From the NCBI GenBank assembly GCA_019695345.1, contig JAIBAE010000024.1, positions 1 to 51,190 on the forward strand: a DNA stretch of 51,190 nt. Direction: 5' to 3'. Of the stretch, positions 1 to 51,190 are shown piece after piece. A program made the position numbers and the translations under genes. The stretch is from Bacteroidota bacterium (GTDB lineage: Bacteria; Bacteroidota; Ignavibacteria; Kapaibacteriales; NICIL-2). The notes below the pieces were generated by a model, which saw nothing but the letters and a program-made list of their open reading frames with translations, ran no database searches and was not told where the DNA came from. The first letter of the stretch is position 1. Every line of letters begins with the position of its first letter.

Positions 1-1
1 T

Positions 2-790
2 GGTATAAAGAGTGTAGCATTATTAGCAGATGGAAAAACGTTATGTGTATCGGAGGTGGTAGAGGTGTATAATTATGGTATTCAGAAGAAAGTCTCCGAA
101 GAATACATAGGTGAAGTCATAGACATAGAAACAGGAGAACGTAAAGCGGTTGCAAAAGATATTTATAGATTCATTGCAATACCCGGTAGTAATGATGTGA
201 TAAGTGTCGGTAAAAAAGAATCATCAAAGCCATTTGATACATATTTTCTAATGTCGGGGCTTGATTTAAATAAAAAATTCGACTACCCGTTGATTATGAG
301 CGACTCTAGAATATACTTTAATAATGATGGTACTACTTTCCTTTATGTATGGGCTAATGACATGAAAGTAGTTGAAGTACAATCGGGTAAAATACAAACA
401 TCAGTTCATGATGAAGAAGGCTTTGGATATCCATACATGATAAGTAACAGTAAGAAATATGTAGCTGGAGGTGGTTTAACTATGTATGAGTTCACAAAAT
501 TATTTAATATCACAGATGTTATAATAAACGACAATGCGAAGTTTCAACCTATTCCTCAGCCAAGTACCGGAATATTAAAAATTACAAACAATAATATACA
601 CTCAGATAACCAATGTACTATCAAAGTGTTTGATGTCAACGGTAGGGACCTATCAATTAAATTACCAATCATTTCACAGCAAGAAGGTTCGATTATTCTT
701 GATGTATCCTCACTTCCCAATGGTCAATACACGTTAACACTACAACAGGTAGATAAAGTTTTCTCTTATCCATTCATATTAACCAAATAA
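2..790 (+). CDS. T9SS-sorted beta-propeller-like protein, 5' end outside window
   Basis: The reading frame is open to the left edge, so the 262 visible residues are the C-terminal part of a longer protein; the first GTG at 56 is not a convincing start. The visible N-terminal portion has short repeating strands of the kind found in WD40/YVTN propellers (for example LLADGKTLCVS and FLYVWANDMKVVEV), which is only suggestive. The last roughly 80 residues form a Por-secretion-system sorting domain: a QPIPQPSTG start, a central KVFDVNGRDL strand, LPNGQYTLTL and a C-terminal lysine. By family knowledge this domain targets the protein through the outer membrane by type IX secretion. It is followed after 13 bases by another T9SS cargo gene, so the two are probably co-transcribed. 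The biological role is not recognisable. Confidence 0.75.
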   Translation, partial: GIKSVALLADGKTLCVSEVVEVYNYGIQKKVSEEYIGEVIDIETGERKAVAKDIYRFIAIPGSNDVISVGKKESSKPFDTYFLMSGLDLNKKFDYPLIMSDSRIYFNNDGTTFLYVWANDMKVVEVQSGKIQTSVHDEEGFGYPYMISNSKKYVAGGGLTMYEFTKLFNITDVIINDNAKFQPIPQPSTGILKITNNNIHSDNQCTIKVFDVNGRDLSIKLPIISQQEGSIILDVSSLPNGQYTLTLQQVDKVFSYPFILTK

Positions 791-803
791 GAGGAAACAC
801 ATA

Positions 804-3800
804 ATGAAAACTATACCTATGGCTGTAATCACAGTCACAATGTTGCTCGTGGTATTGGTAAAACCTGTTATGGTAAGCGCCCAATATCAAACGCCTCCAC
901 CACTTGGTACACTCACAAACGAAAACAATACACCAAATTTCAACAATACCAATGTGTATGATAAAACGTACTATCAAACTCATCCAATTCTTGGTTGGAA
1001 TTGGGGAGGGAATGGGAGTAATTTTGATAACGCATTGCATACCAATACCGCCCATACAAAATTTTTATATCATCCAATACATTGGTTCCCAACAAATTAC
1101 ATAAACGAGTTTAATAACACCGTCTTCCCCGATAGTACACGGTTAATCCTCTATTTGGATTTTAAAGGTGGCTCAACCGATGACACGATACGTAAATATT
1201 ACCAACCAATGGTAAACTGTATAGCACAACAGATAGAACCAACTATCGCGGTTCAGGAATCACAAGCATTTACCCCACGTCCGGCCGATAAGGAAGGTGG
1301 TGTATTCGGATTCAAAACCAAAAACAAAGTACGTATTCTCTCCGATACAACTGCATTAGATTATCCAAGAGTGTTACTAGACAAGGATAGCATTACAACA
1401 CCTGCATTGGTTCTCTCTACACTATGGCGTCCCGATGTGCTTAGGTTCTTGTCGTACGGGTTGTATTGTACAAGTATGGGGCCACCTACGTCATTGATTG
1501 ATACATTAGATAGAGTTGGGGATGTAGTGCAAAATCCTGATACGAATTTAGTGAAAACTCGGGATAGCGTTAATGGCAGGACATGGATACTTAGTGTCAA
1601 TTTACGTTGCCGCGAAAACATTCCTTCCAATCTCCGAAATACAACAATTCTTAGCATAACGTTACCGGCAGTATTACGCAATCCAACAAACAATACTTTT
1701 TCCAATACAAACATTAGGTTTAACAGGTTCTCCGGTGGTGATACCGTGCATATCCGTGGCTCGCGTAGTGATTACCGTGGGCTTGCCCGTAATCTAACCG
1801 TTAATGCAAACGGTACTACTACATGGAATATCACAGGAGAAATGTTTGCCCTTGCTACAGGCACTGCCGCCGATAGTTCTATTACATTATCTGCTGAGTT
1901 TATTTGTGACGATAATATTCTTCAAAATCATAACCGAATCTTTCGTCCCGAAACAGAAAGCCGTGGATTCGACAATATACATAATGTAACCAGAACCGCG
2001 CCATACATAGATAGCATAGATGTACGGGTAACATATCACGGAAATCTTGATGTGGCAGTAGATTGGCTTCGATTCGAAACGCCAATGTCGCAAAAACTCT
2101 TTCGGGGTCATTACGATACACACTATCGCAACATGATAACCGCAATGGAAACATTATTTAATACAATTAACACCAACAACCCAAATCGTGCCTTGCGAGT
2201 AATGGGTATATATGGTATGGAAGAACGTAATGCATTGTGGTGGTGGCATAACCGATATCAAAATCAAGTTACGAATGGCTTAACCATCGAAGAATCAGCC
2301 CCTAAATTTGAAACATATACTCAACATGCACTCCATGCAAAAGGATACTATGCGTATTGGAACGGTGCAAACATTCAGTTTCAAAATGATATAGCCGCAC
2401 CATTTTATAGATACGGTAGTGTAGGTACGCATCGTGCATTCGGTCAGCAACGGGGATATTTAAGTAATGCAGAAGTTGATAATAACAATAATAAGTATTA
2501 TGATACAGATAACGTGGATAGTTTACATTCCAATTACGAAACACGCTATGATACCAAGTTTCCAAATAGGAGTACAAGGCAATCACTCACTACGATACCG
2601 TTACCATTTAATCCTTATCAAGAACGCTTTACATGGAATGGTGCTTCAACAGATACGTTGATATTTCTAGTAGGAACTCAAGCAAAAATTGAGAAGGATA
2701 TATATAACTCATACTATATTCCTCATGGATTTATATACTCAGGTAAACCTTGGCTGGCTAATATCTGGTTATCAACCGAGTATTGGAGATTGGATACTGC
2801 TGCACCTCAAGGCCCGATGGCTTACCAAGATGGTGGAGAACGACCTAAAACAGGGGAGGAAGTAAGTCTAATGGAACGGTTCCCGTTGTTACTTGGTGCA
2901 AAAGGGTTAATGTATTATTACATGGGAACTACACCCGGTAATAATGTGTACACTTCAACATTTCCAAACATTAACTTTGACCTAAACGGTTTTACCTTAG
3001 GATTCTGGATGGCAAACCCAACTCATAATTTACAAGGTAATGCGTTGTTACGAAGTGATAACATAGGTGGAGATTGGGTAAATAGAAACGATGCAGATAC
3101 AATACGTTGGCATAACTATATGAATACATCGTATTACTGGCTAAATGATATGCATACAGATATGGATCATTTCTATCTGGGAATGAAGAGTTTGCGTGTG
3201 GAAAGTGAGCGTAATAATAAATGGTTTATGGATAATGGAAGTGAGTTGTTAAGACTCTCCTTACAGGCATGGTATGGCAAAGGATTTATGAAGTTATATA
3301 CACAACATCCATCGTTAAATTCAAACGATAGTGTATTAAAGAACTTCGTTAATATAGGGGCTATATCAACACGTCCAATTGGAAGAGTTAATGGTCAGAA
3401 TCAACCGTTGTATGAAAACGCAGTCGCAGGCAAAGATTCTTGTTTTTATGATGTAACACTGTTAAAACGAGATACATTTTCAACTGATAGTGTGTTTTAT
3501 CTTGGGGTACAGAACAGGAGAACGGATGCATTATGGCGTGATGCAAACTATGCAAACGGAGAAATGATATTTGTACCGACAGCCGAGTGGGATGCACTAA
3601 TGCAAAATGGTGGTACATATTGGAGAGATGCGTCAAGCCAAACAGCGGCATGGTGGCGTGATAAATATTGGAAACGTCAAGGATGCAGAGAGATTACGAT
3701 ACCATTTAACTATACACCTCCCGATAATGAACCACGTTTATTACATGTTCAGGAAGTTGGCGGAGGGTTAGATACTATTGTTCGCACTTCATCTAATCTA

Positions 3801-6164
3801 TCTATACTGTTTGTTCCCGGAGAAGGTAAATTGTTTAGAGTAACAGTGCAACATGCAAGGTCAGTTGCAGCATCCGGTTTGCTAAATACACCAAATCAAC
3901 GTAAAATAGTTGCATTCCCGGTTACTCGTTACGAAAACAATCGTTTGGTATTTGGTGATAGTATACGGTATCATATGGTGTACTATGATATTGGAAATTC
4001 ACAACAATATGTAGTAAAGTATAAGCGTTCAGTTGTGTATGGAAAAAATGAGACAATACTTAATGGACTGAATTGGGAGGCTGAATCTAATTTATCTACA
4101 GTTCCCATCCAGATGCTTGATGGAAGGCAGAGAACACTACAATATTGCGGTGTACCAACATTAACAGTACGAATTGACTCAACGGTAAATACTCCCAATG
4201 GAGACGGAATGGGGAAAGTGTATATAGTGTATGGTTGTGGTGATGTAGATACATTAGGAAAATTTAGAATTATAGAAAATGTATTCAACTCAGAAACAGG
4301 ACAAAGTATTAATGTAGCACATGAAATCGATAGCTCTTATGGTAAATGGGGTACAAGTGTTCTACCACTTTATCAGTTAATGCCGGGATTCTTATTTCAA
4401 TGGGGTGCTCCAACTATAAATGCTTCAGCGACAGGAAATTACTATGCATGGTCAGATTCATCCAGAGGGATAAAAGTGCGTTGGAAGGGTCCAGCCGATC
4501 TAACATTCCAAAATACAGGGTCATTAGATTATTTTGTTAGATATAACACAACTTTAGGGACAGAATATTTACATCCAAATCTGAATACTCATTCACGTAT
4601 ACCATTAGGTGAACGAGAATGTGCATTAGTATGGGAGGAACATACCTATGTGACTGGATTTTTGCATTATATCAATTATACAATGATTGGGAAGGATACT
4701 CAAACTCCGCCTACACTGCAACATTATTTAATAGATAATATGACAAATGACCCTGACTTTAGATGTATGACGAATGCTGACAGTAGTATCGCGATTCTCA
4801 ATTCAGATACGGTTAATGCGAGATATGAATTTCCCATGATTTCAAGAAGTTTAGAAACCTATCAACCTGTATCGTTAAATGGTCGTCCAATTGTAAGTAT
4901 TGGGTGTGACAGAATAGTATGGATAGCGCAATCTAGTCTGAGACCTTATCAACATATCTATACCCGAGGAGTGGATTTCGCCCTTCCATTTAACAATGCA
5001 CCTTCGTACTTAGGAATTTGGTATGAAAGGACAATAACTTCACTTCAAGAACACTTGTATGATCCACAAATATCACAATCATCTGTTAATCAGGGAACTT
5101 TATGGAACGTAAGTGATAGTGCCTTAGTGATTAATCTGGCAAGATTAGATAATAATGGAGTCAATACTACCATATGGCAAATTAACTGTGGTTATTGGTC
5201 ATTTTTACCAATAAATCCTACACTACAGATGAATTATCCATCAAATATTTCAATGGTAAATATAGGGTATTGGCCACGATTGAGTACACAGTACCAGTTG
5301 TCTGCTGTTTCACAATATAACTTACATCGAAGATTATATAGGTATGATAGCGGTGAGATAACAAGTTCAGCAGAATATTTTTATAAGTCAGCACTAAAAG
5401 AAACAACAAAGCCGTTGTCATGGTTTGGGTATAAAATGCCGGGTAATAGGCAAAGAATCTTGTTGTCAAACTTTGATATAAATAATACTCCCATACACAC
5501 AAAACCACAGTTAAGAAGCAACTGGGCAAACACAGGAGTATTATCTGATACATTATATAGCGATTGGTTCAAGGTTAGCAATGTTTCAGACCTACACTTA
5601 TATGCAAAAGGAGTAAGTCATCCATGTTTACGTATAGAGTTAGAAAACAGAGAGAATCGAAGAATCAGAGTAAATATACCTGTAACAGTACAAAATGACT
5701 CAATGAAGTTAAAGAATACCTTACGATTGATACGTGGAGGTAATGAAGAATATCGGATATTAGTCCTAAATAGATGTAAAGGTGTAGCAAGTTATACAGA
5801 AGAACTTGAAATAGATGGGGTAACTGAAAGTGACCAATTAGGGAAAAGTTCAAATGAGGATGATGTGGTGACCTTAGACTTAGGACGCCAACTGGATTTT
5901 GATAACACGTTAAATGTAAAACCAAATCCTGCTGATGAAGAAGTAACAATAAAGTTTAACGGTTTGAGTGAGGATATTGAAACCACAAACTTTGAATACA
6001 GTTATGTGGTTACAAACTCTATTGGAAATGTTATGCAAAAGGGTTTAATACGAGCTGGGAATAGTCTGTATGTTAATACAAATGAATATCAATCCGGTAC
6101 GTACTATGTTCGGGTGAAAGGTTCTGTTAACAGCGTGAGTGTTCCGTTTGTGATTATACGATAA
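804..6164 (+). CDS. Very large secreted protein with T9SS C-terminal sorting domain, function unknown
   Basis: The product has 1786 aa. Residues 1-27 form a clear signal peptide (MKTIPMAVITV, hydrophobic core, cleavage after VSA). The last about 85 residues are a T9SS sorting domain (LNVKPNPADEEVTIKF, then SGTYYVRV and a terminal FVIIR). Between them I recognise no catalytic domain. The N-terminal third is rich in Asn and Thr, and a central part near residues 470-860 is rich in Trp and Tyr (NALWWWHNRYQ, GAKGLMYYYMG) and could be an adhesin or carbohydrate-interacting region; that is a guess. The start is supported by GAGG about 10 bases upstream and by the signal peptide. It lies 13 bases after a second T9SS cargo gene, and a strong intrinsic terminator follows at 6196-6235. 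It is expected on the cell surface or released. Confidence 0.85.
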   Translation: MKTIPMAVITVTMLLVVLVKPVMVSAQYQTPPPLGTLTNENNTPNFNNTNVYDKTYYQTHPILGWNWGGNGSNFDNALHTNTAHTKFLYHPIHWFPTNYINEFNNTVFPDSTRLILYLDFKGGSTDDTIRKYYQPMVNCIAQQIEPTIAVQESQAFTPRPADKEGGVFGFKTKNKVRILSDTTALDYPRVLLDKDSITTPALVLSTLWRPDVLRFLSYGLYCTSMGPPTSLIDTLDRVGDVVQNPDTNLVKTRDSVNGRTWILSVNLRCRENIPSNLRNTTILSITLPAVLRNPTNNTFSNTNIRFNRFSGGDTVHIRGSRSDYRGLARNLTVNANGTTTWNITGEMFALATGTAADSSITLSAEFICDDNILQNHNRIFRPETESRGFDNIHNVTRTAPYIDSIDVRVTYHGNLDVAVDWLRFETPMSQKLFRGHYDTHYRNMITAMETLFNTINTNNPNRALRVMGIYGMEERNALWWWHNRYQNQVTNGLTIEESAPKFETYTQHALHAKGYYAYWNGANIQFQNDIAAPFYRYGSVGTHRAFGQQRGYLSNAEVDNNNNKYYDTDNVDSLHSNYETRYDTKFPNRSTRQSLTTIPLPFNPYQERFTWNGASTDTLIFLVGTQAKIEKDIYNSYYIPHGFIYSGKPWLANIWLSTEYWRLDTAAPQGPMAYQDGGERPKTGEEVSLMERFPLLLGAKGLMYYYMGTTPGNNVYTSTFPNINFDLNGFTLGFWMANPTHNLQGNALLRSDNIGGDWVNRNDADTIRWHNYMNTSYYWLNDMHTDMDHFYLGMKSLRVESERNNKWFMDNGSELLRLSLQAWYGKGFMKLYTQHPSLNSNDSVLKNFVNIGAISTRPIGRVNGQNQPLYENAVAGKDSCFYDVTLLKRDTFSTDSVFYLGVQNRRTDALWRDANYANGEMIFVPTAEWDALMQNGGTYWRDASSQTAAWWRDKYWKRQGCREITIPFNYTPPDNEPRLLHVQEVGGGLDTIVRTSSNLSILFVPGEGKLFRVTVQHARSVAASGLLNTPNQRKIVAFPVTRYENNRLVFGDSIRYHMVYYDIGNSQQYVVKYKRSVVYGKNETILNGLNWEAESNLSTVPIQMLDGRQRTLQYCGVPTLTVRIDSTVNTPNGDGMGKVYIVYGCGDVDTLGKFRIIENVFNSETGQSINVAHEIDSSYGKWGTSVLPLYQLMPGFLFQWGAPTINASATGNYYAWSDSSRGIKVRWKGPADLTFQNTGSLDYFVRYNTTLGTEYLHPNLNTHSRIPLGERECALVWEEHTYVTGFLHYINYTMIGKDTQTPPTLQHYLIDNMTNDPDFRCMTNADSSIAILNSDTVNARYEFPMISRSLETYQPVSLNGRPIVSIGCDRIVWIAQSSLRPYQHIYTRGVDFALPFNNAPSYLGIWYERTITSLQEHLYDPQISQSSVNQGTLWNVSDSALVINLARLDNNGVNTTIWQINCGYWSFLPINPTLQMNYPSNISMVNIGYWPRLSTQYQLSAVSQYNLHRRLYRYDSGEITSSAEYFYKSALKETTKPLSWFGYKMPGNRQRILLSNFDINNTPIHTKPQLRSNWANTGVLSDTLYSDWFKVSNVSDLHLYAKGVSHPCLRIELENRENRRIRVNIPVTVQNDSMKLKNTLRLIRGGNEEYRILVLNRCKGVASYTEELEIDGVTESDQLGKSSNEDDVVTLDLGRQLDFDNTLNVKPNPADEEVTIKFNGLSEDIETTNFEYSYVVTNSIGNVMQKGLIRAGNSLYVNTNEYQSGTYYVRVKGSVNSVSVPFVIIR

Positions 6165-6165
6165 G

Positions 6166-6192
6166 ATTCAGGATTTAATCGTAATCCTGAAT
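6166..6192. repeat. 10-bp perfect inverted repeat after the giant T9SS gene
   Basis: ATTCAGGATT (6166-6175) is the exact reverse complement of AATCCTGAAT (6183-6192), with a 7-base loop. It starts two bases after the stop codon and has no T-tract of its own, so it may stabilise the 3' end or be an accessory part of the terminator just downstream. Confidence 0.6.
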
Positions 6193-6195
6193 ACA

Positions 6196-6235
6196 GGGCG
6201 GTTGTTTGCAGGGAGCAACCGCCCGTTTGATTTTT
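6196..6235 (+). terminator. Intrinsic terminator of the T9SS cargo pair
   Basis: GGGCGGTTG (6196-6204) pairs perfectly with CAACCGCCC (6216-6224), followed by GTTTGATTTTT. This is a classical Rho-independent terminator for the plus-strand gene. Confidence 0.85.
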
Positions 6236-6237
6236 AA

Positions 6238-6309
6238 GCGATGCTGTAACCTTCGTTCCCGACCGGGTTGCGGCGCAGTTACGGTCGCTTCGGCAGAAGA
6301 GGGAAACAC
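6238..6309 (+). repeat. Family A repeat, solo R arm (copy 1)
   Basis: Begins with GCGATGCTGTAAC, contains TTCCCGACCGGGTTGCGG and ends GAGGGAAACAC. The same about 71-bp unit recurs at 31075 and 38057, and in partial form at 47218. Internal pairing GTTCCC/GGGAA and GCGGC/GTCGC (one wobble) predicts a compact hairpin. It sits between convergent genes and ends 6 bases before the stop codon of the minus-strand gene. Confidence 0.85.
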
Positions 6310-6314
6310 TATTA

Positions 6315-7724
6315 TTACAAATCAACTCGTAAGCGGAAACCACCATCAACCCACTTGGATGTTTTAGGAGAGAACACTGTTTGCAGCGACCCAATAGCTA
6401 CGTCAAATGCAACGGTGTTCAGCATGTTCCATCCAAAACCGGCGGTTATCATACTACCTTCAATACCACCAAGTTGTGCACCTAAGCGCAACGCAGGACG
6501 AAACCCATGTTGGAGTAATTCGGCACCTGCACTAATACGAGGGATAGTTGTATTCACTCCAACCATGTTGAAGCCTTGTGTGTATTCAACTGCACAACGA
6601 ATATTTTCTGTTTGTGAGATTACATCATTAAACATTGCACTTGCCCCAATACGGAACCGAGTTGATAAAGCTGTTGTAAATGCTTGTGTTTTAGTTGTTG
6701 GTTGATATCTATCAAGAAACGACTCGTCTAACTGCGCAACAGCTTTAATGGTATCGTGTGCAACGGTTGTGTTGTACTTTCCGTCGCTCCATGAGATAAA
6801 CCCAACATCGGTTAAACTGGCACTTACTAACAACGGACTTTCGAAAACATTATGTAGAGTAATAGTAGTTCCAAGATCAAAGCCAACTCCGCTCCCACTT
6901 GGTTTTGAAGAATACAGCAACGATGTTGGTGTAAATTCCGTTGCATTTGCAATACCTGCCGAACGAGTTGACGTGTTGATAATAACATCCCAATTCTTTG
7001 TGCTATCCCAACCGGTTGGAACATACGGCGTAACTACAATTGAGTTAGTTGAACCGGCTTCGGCATAGTATAACCCTTGCAAGTATTTTGCATTAACACC
7101 AATCTGAACGGTAGATTGTTGGGAACCATGTTCCGCATTTTTTATAACCGATGCAAAACTTACCTGATACGAGTTATATACTATGGCATTAGCAGTAGTG
7201 TTCTGAATTGATAGCGGTTTAAATCCTGTATATCCGGCAACGATGTCTGCAACCCCAGATGGGATGTTTGCTTGAAATTCGGCTGTAGTGTTGTGCGAAA
7301 AACCAATGGTAGACGTAGGGGAAAGTACATACAGAAACGCCAATCCGGATACATTAACACTACCTGCAATTATACCTTCCGAAAGTTTGCTTAAGAACGC
7401 GTCTCGTTCGGAATCAGTGAGTGTGCGTGCTGTTGTTTTGCCAGTTGCCGATTTTACTCCACCAAAGTAGAATTTCAAATCATTCATAGACATTATAGAA
7501 TTACCCGCCATAGCACCTACAGGTGATAACGAAATACTAAACTCTTTAGCCGTTGTATCGGTAACAATTAGGTTTGCCGGATTGCTCCACATTGCATCAA
7601 TGCCCGCCGATGAAGCAACCGACGACCTTCCCATACCAAGTCCGGTGATGTCGTTTCTGTTTTGGGCAATCAGTGATACTGTAGATAGTACAGATAAAAG
7701 TATAATTATTCGAGACGTTTTCAT
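6315..7724 (-). CDS. PorV/FadL-like outer-membrane beta-barrel protein (DUF5723-like)
   Basis: The product has 469 aa. It opens with a signal peptide (MKTSRIIILLSVLSTVSLIAQ) followed by the motif GLGMGRSSVASSAGIDAMWSNPAN, which resembles the glycine-rich, SNPA-containing N terminus of PorV, UPF0164 and DUF5723 outer-membrane proteins. The remainder alternates short amphipathic strands and ends in an aromatic/hydrophobic strand (WVDGGFRLRVDL), as expected for a barrel. PorV-type proteins act as T9SS shuttles, whereas other members are structural porin-like proteins; I cannot tell which applies. It lies downstream of a lipoprotein gene on the same strand, separated by a 91-base gap that holds a family E repeat. 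The ATG at 7724 is the only start that preserves the full signal peptide. Confidence 0.75.
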   Translation of the reverse strand: MKTSRIIILLSVLSTVSLIAQNRNDITGLGMGRSSVASSAGIDAMWSNPANLIVTDTTAKEFSISLSPVGAMAGNSIMSMNDLKFYFGGVKSATGKTTARTLTDSERDAFLSKLSEGIIAGSVNVSGLAFLYVLSPTSTIGFSHNTTAEFQANIPSGVADIVAGYTGFKPLSIQNTTANAIVYNSYQVSFASVIKNAEHGSQQSTVQIGVNAKYLQGLYYAEAGSTNSIVVTPYVPTGWDSTKNWDVIINTSTRSAGIANATEFTPTSLLYSSKPSGSGVGFDLGTTITLHNVFESPLLVSASLTDVGFISWSDGKYNTTVAHDTIKAVAQLDESFLDRYQPTTKTQAFTTALSTRFRIGASAMFNDVISQTENIRCAVEYTQGFNMVGVNTTIPRISAGAELLQHGFRPALRLGAQLGGIEGSMITAGFGWNMLNTVAFDVAIGSLQTVFSPKTSKWVDGGFRLRVDL

Positions 7725-7741
7725 GTTCGTTATGTCAGTTG

Positions 7742-7810
7742 TTTTTTGCTATCGCAATCCGCACCAAACCGTGTGCTAAACAAACTGCATCCATGCTTGC
7801 GGGAGAGAAA
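7742..7810 (+). repeat. Family E intergenic repeat (copy 1)
   Basis: The left box TTTTTTGCTATCGCAATCC continues into GCACC, and the right box TTGCGGGAGAGAAA ends at 7810, with about 31 variable bases between. Both boxes recur at 41122-41189 and, reversed, at 34732-34794 and 21957-22022. Confidence 0.8.
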
Positions 7811-7815
7811 GCCGC

Positions 7816-9861
7816 TTACTTCGTATTTGCCTTACACTCTAAGTTGAGTTTAATGTGAGTGTAGTCCTGACTGGTGAATTTTTGAATCTGGTTGTTACTC
7901 GTGTTAAACCGTGAGATGACAGAATAACGCTTGGCACCAAGTATCTTGTTTACATCGGAAGAATCTACGCTCAAACGAGTAAACGAATGCTCCGGCACCT
8001 CGCTAGAACTTCCCGGAATTTCCATTGTGTTTTCTTTAGGTAAACTTAAGGCCACCTCACCATTGGCATTATAAAAGTGTACCCTTGTGCTCAGCGATAC
8101 TGGAATTCTGTTCTTTGCTTCAAGGAGTACATCAATACTGTTGATATTATCCTTACGTACTAATATCTCGTTGCTGAATGATAAATTATCTGATGTTGTA
8201 AACTCACCACCCAATACACTCATTACCAATGGTAACGTGATTGTAACATTACCGCTAATTGAACTGTTTTCCGAAATGGTAAATGTTTCGCCATTCAGGG
8301 TTTTTATAGTAGCATTTAACTTTGCTGTGCTTGGCATTGCCGTTAGCGTTACATCCGATAAAATATAGCTGATTACATTGTTATTACTTGCTGTGATTGT
8401 GCGTTCTGCTAACGGTATTTCGGTGAGTACAGCTCCAAACTTATCAAGCAATGCAACCTTTCCGTTAAACACACCGGCAACCGATGAGCCATTATTTATT
8501 TTACCTTCAATGATAATGTTCTTAAAAGTGAACGATCCAAAATATACATCGGGCAAAGCATTGGTATTAAGATTTGCTAAGGTGTTTATGGTAATTTCTT
8601 TTTGCGCACCACCTAAACCTTGTGCACTACTAAAATGGATGGGTGAAATAACTCCCTTAATGCTTAATACATCAGTTTCCGTAATGGTTTCAGCAGTTGT
8701 AGGTGCGTCGGTTTTAACCGTGCAGTTCATACGCAGGGCTGTGATTGCGCCACCATTTTGTTTGTCAAATGCATCGGGTGTTAAGTAGTAGGTATCGCCA
8801 TTGTTCGAGATAGATATCGTCTGTACACCGCGTTTTTCTATACGGAACGAATAGGTGAATTCTTTGCTGGTTCTGGCGTTTATTAGTTGCGGCATTACTA
8901 ATGTTGCTTGTCCTGAAAGAGGGAAGTCATTTGTAATATCAATCTTTCCAGCAAAGTCTTTAACCGTTGCCTGAGTTATTTTTACATCTCTTGGGAGTTC
9001 AGCATTGTTATTGAATGTAAGTTCTTTTTGTGGAATAGTTGCCTTTGTAGAATGCAACGAAACATCGGTAATCTTAAATCCTAAGTTAAATGTATTAGCT
9101 TCGTTATAAGCAACAGCAGAGTTACCGCTACCATCGGAGCGAACTTTCATTTTTATCACAGTTGATTTTGATATTCGGTGTCCGGCTAAGTCAACACTCA
9201 ACTCACCACCAATATCATGTACATCGCCGCGCGATTGCTGTTTGCGAATAATCCGTTGGTCGTTATTTAGCGGTATGAATAATTGTTTTTCACCCGGAGT
9301 TACTACAACAATACCCGGAGTTGTGTATCCTTTTGGTGTTACAATTTCAACATCAATCGGTAAATAATTCTGTGCCCGTATACACAGCTTACCGGTTTTA
9401 AAAGAAACATCTTCTACACCGTTCTGCATTTCTAACGGAACATTAGCTTCCGACTCTAAAGGGTTAAACTGAATTGCACCGCTTCGAGGTAAAGTTGAAT
9501 CAAACCGTGCAACAGATAGCGTCATGGTGTTCCACTTCTGATACTGCGCAAGTAATTCTTGTTGTTGATTAAACGTAGTAGAATATGAGAAGGAGACTGA
9601 GTTTAAACTTAACGAATCGCCTAAACGAATTGTTGGTAAATCAAACGATTGAACAATAGCGTAGTTTCCGCCCGATTGATTTCTCTTTAAGAATGTTGTG
9701 TCGGTAAGTAACGAATTTAATGAGATTACTGTATCTGCTAATGGTATGGAAAGTCCGGTGTTAAATACCGGGGCTACAAATTCCGAAGGAAAGTCAGAAC
9801 ACGAAACAAATAGTGTTACTACTAACGATACAAGTAAGCTTTTCGTAGTTAATCTACGCAT
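7816..9861 (-). CDS. Large predicted outer-membrane lipoprotein, unknown function
   Basis: The product has 681 aa counting from the ATG at 9861; a TTG two codons upstream could also start it but is less likely. It opens MRRLTTKSLLVSLVVTLFVSCSD, a signal peptide with a lipobox-like LFVSC, so Cys is the probable lipidated residue. The rest consists of alternating beta-strand segments with repeated patterns such as NNAELPRDVKI and TRTSKEFTYSF-like strands, suggesting stacked immunoglobulin-like or beta-helical domains. No enzyme motif is visible. It precedes the barrel-protein gene on the same strand with a 91-base gap, so the two may form a lipoprotein plus barrel pair. The gap upstream of it contains a composite family A repeat. 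Confidence 0.75.
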   Translation of the reverse strand: MRRLTTKSLLVSLVVTLFVSCSDFPSEFVAPVFNTGLSIPLADTVISLNSLLTDTTFLKRNQSGGNYAIVQSFDLPTIRLGDSLSLNSVSFSYSTTFNQQQELLAQYQKWNTMTLSVARFDSTLPRSGAIQFNPLESEANVPLEMQNGVEDVSFKTGKLCIRAQNYLPIDVEIVTPKGYTTPGIVVVTPGEKQLFIPLNNDQRIIRKQQSRGDVHDIGGELSVDLAGHRISKSTVIKMKVRSDGSGNSAVAYNEANTFNLGFKITDVSLHSTKATIPQKELTFNNNAELPRDVKITQATVKDFAGKIDITNDFPLSGQATLVMPQLINARTSKEFTYSFRIEKRGVQTISISNNGDTYYLTPDAFDKQNGGAITALRMNCTVKTDAPTTAETITETDVLSIKGVISPIHFSSAQGLGGAQKEITINTLANLNTNALPDVYFGSFTFKNIIIEGKINNGSSVAGVFNGKVALLDKFGAVLTEIPLAERTITASNNNVISYILSDVTLTAMPSTAKLNATIKTLNGETFTISENSSISGNVTITLPLVMSVLGGEFTTSDNLSFSNEILVRKDNINSIDVLLEAKNRIPVSLSTRVHFYNANGEVALSLPKENTMEIPGSSSEVPEHSFTRLSVDSSDVNKILGAKRYSVISRFNTSNNQIQKFTSQDYTHIKLNLECKANTK

Positions 9862-9970
9862 GGACAACCTCAGAAGAAGGTTCTGAAATAATCATCCATG
9901 ATTACATATCCCGGTCTTGGGCTACGTATTGTATCGGCTGTTTACAGGTAAACTTGAAGTAAAGAGTTGT

Positions 9971-10155
9971 GGTTCGCTCTACTGCCGAAGCAACCGCGCC
10001 AGCGCCGTCACACGGGCGGGACATAACGATACAGCATCGCAATTAAATGCTAAAGAATAATGAACCTTGAGATAAACTATCAGGAATGCGACAGGCATTG
10101 GTTGGACCGGACAGGGTTACCGAGCAGAACGGTTGCTACGGCAATAGTGGGGAAG
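9971..10155. repeat. Family A composite repeat (L arm plus diverged R arm)
   Basis: The L arm (about 9981-10040) contains CTGCCGAAGCAACC and GCGCCGTCACACGGGCGG, and ends ACAGCATCGC. The diverged R arm (about 10101-10155) contains GACCGGACAGGGTTACCGAG and GCTACGGCAATAGTGGGGAA. About 60 bases separate them. The arms are in inverted orientation. The element fills most of a 290-base gap between two minus-strand genes. Confidence 0.65.
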
Positions 10156-10157
10156 CA

Positions 10158-11342
10158 TTAATTTATTATGTAAATGTTCCCTAATACAGGATCCATCGAG
10201 TTATGCGAGACAATTCTATCAATGAGATGTTCGTGAAGCACTGTACCGGCAGGAACGAGTTTAAGCCCCGAATTGGTGATAACATCTCGTCCTAATTTCA
10301 TACCATCATGCAAGTCATGCAGCTGAACAGCCTTCAATCTACTTCCGGTACTTTGTCCGTACGCAACAGTGGTAACATATTCTTCTAACAAAGCAACAAT
10401 TCTGTGGTCGTAAACATGGCGCACAAACTTTTTGATTTGATTGAGAGCTTCTTCGGATGAAGTACGATGTACTTGTTTATACTCAATGAAGTCCAGAACA
10501 ACACGAAGTATTCTAGAGCCCAACGGAATTTGCCAGTGCTGCTTCCTATCAGGGAAGCCGGTTCCATCGTAATTCTCGTACAGACTTCGTAGAATGATTC
10601 GAACTGTTTCGAGAGACTCAACATTTTGTAGAATAACATCTGCCTGACTTGGTACATTCGCCACAATTTGATTTGACGGACTACCCTCGAAAGATACAGG
10701 CGTATTCAAATCGCCATCCGGTAAATACATCTTTCCAATAGCAAAGAATTTTGTTGCTATTGTTAACGCATCTTTGCTAATTGTTACATGTTCTTCCTGT
10801 GCAAATTGTTCAGCAATCCACAACACCGACTTTTGCATGAACTCTGTAACCGTTGCAACGGAAGGGATGCGCGATTGTATTACTTTTTGAATAACAGAAA
10901 TGTAATCATCGCGTAAGTTTTCTAACTCTTGAACCTTACTAGTGAGTGTTTGATTTTGTACATTTAGTGCTTTTAGTTTACTAATTAACGATGTTGTTGA
11001 GATGAGTTTGTAGTAAGAAATTTTGTTGGTTTCGAACATATGTACTTCATCTGCACCGGAAGCATATGCGTGGTGCATGTCTTTAACATCATTAAGCAAC
11101 GCTATAAAGTGAACATTCTTAAAATGTGCATCGGCATGAATGTTTTTACAGAAAGAAGAAGCGTTAATTGATTCAACATCCCAGTCGCAAAAAATTATAT
11201 CAGGTAGTTCAGAATGTAAAGCATGAATGATACTTGCTGCGGTACGGGAAATGTTAATCTTAAATCCAGAGTTTATTTTATGCAAGAGTTGTTCCAGCAG
11301 ATCTACATCTGTTCGTTCGGATATGATATTTATTGTTAACAT
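10158..11342 (-). CDS. Response regulator with degenerate HD-GYP output domain
   Basis: The product has 394 aa. Residues 1-120 resemble a receiver domain, with the likely phospho-acceptor Asp53 in PDIIFCDWD; the usual Thr/Ser and Lys positions are not well conserved. A coiled-coil linker follows at about 125-155. Residues 165-390 resemble HD-GYP, the cyclic-di-GMP phosphodiesterase fold. However, the HDIGK motif reads FAIGK (F200, A201), so both metal-binding His and Asp are missing, and HHExxDGxGYP reads LYENYDGTGFP around D259. I infer an inactive HD-GYP domain acting as a binding or signalling module. The gene is the last of an operon after motB (8-base gap), which suggests it influences the stator or motility. 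Confidence 0.8.
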   Translation of the reverse strand: MLTINIISERTDVDLLEQLLHKINSGFKINISRTAASIIHALHSELPDIIFCDWDVESINASSFCKNIHADAHFKNVHFIALLNDVKDMHHAYASGADEVHMFETNKISYYKLISTTSLISKLKALNVQNQTLTSKVQELENLRDDYISVIQKVIQSRIPSVATVTEFMQKSVLWIAEQFAQEEHVTISKDALTIATKFFAIGKMYLPDGDLNTPVSFEGSPSNQIVANVPSQADVILQNVESLETVRIILRSLYENYDGTGFPDRKQHWQIPLGSRILRVVLDFIEYKQVHRTSSEEALNQIKKFVRHVYDHRIVALLEEYVTTVAYGQSTGSRLKAVQLHDLHDGMKLGRDVITNSGLKLVPAGTVLHEHLIDRIVSHNSMDPVLGNIYIIN

Positions 11343-11350
11343 AACATTTC

Positions 11351-12337
11351 CTAATGTGATGTAGTACTTTCGTGTTTTGGTAAATGTTCAGTACGCGGGG
11401 GAGCTTCTACCTTGATGTTGTGTTGTTTTAGCTTGTTTTCTACAATCTCATCGGGATTAAGTTGTGATATTACAATTGTTACTCTACGATTGGAAGGATC
11501 GAATGGATTAGCAGTATTGCGTAGTCTTCTATCTGCATATCCCGTTACGTTCATAATCTGTCCCGTCCAAAGCCCGGAGGTTTCTAATATTCTTCTTGCG
11601 GCATTAGCACGTTCTGCACTCAACTCCCAATTTGAGTAACCTGTTTTAGCATTGGGATAACCACGGCTATCGGTATGTCCTTCTAAGGAAACATGATTCT
11701 CAAGCTTACCAACTTCCATACCTACTTGTTTAAGAATTTTAATAGCACTTTTTGTTAGAATTGTACTACCAACTTCAAAGAACACAGTTTCTTTGGTTTC
11801 CATTAACTCAATTCGCAATCCATCGGGGGAAACAGTTACTTGAACGTTATCCAACAACTGTTGTAACTGTGCGTCTTGCTTTGCCATCTCTTGTAAATCA
11901 GCCTGTAGTTTTTGGCTTATCTCATCAATTCTTATAGCAGATTCAATGCTATCCTTAATTGCTTCCTGTTTTAATTGTTTCAGTAAACTATCTACTTGTG
12001 GATTATGTTCAGTGTTTTGGTCTTGTTCAATATCACTTGGCATCATACCGGCATTACCGTTTCCATTTCCTTGATTACCCTTAGAGCCGGCCACGAGTTG
12101 TAAATCTAGTGGAATCTGTTTTCCGGTTGTAAAACTAAACACACCGGGGTCACGAAAGAAACTGGCAATTTTTTGTTTACTATCCGGTGATAGACCTAAA
12201 ATCCACATCACAAGGAAGAACGCCATCATAGCTGTCACGAAATCGGCATACGCAACCTTCCAAGCACCGCCATGATGTCCACCATGACCGCCTTTTTTCT
12301 TTTTCTTGATTATAATGGGTTGTTCGTGCTCAGCCAT
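11351..12337 (-). CDS. motB: Flagellar motor stator protein MotB
   Basis: The product has 328 aa. A Lys-rich cytoplasmic start (IIIKKKKKGGHGG) leads into a single membrane helix WKVAYADFVTAMMAFFLVMW, in which Asp32 is the conserved proton/sodium-coupling aspartate of MotB. The C-terminal half (about 185-310) is an OmpA-like peptidoglycan-binding domain with LEGHTDSRGYP and LSAERANAARR. By family knowledge MotB anchors the MotA ring to the cell wall and completes the ion channel. It starts 5 bases after motA and is followed by the degenerate HD-GYP regulator, so the order on the minus strand is TPR protein, motA, motB, regulator. No other flagellar genes are in the window. Confidence 0.93.
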   Translation of the reverse strand: MAEHEQPIIIKKKKKGGHGGHHGGAWKVAYADFVTAMMAFFLVMWILGLSPDSKQKIASFFRDPGVFSFTTGKQIPLDLQLVAGSKGNQGNGNGNAGMMPSDIEQDQNTEHNPQVDSLLKQLKQEAIKDSIESAIRIDEISQKLQADLQEMAKQDAQLQQLLDNVQVTVSPDGLRIELMETKETVFFEVGSTILTKSAIKILKQVGMEVGKLENHVSLEGHTDSRGYPNAKTGYSNWELSAERANAARRILETSGLWTGQIMNVTGYADRRLRNTANPFDPSNRRVTIVISQLNPDEIVENKLKQHNIKVEAPPRTEHLPKHESTTSH

Positions 12338-12342
12338 AAATA

Positions 12343-13197
12343 TTATTTCACAGATTTAACTGCTTCTTCTGTTTCTTTAAATGAAGGTCTTTCGTGTGGT
12401 TCTATACCACGTCTGCCGTATTCAACTGCTACAACCGAAGGCGCACCTTTGGCAAATGCTAGGATTGCTGCTTTTATACAATTTAGATAATGGTGCTCAG
12501 CAGCAATCATGTGCTCCATGTTTTTTGCAAGAGGTCCAACAAAACCGTACGATAATAGAATTCCTAAGAATGTACCAACAAGAGCTGCCGCAACGCTATG
12601 TCCAATTACTTCCGGTGGTTGATCGATTTTACCCATTGTAATTACAACCCCCAAAACCGCTGCAACGATACCCAAACCGGGGAATGCATCACCAACAGTA
12701 GATAATGCTGCAGGTGCTTTTAGTTCCTCGTTATGCATAGTATCTAAGTCTAAATCCATCAAGTCTTCTAAGTCGTGCGCGGGAACTCCACCGTTCAACA
12801 CTACTTTTAAAGTATCACACAAAAAATCTACGGCATGATGGTTATCGAGAAATGATTTGTATTTACCCATAATTGCACTTGAGGATGGATTTTCGACGTG
12901 AGGTTCCAGTGCAATTAAACCTTCTCTCTTAGCTAACTGGAATAACTCGTACAGAAGCTTTAATATATCTACGTATGCTTCCTTGTTAATTTTTGAACCC
13001 TTTAGAGTGCCCAGAACTCCATGAACAATAGACATTGTTACGGGTAGCGGGTTAGCTATTAACAACGTACCTAATGCAGCTCCACCTATTATAATCAACT
13101 CGGTATATTGAAACAAGATACCAAGTTCACCATGGTGTAATACGTAGCCTAATATTACGCTACCTGTTACTACAACAAAACCAATTATTACAAACAT
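12343..13197 (-). CDS. motA: Flagellar motor stator protein MotA
   Basis: The product has 284 aa, a normal MotA length. Two N-terminal membrane helices (MFVIIGFVVVTGSVILGYV and the one around GGAALGTLL) precede a cytoplasmic region, then two more helices including VGDAFPGLGIVAAVLGVVI and a second ending LLSYGFVGPLA. The AFPGLGIVAAVLG segment is the MotA/TolQ/ExbB-family hallmark with the conserved proline. Together with MotB it forms the ion-driven stator that turns the flagellar rotor. In some Bacteroidota-related lineages MotAB-like pairs might drive other processes, but the long cytoplasmic loop and the MotB partner favour a flagellar role. It begins 18 bases after the TPR lipoprotein gene. 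Confidence 0.92.
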   Translation of the reverse strand: MFVIIGFVVVTGSVILGYVLHHGELGILFQYTELIIIGGAALGTLLIANPLPVTMSIVHGVLGTLKGSKINKEAYVDILKLLYELFQLAKREGLIALEPHVENPSSSAIMGKYKSFLDNHHAVDFLCDTLKVVLNGGVPAHDLEDLMDLDLDTMHNEELKAPAALSTVGDAFPGLGIVAAVLGVVITMGKIDQPPEVIGHSVAAALVGTFLGILLSYGFVGPLAKNMEHMIAAEHHYLNCIKAAILAFAKGAPSVVAVEYGRRGIEPHERPSFKETEEAVKSVK

Positions 13198-13215
13198 ACT
13201 ACCACCACAGAAAAA

Positions 13216-14880
13216 TTATTTTTCAGGCAGTAAACGCTGTAGTAAATATACTTTTGAATTATCTAATTCGTAGGCACGTCTCCAGGCATCCACTGCTTTT
13301 TCATGCATTCCAAGTTTTTCGTAATTATCGCCCAAATGTTCAAAAAGTGTAGCTGATTTTTGGCTTATAGTACTTGCCTTTTCTAAATATGCTATTGATT
13401 CTGTAAATCTTCCAAGTTTGAACAGTACCCAGCCGTATGTATCTATAAATGAGGCATTGTTACTATCTATCCGTATTGCCCTTCCGGAAAGCTGTAATGC
13501 CCTGTTTAGATTTTTTTCTTGTGTTACTAAAGAGTACGCCAAATTGTTACAAGAAAAGGGGTTGTCTGAGTCTAGTTGGACTGAACGTTCATAACATAAA
13601 TCAGAACTATCCTGTAGTCCCACTTTGTCGAATAAGAACCCCAAATGTCCCCAAAAATCTGTTTGATTGGAATCTAGGCGAATACTCTGTTGCGTTGCAG
13701 CAATTGCCATACGTATCGAATCTTGCCTACTTAAGAATATTGCATACGAAAACCAGATGGCAGGTGAAGTTGAATAGGATGATGTAGAAAGTTTGTACAC
13801 AGAATCACACATACGTAAATCACCACGTTCCTCATAATACGAAGCTATCCTGAGATTAAGATTTGGAGTGTTGCTAGAAAATCTAAGGGCTGTATTAAAA
13901 AATGAGTTAGCATCCTGTGTGTTATTTATTTTATCTGATAACAAGCCGGACAATTCATAGATTTCGGGGTAGGAATTATAACGCACATCAATTTGCTTGA
14001 TAAACTCAGGAATATACTTATTAGTAGAGTCAAGGCTACCATCAAGTAAAGCAGTTCCAATTCGTATTTGATAATTAAACTGTTGTTCAATAGATAACAC
14101 ACTACTATTACGTTGTAAGATATTTAAAGCTTCGCCATATTGTTTCGTAGTTAAATACAACTCTAATAAAGTCTCATCAATGTACGATTTCTCAGGAATG
14201 ACATCGGAAAGTACGCTCATCAACGATATCATTCCTTGGTGCATATCATGCTGCTGATACAAGTTATAGAGTTCAAATAGTATTGCCGGGTCTTCAGATT
14301 CACGTAAAAGTTGTTGAAGCTCTACAATTGCGGTTTTATAATCAATTCTTGAAAGTACTTTAGCATACTTAAACCTACTCTGGTATGTGTTCTCCAATTG
14401 TACTAGCCGATTGTAACACTCAAGCGAGGCTGGGAAATTTGAGCGTGATATGTATAACTCACCTAATAAATCCCAAGCCGGTGCAAAGGATGAATCTAAG
14501 GAAATAGCAGCTTCAGAATATGCGAATGATTGGTTTAGAAGTACCAAATTCTGATAACATCGTGCAATACAGTACAATACAGTAGCATTGGTATCATAGC
14601 GCAGGCTTTGGCTAAACTCATTTATTGCATCGTCGTAACGATAATTCATCTGCGAAACTGAGGCACGAATTACTAAATCTGTAGCTTTTCTCTTAGCATA
14701 TGTGGAATCTTTAAGCCATTCAATGGTTCTTGTCTGATGTTTAATTACTTTGGTATTAGCGCACGAGAGTAAAAATAACAAAGAAGAAAAAGATACGATA
14801 TGAAGGAGGTATGTAATTACTATGTTACTTGATGCTGATGATAAGTAACAAAATGGTAGGTATAATCGTCGGCGTTTCAT
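13216..14880 (-). CDS. Tetratricopeptide-repeat lipoprotein
   Basis: The product has 554 aa. The N terminus has a hydrophobic stretch ending in FLLSCANTK, a good lipobox with lipidated Cys near residue 40; the preceding basic segment MKRRRLYLPF is long for a signal peptide, but no later in-frame Met exists before the lipobox. The body is a chain of helical TPR units (for example DAINEFSQSLRYDTNATVLY, SAPAWDLLGELYISR-type and FTESIAYLEKASTISQKSA near the C terminus). TPR lipoproteins scaffold protein complexes on the outer-membrane inner leaflet. As first gene of the operon with motA, motB and the regulator it may help assemble or position the stator, an inference from context only. The upstream rpmB terminator separates it from rpmB. 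Confidence 0.8.
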   Translation of the reverse strand: MKRRRLYLPFCYLSSASSNIVITYLLHIVSFSSLLFLLSCANTKVIKHQTRTIEWLKDSTYAKRKATDLVIRASVSQMNYRYDDAINEFSQSLRYDTNATVLYCIARCYQNLVLLNQSFAYSEAAISLDSSFAPAWDLLGELYISRSNFPASLECYNRLVQLENTYQSRFKYAKVLSRIDYKTAIVELQQLLRESEDPAILFELYNLYQQHDMHQGMISLMSVLSDVIPEKSYIDETLLELYLTTKQYGEALNILQRNSSVLSIEQQFNYQIRIGTALLDGSLDSTNKYIPEFIKQIDVRYNSYPEIYELSGLLSDKINNTQDANSFFNTALRFSSNTPNLNLRIASYYEERGDLRMCDSVYKLSTSSYSTSPAIWFSYAIFLSRQDSIRMAIAATQQSIRLDSNQTDFWGHLGFLFDKVGLQDSSDLCYERSVQLDSDNPFSCNNLAYSLVTQEKNLNRALQLSGRAIRIDSNNASFIDTYGWVLFKLGRFTESIAYLEKASTISQKSATLFEHLGDNYEKLGMHEKAVDAWRRAYELDNSKVYLLQRLLPEK

Positions 14881-14908
14881 TACAAATTGACTACTTACGT
14901 TTAAAAGT

Positions 14909-14935
14909 AAACAACCCTCAAGTTGAGGGTTGTTT
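14909..14935 (-). terminator. Intrinsic terminator of rpmB
   Basis: AAACAACCCTCAA (14909-14921) and TTGAGGGTTGTTT (14923-14935) are perfect inverted arms of 13 bases. Read on the minus strand, they are followed by a T-rich stretch (TACTTTTAAAC). The rpmB stop codon lies 2 bases before the hairpin. Confidence 0.85.
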
Positions 14936-14937
14936 AG

Positions 14938-15156
14938 TTAACGAGCTTCTTTTAACATGGCTTGTAAACCTTTTTTGGTAACAGTTTTAATAGCACGTGC
15001 TGTAATTCTCAATGTTACCCATTTTTTATTTTGCTCATCCCAAATACGTTTCTTTTGTAAATTGGGTAAAAAGCGGCGTCTTGTACGGTTATTAGCATGT
15101 GATACATTATTACCGTATAAAACTGTTGTCCCTGTAAGTTGGCAACGTTTTGACAT
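14938..15156 (-). CDS. rpmB: 50S ribosomal protein L28
   Basis: The product has 72 aa. The sequence has the L28 hallmarks: MSKRCQLTGT at the start, GNNVSHANNRTRRRF in the middle and LRITARAIKTVTKKGL near the end. The usual zinc-type Cys pairs of some L28 forms are absent. L28 is a component of the large ribosomal subunit. The start is fixed by a strong Shine-Dalgarno sequence GCAGGAGT ending 6 bases upstream, and by tandem -7 elements at 15186-15201. It is a monocistronic gene with its own terminator, divergent from comEC. Confidence 0.97.
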   Translation of the reverse strand: MSKRCQLTGTTVLYGNNVSHANNRTRRRFLPNLQKKRIWDEQNKKWVTLRITARAIKTVTKKGLQAMLKEAR

Positions 15157-15161
15157 TTTTT

Positions 15162-15169
15162 ACTCCTGC
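15162..15169 (-). promoter_or_regulatory. Shine-Dalgarno site of rpmB
   Basis: Minus-strand GCAGGAGT, ending 6 bases before the rpmB ATG. Strong SD sites are uncommon in this group; the same octamer precedes the FN3 gene at 39549. Confidence 0.7.
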
Positions 15170-15185
15170 AATAAAATTTAGACTA

Positions 15186-15201
15186 CAAAGATACAAAGAT
15201 A
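15186..15201 (-). promoter_or_regulatory. Tandem TATCTTTG -7 elements for rpmB
   Basis: Two adjacent direct copies of TATCTTTG (minus strand, 15194-15201 and 15186-15193) match the Bacteroidota -7 consensus TAnnTTTG. They place the transcription start about 25-30 bases upstream of rpmB. No clear -33 box was seen. Confidence 0.6.
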
Positions 15202-15242
15202 GAAGAAGCAAAAAAACACTTAATTTTTCAAAATATCCAAAA

Positions 15243-17039
15243 ATGACACGCGTACCCCTTGTAAAATACCTGATTTTAGTTCTTATTGGATTGTCATTTT
15301 CGTTGATTTCGAATATAATTATACTATCATTGGTTATTCTGGTAATAAATGTATTTGTATATATAGGCTTTACCAAACAATATGTGCCAATGCGTCAAAT
15401 CACTTTTATTGTTTTTACGACATTAACAGGATATATCGTAGGATTTGGTATACTAAAACCGGTATTTACAACGCATATATATCAACCTAAGTTGAATGCC
15501 CTAATACATGGGAGAATACATGAAATTAACATTACTTCCAATAACACATTACGGGTAAAGGTCGAAGGTAATATTGATTTCGTTTCACTGAAAAATATTC
15601 AAGCCAAATGTTTACTTTCATTACCAAGTCAAGACTCAAGTGTCCACTTGCAACCGGGTAATGAAATATACTGTGTAGCTCAACTCCGGTTACCTGAAAA
15701 ACAGCAATTACCCACAGATTTTCCGGAAGTTCAATATTGTACTGCAAATGGTGTTATGTTTATCGGTACAATATTTCAAAATGAGTTTGCAGTAACATCA
15801 CACCAAACATCTTGGTATGCTAACATACAAAGGGTACGTACCTCGATTCAAAAGTTTAACGATGATTATTATCCAAAGGAAACAAAAGGAATAATTAATG
15901 CACTTGTAATTGGTGAGACTAATGAGATTGATAATAGTACACGTGAACTGTTTTCTTTATCTGGAACTTCCCATGTGTTATCTGTAAGTGGATTGCATGT
16001 TGGAGTAATTGCCTATATACTGTATTTATTGTTTGGCTTTGTACATCATCAATGGATTAAAGTATTATTGTTTAGTTGTTGTCTGATATCATTTGTTGTT
16101 TTAACCGGATTTCAACCTTCAGCAGTTAGGGCAGTTATTATGGCTATTCTAGTTGTAGTTGTAAAAACCAAGCAACGTGATGTATCCATGGTAAATATTC
16201 TGTTTGCAACTTCAATTCTTATGCTTGCTCTTGAGCCATCATTGCTGTTTTCTATTGCATTTCAATTGTCAGTTACATCGTTGTTGGGATTGTTGTTGTT
16301 TTATCAACGCTCATTACACTTGTTAAAGCTGATTTTCCCATGGAATAATATAGTATTCATTTGGCTACTGAATTCTGTTTCAGTTTCTATTGCCGCTAGT
16401 ATTCTAGTATTACCTTTAGTTATATATTATTTTTCATCATTATCATTGATTGGTCCGATAAGTAACATAATTGCTGTACCTTTAACATCGTTAGCAATGG
16501 TTCTTGGAATACTGGCGTATCTGGTTCACCCTGTAACTACAGTACTTGCAGAAGGATACATTTTATTAGCACATAATCTACTTCAAGTAACCATTATTGT
16601 TAACTCGTTTCTTCTAAAATTGCCATTTTCTTCAATCCAAAGTTTACAACTTATGGTTCCGGTTGTTGTAGCTTCTTGTACTATTGGATATGTAGTATAT
16701 AGTTCTACAATACGAATGTTAGTTTTTAGAGTTGGTATTGGTAGTATAATAATGGTTGCTCTAATTGTAAGTTTAACCCAACAATCAACAAATTTTATAA
16801 TTCAGCATAAACATATTCAGGCATCATTTATAAAAAGTACCAACAATTCTTCAGTACTACTGCTTCACGATATTAAACCTGTTAGAACGATATACTACGA
16901 TAAACCTCTCACCCAATACCTTAAAATGCAAACAACAGATTCAATCCTCGTTGTTTCAAAAGGTAGGCAATCAGAGATAGTATGCGACTCATTGCTATCC
17001 AATTCACATTGTAAAAATATAAAATATGTAAAACTATGA
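15243..17039 (+). CDS. comEC: ComEC/Rec2-type DNA-uptake channel protein, lacking the metallo-beta-lactamase domain
   Basis: The product has 598 aa from the ATG at 15243. An upstream in-frame ATG at 15150 overlaps the start of rpmB and its SD site, so it is rejected. The order is: N-terminal membrane helices (LVKYLILVLIGLSF), an OB-like DUF4131 region (about 80-210), then the multi-helix Competence domain from about 215, with the signature SGTSHVLSVSGLHVGV. Many ComEC proteins carry a C-terminal metallo-beta-lactamase domain of about 200 residues; here only about 80 residues follow the last helix and no HxHxDH motif is seen. The protein should carry one DNA strand across the inner membrane in natural transformation. 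It overlaps pgeF by 4 bases (ATGA). Confidence 0.88.
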   Translation: MTRVPLVKYLILVLIGLSFSLISNIIILSLVILVINVFVYIGFTKQYVPMRQITFIVFTTLTGYIVGFGILKPVFTTHIYQPKLNALIHGRIHEINITSNNTLRVKVEGNIDFVSLKNIQAKCLLSLPSQDSSVHLQPGNEIYCVAQLRLPEKQQLPTDFPEVQYCTANGVMFIGTIFQNEFAVTSHQTSWYANIQRVRTSIQKFNDDYYPKETKGIINALVIGETNEIDNSTRELFSLSGTSHVLSVSGLHVGVIAYILYLLFGFVHHQWIKVLLFSCCLISFVVLTGFQPSAVRAVIMAILVVVVKTKQRDVSMVNILFATSILMLALEPSLLFSIAFQLSVTSLLGLLLFYQRSLHLLKLIFPWNNIVFIWLLNSVSVSIAASILVLPLVIYYFSSLSLIGPISNIIAVPLTSLAMVLGILAYLVHPVTTVLAEGYILLAHNLLQVTIIVNSFLLKLPFSSIQSLQLMVPVVVASCTIGYVVYSSTIRMLVFRVGIGSIIMVALIVSLTQQSTNFIIQHKHIQASFIKSTNNSSVLLLHDIKPVRTIYYDKPLTQYLKMQTTDSILVVSKGRQSEIVCDSLLSNSHCKNIKYVKL

Positions 17040-17761
17040 TTCAGCTTGAGCAATATCACGAAGGTAAAGTTATTTATGGTATAACACATGCTAACAAGGG
17101 GAGCTTTACACAGGTAGGTTTTACTATCTCTGCAACTGATGTCTGTACTCCAAATGAAGTTGAATCTTGCAGAAGGGAATTAGCAGAACTGCTCAACTTT
17201 CCGTATCCTAATGCACAGTTTCAAAAACAAGTTCATGGTGTTACTATTGTTGGCAGACCCGCCATTGATTCTCATCATAGTAATGAATCAGATGGAATGT
17301 TTACAACGCAATTAGATACTTTACTTTGTGTTTCTGTTGCAGATTGTTGCGGTGTTCTCATTTGGAGTGATGACCATCAACTTATTGCAGGAATTCACTC
17401 AGGATGGAAAGGAACTCAGCAAAACATTGCAGGTAGAGGTATAGATGTTTTACAGCAAACATATCAATACAAACCAGAATCACTAAATGTTTGGCTATCG
17501 CCTTGTGCTAGTGTTAAGGCATACGTGGTGAAACAAGATGTTCAGCAGTACTTTCCGCAGTATTGTACTGCAATAAACAATACCGATTTCCTGTTCGATA
17601 ACAAGGCAGCAATTGTTGCACAGCTAACGCAAAAAGGAGTACCTACTTCTAAGATTAGGGTTTCGGATGAATGCACTATCTTGAACCACAGTTATCATTC
17701 GTACAGAAGAGATGGAGCACTTTCCGGAAGGATGGCTGCGTTTATAGGTATTAGGAGTTAG
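17036..17761 (+). CDS. pgeF: Peptidoglycan editing factor / laccase-domain purine nucleoside enzyme
   Basis: The product has 241 aa, the usual length of the YfiH/PgeF family. The three expected active-site residues are visible: His67 in KQVHG, Cys104 in VADC and His121 in IHSGWKG. YHSYRRDGALSGRMAAFI near the end matches the family C terminus. Members have been described as purine nucleoside phosphorylase/adenosine deaminase enzymes and, in E. coli, as a factor preventing misincorporation of non-canonical residues into cell-wall precursors. The start ATG overlaps the comEC stop as ATGA, so translation is probably coupled. A composite palindromic repeat follows directly after the stop codon. 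Confidence 0.9.
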   Translation: MIQLEQYHEGKVIYGITHANKGSFTQVGFTISATDVCTPNEVESCRRELAELLNFPYPNAQFQKQVHGVTIVGRPAIDSHHSNESDGMFTTQLDTLLCVSVADCCGVLIWSDDHQLIAGIHSGWKGTQQNIAGRGIDVLQQTYQYKPESLNVWLSPCASVKAYVVKQDVQQYFPQYCTAINNTDFLFDNKAAIVAQLTQKGVPTSKIRVSDECTILNHSYHSYRRDGALSGRMAAFIGIRS

Positions 17762-17914
17762 GTGTGGTTCCCTCTGCTAACGAAGCCATCCTTCAGCGCG
17801 CCAACCCGGTGCGAACCGACCCTCTAACATCGCTATTTTTTGCGATGCTGAACGAGCGGCTCGCGCTGAGTCTGCGAGTAGTACGGTTGCAGCGGCAACA
17901 GAGGGAATCACCTA
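17762..17914. repeat. Family A composite palindrome between convergent genes
   Basis: The left half starts GGTTCCCTCTG and ends AACATCGC; the right half starts GCGATGCTGAACG and ends CAGAGGGAATCACC. The halves are imperfect inverted copies around a short loop, giving an about 150-base palindrome. It fills the gap between pgeF and the sensor gene and may act as a bidirectional terminator, although it lacks a U-tract. Confidence 0.75.
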
Positions 17915-17920
17915 AATATA

Positions 17921-20107
17921 TTATTGCGGCATTGGTAACGTAATCAATACCACGTTGCCTTCTTCACCTAATGTTTCTGTACTCATGTTGCCATTCATCC
18001 GCCGAATTTGCGAAGACGCTACCGCCAAACGGAATAGAATGTTATTCTCATCGTTACGGAGATTTTCCATCAAACTATTGGTTGAAACATTATACAACTT
18101 AATCATATCCGCCGTTGCTTTGTTTTCTGGTCCAAGAATTTGAATCTCCATTACTTTTTCATGTGCATTGGTATCGGCATACAATTCAACTTTTGAAACC
18201 CGCATACCATCTGTAAGTGCACTTACTAACAAACTAAACGCATTAGAAATAGTTGAGCTATCACCCTTGATTGCTGCATCGTGACTGATGTTTGTATAGT
18301 CAATAGAGCATTCTCTGTCTATGAGGTATTTGTCTTTTAAAGTGCGAGCAGTTTCTAACAAACAGTTGTGTAGAGTAACCCTGTCATAGGAACCATTTGC
18401 ATTTTTACCTTCGTTGGCAACATCAATTAAATCGTTAACAATATTGTACAACTGGTCGGAACTATTATTTGCCATTTTTAGGAATGCTAACTGATTATCG
18501 TCTGAATAATCAATGTTACTTGCAATTTTATGCAAACCTGATAATGTACCAGTTAATTCTTGGCGTAAGTGGTCGGTTAGGCGAACCAAAAAGTTTGATT
18601 TGAAATCGTTTGCTTCTAATGCTAATTGCTCGGCTAACTCAACCTGACGTGACTTTAGTTGAATTTCTTCTTCGGCAAACTTTGCTTCGGTTATATCTCT
18701 ACCGGTGCAATATATACATTGTTCTGCTTGTGATTTTGCAAAACTCCAATTCACCCATCTGATATGTCCTGCCTTCGTTTTCATTGGAACAACAAAATTC
18801 TCAGCCGACTCATCACCCGTTCTTTCTAAAATGGAATAAATAGATTCATTAGCATTATCCCCGGCCAAAAACTTCGATATATGTCGCCCTTCAACTTCCT
18901 GAGTTTCATATCCAAGTATACCTGTAACTGCAGGGTTAACAGATTTCCACACACCTGCTAAATCAAACGTTGCAATAATATCGCGCGATGACTCCAATAT
19001 TCTTCGGTTACTGGATGTAATCTTGTCTGCTATATCTAAAGCACGCTGGTTACTTGATACAACAGAATATAGGAAACCTGCTAATCCAAATGTTGTTAAT
19101 AAACCAAGTGCCAATGTTATCCAACCAAGATATGCTTGTATGCCACTGCCAAATTCTTGTGCATTAGCAAAGCGCATTCTGAATTGCCTATCGCCAATTG
19201 TTATAAATTTATCAGCAGCAATAATCTGTTTATAGGCAGCAGTTAAATTCTTCTTATTGTTTGATGAAAACACAGACTTGTCTAATCCTGCTTTGTTGTC
19301 ATCGTAGAAATCGAATACAATGTTTTTGTCAGAACCAACACTGTCACCAATTACTGTTTTCAAGAATTTTGTTGCATTCAATTCGACGTAGATAATTCCG
19401 TCAAACATATCCGAAGTAGTCTGGAACAACGATTCTTCCGGTGTTAACGATGACGCTGATTTCTTCTTTTCTACTGTTTGCATCAACACAATGGAATTTG
19501 TATCACTTCCGCGGAAATTGAATACAGGTGAACACACTAAACCTTTCTTACTCTGTGCCTTCTGAATTATTTCTGAGAATGTTTGGTTACTAAGTAAGTC
19601 ATATCCGCTTAAATGTGCATTTTGTTCAAATGGCACAATGTACGAGATTGGTTGATAGAGTGAACGAGTTCCCGATGGTTTGATTTGGTAATCATAATAC
19701 CGTTCCGAGCGGTTATAGTACACAAAGTTATCAGCATCTTGTGCAGTTACCTTAGAGGCATAGCCAATACTTAAAATATATGGATTCGATTTTGCTGGAA
19801 CTGTGCTATACAATTCAAAAACATCTCGAACAACCTGTACACTTGCTGCAAATAGGCCGTCTAAGTTCTTTACTACCTGTTCCTGATTTGCCGTAGCATT
19901 CTGAACCCTACTCAGCACCGATGATACTGACTTATCAAACTCAATTTGTCTATCGCTCTCTACTTTATAATTAGTAAGATTCATCCCAATCACGCTTAGC
20001 GCAACGCCGGCAACCACTGTTAAAACTATAGGTAACATTTTTTTCATTGGTATCTTGAAAAATGTTGACTTAGTTTCACTTTTGTCAAAATTATGTGCTG
20101 TAAACAT
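17921..20107 (-). CDS. CHASE-PAS sensor protein with degenerate histidine-kinase module
   Basis: The product has 728 aa. There is a membrane helix at about 22-45, then an extracytoplasmic CHASE domain (roughly 75-260; YYDYQIKPSGTRSLYQPISY, PFEQNAHLSGYDL), a second helix at about 330-352, a PAS domain (about 365-480; SVNPAVTGILGYETQEVEG) and a kinase-like tail. The dimerisation helix reads FLVRLTDHLRQEL, where kinases have FLANMSHELRTPL: the phospho-accepting His is Asp512, with His513 next to it. The ATP-binding part has no recognisable N box (SLLVSALTD replaces NLLSNAIKF) and no DxGxG. I infer a ligand-sensing protein that has lost or altered kinase activity. It is a single gene, divergent from nnrDE. 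Confidence 0.8.
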   Translation of the reverse strand: MFTAHNFDKSETKSTFFKIPMKKMLPIVLTVVAGVALSVIGMNLTNYKVESDRQIEFDKSVSSVLSRVQNATANQEQVVKNLDGLFAASVQVVRDVFELYSTVPAKSNPYILSIGYASKVTAQDADNFVYYNRSERYYDYQIKPSGTRSLYQPISYIVPFEQNAHLSGYDLLSNQTFSEIIQKAQSKKGLVCSPVFNFRGSDTNSIVLMQTVEKKKSASSLTPEESLFQTTSDMFDGIIYVELNATKFLKTVIGDSVGSDKNIVFDFYDDNKAGLDKSVFSSNNKKNLTAAYKQIIAADKFITIGDRQFRMRFANAQEFGSGIQAYLGWITLALGLLTTFGLAGFLYSVVSSNQRALDIADKITSSNRRILESSRDIIATFDLAGVWKSVNPAVTGILGYETQEVEGRHISKFLAGDNANESIYSILERTGDESAENFVVPMKTKAGHIRWVNWSFAKSQAEQCIYCTGRDITEAKFAEEEIQLKSRQVELAEQLALEANDFKSNFLVRLTDHLRQELTGTLSGLHKIASNIDYSDDNQLAFLKMANNSSDQLYNIVNDLIDVANEGKNANGSYDRVTLHNCLLETARTLKDKYLIDRECSIDYTNISHDAAIKGDSSTISNAFSLLVSALTDGMRVSKVELYADTNAHEKVMEIQILGPENKATADMIKLYNVSTNSLMENLRNDENNILFRLAVASSQIRRMNGNMSTETLGEEGNVVLITLPMPQ

Positions 20108-20308
20108 AGTATGTATAAAATAGGTGACGGGGGACTGTCTCAGATTTTGTATAAAATATCGGACGAAATCAGTAAAACATTACAGTTGATAGTTGGGTAT
20201 TTTTTTCTGGGGTAACAGCCCTAATGTCAAGCTACTAAGAGCAACTTCTTGCATCGCAGAACCTAAGGTGTTAAACAACATTCATCGCAGATTAGATAGC
20301 TAATGCAG

Positions 20309-20316
20309 TAAATTTG
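20309..20316 (+). promoter_or_regulatory. Candidate -7 element for nnrDE
   Basis: TAAATTTG matches TAnnTTTG and lies 36 bases before the chosen nnrDE start. No clear -33 element was seen. Confidence 0.45.
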
Positions 20317-20352
20317 TACATAGTTGATAATACTTGTAGGAAATTCTCTGAT

Positions 20353-21954
20353 ATGAAATACCTTTTAACTCCTAAACAAATGAAAGATGCCGACCTGTAT
20401 GGAATGCAGGTACTTGGAATTCCTTCGATTGTATTGATGGAAAACGCCGCAAGAAGTTCGGCTGTGATTATTCGGGATATTATCAACACAACCGAAAAAA
20501 AAGTTGTTACAGTATTGTGTGGCGCAGGTAATAATGGTGGCGATGGATTTGCAATATCCCGTCATTTACACCAGGAGCATGAAGTACACATCGTCTTTTT
20601 AGGGTCAGTGAAGAAGATGTCAGGAGAGACAAAAACAAACTACCTGATTTGTAAGCAACTAAAAATACCGATTTCAACAATATCCCCGCAAAAGGATATT
20701 AACGCAATACATGCCACCATCCCGGAGTTAATATCACATTCTGATGTAATCATAGATGCAATTATCGGCATAGGGCTACAATCCAATCAGGTAATCAGAA
20801 ATAAAGCCGGACTTCGGATGATTGAACCATCTACCAAAAGAACATTACCAGATGTGATGAAGCACATACTAAGGCTTTCAAATTCAGCAAAGGCAGTAAG
20901 AATAGCGATAGATATACCAACAGGATTGAATGAGCATGCTATTGTAAAGTATAATTCAGTAGTATTTAATGCACATCACACTATTTCTATGGCGGTAACA
21001 AAAACCACTCATCTTTTAGAAAAAGCTTGGGATTACTGTGGTAAAGTACATGTTGCAGATATTGGATTACCAGATTCGGTTATTGCTAAACATAGTAACA
21101 TAGGCATTTTAGATGAGCGCGATGTTGCTATTATTCTCCCAAAACGAAATAAAGTGTCGTCAAAGTTTGATTATGGACGTGTATGTGTTATTGCCGGCTC
21201 TCAATCTATGCCCGGGGCTGCTGCGCTATGCGCAAATTCAGCAATTCGTTCTGGCGCAGGATTAGTTGAGCTTTGTTCAACTGCTATTCATCCATCTTTA
21301 CTTCCCGAAGTTATTCCAACTATGCTAACTTCTAATGAGCACGGTTGTGTGGGTATGGATTCGTGGGAGCGGATTAAATCATCATGCGAGAGAGCAGATG
21401 TAATTGTGCTTGGTTGCGGTCTTGGTACTAACGATGATACCTTGAATCTTTGTAGAAATGTAATAAAGCACTTTTTGTCAACCAAGAAGATTGTTGTAGA
21501 TGCTGATGCATTAAGGGTAATACAAGTAAAGACATTTAGTGGGTACACACAGAACTTAGTAATAACTCCGCATGTTGGTGAATTCAAGCGTATGGTTGAT
21601 AATAAAGTTGTTGACTTGGCAAGTAATAATTATCCAATAGAAGAATTGGTGGTTACTATTTCCAAACAGATTAATGCAATTGTTGTACTGAAAAATTTAC
21701 CCGTAATCATAACTAATGGGAAGACTTCCTATTGGTGTACAGAAGGCAATCCGGGTATGGCAACAGCAGGAAGTGGTGATGTATTAGCCGGGGTAATTTC
21801 CGGAATGTTGTGCAGAATTACCAATACCTTAGATGCAGCTGCGGTTGCGGTTCATTTTCATGCTAAAGCAGGCAGTTACCCTGATGGTCAGTTATCGCAA
21901 GAATCTTTAACTGCTTCCGTCATAAGCGAAAATTTACGGTTTGTTATGCCATGA
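20353..21954 (+). CDS. nnrDE: Bifunctional NAD(P)H-hydrate epimerase / ADP-dependent hydrate dehydratase
   Basis: The product has 533 aa from the ATG at 20353. An earlier ATG at 20314 overlaps the candidate -7 element and gives a non-homologous extension, so it is rejected. The N-terminal YjeF_N domain (about 1-215) shows GAGNNGGDGFAISRHL, DVIIDAIIGIGL and AIDIPTGLN. The C-terminal carbohydrate-kinase-like domain (about 235-530) shows CVIAGSQSMPGAAALCANSA, SGAGLVEL and the nucleotide-site motif TAGSGDVLAGVI. The enzyme repairs hydrated NADH and NADPH: epimerisation of the R to the S hydrate, then dehydration using ADP. It heads a run of plus-strand housekeeping genes. Confidence 0.93.
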   Translation: MKYLLTPKQMKDADLYGMQVLGIPSIVLMENAARSSAVIIRDIINTTEKKVVTVLCGAGNNGGDGFAISRHLHQEHEVHIVFLGSVKKMSGETKTNYLICKQLKIPISTISPQKDINAIHATIPELISHSDVIIDAIIGIGLQSNQVIRNKAGLRMIEPSTKRTLPDVMKHILRLSNSAKAVRIAIDIPTGLNEHAIVKYNSVVFNAHHTISMAVTKTTHLLEKAWDYCGKVHVADIGLPDSVIAKHSNIGILDERDVAIILPKRNKVSSKFDYGRVCVIAGSQSMPGAAALCANSAIRSGAGLVELCSTAIHPSLLPEVIPTMLTSNEHGCVGMDSWERIKSSCERADVIVLGCGLGTNDDTLNLCRNVIKHFLSTKKIVVDADALRVIQVKTFSGYTQNLVITPHVGEFKRMVDNKVVDLASNNYPIEELVVTISKQINAIVVLKNLPVIITNGKTSYWCTEGNPGMATAGSGDVLAGVISGMLCRITNTLDAAAVAVHFHAKAGSYPDGQLSQESLTASVISENLRFVMP

Positions 21955-21956
21955 TG

Positions 21957-22022
21957 TTCTTTCCCGCAAGGATTAGTGTAATTTATTAATTGAGGAACGG
22001 TGCGGTCTGCGCCAGCAAAAAA
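21957..22022 (-). repeat. Family E intergenic repeat (copy 2)
   Basis: Read on the minus strand it begins TTTTTTGCTGGCGCAGACCG, continues into CACC, and ends TTGCGGGAAAGAA. It nearly fills the gap between nnrDE and the vanZ-like gene and ends 2 bases before that gene's start. Confidence 0.75.
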
Positions 22023-22024
22023 CA

Positions 22025-22417
22025 ATGAAACAAATAGTACGCTTTTTACCTGTTATACTTTATAGTGCAATGATATTTTATCTGTCTGCGCAATCACAAC
22101 CAATGTCGCCTGATTTAGGTTTTGAGATGCAAGATAAGGTATACCATTGCGGAGCATATTTTATTTATGGTATGCTGTTAATAATAGCATTGAGTTCAAA
22201 GTTTGATTTAGCAAACTCTAAGAGGCTGATGATATATGTACTTGGTATAGGAGGACTATTTGCCTTGAGTGATGAAGTTCACCAATACTTTGTTCCGGGG
22301 CGTTCTGCTGAAGTTTGGGATTGGCTTGCCGATGTTGTGGGGTTGTATATCTCGGTTTGGTTGGTTCAGTATAATCTTAAAAAGTTTACAAAAGGGAATG
22401 GTACACCGAATGAGTGA
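22025..22417 (+). CDS. VanZ-family membrane protein
   Basis: The product has 130 aa with about four membrane helices, starting with IVRFLPVILYSAMIFYLS. The family hallmarks are QPMSPDLG after the first helix, DKVYHCGAYFIYGML in the second and ALSDEVHQYFVPGRSAEVWDW in the third loop, where the Asp, Glu, His and Gly-Arg positions are conserved. VanZ-like proteins are named after a teicoplanin-resistance accessory gene; most chromosomal members have no proven function, and resistance should not be inferred. Its last 8 bases overlap the start of tgt, so the two are translationally coupled. Confidence 0.85.
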   Translation: MKQIVRFLPVILYSAMIFYLSAQSQPMSPDLGFEMQDKVYHCGAYFIYGMLLIIALSSKFDLANSKRLMIYVLGIGGLFALSDEVHQYFVPGRSAEVWDWLADVVGLYISVWLVQYNLKKFTKGNGTPNE

Positions 22418-23558
22418 TTTTAAATTTACCGTACACACAAGTTCAACCTATTGCAAAGCCCGCACAGGCACAGTTACAACTTCGCATGGCGAGATTCAAA
22501 CGCCAATCTTTATGCCCGTTGGAACGCAGGGAAGTGTAAAAGCTATAGAGCAACAATGGCTTAAAGATATTGGCTCGCAGATTATTCTGGGTAATACATA
22601 TCATCTATCCATACGCCCGGGAATTGAGCTTCTACGCGAGTTTGGCGGTCTGCACAAATTTATGAAGTGGGATAAACCCATACTTACCGATAGCGGTGGG
22701 TTTCAGGTGTTCTCGCTTAAAGACTTGAGAAAGATAACTGAAGTTGGAGTACAGTTTAGGTCGCATGTTGATGGTGCTAAACTGTTTTTTACTTCGGAAG
22801 AAGTCATCAATATTCAACGTCATATTGGTTCGGACATTATGATGGTGTTTGATGAGTGTACACCGTATCCTTGCGATTACGATTATGCAAAGAAATCAAT
22901 GGAGCGGAGTATTCGTTGGGAACTGCGTTGTTTGGAAGCACATAAAACTCAGCCATTGTTATACGAACATTCACAAGCGTTGTTTGCTATTGGGCAAGGA
23001 AGCGTGTATCCCGAACTTCGGAAGATGTGCTTAGAAGAATTATGCAATCACGATTTTGACGGCATTGCCATTGGTGGTCTGGCTGTTGGCGAGCCAGCCG
23101 AAAACATGTACGAAATTGTTGATAAGAGTACCGATGTTATTCCAAAAGAAAAACCGCGTTACCTGATGGGGGTAGGCACTCCGCAAAACATTTTGCGAAA
23201 CATTGCATTAGGCATTGATATGTTCGATTGTGTTATGCCAACCCGTAATGCAAGAAATGGAACGTTGTTTACCACAACAGGCAGAGTGAACATCAGGAAT
23301 AACCAAAACAAAAACTCTCACGAGCCAATCGATGCAGGTTTGGATAACGCTCTCAGCCAAACATATTCCCGAGCATATTTGCGCCATTTGTTTATGGCTA
23401 ACGAAATTGTAGGGCTGCAACTGGCTACAATTCAAAACCTTAACTTCTACTTGTGGTTGGTTAAAACAGCTCGCGAGAAAATAAATGAGGGTACCTTTAC
23501 GACATGGGCTAACAGTTTTATCAATGAGTTTTATCCCGAAACACGGGTTTCGGCTTAA
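22410..23558 (+). CDS. tgt: Queuine tRNA-ribosyltransferase (TGT)
   Basis: The product has 382 aa from the ATG at 22410, which overlaps vanZ by 8 bases; the family N terminus FKFTVHTSSTYCKARTG begins right there. Key residues are present: Asp94 in ILTDSGGFQVFSL (substrate pocket) and the nucleophile Asp273 in MFDCVMPTRNARNG, with GGLAVGEP between. TGT exchanges guanine 34 of Asp, Asn, His and Tyr tRNAs for a queuine precursor. The structural zinc site is lost: where most bacterial enzymes have CxCxxC, this one reads PIDAGLDNALSQTYSRAY, although the fourth ligand His in YLRHL is kept. I recall the same loss in Bacteroidota enzymes, so I expect activity. Confidence 0.93.
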   Translation: MSDFKFTVHTSSTYCKARTGTVTTSHGEIQTPIFMPVGTQGSVKAIEQQWLKDIGSQIILGNTYHLSIRPGIELLREFGGLHKFMKWDKPILTDSGGFQVFSLKDLRKITEVGVQFRSHVDGAKLFFTSEEVINIQRHIGSDIMMVFDECTPYPCDYDYAKKSMERSIRWELRCLEAHKTQPLLYEHSQALFAIGQGSVYPELRKMCLEELCNHDFDGIAIGGLAVGEPAENMYEIVDKSTDVIPKEKPRYLMGVGTPQNILRNIALGIDMFDCVMPTRNARNGTLFTTTGRVNIRNNQNKNSHEPIDAGLDNALSQTYSRAYLRHLFMANEIVGLQLATIQNLNFYLWLVKTAREKINEGTFTTWANSFINEFYPETRVSA

Positions 23559-23569
23559 TCAACTTTCCG

Positions 23570-23577
23570 TAACTTTG
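23570..23577 (+). promoter_or_regulatory. Candidate -7 element for yajC
   Basis: TAACTTTG matches TAnnTTTG in the short gap between tgt and yajC, 30 bases before the yajC ATG. A weak TTTC at 23548 lies 18 bases upstream in the -33 region. Confidence 0.5.
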
Positions 23578-23606
23578 TACTTTCTTCAACTTTACAACCG
23601 AAAAAT

Positions 23607-23927
23607 ATGAGTTTACTTGCATTTGCTACTGCACCGCAACAAGGTGGCGACCCATCAGGACAGTTAGTTTCAACATTTATCATGTTTGGCTCAATCATTC
23701 TGATTTTTTACTTCATGATGATTCGTCCTCAGCAAAAACGCCAAAAAGAAATGAAAGCCATGCTTGATTCCATGAAAACCGGCGATAACGTAGTTACTTC
23801 ATCCGGCATGCACGGTAAAATTGCTGAAATAGACGAAGATGACAACACCGTAACATTAATTGTAAGCGAAAACAACACCCGAGTGAAATTCGATAAAGCT
23901 TCAATTGCTGTAGTTCTTAAAAAATAA
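23607..23927 (+). CDS. yajC: Preprotein translocase accessory subunit YajC
   Basis: The product has 106 aa. A single N-terminal membrane helix (LVSTFIMFGSIILIFYFMMI) is followed immediately by the family signature RPQQKRQKEMKAML, then the beta-rich cytoplasmic domain with GDNVVTSSGMHGKIAEID. YajC belongs to the SecDF-YajC complex that assists Sec-dependent export. In many bacteria tgt and yajC are neighbours, as here, with a 48-base gap and an apparent internal promoter. No secD or secF follows; ribBA comes next. Confidence 0.95.
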   Translation: MSLLAFATAPQQGGDPSGQLVSTFIMFGSIILIFYFMMIRPQQKRQKEMKAMLDSMKTGDNVVTSSGMHGKIAEIDEDDNTVTLIVSENNTRVKFDKASIAVVLKK

Positions 23928-23932
23928 AATTA

Positions 23933-23955
23933 TTTGCTACCGCAGAAGGCACCAA
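23933..23955 (+). repeat. Possible partial family E repeat
   Basis: TATTTGCTACCGCAGAAGGC followed by ACC matches about 18 of 23 positions of the family E left box. The right box is not found downstream, so this may be a remnant or chance. Confidence 0.3.
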
Positions 23956-24013
23956 ACCACAATGGCTAACACCCATTATAGTGCCTGAAAGAACCGCTAT
24001 TACTATAGAAACT

Positions 24014-24025
24014 CTATCGCGATAG
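24014..24025. promoter_or_regulatory. 12-bp perfect palindrome upstream of ribBA
   Basis: CTATCGCGATAG is a perfect palindrome ending 34 bases before the ribBA ATG. It could be an operator, or part of the degenerate repeat in this gap. No FMN riboswitch pattern was seen here. Confidence 0.3.
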
Positions 24026-24059
24026 CTGTAACGATATATTCAATTAACGTATCATCACC

Positions 24060-25265
24060 ATGAAATTCGATACAATAGAAGAAGCACTACAAGATTTTGC
24101 CTTAGGCAAATTTGTAGTTGTATTAGACGATGAAGACCGTGAAAACGAAGGCGACCTTATGTGTGCCGCACAGTTCTGTAGCCCTGAACATGTAACCTTT
24201 ATGGGAGTGCATGGCCGTGGCTTAATTTGTGCCCCAATAAGTATGGAGATAGCTCACAGGTTACAACTTGACTTAATGGTTCCAAACAACACAGCTTTGC
24301 ACGGAACTGGCTTTACAGTTTCTGTAGATTATGTTCACGGAACAACCACCGGAATTTCATCACCTGATAGAAGTGCAACCATTAAAGCTTTAGCTGAAGT
24401 TAACGCAAAGCCGGATGACTTCGGTCGCCCGGGGCATGTGTTCCCATTGCTTGCTGTTGATGGCGGAGTTCTACGCCGCGCCGGACATACTGAAGCCGTA
24501 ATTGACTTCTGTAAAATGACCGGACTAAAAGAAGCCGGAGTTGTTTGTGAATTAGTGAAAGCAGATGGCCAAATGGCTCGGGCTCAGGATTGTGTGGACT
24601 TTGCCGCAGAGCATGGACTAAAAGTTATTACTATCAAAGATTTGATTGCCTACCGTTTGCAACATGAAAAAATGGTTGAGAAAATGGCAGAAACCGAGTT
24701 ACACACAGAATACGGTGACTTTGATATTAAGATTTATGTAAATAATAACGATGGCAAAGAACACGTAGCTATGGTAAAAGGTGATATCAAATCCGATGAA
24801 CCTGTATTAGTACGTGTTCATAGTGAATGTTTAACAGGAGACATCTTCCATTCTTTGCATTGCGATTGCGGCGCTCAACTTGATGCAGCCATGAGAGCCA
24901 TTGAAAAAGAAGGTAAAGGCGTACTGTTATACATGCGTCAGGAGGGTAGAGGGATTGGCTTAGTAAATAAAATCAAAGCATATCAGCTACAATCCAAAGA
25001 AGGTATGGATACCGTTGAAGCCAATATTCACCTTGGGTTTAAGCCCGATGCCCGTGAATATGGAATAGGTGCACAAATCTTATGCGATCTAGGTGTTCGT
25101 AAAATGAAACTCTTAACTAACAACCCTACAAAGCGCGTGGGACTTGGTAGCTTTGGGTTAGAAATTGTTGAACGTGTTCCCATTGAAGTAGAACCCAATA
25201 CAGTAAATAAGAGCTATTTGGAAACCAAAAAACAGAAGATGGGACATCTTTTGAATGGAATATAG
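24060..25265 (+). CDS. ribBA: Bifunctional 3,4-dihydroxy-2-butanone-4-phosphate synthase / GTP cyclohydrolase II
   Basis: The product has 401 aa. The N-terminal RibB domain (about 1-200) carries DDEDRENEGDL (metal- and substrate-binding acids), GFTVSVD, TTTGISSPDRSATI and RRAGHTEAVID. The C-terminal RibA domain (about 205-400) carries VRVHSECLTGD and LHCDCG, whose three Cys bind zinc, plus RQEGRGIGLVNK and LLTNNPTKR. The two halves make the two precursors of riboflavin, from ribulose-5-phosphate and GTP. All key residues appear intact. The other rib genes are not in the window. A strong terminator at 25335-25377 follows. Confidence 0.96.
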   Translation: MKFDTIEEALQDFALGKFVVVLDDEDRENEGDLMCAAQFCSPEHVTFMGVHGRGLICAPISMEIAHRLQLDLMVPNNTALHGTGFTVSVDYVHGTTTGISSPDRSATIKALAEVNAKPDDFGRPGHVFPLLAVDGGVLRRAGHTEAVIDFCKMTGLKEAGVVCELVKADGQMARAQDCVDFAAEHGLKVITIKDLIAYRLQHEKMVEKMAETELHTEYGDFDIKIYVNNNDGKEHVAMVKGDIKSDEPVLVRVHSECLTGDIFHSLHCDCGAQLDAAMRAIEKEGKGVLLYMRQEGRGIGLVNKIKAYQLQSKEGMDTVEANIHLGFKPDAREYGIGAQILCDLGVRKMKLLTNNPTKRVGLGSFGLEIVERVPIEVEPNTVNKSYLETKKQKMGHLLNGI

Positions 25266-25309
25266 GTAGCAGTAACAGAAAACTATTGCGTTGAACAACG
25301 TTCCTATCG

Positions 25310-25317
25310 TATTTTTG
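25310..25317 (+). promoter_or_regulatory. Candidate -7 element upstream of the greA leader terminator
   Basis: TATTTTTG matches TAnnTTTG. TTG triplets at 25286 and 25291 lie in the -33 region. Transcription from here would run into the hairpin at 25335 before greA. Confidence 0.4.
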
Positions 25318-25334
25318 CCGCGAATCATAATCAA

Positions 25335-25377
25335 ACAAAGCCGTCAGGATAATATCGAGACGGCTTTGTATTTTTTT
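25335..25377 (+). terminator. Intrinsic terminator between ribBA and greA
   Basis: ACAAAGCCGTC (25335-25345) pairs perfectly with GACGGCTTTGT (25359-25369), followed by ATTTTTTT. It ends the ribBA transcript and may also attenuate transcripts starting just upstream. Confidence 0.88.
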
Positions 25378-25411
25378 GTAAAAACGTAAATAAATCTCAC
25401 TTGGAGTTTAT

Positions 25412-25894
25412 ATGTCAGTAGTGTATATGACACGCCAACGTGTTAAAGAATTAGAAGAAGAAATTCGCGAGCTAAAAACCAAAGCGCGCGCAGAAGTAGC
25501 ACAGAAAATTGCTGATGCACGCTCTCATGGTGATTTATCTGAGAATGCCGACTACGATGCGGCAAAGCACGAACAAGAGTTGTTGGAAATTAAAATACAC
25601 AAGCTCGAGTCCACACTTGGTAATGTAAAAGTTATCGAAGCCAAGGATATGCCGGACGATAACTGCGTGTATATTCTTACCACCGTAAAATTGCTCAACA
25701 AAAAAGTGAACAAACAAGTTGAGTTTACCTTAGTAAGTGCAGAAGAAGCCGACTTCGAAAAAAATAAATTATCTGTTACATCACCGCTTGGCAAAGCATT
25801 GTTAGGAAAAACTATTGGCGATGTAATTGAAACAAAAGCACCAGCCGGCATGATTTCCTACGAAATTTTAGAAGTTAAACGCGCCATAGAATAA
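25412..25894 (+). CDS. greA: Transcription elongation factor GreA
   Basis: The product has 160 aa, the typical length. The N-terminal coiled coil runs to about residue 75 and holds the catalytic tip LSENADYDAAKHEQ, with the acidic residues that enter the polymerase secondary channel. The C-terminal FKBP-like domain includes KNKLSVTSPLGKALLGK and ends ISYEILEVKRA. GreA rescues backtracked RNA polymerase by stimulating transcript cleavage. TTGGAGT about 6 bases before the ATG is a plausible ribosome site. The leader contains a terminator. Confidence 0.97.
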   Translation: MSVVYMTRQRVKELEEEIRELKTKARAEVAQKIADARSHGDLSENADYDAAKHEQELLEIKIHKLESTLGNVKVIEAKDMPDDNCVYILTTVKLLNKKVNKQVEFTLVSAEEADFEKNKLSVTSPLGKALLGKTIGDVIETKAPAGMISYEILEVKRAIE

Positions 25895-25899
25895 TTCGT

Positions 25900-26052
25900 T
25901 GTTACCAACATATGCCGTAGCAACCCTTGTGCGCCGTCACACGGGCGGATGAAACCGTTACAACATCCCATGTTAATTTGCGCGACGCAGAACGTTCGGT
26001 TCGCACCGGGTTTGCGCGCTGTAATACTCGCTTCGGCCGAGGAGGGAATCAC
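25900..26052. repeat. Family A composite repeat (L arm plus R arm) between convergent genes
   Basis: The L arm (25900-25968) has TGCCGTAGCAACCCTTG and GCGCCGTCACACGGGCGG. The R arm (about 25981-26052) has ACGTTCGGTTCGCACCGGGT and CTTCGGCCGAGGAGGGAA. They are inverted relative to each other with only about 12 bases between. Together they fill the gap between greA and the subtilase gene. Confidence 0.8.
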
Positions 26053-26053
26053 T

Positions 26054-28072
26054 TTAATATAGTAACAGAATTTTCTTATCTGTTGATGTTTGTGTAACGA
26101 TTGAAATGGTATATAAACCTTCCGTTAGACTTGTTATGGGAATGAACTGACTGGTACCTACCGTTGATAATTGTTGTACAGTTTTACCAAGTGCATCGGT
26201 TATGATTATTGTACATGGTGTTGATGGTAACGTAAGATTTACCTGTCCTGCAGACCGCTCTACTGCTATCTTTTTTTGTGATGGTGTTTCTGCAAAATCT
26301 GATACTGAAGTTGGTAAGTCCACAGATTTTATTCCACATGGAATAGTGTTATCGCCTTTGTTGATTGTATAATATTCTGTTGGTGTAAACGGCGCACGTC
26401 GTGAACGTAGGCTATCGTTTACCTCCAGAAAACATTGAAGTGTGTTGGACGTGAAATCGTGGAAATACACTCTTGCCAGATATTGGTACTCAACGCCGGT
26501 TTTTTGTAGCGGATATTCAATCCATTTAGAATGAGCGGCGTCGTTAATAAACAATGTAGCCTTAGTAATAGGGTATAAACTCCGGATATAGAAAACCACA
26601 CAGTGGTGGTTGTTATTGCCTTCGTACGTTACAAATGGTGAAATCACAATACCAAACTTTTCGGCTGCTGCCATAACATTAGGGCAACCATGCCCAACAC
26701 TGTTATCAGGTGCGGTAGCTTGCGTTGCTGTAGATGTTAGAATATCGCGAACCTGATACGGTGTTATCTCCGGAAATGCACTATGTAACAATCCAACACA
26801 TCCGCCAATAAGCGGCGTAGCAAACGATGTTCCGCTAAATCCTGCTGTTGCTGTTTCGGTAGAAAAATGTGCACCCCTTACGCCAACACCAAGAGCAGCA
26901 ATTGTAGGTTTTATTTTACCTTCGGCTGTTGGACCTTTACTGGTAAAACCAGCAACATGTAAGGAGTCATCGCGGAATGCACCAACGGTAATTACACTAT
27001 CGGCATCGGCCGGTGTGATAATGGTTTTTTCCGTGCCTCCGGAATTACCCGCAGCGGTTATACAAGTAACACCAAGTTTAACGGCATGATTAACAGCTTG
27101 TGCCGCAATAGTTGTTCTGCCATTAAGATAGTTGTAGTTATAAGGAATCTCTAACGTATCATATCGGAAATATCCTAACGAAGATGTAGTGACATCAGCC
27201 CCATTACGTTCAAGCCATTCAAGTCCGGCTGCATAGTTGTCTTCTTCAATCCGTTTTTCAAAACGCATATCTTCGGTTTTAGCTAACATAAACTGGGCAA
27301 ATGGAGCAACACCTATAACAGAATCAGGCTCCCACCCGCAAATAGTAGAAAACACCGGTGAGCCATGTCCATCCTGACTTCCAACATCATTACTCTCGTT
27401 TGCTGTTATGCTATCCTGAAACATAAAGTCATATTCACCCAATACATTTGCGGTTTTAGTAGCATTATGTGCCTTCCATCTGAAACCATTATCCAAAACA
27501 CCAATCAAAGAATTTACACCTGTAATCCCCATGTTGTGGAGTTCGTATGTATGCAACATTTTGTGTTGAGTCCACGAAGCTCCATATTTAAACTCACCAC
27601 AGTTATTGATATCCAAAACAGAACGTAGGTCTGAGGATGATTCAACAGTAGTTTGCTCTGTTTGTAGTGTTGTCAGAATAGATGCAGTTGGTGTAATATC
27701 TTTTATTACATCCGATCGGAACACTTTTAACAAAGCGGCTGTATTTGTATCCATTTCAACTACCGCGTAGTTTTTCCAACGTAGTTGTAATAAAATCTTA
27801 GCACCGGATTTAACAAGTACATCAAGATAGGGTTGGTACAATGGCGCATCTTCAACTGAAATGATTGAATCTTTTGGTAAAACCTTTGCACGGCGTGTTA
27901 ACGCTCTTTGTGAAATTGACTTCAACGTTTCCGTATACAGCGAACTTCCTTTAACAAAAGGTGCTACTCCTTTATTCCTAAAGAATACCCTATACGTTTT
28001 CTTTGCATTTTGAGACTGCAACGCAACAGAACTCAACATCAAAACAAGAACGAAAAACCAAAACGATTTCAT
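26054..28072 (-). CDS. Secreted subtilisin-like serine protease (S8) with T9SS sorting domain
   Basis: The product has 672 aa from the ATG at 28072, which gives a clean signal peptide MKSFWFFVLVLMLSSVALQS; a more upstream in-frame ATG would add a non-signal extension. An N-terminal propeptide is followed by the S8 catalytic domain, with the complete set Asp194 (GVLDNGF), His236 (DGHGSPVF), oxyanion Asn343 (AAGNSGG) and Ser416 (FSGTSFATP). Residues after about 480 form a beta-rich domain and the last about 80 a T9SS sorting domain (TIIITDALGKTVQQL, LTEGLYTISI). It is an extracellular protease, probably nutritional or processing. It shares a divergent intergenic region with the BNR protein gene. 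Confidence 0.92.
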   Translation of the reverse strand: MKSFWFFVLVLMLSSVALQSQNAKKTYRVFFRNKGVAPFVKGSSLYTETLKSISQRALTRRAKVLPKDSIISVEDAPLYQPYLDVLVKSGAKILLQLRWKNYAVVEMDTNTAALLKVFRSDVIKDITPTASILTTLQTEQTTVESSSDLRSVLDINNCGEFKYGASWTQHKMLHTYELHNMGITGVNSLIGVLDNGFRWKAHNATKTANVLGEYDFMFQDSITANESNDVGSQDGHGSPVFSTICGWEPDSVIGVAPFAQFMLAKTEDMRFEKRIEEDNYAAGLEWLERNGADVTTSSLGYFRYDTLEIPYNYNYLNGRTTIAAQAVNHAVKLGVTCITAAGNSGGTEKTIITPADADSVITVGAFRDDSLHVAGFTSKGPTAEGKIKPTIAALGVGVRGAHFSTETATAGFSGTSFATPLIGGCVGLLHSAFPEITPYQVRDILTSTATQATAPDNSVGHGCPNVMAAAEKFGIVISPFVTYEGNNNHHCVVFYIRSLYPITKATLFINDAAHSKWIEYPLQKTGVEYQYLARVYFHDFTSNTLQCFLEVNDSLRSRRAPFTPTEYYTINKGDNTIPCGIKSVDLPTSVSDFAETPSQKKIAVERSAGQVNLTLPSTPCTIIITDALGKTVQQLSTVGTSQFIPITSLTEGLYTISIVTQTSTDKKILLLY

Positions 28073-28126
28073 AGCTACTCTATCAAATACTACTTGACTA
28101 AAATTACGGATAAAAAGGGAATATGT

Positions 28127-28268
28127 CCTTATGAATGTTTGTGTTATCGGCATCTGCCGTAGCTACCCTTAAGCGCCGACACACAGGCGGGACATTGCGT
28201 TGCAGCATCGCAATAAATTCGTTATTTTGAATTATCTCAACATAACATTATCATATTCCCTTATGAAT
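28127..28268. repeat. 10-bp direct repeats flanking a family A repeat
   Basis: CCTTATGAAT occurs at 28127-28136 and 28259-28268, the second copy including the start codon of the BNR gene. The match extends imperfectly upstream (ATAT two bases before each copy). An 11-bp inverted pair, AAGGGAATATG (28115-28125) and CATATTCCCTT (28252-28262), overlaps them. This could be a target-site duplication or duplicated regulatory DNA. Confidence 0.5.
28150..28213 (-). repeat. Family A repeat, solo L arm (divergent gap)
   Basis: Plus-strand CTGCCGTAGCTACCCTTAAG leads into GCGCCGACACACAGGCGGG and ends TGCAGCATCGC. It is close to the L arms at 9981, 25912 and 37731 and is the only copy between divergent genes. 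Confidence 0.8.
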
Positions 28269-31070
28269 CATTTTAATTCATTCCGCATCAATCTTCTGAT
28301 TTTTGTTCAAATTGTTCTTATTAGTTGTTTTTTCAGCGTGTACTCACAACCGTTTCCTGCATGGCAAAAGGTTTCTACACAGGGTATGCAAGGGGCAAGT
28401 GTACGCCAGTTAATACAAGGCCAAAGCGGAGATGTATTTGCATTAACCAATCGCACGTTATACCGAAGTTCAAATATGGGTGGGCTATGGCTTCCGGCTA
28501 ATGTTGGGTTGCCAAGTGGTGTAGATAGTTTGTATTGTATTGCAAGCCACAGTAGCGGAGTAATGTTCGCCGGTACAATACGTGGTATTTGTAAAAGTAG
28601 TGATAATGGCACTTCCTGGAGTAGGTTAAGTTTAAATTCCAGAGTTGATGTGTTATTTATGGATACAACCGGAATTGTGTTTGCAGGAACACGTAGTACT
28701 ATATACCGCAGTGCCGATACCGGCACAACCTTTACACAGGTAGGTATGGAGATACCGGCAGAGCATATTAAAGGATTGCCTATGTTTTCATACGATAGAG
28801 TTTACGGGTTGATGGTAACATTTGGCGTGTGGCAATATTCTAGTTTGGATAGAGGAGTAACTTGGAAAGCCTATCCGGGTAGTTCAGCAGGTCAGCATTA
28901 CAGAGTATTTAAAGTAGGATATGAAAAAAACGGTATTATCACTTGGTCTTATGTTTCATGTAAATCTTGTTATGGTGGTTCTGCACTTATAAATAATCGG
29001 GAAAATGTATCGTACAGTATAGGCTATGCTCTGCACTATTCACGAATGGAAATGATGCGTTATGTTGGTGTAACCAATGTGATAACAGACATAGCTTTTT
29101 TTAATGCAGATACAGCCTTAATTGGGAGTTACTTATTTGGAATAATAAAAACTACTATTGATACTACCTTAAAGTATAAGGCTTATTACAGTAATACAGG
29201 ATTGAATAACATACAGGTATTATCGGTATTGCGCACATCAAATGGAATATGCTATTGTGGCACTAATGGTGGTGGAATATATTACAGCACCGATGGCGGA
29301 GAGCACTGGCAAGAGCGAAATACCGGACTTGAAGAACCTACCGTTGTAAGTATTCTGTTACCAACCGAAGGTGATAAGACGTTTATAGCCGGAACAGCAA
29401 ATGGTATCTATGTATCTCTGGATAGTGCTAAAACGTGGGAACAAAGAAGTAAAGGAATAGAGTATAGATTTATTACATCCATTGTAAAAACTCTAAAAGG
29501 TACATTGTTAGTAGGTACACCTCGGGGATTGTTTCGTTCGGTGGATGCGGGCTTAAATTGGTCTCGTGTTGCGGATAGTATTCCGGTACATATAGATGAC
29601 CCTGTTCTTGAGGAAACAAAATATATAGGAATAAATGATTTTATTGTTTTCCAGAATAATAAGATTCTTGCAGCAACAGAAGGAGGTTTGGCAATAATTT
29701 CATCGGATGATGGTAAAACATGGAAACCACAAACATCAAATCTTTTTCAATCTCCAGACCAATACACCAATCATATTATTAAGTTCAATTATTCAAAAGA
29801 AACCGGATTATTAGCATCCACCTGGGCTGGAATATACAAATCTCTTGATACAGGTAAAACGTGGGAATTGTATATTCATATCCAATCACCATTTGATATG
29901 GTTGTAGATGTGAATAAAACGCTTTATACAAGTGTACGTTCACAAGTGTATCAAGCTGATTTAAAACAACAAACCCCTGTAGCGGGTACAATACGTGGAA
30001 ACCTATCTATATATGATAGTTTGATGAGTGCACAAAGCATAAAGTTTGATGCTAATGGAAAACTATTTCTTGGTTCTTTAGCCGGAGGTATGTATTCAAC
30101 AACAGACGGAGGTATCAACTGGAATTCTTATAACAAAGGTGCAGAGGGAGTAAAGGATGTTTATTACATGGCACAAGATGTTCATGGGTATCTTTATGCA
30201 TGTACAGGTGATTTTGGTTTGTATAGAACAGAGTTACCTACAGCAGCTGTAGGAGTACCCTCATTATTATTACCCACAAACGATTCTACCGACCATCCTT
30301 TAGATGCAAAGTTGAGTTGGAATAAAGTAGCCGATGCACAAAAGTATGATGTACGAGTTTCTACAACACCGGACTTTAAAACCTATGTGTTTAACGATTC
30401 TAATATTACAACAACCACAAAGTCATATACATTAAAAGCAGGTGTAACATATTACTGGAAAGTAAGAAGTTCTAAAAATGGATTTAAAGGATTTTGGTCT
30501 GAACCATGGAAGTTTACATCAGGAACTACTTTACCATCAAAGCCCGAATTAGAGTATCCACCAAATGATACTACGTTACAAGGTATATCAACATCCTTCC
30601 GTTGGAAAACAACAACAAAGAGCGATAAATATACATTGCTTGTTTCGAATGATACGTTGTTTACCAACACCATACAAACATCGGAAAATGTAACAACTCT
30701 CTCGCTTCCATCTGTTCAGCTTGAATCAAACACTGCATATTATTGGCGTGTGCAGGGAGTTAATACAAATGGTATTGGTGAGTGGAGCGATGTATGGAAA
30801 TTTACAACCGGGAATAGTACAGATGTGGTAGATGAATTGAATTATGATGGAATAACTATTTCACCTCTACCTGTGATGAATGAGTTAGTTGTACAAGGTT
30901 TGCCCGATACTTCGTATTTGCTTGAGGTATATGATGCACAAGGTAAACGTGTTTATACATCTACAACTTCAAGCATTAATACCAGAAATCTTGCTAATGG
31001 AAGTTATACGCTAGGAATCACATTCAAGAACCATACTGTTTACAAACACTTTGTTATTATAACTCGGTAA
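28263..31070 (+). CDS. Secreted BNR-repeat and FN3 protein with T9SS sorting domain
   Basis: The product has 935 aa from the ATG at 28263, giving a signal peptide (NLLIFVQIVLISCFFSVYSQ); an upstream in-frame ATG at 28200 lies inside a repeat and is rejected. Residues about 35-690 form propellers of BNR/sortilin-type repeats, seen as the recurring motif SxDxGxTW: SSDNGTSW, STDGGEHW, SVDAGLNW, SSDDGKTW, SLDTGKTW and TTDGGINW. Two fibronectin-III-like modules follow (about 690-870), each with a YYW(K/R)V strand and a WSEPWKF or WSDVWKF ending. The last about 75 residues are a T9SS sorting domain (ISPLPVMNELVVQG, LANGSYTLGI). BNR propellers occur in sialidases and in non-enzymatic surface proteins; no sialidase catalytic set is visible. 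Confidence 0.88.
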   Translation: MNHFNSFRINLLIFVQIVLISCFFSVYSQPFPAWQKVSTQGMQGASVRQLIQGQSGDVFALTNRTLYRSSNMGGLWLPANVGLPSGVDSLYCIASHSSGVMFAGTIRGICKSSDNGTSWSRLSLNSRVDVLFMDTTGIVFAGTRSTIYRSADTGTTFTQVGMEIPAEHIKGLPMFSYDRVYGLMVTFGVWQYSSLDRGVTWKAYPGSSAGQHYRVFKVGYEKNGIITWSYVSCKSCYGGSALINNRENVSYSIGYALHYSRMEMMRYVGVTNVITDIAFFNADTALIGSYLFGIIKTTIDTTLKYKAYYSNTGLNNIQVLSVLRTSNGICYCGTNGGGIYYSTDGGEHWQERNTGLEEPTVVSILLPTEGDKTFIAGTANGIYVSLDSAKTWEQRSKGIEYRFITSIVKTLKGTLLVGTPRGLFRSVDAGLNWSRVADSIPVHIDDPVLEETKYIGINDFIVFQNNKILAATEGGLAIISSDDGKTWKPQTSNLFQSPDQYTNHIIKFNYSKETGLLASTWAGIYKSLDTGKTWELYIHIQSPFDMVVDVNKTLYTSVRSQVYQADLKQQTPVAGTIRGNLSIYDSLMSAQSIKFDANGKLFLGSLAGGMYSTTDGGINWNSYNKGAEGVKDVYYMAQDVHGYLYACTGDFGLYRTELPTAAVGVPSLLLPTNDSTDHPLDAKLSWNKVADAQKYDVRVSTTPDFKTYVFNDSNITTTTKSYTLKAGVTYYWKVRSSKNGFKGFWSEPWKFTSGTTLPSKPELEYPPNDTTLQGISTSFRWKTTTKSDKYTLLVSNDTLFTNTIQTSENVTTLSLPSVQLESNTAYYWRVQGVNTNGIGEWSDVWKFTTGNSTDVVDELNYDGITISPLPVMNELVVQGLPDTSYLLEVYDAQGKRVYTSTTSSINTRNLANGSYTLGITFKNHTVYKHFVIITR

Positions 31071-31074
31071 TAAC

Positions 31075-31146
31075 GCGATGCTGTAACGTTCGTTCCCGAC
31101 CGGGTTGCGGCGCAGTATTGGCCGCTGCGGCAGATGAGAGAAACAC
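31075..31146 (+). repeat. Family A repeat, solo R arm (copy 2)
   Basis: GCGATGCTGTAACGTTCG, TTCCCGACCGGGTTGCGG and GGCCGCTGCGGCAGATGAG, ending GAAACACT. It starts 4 bases after one stop codon and ends at the stop codon of the convergent gene. GGTAATAA occurs just left (31066-31073) and right (31159-31166) of it. Confidence 0.85.
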
Positions 31147-33653
31147 TAATCTTTCTTGGGTAATAATGTTGTGTAGAGTGTAAACGATTTGTTGACATTT
31201 CTTGTTGAGGAGATTGGAATATATCCACCATTTGACCAGAGTTGAAGTTGGTCGTAATAATGTGCATCGAGCGGTTGCCCGGATGAACCTCCTGGTAGCA
31301 CAGTATACACAATTGTATCCTGCATATCGGCTATAAAGCGCATGGAGGCACCAACAGCAACTTCGTAGGGGTCGTGTACTCGCCACAACGCATTGTTAAT
31401 AGTAGTAGCATCGCCGCCAATTGTTTTTAGTGTTTGCGTTACAACCGAACGCATGTTTGGATTACCCGAAAACGGATGTTTGAGAATAAGTGGATGTAAC
31501 TCGCCATACTTCCAAAGATTGATGTCTATACCATATCTATCTGCCATGATACGAACGCCATCCTTAAAACTCTGACGTACTAATCGTTCGTAAATATCTT
31601 TTCCTTTATAGTCTAATGGTGAGAACCAAGCGTACGTTGTATCAGTAATAATCTCATTGAGTTTACGATATGGTAAGCTACCAACAAACGCATACTTTTT
31701 GTAAAGACCTTCCGAGAGTTTTGTAGTGAACACCTTGTACATAAACCGTTCGTGAAAGGTTGTAAAGATTGCCGGTGTTGCATCCTGCGATGACATAACA
31801 TAATCCCATGATGCAAGTTTACGGAGAGCATAATTTTCTGTTGGAGTAAACCACGTTGTATCTTTTAGGAGGATAGGTAATACGCGTTGTAAAACAAACT
31901 TTGCATTTGGCGATACGATATCGTTCTGCATAAACTGGGCATCGCGGTAATTGTAATCGTTATATTGTTTCAGTACTTCTTCAATGCGTTCTGCACGCGA
32001 TGATGGTTCCCACAATGAAGTTACAAAGAACGGTAAAGACCGGGCAGTTAAATTATTAGCACTACTCACGAAACCGCGTGATGGATTATACGAGCGTGGT
32101 AATGCAGTTGCAGATCGCACTCCTTTCCACGAATATTTATCATCCCAACCGGGATGTGGGAAGTTAGGATTTCCCTCGCCGCGAATGGGAGTGAACCCGG
32201 AAGGGGCAACGCCCATATTACCATTTCTATCGGCATAGGTAAAGTTGAGGGCAGGTGTATTCCAGATGTTTGTGCCGTTGGTGAATTCATTCCACGTACG
32301 AGCTTTCATGATACGTAAGATGCCTAAGGTCTCATCACTCTTTTCGCGTGCTGTCCACGAAAATGTTAGAGCATATTTTTTGGCTATGGAGTTTTGTGTT
32401 GAAGGATATTGAATAACTGCTTCGTTGGTGTTGACGATGTGTGCATCGGATATGACTGCAGAGCGTGGAGTACTTCGGTAGTCGAATACTACATCGTCAG
32501 CATTCTTTACTTTTATAGTATCACGGTTCATTTTGAAACGAACGCGTGCGCCATCGCCATTAAAGTAAAACACTTTGTTTTCGGGGTCAACTCGCTCAAA
32601 GAAGTAATCGCAATCATCAACCATCATGTTGGTGATTCCCCAGGCAATAAAATCATTTCTTCCGCTTACAATTCCGGGCGTACCTGGTATTGAGTTGCCA
32701 ATAACATTAAGTTGTGGACAGGTTAAATGAACTTGATACCACCGTGCCGGTAATCCAAGTGTTAAGTGTGGGTCGTTTGCGAGAATTACTTCCGATTGTT
32801 TGCCCGAGTTTTTTTTCATCACCCAACAGTTTGAGCCGGATTGCATTCCGCGGAAACCAATAGCTTCTCGGACATTTCCCATAACTTTACCAAACTCTTT
32901 TAGTAGAGCCAGTTTTTCTTTGCTTGGTTTTTCAGCAATTCTGCTTATTGAAGTTGAAACAGAATCTGTATTCTGTTGGGGTTGATAGGAATCTATAACC
33001 GTGGGAGCGTTTGGAGGATATTCCGGTATGAACTTAATTGCTTCATCTACTCCAAGCGAATCAGCTATTTCACCAATTGCAATATCCGTCCAGAAACTCA
33101 TACTCATATCAAATGCCATGAGTCGTTCTATTACTAAACAATCGGAAACCTTCCATGGCTGAGGTTTGTAATGAAGTGCATCGAATTCAAAAGGATACTT
33201 GTTGCTTTGATTGGTGATATAACAGTTAACACCGCGAGTATATGATTCTAATGCCTGAATTGATTGTTTACTTAACGAGCGGACAAGATTATCGGCAATT
33301 CTACCAATGCCAACTACTCGGAAAAATCTATCGGCTTCTATTGTTTCAATTCCCATTACTTCTGATAACTGACCGCGGCCAACCCGGCGGAGGAAGTCCA
33401 TTTGCCAAAGTCTATCTTGGGCATGTGCATATCCAAGCGAGAAATAAACATCTTGTTCGGTAGATGCAACAATGTGAGGAATACCAAACTGATTACGATA
33501 GATTGAAACCTCGTTTTGCAACAGGTTAGAATAATCGGTAGTACCTTCCTCTAAATTGGAACGTGTTGCTAATTTGTACGCAAATACAATTGCCGCAAAC
33601 CCAATTGCAATAACCGTTATTATGATAATAGAAAAACGTTGTAAGAATGCCAT
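31146..33653 (-). CDS. Penicillin-acylase-family (S45) N-terminal-nucleophile amidohydrolase
   Basis: The product has 835 aa. A membrane anchor or signal helix (FSIIIITVIAIGFAAIVFAY) is followed by the alpha-subunit region with GIPHIVASTEQDVYFSLGYAHAQDRLWQMD, a family hallmark. The new beta-subunit N terminus is expected at Ser274 in QSGSNCWV, the catalytic nucleophile released by autocleavage, and NDPHLTLGLPARWYQVHL follows, as in penicillin and AHL acylases. Members hydrolyse amide bonds of beta-lactams, acyl-homoserine lactones or peptides; the substrate here is unknown. It follows the epimerase gene by 19 bases on the same strand, so the two probably form an operon. Confidence 0.92.
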   Translation of the reverse strand: MAFLQRFSIIIITVIAIGFAAIVFAYKLATRSNLEEGTTDYSNLLQNEVSIYRNQFGIPHIVASTEQDVYFSLGYAHAQDRLWQMDFLRRVGRGQLSEVMGIETIEADRFFRVVGIGRIADNLVRSLSKQSIQALESYTRGVNCYITNQSNKYPFEFDALHYKPQPWKVSDCLVIERLMAFDMSMSFWTDIAIGEIADSLGVDEAIKFIPEYPPNAPTVIDSYQPQQNTDSVSTSISRIAEKPSKEKLALLKEFGKVMGNVREAIGFRGMQSGSNCWVMKKNSGKQSEVILANDPHLTLGLPARWYQVHLTCPQLNVIGNSIPGTPGIVSGRNDFIAWGITNMMVDDCDYFFERVDPENKVFYFNGDGARVRFKMNRDTIKVKNADDVVFDYRSTPRSAVISDAHIVNTNEAVIQYPSTQNSIAKKYALTFSWTAREKSDETLGILRIMKARTWNEFTNGTNIWNTPALNFTYADRNGNMGVAPSGFTPIRGEGNPNFPHPGWDDKYSWKGVRSATALPRSYNPSRGFVSSANNLTARSLPFFVTSLWEPSSRAERIEEVLKQYNDYNYRDAQFMQNDIVSPNAKFVLQRVLPILLKDTTWFTPTENYALRKLASWDYVMSSQDATPAIFTTFHERFMYKVFTTKLSEGLYKKYAFVGSLPYRKLNEIITDTTYAWFSPLDYKGKDIYERLVRQSFKDGVRIMADRYGIDINLWKYGELHPLILKHPFSGNPNMRSVVTQTLKTIGGDATTINNALWRVHDPYEVAVGASMRFIADMQDTIVYTVLPGGSSGQPLDAHYYDQLQLWSNGGYIPISSTRNVNKSFTLYTTLLPKKD

Positions 33654-33672
33654 GTAGTTAACTCTTCTTCAA

Positions 33673-34656
33673 TTACAGCCACTTGTTTGCTTTGTACCAA
33701 TCGGTGGTTTGGCGGATGCCTTGTTCTAAGGAAATAGTTTGACGATAGTTAAAATCCTTTTTTGCGTTGCCTACGGAGCAAATCCAATACTCCTGAATTA
33801 TATCTTTACCTTTTTCGTAATTAAACACTGGAGGTTTAGAGGAAAATCGGCCAAAGAATTCTGAGATGTATGCTAACGACATAACAACACCGTGAGGTAT
33901 CTTAAGCGTGATACACTTCTTACCTAATACTTTTGCTGTTAGTTGTGAAATCTGATTCCAGTTGTAAAATTCTTCGCTGCTGATAAAATACGTTTTGCCG
34001 GTAGTGTTATCAGACTCCATAGCTTGTACAGTACCAATTGCCAAATCGCGTACGTGAATTAGGCTGACCCATTTATCGGTAAATCCAATTAACGGGGCTA
34101 GATGTTTGTTTACAGTTTGGAAAAATGAGAGGATAGCAGAATCACGTTCGCCATAAACCGCAGGAGGGCGAACAACTGTTATTGGCAGTTTGGACATAGC
34201 TGTATGAACTACAACTTCTGCTGCGTGTTTACTAGCACCGTAAGGTGTTATAGGATGAAAAGGAGTTGATTCATCTAACGGTTGTTGTAATGAGGTTGCC
34301 GGACCTACAGCTGCCATGCTACTGATGTGTACAAACTTCTTGATGGTTGATTGATACAACAAGGCGGCACGCAGAACATTTTCGGTTCCGGTTTTGTTGC
34401 CTTTCATAAACTCTTCTTCGTTACGAGCGGCCGTTAGCCCTGCAACGTGTATAATATACTCGGCATCCTTAAATGCAATTTGTAAAGAGTTTGTATCGTA
34501 GATAGAACCTTCTACTAATGTAACAGGTTTATTTTCTAACCAGCGAAGGTCGCTGGTTTGGCGTACAAGGCAATGTACAGTATATCCTTTTTCAAGCAAG
34601 ACGTCAACGATGTGGCTTCCAACAAACCCGTTTCCGCCGGTAACTACTACCTTCAT
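33673..34656 (-). CDS. NAD(P)-dependent epimerase/dehydratase (extended SDR)
   Basis: The product has 327 aa. The N-terminal Rossmann motif VTGGNGFVGSHIVD (GxxGxxG), an HVAGLTAA segment and the catalytic pair Tyr/Lys in YGASKHAAE are all present, with the upstream Ser in VHISSMAAVGP. This is an extended short-chain dehydrogenase of the nucleoside-diphosphate-sugar epimerase or dihydroflavonol-reductase type. The C-terminal region is of the substrate-binding type but does not reveal the substrate. It is the first gene of a pair with the S45 hydrolase, and has a good -7 element at 34685-34692. Confidence 0.9.
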   Translation of the reverse strand: MKVVVTGGNGFVGSHIVDVLLEKGYTVHCLVRQTSDLRWLENKPVTLVEGSIYDTNSLQIAFKDAEYIIHVAGLTAARNEEEFMKGNKTGTENVLRAALLYQSTIKKFVHISSMAAVGPATSLQQPLDESTPFHPITPYGASKHAAEVVVHTAMSKLPITVVRPPAVYGERDSAILSFFQTVNKHLAPLIGFTDKWVSLIHVRDLAIGTVQAMESDNTTGKTYFISSEEFYNWNQISQLTAKVLGKKCITLKIPHGVVMSLAYISEFFGRFSSKPPVFNYEKGKDIIQEYWICSVGNAKKDFNYRQTISLEQGIRQTTDWYKANKWL

Positions 34657-34684
34657 TTTTCAGCATGTAGATGATTAATTTCGG

Positions 34685-34692
34685 CAAATTTA
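34685..34692 (-). promoter_or_regulatory. Candidate -7 element for the epimerase gene
   Basis: Minus-strand TAAATTTG matches TAnnTTTG and lies 28 bases upstream of the epimerase ATG. No convincing -33 box was seen. Confidence 0.5.
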
Positions 34693-34731
34693 CGAATCAT
34701 TGTCCGCCCGAACGCACGTTTATGCAGATAA

Positions 34732-34794
34732 TTCTTTCCCGCACAGCGAGGTTTTTTGTTTGCAGACGTATGGAGCGGTCTGCGATAGCAAAAA
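34732..34794 (-). repeat. Family E intergenic repeat (copy 3)
   Basis: On the minus strand it starts TTTTTGCTATCGCAGACCGC and ends TGCGGGAAAGAA, with about 27 variable bases between. It lies in the divergent gap between the epimerase gene and uvrA. Confidence 0.75.
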
Positions 34795-34896
34795 GCTCAC
34801 TATAATATTAGGTATATGTTGAAAAATTTTCCGATTGAGGAATGGGAAACACTCCTATTTTGCATGTCCTGAAATTTTAACGCAAAAAAAGTGACC

Positions 34897-37713
34897 ATGA
34901 CAGCGCAAACAAAAGATATTGTTATCAGTAATGCTCGGGTTAATAACCTAAAAAATGTAAGTGTGCGTATCCCAAGAAATACGTTAACAGTGATTACCGG
35001 TGTGAGCGGTTCGGGGAAATCGTCGTTAGCTTTTGATACGCTATACGCAGAGGGGCAGAGAAGGTTTGTTGAGTCATTATCTTCTTATGCCCGACAGTTC
35101 CTTGAGCGTAAAAACAAACCCGATGTAGATAGCATTACAGGATTGCCACCTGCCATTGCGATTGAACAAAAAACTTTATCAAGAAATCCGCGTTCAACCG
35201 TTGGAACCACTACCGAAGTGTATGATTACTTACGTTTATTGTTTGGAAGGATCGGCGCAACCAAATGTAAAAACTGTGGACGTAGTGTAAGGAAAGATAC
35301 ACCGCAATCGGTAACACAAGAGGTGAATGGATGGAATGAAGGTGATAGAATATATATCATGTTTGCATTGCCACCTACAAATGAATCGTTACAAGCAGAA
35401 CTTGATAAATGTATATCGCTGGGGTTTACCCGAGTGATGAACCAAAACACTTTTGATATTATTGATGTTCAGGAAGAGCAATTACCAAAGGGTTTAGCAC
35501 TTGCTGATTTGTTGGTTGTAAGTGATAGATTGATTTTACGCCACGATGAAGAAACGCAATCGCGGGTGTTTGATTCCATTGACTCATCGTTCCGTTACGG
35601 AGCAGGAAAAATTGTAATTAGAAATGTGACTGAAGGCGCATCATACTTTTATAGTAACAAGCATGAGTGTGCATACGATGGAACAGAATATTTAGAACCT
35701 GAACCACGTTTGTTTTCGTTTAACTCTCCGTTTGGAGCATGCCCAACATGCCAAGGGTTTGGGCGTAGTATAGGTATTGATGAAGATCTTGTTATACCCG
35801 ATAAAACAAAATCGTTGAGGGCTGGCGCGGTGCATCCATTTAAGATTCAGTACACATCTAACTTGCAATCGGAGATGTTAGCATCTGCAAAGTCAAACGG
35901 AATCCCAGCCGATGCACCTGTAGCTTCGTTTACTGAAGAACAATTACATTGGTTGTGGCATGGTGCAGGTTCCTTTACCGGTATTAGCGGGTACTTTAAG
36001 GAATTGGAAGAAAAATCATATAAGGTGCAGAATAGGATTATCTCTGCTAAATACCGTGGATATACCCGTTGTAACGTTTGTAATGGTTCGCGTTTAAGAA
36101 CATCGGCAAGGCAAGTATATATAGGTGATATGAACATCCCGACCTTAGTGAAAATGACGATTGACGATGCGTGCGTGTACTTTGCAGAAATGAAGTTGAC
36201 TGCCTATCAGGAAGGAATTGCATCGCAGTTATTAAAGGAAATACGTTGGCGTTTGCAGTTGCTTGTTGATATAGGTGTTGGGTATTTAACACTTGATAGG
36301 TTATCGCATACATTAAGTGGCGGGGAATCGCAACGGTTGAACTTGGCAACATCGTTAGGAAGTTCGTTGGTTGGAACGTTGTATGTGTTAGATGAACCTA
36401 GCATCGGGTTGCACCCTCGCGATACTTATCGCCTAATAAACATAATGCACCGTTTAAGAAATCTTGGTAATACAGTTGTAGTTGTTGAGCATGACCCGGA
36501 CATTATTAAAAGTGCTGACCGAGTGATAGACATAGGACCCAAAGCCGGTGAACTTGGCGGCGAAGTAATGTTTAATGATATTATTGCAAATATCTATGAA
36601 TCGGAGACATCTCTTACCGGCGAGTATTTAAGCGGACGTAAGAATATTGAAGTGCCGAAAAAACGTCGCAAAGGAAACGGTGAACATGTTAAACTAATTG
36701 GCGCACGCGAACACAATGTTGATATACCTGAATTAGACATTCCGTTAGGTACCATGACCGTTGTTACCGGTGTTAGTGGGTCGGGTAAAAGCACGTTGAT
36801 ACACGATATTTTATATGCTAATCTGAAACGACATTTTGGTGGATTTAATGGAGTAGTAGGGAAGTGCGAAGAAGTGATTGGTCTTAATAATATTGATGAT
36901 GTTGAAATGATTGACCAATCTCCAATTGGTCGTTCTTCGCGCTCAACACCTGTTACGTATACAAAAGCATTTGATGCTATTCGCGATGTGTTTGCAATGA
37001 CGCAATCGGCAAAACAATTAGGTTGGAAAGCCGGGCATTTCTCGTTTAACGTTCCCGGCGGACGTTGCGAAACCTGCGAAGGAAGTGGAACTGTTGTTGT
37101 TGAAATGCAATTCTTACCGGACATTGAGTTAGAGTGTGAAGTATGCCACGGTAGTAGGTACAAACGCGAGGCAATTGGCATCCACTACAAAGGCAAGAGT
37201 ATTGTTGATGTTCTCAGCATGACAATTGATGAAGCCGCTGAGTTTTTTAAGGGCACAAAAAAAGTAACAGACAGATTACGGATTTTACAAGATGTAGGTC
37301 TTGGATATTTGCGTTTAGGTCAGTCAAGTTCATTGCTTTCCGGTGGTGAGGCGCAACGCATTAAACTTGCAACGCACTTAGATACCGATAAGGTTGGCAA
37401 GGTGCTGTACATCTTCGATGAACCTACCACGGGTCTGCACATGGACGACATTGCAAAACTGTTGCAGTGTTTCCAACGGTTAGTGGAAAATGGACACACG
37501 GTGTTGATTATTGAACATAATGTTTCAATAATTGCGGCAGCAGATTGGATAATAGATTTAGGACCTGAAGCAGGTTTTGGCGGTGGTAAGATTGTGTGTG
37601 TTGGTACTCCGGAGGCAGTTGCAAAAAACAATTCCTCTTATACTGGTAAAGCACTTAAACCATTGTTTGGTAAAACAGAAAAAGCAAAGAAAATAGTTAG
37701 TACAGGTGTGTAA
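34897..37713 (+). CDS. uvrA: Excinuclease ABC subunit A
   Basis: The product has 938 aa from the ATG at 34897 (a GTG two codons earlier is possible). The N-terminal Walker [21 protein letters not shown] and the signature [12 protein letters not shown] belong to the first ABC unit, and [14 protein letters not shown] with [12 protein letters not shown] to the second. The later zinc finger is complete ([17 protein letters not shown]). In the first zinc module the CPxC pair reads CAYD, paired with GACPTC; I recall a similar change in Bacteroidota UvrA. UvrA finds DNA damage for nucleotide-excision repair together with UvrB. It is transcribed alone and divergently from the epimerase gene. Confidence 0.97.
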
Positions 37714-37727
37714 TATTTTGTTTCGGT

Positions 37728-37790
37728 ACTACGCCGTAGCAAACCTTCTGCGCCGTCACTCGGGCGGGAAATGACGGTGCAGCGGCGCTG
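37728..37790 (-). repeat. Family A repeat, solo L arm (left of the 79-aa ORF)
   Basis: Plus-strand CGCCGTAGCAAACCTTCTG leads into GCGCCGTCACTCGGGCGGG and ends with a degenerate GCAGCGGCGC. With the R arm at 38057 it brackets the small ORF in inverted orientation. Confidence 0.75.
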
Positions 37791-37813
37791 AAGTCACACT
37801 ATTTGAAATCAAT

Positions 37814-38053
37814 ATGTTGAATTTTCTTCAAGTGGTCTCAGTTATCGTCATCGGATTATGTATAACTCTTTATTTGCTATTGATTTTAGGTGTTATATCA
37901 TGCCTAGTAAGTACTTCAAAAGATGTTACAGCTAATCATCAATTGTTAATCCTGTATTTTATTGCAATTTTCATCACAACTATTTTCTGTGTTCCTAGTA
38001 TTATGCTATATAGATATACAGATAAAAAGTTAGCTAAATCCAAGGAAAACTAA
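37814..38053 (+). CDS. Small two-helix membrane protein, unknown
   Basis: The product has 79 aa. Two hydrophobic segments are clear: about 4-32 (LQVVSVIVIGLCITLYLLLI) and about 43-65 (LLILYFIAIFITTIFCV), with a short polar loop and a basic tail TDKKLAKSKEN that would face the cytoplasm. I recognise no family. It lies alone between uvrA and a convergent ATP-grasp-like gene, and is bracketed within 24 bases on the left and 3 bases on the right by inverted family A repeat arms. No SD site is obvious. The membrane-like composition makes a real gene more likely than chance, but expression is unproven. Confidence 0.55.
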   Translation: MLNFLQVVSVIVIGLCITLYLLLILGVISCLVSTSKDVTANHQLLILYFIAIFITTIFCVPSIMLYRYTDKKLAKSKEN

Positions 38054-38056
38054 ATT

Positions 38057-38126
38057 GCGATGCTGTAAGGTTCGTTCCCGACCGGGTTGCGGCGCAGTAT
38101 GGCTCGCTTCGGAAGAGGCGGGAAAC
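38057..38126 (+). repeat. Family A repeat, solo R arm (copy 3)
   Basis: GCGATGCTGTAAGGTTCG, TTCCCGACCGGGTTGCGG and CTTCGGAAGAGGCGGGAAAC. It begins 3 bases after the small ORF and ends 1 base before the stop codon of the convergent gene. Confidence 0.85.
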
Positions 38127-38127
38127 A

Positions 38128-39321
38128 TTATTCATCACCAAAGAAACAAAGTGTAGCTCCTGTCCAGTCTATACTATTAAATCGGGCACCCATCATTGCA
38201 CCGCGTCCGCTACGTACTAAGGATATTGTAGGGATAGGCGTAGGAGAATCGGGCAACCAAATTACCATGCAACGAATTTCGAGTTTGTTCATTCCCAAAG
38301 GTGTATATAAACATTCTGCATAGTGTATTTTTTCCATCAACACCCAATTGTGTTTTTCGGAATCAGGAATTGATTCAATATCCTGAGTAGTAGGGTTTAC
38401 GTTCACTCCTTTACCTGCAAATGCATATAGCGGCTTAAGCACGAAGTCATTAAGATTTGTAGGAACTTCTTTGAGCGAATTGAGAAAAAATGTTTTAGGT
38501 ACGGAGTGATGTTTTAGAAATGGTAAGGAATATTTACTCATGCGGAAATACCAATTTGGATGTCCTGCCCACTCTACATTTAATGTATCAGTCCAGTTAA
38601 ATGGTAATGTTACATTGTTTTCTTCAAGTTCATCAACAATGGCGCGGTTGTATATTCTTTTTAAGGGGACTATTGCCCCGCCACGATGGTGGAACAGATT
38701 GTTATCTACTTTTACAATTTCACGTATATCGGTTGGAGAGACATTGGTATATAGTTCTGTTGCTTTGAAGTCGGGCAAGGTTTTTTGATTAAAAGGATCG
38801 AACTCAAGTAAACAAACATTATCGGGATGAAGATCTCCAACAATAGCTTGATGTAACAGATGAAGATACTCATCGTTGTTTAGTTGACTGAAGTACGGCG
38901 TAAATTCTTTACCAATACCGTATGTTGATTTAAAGGATTCACTCAGAAGATATTCATAGCCAAATAATGATGGAAATCCCTGTAGCTCAACCAGCTTTGG
39001 AATGTATTCTCCTTCAATCTGCGAAACAGCGAAGTCTATTACACAAAACATGGGATGTTCTGCTTCATTCTGTACCATGTATTGTTGCTGAATTGCTCGT
39101 TTGGTTTGTTCTTTATACTCTGGAGTAACGCACTCTGTTGCCAGCGCAATTGCTGCTTCTGCAATTGCGTTCTTTAAATCGTGCCCGCAAAAAGCAGGTG
39201 ACTCCATTACACGAAATGGGATTGTACACCCTAAAGTTCTTTCCATTCCACTTACAAATTCTGAGTGTTTTTGTGGAGAATACAAAGTATTTACAAAATA
39301 TTTTTGAGTGTTGGGAAGCAT
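38128..39321 (-). CDS. ATP-grasp-like protein, unknown substrate
   Basis: The product has 397 aa from the ATG at 39321; an upstream TTG at 39345 overlaps the candidate promoter, so it is rejected. No signal peptide. Late in the protein FVLKPLYAFAGKGVNV looks like the ATP-grasp lysine and glycine-loop strand, NWVLMEKIHY like the purine-contact strand, and EIRCMVIW with SGRGAMMGARFN like the metal-binding end. The N-terminal part contains VELQGFPSLFGYEYL and GDLHPDNVCLLEFDP, which do not match a family I can name. ATP-grasp enzymes join carboxylates to amines or thiols; a peptide or amino-acid ligase is possible but unproven. Confidence 0.6.
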   Translation of the reverse strand: MLPNTQKYFVNTLYSPQKHSEFVSGMERTLGCTIPFRVMESPAFCGHDLKNAIAEAAIALATECVTPEYKEQTKRAIQQQYMVQNEAEHPMFCVIDFAVSQIEGEYIPKLVELQGFPSLFGYEYLLSESFKSTYGIGKEFTPYFSQLNNDEYLHLLHQAIVGDLHPDNVCLLEFDPFNQKTLPDFKATELYTNVSPTDIREIVKVDNNLFHHRGGAIVPLKRIYNRAIVDELEENNVTLPFNWTDTLNVEWAGHPNWYFRMSKYSLPFLKHHSVPKTFFLNSLKEVPTNLNDFVLKPLYAFAGKGVNVNPTTQDIESIPDSEKHNWVLMEKIHYAECLYTPLGMNKLEIRCMVIWLPDSPTPIPTISLVRSGRGAMMGARFNSIDWTGATLCFFGDE

Positions 39322-39342
39322 AATAATCTGTGTAAAGTTGTT

Positions 39343-39350
39343 CAAAAATA
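39343..39350 (-). promoter_or_regulatory. Candidate -7 element for the ATP-grasp-like gene
   Basis: Minus-strand TATTTTTG, 21 bases upstream of the ATG at 39321. It supports that start over the TTG at 39345. Confidence 0.5.
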
Positions 39351-39372
39351 GAAAATTTGAGGGTTTTTAATC

Positions 39373-39406
39373 CTACGTAACAGGGATACTCAGTAAGTCT
39401 ACGTAA
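39373..39406. repeat. Direct repeat CTACGTAA x2
   Basis: CTACGTAA at 39373-39380 and 39399-39406, 26 bases start to start, each containing palindromic TACGTA. They sit in the divergent gap and could be operator half-sites. Confidence 0.35.
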
Positions 39407-39486
39407 ATTTTTTCAAAAAAGAATTAAAGTTTACGAAAAAGCATCCGAAAATACACGTACAAAGCCCACGCATGGACCCGCGTATA

Positions 39487-39545
39487 GCACCAACCGGTGC
39501 AACTCCTCACGGAAGAAATTTCACCACAGCTTAGTTGCAGGAGTT
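39487..39545 (+). promoter_or_regulatory. Possible SD-sequestering leader of the FN3 protein gene
   Basis: A GCACC-AACC-GGTGC mini-hairpin (39487-39500) is followed directly by AACTCCT (39501-39507), complementary to AGGAGTT (39539-39545) inside the Shine-Dalgarno region GCAGGAGT (39537-39544). The pairing would hide the ribosome site. Confidence 0.4.
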
Positions 39546-39548
39546 ATC

Positions 39549-41057
39549 ATGAAACCTTTAGTTACCATTTTAGCAATCTTCGTTTTTGTTATAGTACCTA
39601 ATGTTATTTCTCAAACAGTTGCAGAGATTTCATTGTACAAACCATTAAACGGAGAAATGGGTGTTTCTACAACGCCTACAATTCGTTGGCAGACTAACGT
39701 GGGAGATGTTTATCAAGTACAGTTATCTCGCGCTACAGATTTTAGTAGCATAGCAATGAGTATGACTGTTCCGGCAACAACAAGCGCAACTGAAATTATG
39801 GTTGGCGGATTAGAATATAACACAACATACTTCTGGCGTGTTAGAAATTCCCAACAGCCTACATGGTCCACAGTGTTTACATTCAGCACTTCAGGTGCAC
39901 CTTTAACTTCAGCGTTGTTAACAACACCGCCAAATGGTGTAACTATGGCGTACACATCTGCTTTGCCATTAGAATGGAATGTAGTTGATTATGCAACCGG
40001 ATATGATATTCAAATTAGCACAACGCAACTTTTTGTTTCAACCGAAGTTGATGCTCACGTAGATGTAAATCAACTTACAGCTACAACATTAAAAGATAAC
40101 AATACATATTACTGGAGAGTTCGCGCTACCAATGGTGATACTAAAGGTGAGTGGTCTTCGGTTGCACGTTTTAACATTGGTAATGAAATGTTAGCAGTAC
40201 CTGCATCACCTGTATTAGCAACACCGGGTAATGGTACAGTAAATGCAAAAACAACACAAACATTGGCATGGCAACCCGTTGTTAATGCAGTTAAGTATGA
40301 AGTTGAAGTTTCTCCAACTCCTCAGTTTTTTACAGTTACATATAAGGCGGTAACCGAAGAAACTACAACATCTGTAGTGAACAATCTCAACCCTAATATG
40401 AAGTATTTCTGGCGTGTAAAATCCAGCAATACAAATGGCGAAAGTGTATGGTCATCTGCGTATACATTTATTACAGGTAAAGCTCCTTATGCACCGCAAT
40501 TAGCGTTACCTGCTCACGAATCTGCTGTTGCTCCAACATCTGCGGTAATGTCTTGGGATAACGTGCCAGAAGCAACCGGTTATCATATACAGGTTTCTAC
40601 AACCTCAACATTCAGCGATATTATCTTTGAAGAAAAACACGTAACCGGAAATTCAATCAGCACTACGTTTCCAGAAGACAAATTGTTGTTCTGGCGAGTT
40701 CGTTCGGAAAATGAGTTTGGTTCAGGTACATGGTCACCCTGGAGATTCTTCAAAACAAACAATACTATTAACGTAGTTACAAAAGAATCTGATTTACATT
40801 TAAGCAATATCACCGTTAGCCCAAACCCAGGTGGAAATGTTGTTTCAATTTCTTACATCGTTCCGGCTAAAGGTAAAGTACAGCTAACAATCTTGGATGA
40901 AATGGGAAGCCCGGTAGCAACATTATTAAACGATACACAAGATGTTGGCTCTTACCAAATTCCGTTAGTTCTGAAATCTATCGAACAAGGAGTATACATG
41001 TATCATATCAGTTATAATGGAATTGTGGAAACAGGTAAGTTTGTTATTGTGAAATAA
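39549..41057 (+). CDS. Secreted FN3-repeat protein with T9SS sorting domain
   Basis: The product has 502 aa. The signal peptide is MKPLVTILAIFVFVIVPNVIS. Four fibronectin-III-like modules follow (about 25-120, 121-215, 216-315, 316-410), each with an F/YWRV strand: TTYFWRVRN, NTYYWRVRA, MKYFWRVKS and LLFWRVRS. The last about 80 residues are a T9SS sorting domain (NITVSPNPGGNVVSISY, LTILDEMGSPVATL, QGVYMYHISY, terminal KFVIVK). The modules resemble the two in the BNR protein at 28263, so they belong to one module pool. It is a surface or matrix protein without visible enzyme motif. A strong SD site sits 5 bases upstream, and a terminator follows. Confidence 0.9.
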   Translation: MKPLVTILAIFVFVIVPNVISQTVAEISLYKPLNGEMGVSTTPTIRWQTNVGDVYQVQLSRATDFSSIAMSMTVPATTSATEIMVGGLEYNTTYFWRVRNSQQPTWSTVFTFSTSGAPLTSALLTTPPNGVTMAYTSALPLEWNVVDYATGYDIQISTTQLFVSTEVDAHVDVNQLTATTLKDNNTYYWRVRATNGDTKGEWSSVARFNIGNEMLAVPASPVLATPGNGTVNAKTTQTLAWQPVVNAVKYEVEVSPTPQFFTVTYKAVTEETTTSVVNNLNPNMKYFWRVKSSNTNGESVWSSAYTFITGKAPYAPQLALPAHESAVAPTSAVMSWDNVPEATGYHIQVSTTSTFSDIIFEEKHVTGNSISTTFPEDKLLFWRVRSENEFGSGTWSPWRFFKTNNTINVVTKESDLHLSNITVSPNPGGNVVSISYIVPAKGKVQLTILDEMGSPVATLLNDTQDVGSYQIPLVLKSIEQGVYMYHISYNGIVETGKFVIVK

Positions 41058-41083
41058 CGTAACGACATCCCACGATAAAAATT

Positions 41084-41120
41084 AAAATCCTTCAGATGAT
41101 TTCGTCTGAAGGATTTTTTT
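41084..41120 (+). terminator. Intrinsic terminator of the FN3 gene
   Basis: AAAATCCTTCAGA (41084-41096) pairs perfectly with TCTGAAGGATTTT (41105-41117), followed by TTT. A-rich sequence upstream allows bidirectional action. Confidence 0.9.
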
Positions 41121-41121
41121 G

Positions 41122-41189
41122 TTTGCTATCGCAAGACCGCACCGGAGCTACATTTACTAACCATTCCCACACATTGCGGGAGAGAGAAA
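41122..41189 (+). repeat. Family E intergenic repeat (copy 4)
   Basis: The left box TTTGCTATCGCAAGACCGCA continues into CC, and the right box is TTGCGGGAGAGAGA. It sits just after the terminator, between convergent genes. The remaining 117 bases to the OmpA-domain gene show nothing clear. Confidence 0.8.
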
Positions 41190-41306
41190 CTTGACCTTTC
41201 AAACAATCGTTTCACGATAGAGGTTATTTTGGTAGTAGTTGTTTCTGCTGCGCAACGCTTAGCTCTTTTGAAAGTAAAGTTTTGGTGCGCATTGTGTTAA
41301 CAAAAA

Positions 41307-43253
41307 CTATTTAACACGAATTCTAATCGAACGATTGAGAAATCTTCCCTCGGGTTTAGAATCATCAAACTTATCGTTAACAACACCCGATGTAATGTTA
41401 AATTTTGTACCGCTAATTGAACGAACAAATGCTTCTGTTGTTTTGGCTCTGCGTTCGGAAAGCTCTTTGTTGCGTTGTTCCTGACCAAGAATATCCGCGC
41501 TACCAAGAATCTCAATGGTTGCTCCGGCAGGTAATTTCTCAATAAGCTGTTTTAGTAGTTCTTTGTTTGGTATTGTCATTTCGCTACTGTTGTAATCAAA
41601 GCGTAAAATCGCATCGAAAGAAATCAAACTAAGCTCTATCAATTCTCTTTTTAATGTTGTTAGTTCTATTCCTGCCTCGTCGTTTGAATTTAATCGTGGA
41701 GGAACATTTGCCTCGAGTGTGATTTTGAATAATCCTTCATCACTTTGTAAACGTTGTGTAAAAGCAACTTTACGGCGTTCAGTGCCGGCAAACGTTTGTT
41801 CCGGAACTACATTTGTTAGAGCATGAATTGTTTCATTCTCTAGATATTTTGCATCAATATCAAGCACCATCTCGCCTTTTATTTGAACAAATTTTTGGCG
41901 GGCTACATATTCTTGTAAAGGAGCATCGTTCACTACAATTTCTACACGTCGGTTCTCTTCACGTCCTTCAGGGAATTCCTGATTTGAAGCCACTCTGGGG
42001 TTAACGGAAGCTTTAATAGCAATTCTATCTTTCGAAACACCAAGCCGCTCTAAAGCCGACTCTACATTCTCGGCACGTTTCTTAGCCAAGGCAATTCCAT
42101 CTTTTTCTTCGCTGCCAGATGTAGAACCCTCAAGAACAAGAGTTGCCTTTGGATTTTGCTTCATGATATTAGCCATAGAACGCAGAATAGCACGGTGGAA
42201 TTCTACAGCCGAATCTGCCTCGAACTTTGCATCCGGGTCTGTAATGTAGCGTGAAGGAATTTCACTACCGTTCAACTCAAAAAATACTGCATTAACCAAA
42301 GGTAAAGATGCTCGTAACTCATTACCGGTTTGAAGAATAGCGTTAAGGCTGTCAATACGAGCAGTTAATATTGGTAATGGTTTTATAGGTTCGGGTTTAT
42401 AGGTAACTATAGGTGGTGGTATAACAGTATCTTTTTTAACAGGTGGAGGCGGTGGTGGCAGTTCAGGTGATTTCTGCAAACTGAAGCGTAATCCTAACTC
42501 TGCCATGATAGAAAACACTTTCCAACTTTCAGTTGTAGTTATGTTATTAAACATATACTCCAATGAGACCTGTTGTGTAAATGCCGATGATTTACCTACA
42601 GGCAATAGGTTTTCAATGGATAACCCGGCACCAATCAATGGGGACGTTATATTCTTAATACTTTCATTTTCAGACGATATTGCAATTGTTTGTGTTTGTG
42701 TTTTTACATAGGTAGCATTGTCCGGTTGAACAATTTGTTGAGATTGTGTAAAAGTAGGTGATATTGGAAATGCTATAATTCCTTTCGCGCCAACTCTCAC
42801 CGAACTTTTTCCGATATCCAATATATGATACTTTATTTCAGGTGATACGTCAAGATATTGTAACGATGAGGCGATTCTATTTTCAAACTCTGCATTAGTT
42901 ACAGTATTAGTTGTAGCATTAAGTATTGGATATATAGGATTTGATTCTTGATATAAAGTACCATTTCTGTTTTTTAAACCAATATTAATACCAGCATATA
43001 ATTGGGAACTCAATGGTGATTCAAGACTAAGTCCAAAATTAATGGCACTACCAACTCCATGTGTAAAAATGCCACACTCTTGTATGTTGTTTAACCCCGA
43101 TAATGAACTTGAATGAAAATTTAACATATAGCCAACCCTAGGTTGTATCGCTAACCATTCTCGTTCTATGGGTAACGCAGATTGAGAATAAACAACTGAT
43201 ACAGAGATAATAGCTATGTAAAAAAGGATAGAAAGTATTTTCCGGTAATCCAT
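41307..43253 (-). CDS. Outer-membrane protein with two OmpA-like regions
   Basis: The product has 648 aa from the ATG at 43253 (an upstream ATG adds a non-signal extension). The signal peptide MDYRKILSILFYIAIISVSVVYS is followed by a beta-rich N-terminal region (about 25-255) typical of an outer-membrane barrel, a Pro-rich linker (PELPPPPPPVKKDT), then a first OmpA-like peptidoglycan-binding domain (LVLEGSTSGSEEKDG, REENRRVEIVV) at about 310-440. A second OmpA-like domain covers about 540-648 (LRFDYNSSEM, ILGSADILGQEQRN, LNRSIRIRVK). Such proteins tie the outer membrane to the cell wall. It diverges from the Kgd-type gene. Confidence 0.85.
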   Translation of the reverse strand: MDYRKILSILFYIAIISVSVVYSQSALPIEREWLAIQPRVGYMLNFHSSSLSGLNNIQECGIFTHGVGSAINFGLSLESPLSSQLYAGINIGLKNRNGTLYQESNPIYPILNATTNTVTNAEFENRIASSLQYLDVSPEIKYHILDIGKSSVRVGAKGIIAFPISPTFTQSQQIVQPDNATYVKTQTQTIAISSENESIKNITSPLIGAGLSIENLLPVGKSSAFTQQVSLEYMFNNITTTESWKVFSIMAELGLRFSLQKSPELPPPPPPVKKDTVIPPPIVTYKPEPIKPLPILTARIDSLNAILQTGNELRASLPLVNAVFFELNGSEIPSRYITDPDAKFEADSAVEFHRAILRSMANIMKQNPKATLVLEGSTSGSEEKDGIALAKKRAENVESALERLGVSKDRIAIKASVNPRVASNQEFPEGREENRRVEIVVNDAPLQEYVARQKFVQIKGEMVLDIDAKYLENETIHALTNVVPEQTFAGTERRKVAFTQRLQSDEGLFKITLEANVPPRLNSNDEAGIELTTLKRELIELSLISFDAILRFDYNSSEMTIPNKELLKQLIEKLPAGATIEILGSADILGQEQRNKELSERRAKTTEAFVRSISGTKFNITSGVVNDKFDDSKPEGRFLNRSIRIRVK

Positions 43254-43384
43254 AACGTGCATCCATGATAATAGATAGTGCAAATATCGGATACTTTGAT
43301 AAGAAAAACAGAAATGTTAGGAACTGTTTACATCCTACTTAATGTTTTGCCGATACTTACGTTTTAATAACTTGTGTTAATATG

Positions 43385-43392
43385 CAAAAGTA
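43385..43392 (-). promoter_or_regulatory. Candidate -7 element facing the OmpA-domain gene
   Basis: Minus-strand TACTTTTG, the mirror of the plus-strand element at 43403-43410. Use would give an about 125-base leader for the OmpA-domain gene. Confidence 0.35.
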
Positions 43393-43402
43393 TGAGTTTT
43401 CG

Positions 43403-43410
43403 TACTTTTG
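43403..43410 (+). promoter_or_regulatory. Candidate -7 element for the Kgd-type gene
   Basis: TACTTTTG matches TAnnTTTG, 33 bases before the chosen ATG at 43444. It forms an 8-bp perfect inverted repeat with CAAAAGTA at 43385-43392. Confidence 0.55.
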
Positions 43411-43443
43411 CCGCTCACCATAAACAACAATAATCGAACCAAT

Positions 43444-46400
43444 ATGAATCCGAATGATGTTTTTATAGAAGAATTGTACTTTGATTTTTTGAGAGACCCT
43501 TCCTCGGTTTCCCAAGAATGGCAGAATTACTTCAGAACTCAATACACTCGAGAACCTGCAGGACAGTCTGTTTCAACAGCTTCTGTTGCTACAAAAGAAG
43601 TTCCGCAAATTCGTGAAATACAGAATGTTACAATTTCAACAACAGATAACCAAGGTAAGAAAGCTGCCAATACATCTGCTCCTAAATTAGGGGAACTAGA
43701 TGAATTGATACTTTTAAGTGGAGTACCTGAGAAGGTTGCCGTAAATATGATGAACTCATTGCAAGTTCCTACTGCAACCTCCGTTCGTTCTATTCCAGTA
43801 AAAGCTTTAGAGGAAAATAGAAAACTGATTGTAAAATTTCTTACTAAGAACAGAAGAAGCAAGATTAGCTTTACTCACATCGTTGCTTGGGCTATTGTAA
43901 AATCCATCATGAAATATCCACACATGAATGATTCATGTTATGTGGACGCCAACGCCAAAGTGTTTAGAGTTAAGCGTGGTGATATTAATATTGGGTTAGC
44001 GGTTGATGTAACTCGTAAAGATGGATCACGCTCTTTAGTTGTACCATCGATTAAAAGTGCTCAAAAACTAACGTTCGCAGAGTTTATTCTTCAATACGAT
44101 GAGTTAATCAAGAAAGCAAGAAACAATAAGCTTACAATTGATGATTTAACTGGTTCTACATGTTCGTTAACTAATCCGGGTGGTATAGGGACGGTGATGT
44201 CAATGCCCAGATTAATGGAAGGACAAGGACTGATTGTTGCAACGGGAGCGATTGAATATCCTGCTGAATTTCATGCGGTGGTACCTGAAGCATTGGCTAC
44301 CTTGGCAATCAGTAAAGTTATGGGAGTTACAAGTACATATGACCATAGGGTTATACAAGGTGCAGAGAGTGGTGAATTTTTGCAATACATGCACAAGTTA
44401 TTAATAGGTGAAGACCATTTTTATGATCAGATTTTTGCCTCTTTAAATATTCCGTACGAACCAGTTCGCTGGTCAATAGATAAACGCATCAGTCCGTTTG
44501 TTACACAAGAACAAAATGAAGCATTAGAAAAAGAGACTCTTGTAAATCAACTTATTAATGCCTATCGTGTTCGTGGTCACTTAATGGCTAATGTTAATCC
44601 GTTAGGACTTCAAGCATTTTACTATCCTGAGTTACAACCTTCATATTATGGATTTACTATTTGGGATTTAGATAGAGAATTTGATACCGGTGGACTTGGA
44701 GGAGTAAAGCGTGCAACAGTGCGCGATATTATTGATATGCTAAGAGATACGTATTGTAGCGAAATAGGTATTGAGTACATGCACATTCAAGCACCTGAAA
44801 AGAAATTTTGGATTCAACAAAAAGTAGAGGCCACCAAGAACCAGAACACTTTTTCAACTGAAGAAAAGATACATGCCTACACAAAACTTATGCAGGCAGA
44901 ATCATTCGAAAATTACATTAATACCAAATTTATTGGTGCAAAGAGATTTTCATTGGAAGGTAGTGAGGCGATACTACCAATGGTTGAGCTGATACTGAAT
45001 AATTCCAGCACTGAGAAGTTAAAAGGTGTTGTGATTGGTATGGCTCACCGAGGCAGATTAAACATCCTTGCTAACCTAATGGGCAAAAAGCTCGAAAAGA
45101 TTTTTAATGAGTTTGAAGGAATTTTTGCCCCTGATACATTTCAGGGTAGTGGAGATGTTAAGTATCATTTGGGTGCGCAAGCAAATTATAAAAGTGAACA
45201 AGGTGAGGAAATTTCTATCGCATTAGCGCCTAACCCAAGTCACTTGGAAGCGGTGAATCCTGTAGTGGCAGGTATGGCGCGGGGATTATGCGATGAAATT
45301 AACGACCGCACATACACTCAAGTCCTACCAATATTAATACATGGTGATGCTGCTTTTATGGGACAAGGTGTTGTTCCTGAAACTCTGAACTTAGCCAATT
45401 TGAGAGGATATAAAACAGGTGGTTCTATCCATATTATTATTAATAATCAGGTTGGCTTCACTACTAACCCAGAAGATAGCCGCTCAACAACATATTGCAG
45501 TGATATAGCAAAGTTCTTGCAGGTTCCTATTATCCATGTTAATGGCGATTCACCCGAAGCGGTGTTAACAGCAGCGCAGTTAGCATTTGAATATCGTACA
45601 ACATTTAACGAAGATGTTGTTATTGATATGTATAGTTATCGTAAATATGGGCATAATGAGGGCGATGACCCAACGGCAACACAACCATTGTTATACAGGC
45701 GTATTAAACGTCACTTATCTGTCAGGGCATTATACCGCCAACGTTTGATTGATGAGAAGGTTCTGAGTGCTGAACAAGCAGATGCCATTGGTGCTGAGTA
45801 TGCAGCCAAGTTAAACGAGGCATTTGATTCACGTAAAAACACAGAACCACTTTATGCCAGTGTTAAAACTGCTGAACGTTATGATGTTTTTAGCACTATA
45901 TCAACAGCAGTATCAGAAGTAACATTACGAACCATTGCCGATGGAATTACCACTATACCACCTGTATTTCACATTCACTCTAAAGTTGGCGATGAGATTA
46001 ATCGCCGTAAACAACTTATGAATGGTAATGCAGAACAAATTAGTTGGGGATTAGCCGAAGCATTTGCATTTGGTTCGCTGTTGACCGAAGGCAAAGCTGT
46101 TCGTATTACCGGACAAGATACAGGACGTGGTACGTTTAATCACCGTCAAGCAGTGCTTCATGATATAGAAAACGAAGCAGAGTATATACCGTTAAATCAT
46201 ATTTCCGATAAACAACAGTCGTTACATATTTTCAATAGTCCATTATCGGAATATGCTGTTCTTGGTTACGAGTATGGCTATAGTGTAGTACGTACTTCTG
46301 CATTAACGTTATGGGAAGCACAGTTTGGCGACTTCTCCAATGGCGCTCAGATTGTAATGGATCAGTTTATTAGTAGTGCAGAATTAAAATGGGGACAGGT

Positions 46401-47055
46401 TTCTAACCTTACTATGTTACTACCACATGGCTATGATGGGCAAGGACCTGAGCACTCCAGCGCTCGCTTGGAGCGTTACTTACAGCTGTGTGCCGAGAAT
46501 AACATGTTTGTTTGCTCTTTTACAACACCTGCTCAATTGTTCCATGCACTACGCCGGCAAGTACATGCTCACTGGCGCAAACCATTAATTGTCATGACTC
46601 CTAAAGGATATTTGCGTAAAGTATCTTCGCCGTTATCACAATTCACAAGCGGACATTTTGCGGAAGTCTTAAATGATACTGCTGTTCAGGCACTTGATGT
46701 TACTCGTGTGATATTGTGTTCCGGAATGTTTTATTACGAACTTGATGCACAACGCAAAAAGGTATCCGCAGATAATGTAGCAATCGTTCGGGTTGAGCAG
46801 TTGTACCCATTTCCTGAGCAACATCTTGCGGAAGTGCTTGCTCAGTACCCTAACGCAACGGAATTATATTGGGCGCAAGAAGAACCCAAAAACATGGGAG
46901 CGTGGAGTTTTATGATTCAACGTATTCCAGAACTTTTGAAAGGTTCGCAAACACTAAAGTATGTTGGTCGTGCAGAAAGTGCGAGTCCAGCAACCGGTTC
47001 CGGTAAAATTCATGCAACTGAGCAGGCAGCAATTCTTGAACAAGCGTTCGCATAA
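43444..47055 (+). CDS. kgd: Multifunctional 2-oxoglutarate dehydrogenase/decarboxylase, E2-E1 fusion (Kgd type)
   Basis: The product has 1203 aa from the ATG at 43444; the family E1o N-terminal motif NPNDVFIEELYFDFLRDPSS begins there, and the in-frame ATG at 43408 overlaps the -7 element. Residues about 90-330 form an E2 succinyltransferase catalytic domain without any lipoyl domain, with TYDHRVIQGAESGEFL containing catalytic His301. Residues about 350-1203 are the thiamine-diphosphate E1o: MAHRGRLNILANLMGK, GSGDVKYHLGAQ, HGDAAFMGQGVVPETL, NNQVGFTTNPEDSRST and TGRGTFNHRQAVLHD. By family knowledge the fusion works with separate lipoyl-E2 and E3 proteins in the TCA cycle. This layout is best known from Actinobacteria. 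A terminator at 47167 follows. Confidence 0.94.
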   Translation: MNPNDVFIEELYFDFLRDPSSVSQEWQNYFRTQYTREPAGQSVSTASVATKEVPQIREIQNVTISTTDNQGKKAANTSAPKLGELDELILLSGVPEKVAVNMMNSLQVPTATSVRSIPVKALEENRKLIVKFLTKNRRSKISFTHIVAWAIVKSIMKYPHMNDSCYVDANAKVFRVKRGDINIGLAVDVTRKDGSRSLVVPSIKSAQKLTFAEFILQYDELIKKARNNKLTIDDLTGSTCSLTNPGGIGTVMSMPRLMEGQGLIVATGAIEYPAEFHAVVPEALATLAISKVMGVTSTYDHRVIQGAESGEFLQYMHKLLIGEDHFYDQIFASLNIPYEPVRWSIDKRISPFVTQEQNEALEKETLVNQLINAYRVRGHLMANVNPLGLQAFYYPELQPSYYGFTIWDLDREFDTGGLGGVKRATVRDIIDMLRDTYCSEIGIEYMHIQAPEKKFWIQQKVEATKNQNTFSTEEKIHAYTKLMQAESFENYINTKFIGAKRFSLEGSEAILPMVELILNNSSTEKLKGVVIGMAHRGRLNILANLMGKKLEKIFNEFEGIFAPDTFQGSGDVKYHLGAQANYKSEQGEEISIALAPNPSHLEAVNPVVAGMARGLCDEINDRTYTQVLPILIHGDAAFMGQGVVPETLNLANLRGYKTGGSIHIIINNQVGFTTNPEDSRSTTYCSDIAKFLQVPIIHVNGDSPEAVLTAAQLAFEYRTTFNEDVVIDMYSYRKYGHNEGDDPTATQPLLYRRIKRHLSVRALYRQRLIDEKVLSAEQADAIGAEYAAKLNEAFDSRKNTEPLYASVKTAERYDVFSTISTAVSEVTLRTIADGITTIPPVFHIHSKVGDEINRRKQLMNGNAEQISWGLAEAFAFGSLLTEGKAVRITGQDTGRGTFNHRQAVLHDIENEAEYIPLNHISDKQQSLHIFNSPLSEYAVLGYEYGYSVVRTSALTLWEAQFGDFSNGAQIVMDQFISSAELKWGQVSNLTMLLPHGYDGQGPEHSSARLERYLQLCAENNMFVCSFTTPAQLFHALRRQVHAHWRKPLIVMTPKGYLRKVSSPLSQFTSGHFAEVLNDTAVQALDVTRVILCSGMFYYELDAQRKKVSADNVAIVRVEQLYPFPEQHLAEVLAQYPNATELYWAQEEPKNMGAWSFMIQRIPELLKGSQTLKYVGRAESASPATGSGKIHATEQAAILEQAFA

Positions 47056-47085
47056 CCATTGGTGTTTTATCATGTAGTAATATAT

Positions 47086-47160
47086 GGTAACCCACATCTG
47101 CCGAAGCAAACGCGCCTGCGCGGCAACTCGGTCCGCTCCGCACCTTCTGCGTCGCAAGAA
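47086..47160 (-). repeat. Family A repeat, L-like arm after kgd
   Basis: Plus-strand CATCTGCCGAAGCAAACGCG, CTGCGCGGCAACTCGG and TGCGTCGCAAG. It resembles the reverse complement of the R arm at 47218; together they bracket the terminator. Confidence 0.65.
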
Positions 47161-47166
47161 CATTAC

Positions 47167-47200
47167 AATCCTGTTGATGAACTTCAGCAGGATTTTTTTT
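47167..47200 (+). terminator. Intrinsic terminator of kgd, inside the repeat pair
   Basis: AATCCTGTTGA (47167-47177) pairs with TCAGCAGGATT (47184-47194) with one wobble, followed by eight Ts. It lies between the L-like and R arms of a family A repeat. Confidence 0.85.
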
Positions 47201-47217
47201 GCGAATCTGTATCATAA

Positions 47218-47271
47218 GTTCCCGACCGGGTTGCGGCGCAGTATGGGCCGCTTCGGCAGAGGAGGGAACCA
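47218..47271 (+). repeat. Family A repeat, short R arm (copy 4)
   Basis: AAGTTCCCGACC leads into GGGTTGCGGCGCAGTATGG and ends AGAGGAGGGAACC. It lacks the GCGATGCTGTAAC start but shows the cleanest hairpin, with outer GTTCCC/GGGAAC and inner GCGGC with CCGC. Confidence 0.85.
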
Positions 47272-47318
47272 AATAAATTCTTTAACTTGCATCCAAGAAA
47301 ATCAACAATAAACCAACT

Positions 47319-48326
47319 ATGATTGTAGAACAAGACGTTTCCTTAAAGGCGTATAATACGTTTGGCATTGATGCGACGGCAAAGAAGTTGTATCGCGTAC
47401 AAACGATTGAAGATGTGCAAGAAATCTTGCCCGTTTTACAAAACGGTGCATTGGTTTTAGGTGGTGGTAGTAATGTGTTGTTAAGCTCTGATGTTGATGT
47501 GGTAGTGATTAATGAGATAACAGGAAAGCACATAATTGCACAGGATGAACGCAATATTACAATTGAGTTTGGGGCAGGTGAGGTGTGGCACAACTGTGTT
47601 GAGTGGGCTGTTTTGCATAATTATGGTGGTATTGAAAATATGGCGTTAATTCCGGGAACCATCGGTGCTGCACCTATTCAGAACATTGGTGCGTACGGTG
47701 TGGAAGTAGAATCTTGCGTTGTTTCAGTACTGTACATTGATATAACATCAGGAGAGGTAAAAGAACTTGATGCTGCGTCGTGCAAGTTTGGCTACCGCGA
47801 TAGTATTTTTAAACATGAACTGAAACATAGAGTATTTATTACATCGGTTAAGTTGAAACTCTCTAAACAACCCATAGTTTCCACTACCTATAAAGATGTT
47901 GAACAAGAGCTGTTGAAGTCCGGAATTATACACCCAACTATTCACGATGTTTTTACTGCCGTAGTTCAAATCCGTTCACGAAAACTTCCCAATCCAAAAC
48001 AGTTAGGCAATGCCGGCAGCTTCTTTAAAAATCCGGTTATATCGATTGAACATTTTGAAGAATTAGTCGGGAAATATCCCGCGATACCATCATACAATGC
48101 TGGTGATGGATTTAAAAAAGTACCTGCTGCATGGCTAATTGAGCAAGCAGGATTTAAGGGTAAACAAGTGGGGAACACAGGCACACATGTTACTCAACCT
48201 TTGGTTTTAGTTAATTACGGCAATGCAAACGGAAGGGAAATACTTGCATTAGCGAGTGAAATACAATCGGTTGTTTACCGTACTTTTGCAATACAACTTG
48301 AGATGGAAGTTAATATTATACAGTAA
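47319..48326 (+). CDS. murB: UDP-N-acetylenolpyruvoylglucosamine reductase
   Basis: The product has 335 aa, the long (E. coli-like, type I) form. The FAD-binding part shows NTFGIDATAK, LVLGGGSNVLLS and IPGTIGAAPIQNIGAYGVE. The catalytic Ser is in GNAGSFFKNP, and the catalytic Glu lies near the C terminus in LEMEVNII. MurB reduces the enolpyruvyl group to lactyl, forming UDP-MurNAc for peptidoglycan. It is separated from kgd by a terminator and repeat, and is followed by the M61 gene after 22 bases on the same strand. Confidence 0.96.
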   Translation: MIVEQDVSLKAYNTFGIDATAKKLYRVQTIEDVQEILPVLQNGALVLGGGSNVLLSSDVDVVVINEITGKHIIAQDERNITIEFGAGEVWHNCVEWAVLHNYGGIENMALIPGTIGAAPIQNIGAYGVEVESCVVSVLYIDITSGEVKELDAASCKFGYRDSIFKHELKHRVFITSVKLKLSKQPIVSTTYKDVEQELLKSGIIHPTIHDVFTAVVQIRSRKLPNPKQLGNAGSFFKNPVISIEHFEELVGKYPAIPSYNAGDGFKKVPAAWLIEQAGFKGKQVGNTGTHVTQPLVLVNYGNANGREILALASEIQSVVYRTFAIQLEMEVNIIQ

Positions 48327-48348
48327 TTCATTTTAACAAATCACCGTT

Positions 48349-50127
48349 ATGTATTCGATTGAACAAAGAGACGAACAAGTTTTTGGAACAACCTCGCAAA
48401 TAAGATATCATTTACACTTTGAACGTGCCCCACAACATTTACTTGTGGTAGAAATGGAGATAGATACAACTGAACAACAGTTGACTTTAGTGATGCCTTC
48501 GTGGACACCCGGTAGTTATAAAATAAGAGAGTTTGTAGCACATCAGGGAAATCTTCACGTGCAGGACAACCAAGGTAATAACTTACCTTATGAGTGGAAA
48601 ACAAAAAATATCTTATCTATTACCAGTAATGGTAGTGCAACGGTAAAGGTTCGTTATACATATTATGCTAACGAACGAACGGTACGCACAATGCACATTA
48701 ATCGTTGGCGTGCTTTTATTATGCCCGTTAATTGCCTCATGTACGTGGATGGCAGAATGAACGAAGTACATCATGTGTATCTGCATCATAACACGCAAGC
48801 GTGGAAGCAAGTAAGTACAGCACTTTCACCTGTTACGCATGAGTCTAACCCGGTAATAGTTGGTGCATTGAACTATGATGTATTAGCAGACTCACCAATT
48901 GAGATTGGGAATCATCAGGTACAATCGTTTGAAGTTTGCGGTGCAAAGCATGAAGTAGCTTTGGTTGCTCCATTGGAACTTGATATAGATTGGTTAACAC
49001 AACAATGTCAGGTTATAGTAGAAACAGAGGCACAAATTTTTGGTGGAGTTCCGTACGATAGATATGTGTTTATGGTTCAAGTAGGTATGAATGTATATGG
49101 CGGGTTGGAGCATTCACGTTGTTCTGTAAATCTTGTTGATATAGGACAGATGACGGACAAGAGTAAAGCAGGAACACTACTCGCTTTACTTTGCCACGAG
49201 TTCTTCCATACGTGGAATATCAAGCGCATCCGTCCGGTAGAATATGGGCCGTTTGATTACATCAACGAATGTTATTCGCCTATGCTATGGCTTGCAGAGG
49301 GCTTTACATCGTATTACGATGATTTATTAAGTTATCGCTGTGGCTTTATGAGCAGAGATGAATATATTTCCGCGTTGGGAAGTGATCACCTTGCTAAACT
49401 TGAGCGTGTTCCGGGAAGAAAAGCAATGAACACACGCGATGCAAGTTTTCTGGCGTGGGTTAAATTGTATGCGCAGTCACCCGATGGCAACAACCGCCAT
49501 CCATCGTATTACCTGAAGGGTGGCATTATTACATTGATGATTGAGTTATACGTTATAGCAAAATCAAATGGAACAAAACGTTTGGATGATGTAATGCGCG
49601 AGTTGTGGAAGATGTATCTTGAACGTCCTGAGCAAGGTGTAACAGAGCAAGAAGTGTATTCAGCAATTTCAACCTCAACCGGAATAGATTGCGCAGCGCT
49701 CTTATCAGGAATGTTGCATGGTACCGATGATATTGATTACAATAAGTTTTTAGCGCCGTTTGGTTTAGAATGGACTTCAGATATAACCGTAAGCCCAAAA
49801 GTTTTTGCAGGTATGAATACGAAAGATGACGGTGGTAAAGTTGTTATAACCTCAGTAGAGGATGATACGCCTGCTGTTTTGTGCGGACTTTCGATTGATG
49901 ATGAAATCTTAGCGGTTAATGGGTTACGCGTTACTAGTACCGGTGGTCTTGTAGAGTTATTGCAACGTAATGGAACCCTACAACCGGCTCAAATACTTGC
50001 TTCGTGCGATGGTAAAGTGTTTGAAGTTCAGTTAACACCTTCGGCAAAGCAAGAGTATCGCTTGGTTGTGAAAAGCACTATTACAGAAGAACAACGAACG
50101 CTTTTGAACTATTGGTTGGAACGATAA
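48349..50127 (+). CDS. M61-family aminopeptidase with PDZ domain
   Basis: The product has 592 aa without a signal peptide, so it is probably cytoplasmic. The N-terminal beta domain contains MPSWTPGSYKIREF, the M61 hallmark. The zinc site is complete: His283 and His287 in CHEFFHTWNIKRIRP, with Glu317 in WLAEGFTSYYDDLL as third ligand and Glu284 as catalytic base. A PDZ domain covers about 500-560 (DTPAVLCGLSIDDEILAVNG). M61 enzymes are glycyl aminopeptidases; the natural substrate here is unknown. It follows murB by 22 bases and is probably co-transcribed; the terminator at 50308 lies downstream. Confidence 0.92.
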   Translation: MYSIEQRDEQVFGTTSQIRYHLHFERAPQHLLVVEMEIDTTEQQLTLVMPSWTPGSYKIREFVAHQGNLHVQDNQGNNLPYEWKTKNILSITSNGSATVKVRYTYYANERTVRTMHINRWRAFIMPVNCLMYVDGRMNEVHHVYLHHNTQAWKQVSTALSPVTHESNPVIVGALNYDVLADSPIEIGNHQVQSFEVCGAKHEVALVAPLELDIDWLTQQCQVIVETEAQIFGGVPYDRYVFMVQVGMNVYGGLEHSRCSVNLVDIGQMTDKSKAGTLLALLCHEFFHTWNIKRIRPVEYGPFDYINECYSPMLWLAEGFTSYYDDLLSYRCGFMSRDEYISALGSDHLAKLERVPGRKAMNTRDASFLAWVKLYAQSPDGNNRHPSYYLKGGIITLMIELYVIAKSNGTKRLDDVMRELWKMYLERPEQGVTEQEVYSAISTSTGIDCAALLSGMLHGTDDIDYNKFLAPFGLEWTSDITVSPKVFAGMNTKDDGGKVVITSVEDDTPAVLCGLSIDDEILAVNGLRVTSTGGLVELLQRNGTLQPAQILASCDGKVFEVQLTPSAKQEYRLVVKSTITEEQRTLLNYWLER

Positions 50128-50307
50128 TATTTTTGAAGTGAGCGAAAGTGTCACTCACAAATTAACAGGTCTGATTTGCTTCTCAGGTTGTATGTGTATA
50201 AAGTAACCTTCATCGTGAATATGCGATAAACGATTTAGTTTGCATAAGGTTCTGTCAATGTAAACTAAGGTAATGTGGAAAGCTGACAAGAGGAGCAGAA
50301 AACAAAA

Positions 50308-50348
50308 AGGGAAGTCAATACAAGTAACTTGACTTCCCTATATTTTTT
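50308..50348. terminator. Bidirectional intrinsic terminator between convergent genes
   Basis: AGGGAAGTCAA (50308-50318) pairs perfectly with TTGACTTCCCT (50329-50339). A T-run follows on plus (TATTTTTT) and an A-run precedes it (ACAAAAA), so it can stop both strands. The rest of the 225-base gap shows no repeat of either family. Confidence 0.88.
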
Positions 50349-50352
50349 GAGC

Positions 50353-51190
50353 TTAGAATAGATTGATGGTGTCGGCAAATACAATTCTGCGTGTAACTTT
50401 TGTTTTTGTACCACCAGTGACATATGCCTTGAATTCCACACTTCCGGTTGAATCTAAGTCTGCATGGAATTGCTCGTATTCCTTGATAACCAATCTGTAC
50501 TTTGTTGATGATTTATCTTTTGGCAAATTGATAATTCCACCCCAGAAGCCGCCTAAAATATTAGCATTGACGCGGTCGAACGGTGTAACACTCACTTCAG
50601 TCCATCCAAATTCCTGACCAATATTTGGTGTTTGTTCTTCTAAAGAAACTTCGATTTCGCTTCCGATAACTCCTACTACCGAGCTACGATAGCTTACACC
50701 TTCTACAGTTACTTTTACTTGTGTACCCGAAACAGTTGATGCAGAAGTTTTACGCAATGGCATAATCTGCATAAAGTCGTGCTGTGTAACTTTAGACATA
50801 TACACATCTTTATCTGTTGATGAGAGTGAATATGGCTGTATGCGACACAGTGCTAAGCGGATAAATGGGAAATATGATTCGCCATGAGTAATCATGATAT
50901 CAGAATACCAAAGTTTTCGTTCAGGATCGAAGAACACATCATGGAGTACAACATCTGCTTTATAAGCATTTTGAACAGTTGGGTTTGAGTCTAACTCTTG
51001 GAAACGCACATTCTTGATAACGCCATCAACCATAGGTGAATCGGGTAAATCTTTGGACTTAGACATAAAGAATGTTGAGCTAGGGAAAAGCTCGCTTGGC
51101 GTTGGTTTGCTTAACCAAATTGGGTCGTAACCCCACATGGTAACCAATTTAGAAATTGGATGTGCCTTTGGCACAACAGACATAATTACC
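50353..51190 (-). CDS. C-terminal part of a large protein of unknown function, 5' end outside window
   Basis: The frame is open to the right edge; 278 codons are visible. An ATG at 51183 exists, but the sequence right after it (ISKLVTMWGYDPIWLSKPTP) already looks like the inside of a domain and has no signal peptide, so the gene probably begins further right. The most distinctive segment is ERKLWYSDIMITHGES followed by YFPFIRLALCRIQPYSL and MSKVTQHDFMQIMPLRK. I recall a very similar pattern (WYCDI, YFPFVRLALARYQP, LSRVVLADFxQL) at the C terminus of large uncharacterised bacterial proteins, but cannot verify it here. No enzyme motif is visible. A terminator sits at its 3' side. Confidence 0.7.
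   Translation of the reverse strand, partial: VIMSVVPKAHPISKLVTMWGYDPIWLSKPTPSELFPSSTFFMSKSKDLPDSPMVDGVIKNVRFQELDSNPTVQNAYKADVVLHDVFFDPERKLWYSDIMITHGESYFPFIRLALCRIQPYSLSSTDKDVYMSKVTQHDFMQIMPLRKTSASTVSGTQVKVTVEGVSYRSSVVGVIGSEIEVSLEEQTPNIGQEFGWTEVSVTPFDRVNANILGGFWGGIINLPKDKSSTKYRLVIKEYEQFHADLDSTGSVEFKAYVTGGTKTKVTRRIVFADTINLF

What the first reader, a model, noticed from the sequence alone, without database searches (positions are those of the whole stretch)
10158..11342. Stator operon ends with a REC-HD-GYP protein that lacks the HD residues
HDIGK reads FAIGK (F200, A201) and HHExxDG reads LYENYDG, so metal binding and cyclic-di-GMP hydrolysis should be lost. Its place directly after motB suggests a sensor or effector that acts on the stator, analogous in logic but not in fold to YcgR-like control.
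Basis: partly seen in the sequence, partly recalled or inferred. Interest (0 to 1): 0.5.

Follow-up and report, generated by a model that had tools for sequence, protein, structure and literature searches.

The report
Dead HD-GYP protein tied to stator
The flagellar stator genes here are followed by a signalling protein whose enzyme site has been dismantled, and the same dead protein stays beside the stator genes across a broad group of bacteria that seem unable to make the messenger it once degraded, so it has probably become a dedicated motor regulator.

Summary
Window 10158-11342 (-) encodes a 394-aa receiver + HD-GYP-fold protein 8 nt after motB. The HD, HHE and other histidine metal ligands are gone, and the loop segment aligned with PmGH's guanine-binding R314 is deleted.

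It is not a local oddity. In 31 of 31 genomes of the order with a strong homologue, that homologue follows motB and lacks HD. Nine loci in seven further genomes of the class keep the linkage at an intermediate stage (HE; Gln for the first His of HHE). dN/dS in near pairs is about 0.03-0.1, so it is no relic.

No PilZ or EAL match was found in 61 genomes, all 56 GGDEF domains lack GG[DE]EF, and the host has no other HD_5 match. Other members do carry an intact standalone HD-GYP, so some cyclic nucleotide is not excluded.

I read it as a stator-dedicated pseudoenzyme acting by protein contact, phospho-gated where its receiver is intact; in four families, this one included, the receiver is degenerate too. 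Contact with the stator is inferred, not shown. A dead nucleotide receptor (DvhD-like) is a leading rival. New variant of a known kind.

The parts
10158..11342 (-). REC + degenerate HD-GYP protein, 394 aa, last gene of the stator operon
   Evidence: homologue behind motB in 31 of 31 genomes of the order with a strong match
10983..11342 (-). Receiver domain (residues about 1-120): keeps the phospho-Asp (D53) but has lost the acidic pair, Thr and Lys
   Evidence: Response_reg 24.5 bits, below cut-off; residue table
10401..10886 (-). HD_5 domain (residues 153-314)
   Evidence: 63.5 bits vs cut-off 27.2; place given
10731..10745 (-). FAIGK in place of HDIGK (residues 200-204)
10563..10583 (-). LYENYDG in place of HHExxDG (residues 254-260); ENxDG is invariant in the stator-linked family
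10161..10382 (-). C-terminal region (residues 321-394) conserved in the family and in NosR-type proteins
   Evidence: NF053512 match to residue 389; invariant D384 and G388
11351..12337 (-). motB
   Evidence: MotB_plug and OmpA
12343..13197 (-). motA
   Evidence: TIGR03818, 364.6 bits vs cut-off 303.8
13216..14880 (-). TPR protein upstream of motA, probably same operon
   Evidence: TPR matches; present in 6 of 8 compared loci

Best explanation
The protein is a stator-dedicated pseudoenzyme. It descends from a REC-HD-GYP response regulator that became fixed behind motB in an ancestor within the class. There it lost its metal ligands in steps (HD, then HE, then neither), lost the loop segment that aligns with PmGH's guanine-binding R314, and kept the HD-GYP scaffold with a new invariant ENxDG[ST]G loop. 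I infer that the cytosolic scaffold docks on the MotA/MotB stator or its rotor partner and sets stator engagement or torque. Where the receiver is intact, phosphorylation by an unidentified kinase would gate it. In four families, including the window's, the receiver is degenerate, so the input there must be something else or the protein acts constitutively. Shown: linkage, degeneration, purifying selection, and no recognisable diguanylate cyclase, EAL or PilZ. Inferred: contact with the stator, its effect on torque, and the order of events.
For: Linkage: MotB immediately upstream on the same strand in 31 of 31 genomes of the order with a strong match; MotA before it in 30, the exception G023 having a split operon. 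Also in 9 loci of 7 genomes of other families of the class. Distance to motB at most 84 nt in 38 of 40 loci; the other two overlap motB by 4 nt by the ORFs. In eight neighbourhoods only motA, motB and this gene are in 8 of 8; the TPR gene is in 6, any other family in at most 3. Co-occurrence: MotA1 in 34 of 61 genomes, the gene in 31 of those and in 0 of the other 27 at E below 1e-30 (Fisher p 2.6e-14, not corrected for kinship). Second stator sets carry their own copy, and G282:C60 and G148:C20 are closest to each other for MotA (68%, partial) and for the HD protein (59%). Ligand loss and loop deletion. Tree: stator-linked rows lie on the other side of one branch (98/88) from 35 other HD rows. 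Selection: dN/dS about 0.03-0.10 in the near pairs, degenerate f4 receiver 0.016-0.031. No intact DGC, EAL or PilZ. In families without the HD protein the slot after motB usually still holds a receiver: 8 of the 9 other MotA1 genomes among the 38 hand-picked ones. The gene is present in 10 genomes without a CheW match, so it follows the stator rather than chemotaxis.
Against: No contact with MotA or MotB was tested. Joint loss and joint duplication are partly expected from adjacency alone. Three MotA1 genomes (G015, G049, G053, one genus) lack the gene. Ten f3 genomes carry a second, unlinked copy, nested in the family. G029 keeps a diverged, unlinked relative (E 4e-19) without MotA1 or FliG. 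A separate, unlinked REC-HD group of the order (L045, L046, L047, L052) is also degenerate, so losing HD is not special to the stator. The protein diverges fast (24-36% identity) while MotA keeps 54-80%. An intact standalone HD-GYP occurs in 24 of 30 fetched HD_5 loci, so a cyclic nucleotide may exist outside f1. R314 is Arg in only 12 of 23 of those intact proteins and K317 in none, so loss of these residues alone is weak evidence against nucleotide binding.
Confidence: 0.52

Rival explanations
1. Catalytically dead nucleotide receptor. Like DvhD, the fold binds c-di-GMP or another nucleotide without metal and conveys it to the stator, so it works like YcgR with another fold.
For: DvhD has SQ for HD and Met/Asn for the double histidine, does not hydrolyse, yet binds c-di-GMP (PMC13090378, passages). 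The GYP-loop residues E278, D281, G282, G284, P286 and I294 are kept. An intact standalone HD-GYP occurs in 24 of 30 fetched HD_5 loci of the order.
Against: 0 of 56 GGDEF domains in the order and 0 of 30 read among further genomes of the class carry GG[DE]EF; PilZ and EAL not found in 61 genomes. The R314 column is a gap in 39 of 39 stator-linked proteins and in 0 of 31 others. G000 and G003-G007 have no HD_5 match besides this protein.
Confidence: 0.22
2. Response regulator that acts elsewhere (NosR- or HnoD-like allosteric partner, or a kinase or transcription regulator) and is only co-expressed with the stator.
For: Best NCBIfam match is NosR (141.8 bits over residues 124-389), itself described as a degenerate REC-HD-GYP (PMC12570481, passages; HnoD is recalled). 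Ten f3 genomes carry unlinked copies. In G012 the next gene is FlhF-like (SRP54-type GTPase; the name FlhF is recalled).
Against: The linked copy stays with motB in 40 of 40 loci while other neighbours change. Each duplicated stator set has its own copy. Receivers became degenerate in f1, f4, f6 and f8 while the linkage remained.
Confidence: 0.2
3. Decaying relic of a c-di-GMP phosphodiesterase, kept only by position.
For: Stepwise loss of ligands; c-di-GMP pathway parts not found.
Against: dN/dS about 0.03-0.10 in the near pairs, also in the degenerate f4 receiver. No stop inside any match with E below 1e-30. 14 invariant columns over 30 members.
Confidence: 0.04

Closest known systems
NosR family response regulator (NF053512; Burkholderia, PMC12570481, passages)
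   Same: REC + degenerate HD-GYP + alignable C-terminal region (residues 124-389 align to 154-419 of 422)
   Different: 141.8 bits against a cut-off of 400. NosR is encoded with nosP/nosK and its motif is HG-GTP; here the gene is encoded with motAB and both residues are lost.
DvhD HD-GYP receptor (PMC13090378, passages)
   Same: HD replaced (SQ), double His replaced, non-hydrolytic
   Different: DvhD is a membrane protein with PAS/HD-GYP domains and binds c-di-GMP. Here the input domain is a receiver, no intact diguanylate cyclase was found, and the loop segment with R314 is deleted.
YcgR / FlgZ / MotI PilZ stator brakes (YcgR: passages; FlgZ, MotI recalled)
   Same: Logic only: a soluble protein presumed to act on the stator
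   Different: No PilZ domain; contact with MotA not shown; no intact diguanylate cyclase found.
PmGH / RpfG active HD-GYP phosphodiesterases (PMC4159591, passages)
   Same: HD_5 fold; E278, D281, G282, G284, P286, I294 kept
   Different: All histidine ligands and D222 lost (D305 uncertain), R314 segment deleted.
Bd1817, inactive HD-GYP of Bdellovibrio (named in PMC4159591, passages)
   Same: Catalytically inactive HD-GYP domain
   Different: Bd1817 still binds two irons through residues that include its HD diad; this family has no HD diad.

Membership tests
HD-GYP fold (Pfam HD_5) | Score over the Pfam cut-off | tested here: met
   63.5 bits vs 27.2, residues 153-314
Active HD-GYP c-di-GMP phosphodiesterase | Metal ligands H189, H221, D222, H250, H276, H277, D305 (E185 in one subgroup) | tested here: not met
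   Over 30 members H189, H221, D222, H250, H276 kept in 0 and H277 in 2; D305 place uncertain because an Asp in 29 of 30 lies one column along
Active HD-GYP c-di-GMP phosphodiesterase | c-di-GMP contacts Y285, R314, K317 | tested here: inconclusive
   R314 column deleted in 39 of 39; but Y285 is Phe in 23 of 23 intact proteins of the order too, R314 is Arg in only 12 of 23 and K317 in 0
Phosphorylatable response regulator (REC) | Acidic pair, phospho-Asp, Thr/Ser, Lys | tested here: not met
   Window keeps only the Asp (D53). Intact in f5, f7, f9, f10, most of f3 and the seven class members read
NosR family (NF053512) | Curated score 400 | tested here: not met
   141.8 bits
PilZ stator brake (YcgR-like) | PilZ domain | tested here: not met
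   No PilZ match in the protein or in 61 genomes
PilZ stator brake (YcgR-like) | Binds MotA or the rotor | not testable with these tools
   needs a binding assay
DvhD-type dead nucleotide receptor | Binds c-di-GMP without hydrolysis | not testable with these tools
   needs purified protein; loop deletion and lack of an intact DGC argue against

The most novel reading that the evidence does not exclude
A bacterial class without recognisable c-di-GMP synthesis controls its flagellar stator with its own operon-encoded signalling protein. In one order and in several other families this is a metal-free HD-GYP pseudoenzyme fused to a receiver that in four families is also dead. A c-di-GMP enzyme would have been rebuilt, by a stepwise route whose stages (HD, HE, neither) still exist, into a stator regulator that needs no second messenger.
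Probability: 0.33. Interest if true: 0.78.

Novelty: new variant of a known kind. Interest (0 to 1): 0.6.

Why it matters
The best known stator brakes read c-di-GMP through PilZ domains (YcgR: PMC13432727 passages; others recalled). Here a widely conserved stator partner sits in a lineage where no PilZ, EAL or intact GGDEF was found. A specialist could test whether stators have a second, messenger-free mode of control. The case also offers a series showing how an enzyme may become a motor partner, with the intermediate stage present in related families.

Tried and rejected
Structure: AlphaFold2 on the single window protein gave mean pLDDT 36.7; discarded, and no fold search was run. The 30-row alignment was not handed to structure prediction because its stated rule lists loci of other fetching tools only. 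A profile search of solved structures (best 60 of 295 shown) matched mainly receivers, PleD best; 5z7c, 9rbz and 9rc0 were HD matches. A shifted metal site was considered and rejected except for the D305 place.

Searches that led nowhere: genome contigs gave one receiver-only match (L032, residues 48-99); viral contigs with the alignment gave 18 pattern stretches, none a relative. Promoter/terminator scan: 12 promoter-like sites against 17.4 in shuffles, no terminator-like site. The viral fusion-glycoprotein matches (residues about 104-188) look like coiled-coil noise.

Slips found and corrected: one search read a wrong frame for L059 (G033) and for L153; both re-read. In one search two distances (125, 170 nt) came from an inner Met; the ORFs give 4-nt overlaps. 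There the starts of L010, L012 and probably L139 are not true starts. In one search, 19 pairs were listed; YN00 worked for 4 only and NG86 gave no dS for several, so the selection claim rests on the near pairs.

Rows dropped or chosen: L001 duplicates L002. L028 (G057, 341 aa) is in the 31 but not in the 30-row alignment A1. L223 was left out of the intact set (cut). The 38 genomes were hand-picked (36 of the class, 2 not); G274, G235 and G382 were fetched because a receiver had been seen there and are in no rate. Of 39 GGDEF places, 30 were read. One search listed only its best matches and scored 4 candidates a genome.

Literature: of nine searches, 34, 62, 73 and 74 asked about HD-GYP or receivers with motA/motAB/stator. 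Their listings (0; 20 of 23; 1; 10) showed no title or abstract start on an HD-GYP gene in a motAB operon. Of these papers I read passages of one (PMC13432727). Not listed is not the same as not in print.

A wish to scan other phyla failed, so linkage outside this phylum is untested.

Full report
What is there. Window 10158-11342 (-) is an intact 394-aa ORF. Pfam sees a receiver below its cut-off (24.5 vs 30.2 bits) and an HD_5 domain well above (63.5 vs 27.2). Upstream on the same strand are motB (8 nt gap), motA (5 nt) and a TPR protein (18 nt). MotA is a TIGR03818 member at 364.6 bits. The host has FliG and CheW.

The HD site is gone. I aligned 30 own-order members, 9 members from other families of the class and 31 other HD-GYP proteins (23 intact standalone proteins of the order, 8 receiver-HD proteins of the phylum). 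The ligand list comes from the PmGH paper (PMC4159591, passages). In the own order H189, H221, D222, H250 and H276 are kept in 0 of 30 and H277 in 2 of 30. E185 is a carboxylate in 10 of 30, but in 0 of the 31 other proteins, so it says little. At D305 the own order has L, V, Y or H, but an Asp stands one column along in 29 of 30 (D284 in the window), so this ligand may survive. The R314 column is a gap in 39 of 39 stator-linked proteins and in 0 of 31 others. Invariant in all 39 are G224, E278, D281, G282, G284 and P286; I294 is kept in 38. Residue 279 is Asn in 39 of 39 against 1 of 31 in the others. The scaffold and a modified GYP loop are therefore conserved while the catalytic site is not. 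Residue-level evidence on nucleotide contact is weaker: Y285 is Phe in 23 of 23 intact proteins of the order as well, R314 is Arg in only 12 of those 23 and K317 in none.

It is a family tied to the stator. Among 61 genomes (own plus 60 relatives) 45 have a match at E up to 0.001 and 31 a match below 1e-30. In 31 of 31 the best match follows motB on the same strand, and MotA precedes it in 30; in G023 TPR-motA and motB-HD lie on separate contigs, each with other neighbours. MotA1 is present in 34 genomes, counting the frame-split copy in G006. The gene is in 31 of these and in 0 of the 27 without MotA1 (Fisher p 2.6e-14; not corrected for kinship, and adjacency makes joint loss easy). The three exceptions, G015, G049 and G053, are one genus; their MotB has 285 aa against 294-332 in the eight loci. 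In those eight neighbourhoods only motA, motB and this gene occur in 8 of 8.

Outside the order. A profile scan of 395 genomes of the phylum found full-length members (E 2e-76 or better) in seven genomes of other families of the class. All seven have MotA and MotB in front. G148 and G282 have two stator sets, each with its own copy. The sets G282:C60 and G148:C20 are each other's closest relatives for MotA (68%, on a partial sequence) and for the HD protein (59%), closer than the two copies within either genome. These nine proteins read HEIGK; the first His of HHE is Gln in 9 of 9 and the second is Met, Leu, Arg or Ser. The next best matches in the phylum (E 8e-45 and weaker, L142-L149) are not linked to motB by my BLAST and L142-L149 keep HD.

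Tree. In a tree of 85 HD regions, 35 rows (23 intact, 8 receiver-HD, 4 other receiver-HD of the order) and the stator-linked rows lie on two sides of one branch (98/88). The ten unlinked f3 copies fall inside the own-order group, as does L044 of G029 on a long, unsure branch. The four other receiver-HD proteins (L045, L046, L047, L052) are unlinked and also degenerate, so loss of HD has happened more than once. For the stator-linked group the order that fits is HD, then HE, then neither; the direction is inferred.

The slot after motB is mostly a receiver slot. Among 38 hand-picked genomes, 16 have MotA1 over the cut-off: seven with the HD protein, eight with a lone receiver and/or a receiver-HisKA protein after motB, and one (G097) with neither. 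A REC-Hpt protein often precedes motA there; Pfam was run on two of these (L184, L189) and on two receiver-HisKA proteins (L184, L180). Within the own order the phospho-site is intact in f5, f7, f9, f10 and most of f3; it is degenerate in f1 (6 of 6, the window's family), f4 (3 of 3), f6 (1 of 1), f8 (2 of 2) and one f3 member.

Selection. Near pairs give dN/dS about 0.03-0.10 by the two methods; the degenerate f4 receiver gives 0.016-0.031 and the f4 linker-HD part 0.037-0.043. The samples are small and dS is high, but they speak clearly against a decaying relic.

c-di-GMP. PilZ 0 of 61 (control genomes 5 of 14). EAL 0 of 61 (control 6 of 14). GGDEF: one per genome in 56 of 61 (control 8 of 14); 0 of 56 read has GG[DE]EF. 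The host's is a GAF-GAF protein with RLDDN at that place. Of 39 GGDEF places in the 38 further genomes, 30 were read and none is canonical; four read GFDE. Against a complete absence of cyclic dinucleotides: 24 of 30 fetched HD_5 loci of the order hold an intact standalone HD-GYP. In G000 and G003-G007 the stator-linked protein is the only HD_5 match.

Not chemotaxis. Ten of the 31 genomes with the gene (G005, G006, G009, G012, G020, G027, G030, G033, G043, G057) have no CheW match though all ten have FliG.

How it most likely works. Inference from anatomy: a cytosolic scaffold translated with the stator that binds MotA, MotB or the rotor and tunes engagement, with phosphorylation as the input where the receiver is intact. 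That a nucleotide is the input instead (as in DvhD, PMC13090378, passages) is not excluded, but it needs a ligand source this lineage does not show. The closest named family is NosR (PMC12570481, passages), itself degenerate, but the window protein falls below its curated cut-off and lies in another context.

Taxonomy. I infer Bacteroidota from the many large hybrid two-component proteins in other families of the phylum and recall; an Ignavibacteria/Kapabacteria-like lineage is a guess.

Rating. Interest 0.6: the parts are known kinds, but a widely conserved, stator-bound, in places doubly dead signalling protein in a lineage without recognisable c-di-GMP synthesis would surprise a motility specialist and is directly testable.

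Noticed in passing
L053:2193-4535 (G000:C71): The host's only GGDEF match is a GAF-GAF-pseudo-GGDEF protein (RLDDN for GGDEF). One degenerate GGDEF per genome recurs in 56 of 61 genomes, including ones without MotA1.
   Followed up: partly
L184:2224-2940, L184:4970-5635, L189:4178-4978: In other families of the class the stator genes are flanked by REC-Hpt and receiver-HisKA proteins, as if a phosphorelay were built round the stator.
   Followed up: partly
L205, L206, L209 and other HD_5 loci: An intact standalone HD-GYP of about 300 aa (Phe for Tyr in GYP) is in 24 of 30 fetched loci of the order although no intact diguanylate cyclase was found; substrate unclear.
   Followed up: partly
L045, L046, L047, L052: A separate, unlinked receiver-HD group in the order is also degenerate at HD and HHE.
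   Followed up: no
L033-L042: Ten genomes of family f3 carry a second, unlinked copy of the pseudo-HD-GYP protein, nested within the stator-linked family.
   Followed up: partly
L061, L062, L063 (G015, G049, G053): One genus has motAB without the HD protein and a MotB of 285 aa.
   Followed up: no
L044:909-2042 (G029): A diverged, unlinked relative survives in a genome without MotA1 over the cut-off or FliG.
   Followed up: no
Ten genomes with FliG, MotA1 and the HD protein have no CheW match, so they look flagellated without a Che coupling protein.
   Followed up: no
window 13216-14880: A TPR protein lies directly upstream of motA in 6 of 8 compared loci, and in G023 it stays with motA where motB-HD is elsewhere.
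   Followed up: partly
L069:5448-6638: In G012 a gene with an SRP54-type GTPase domain (FlhF-like, name recalled) directly follows the HD gene.
   Followed up: no
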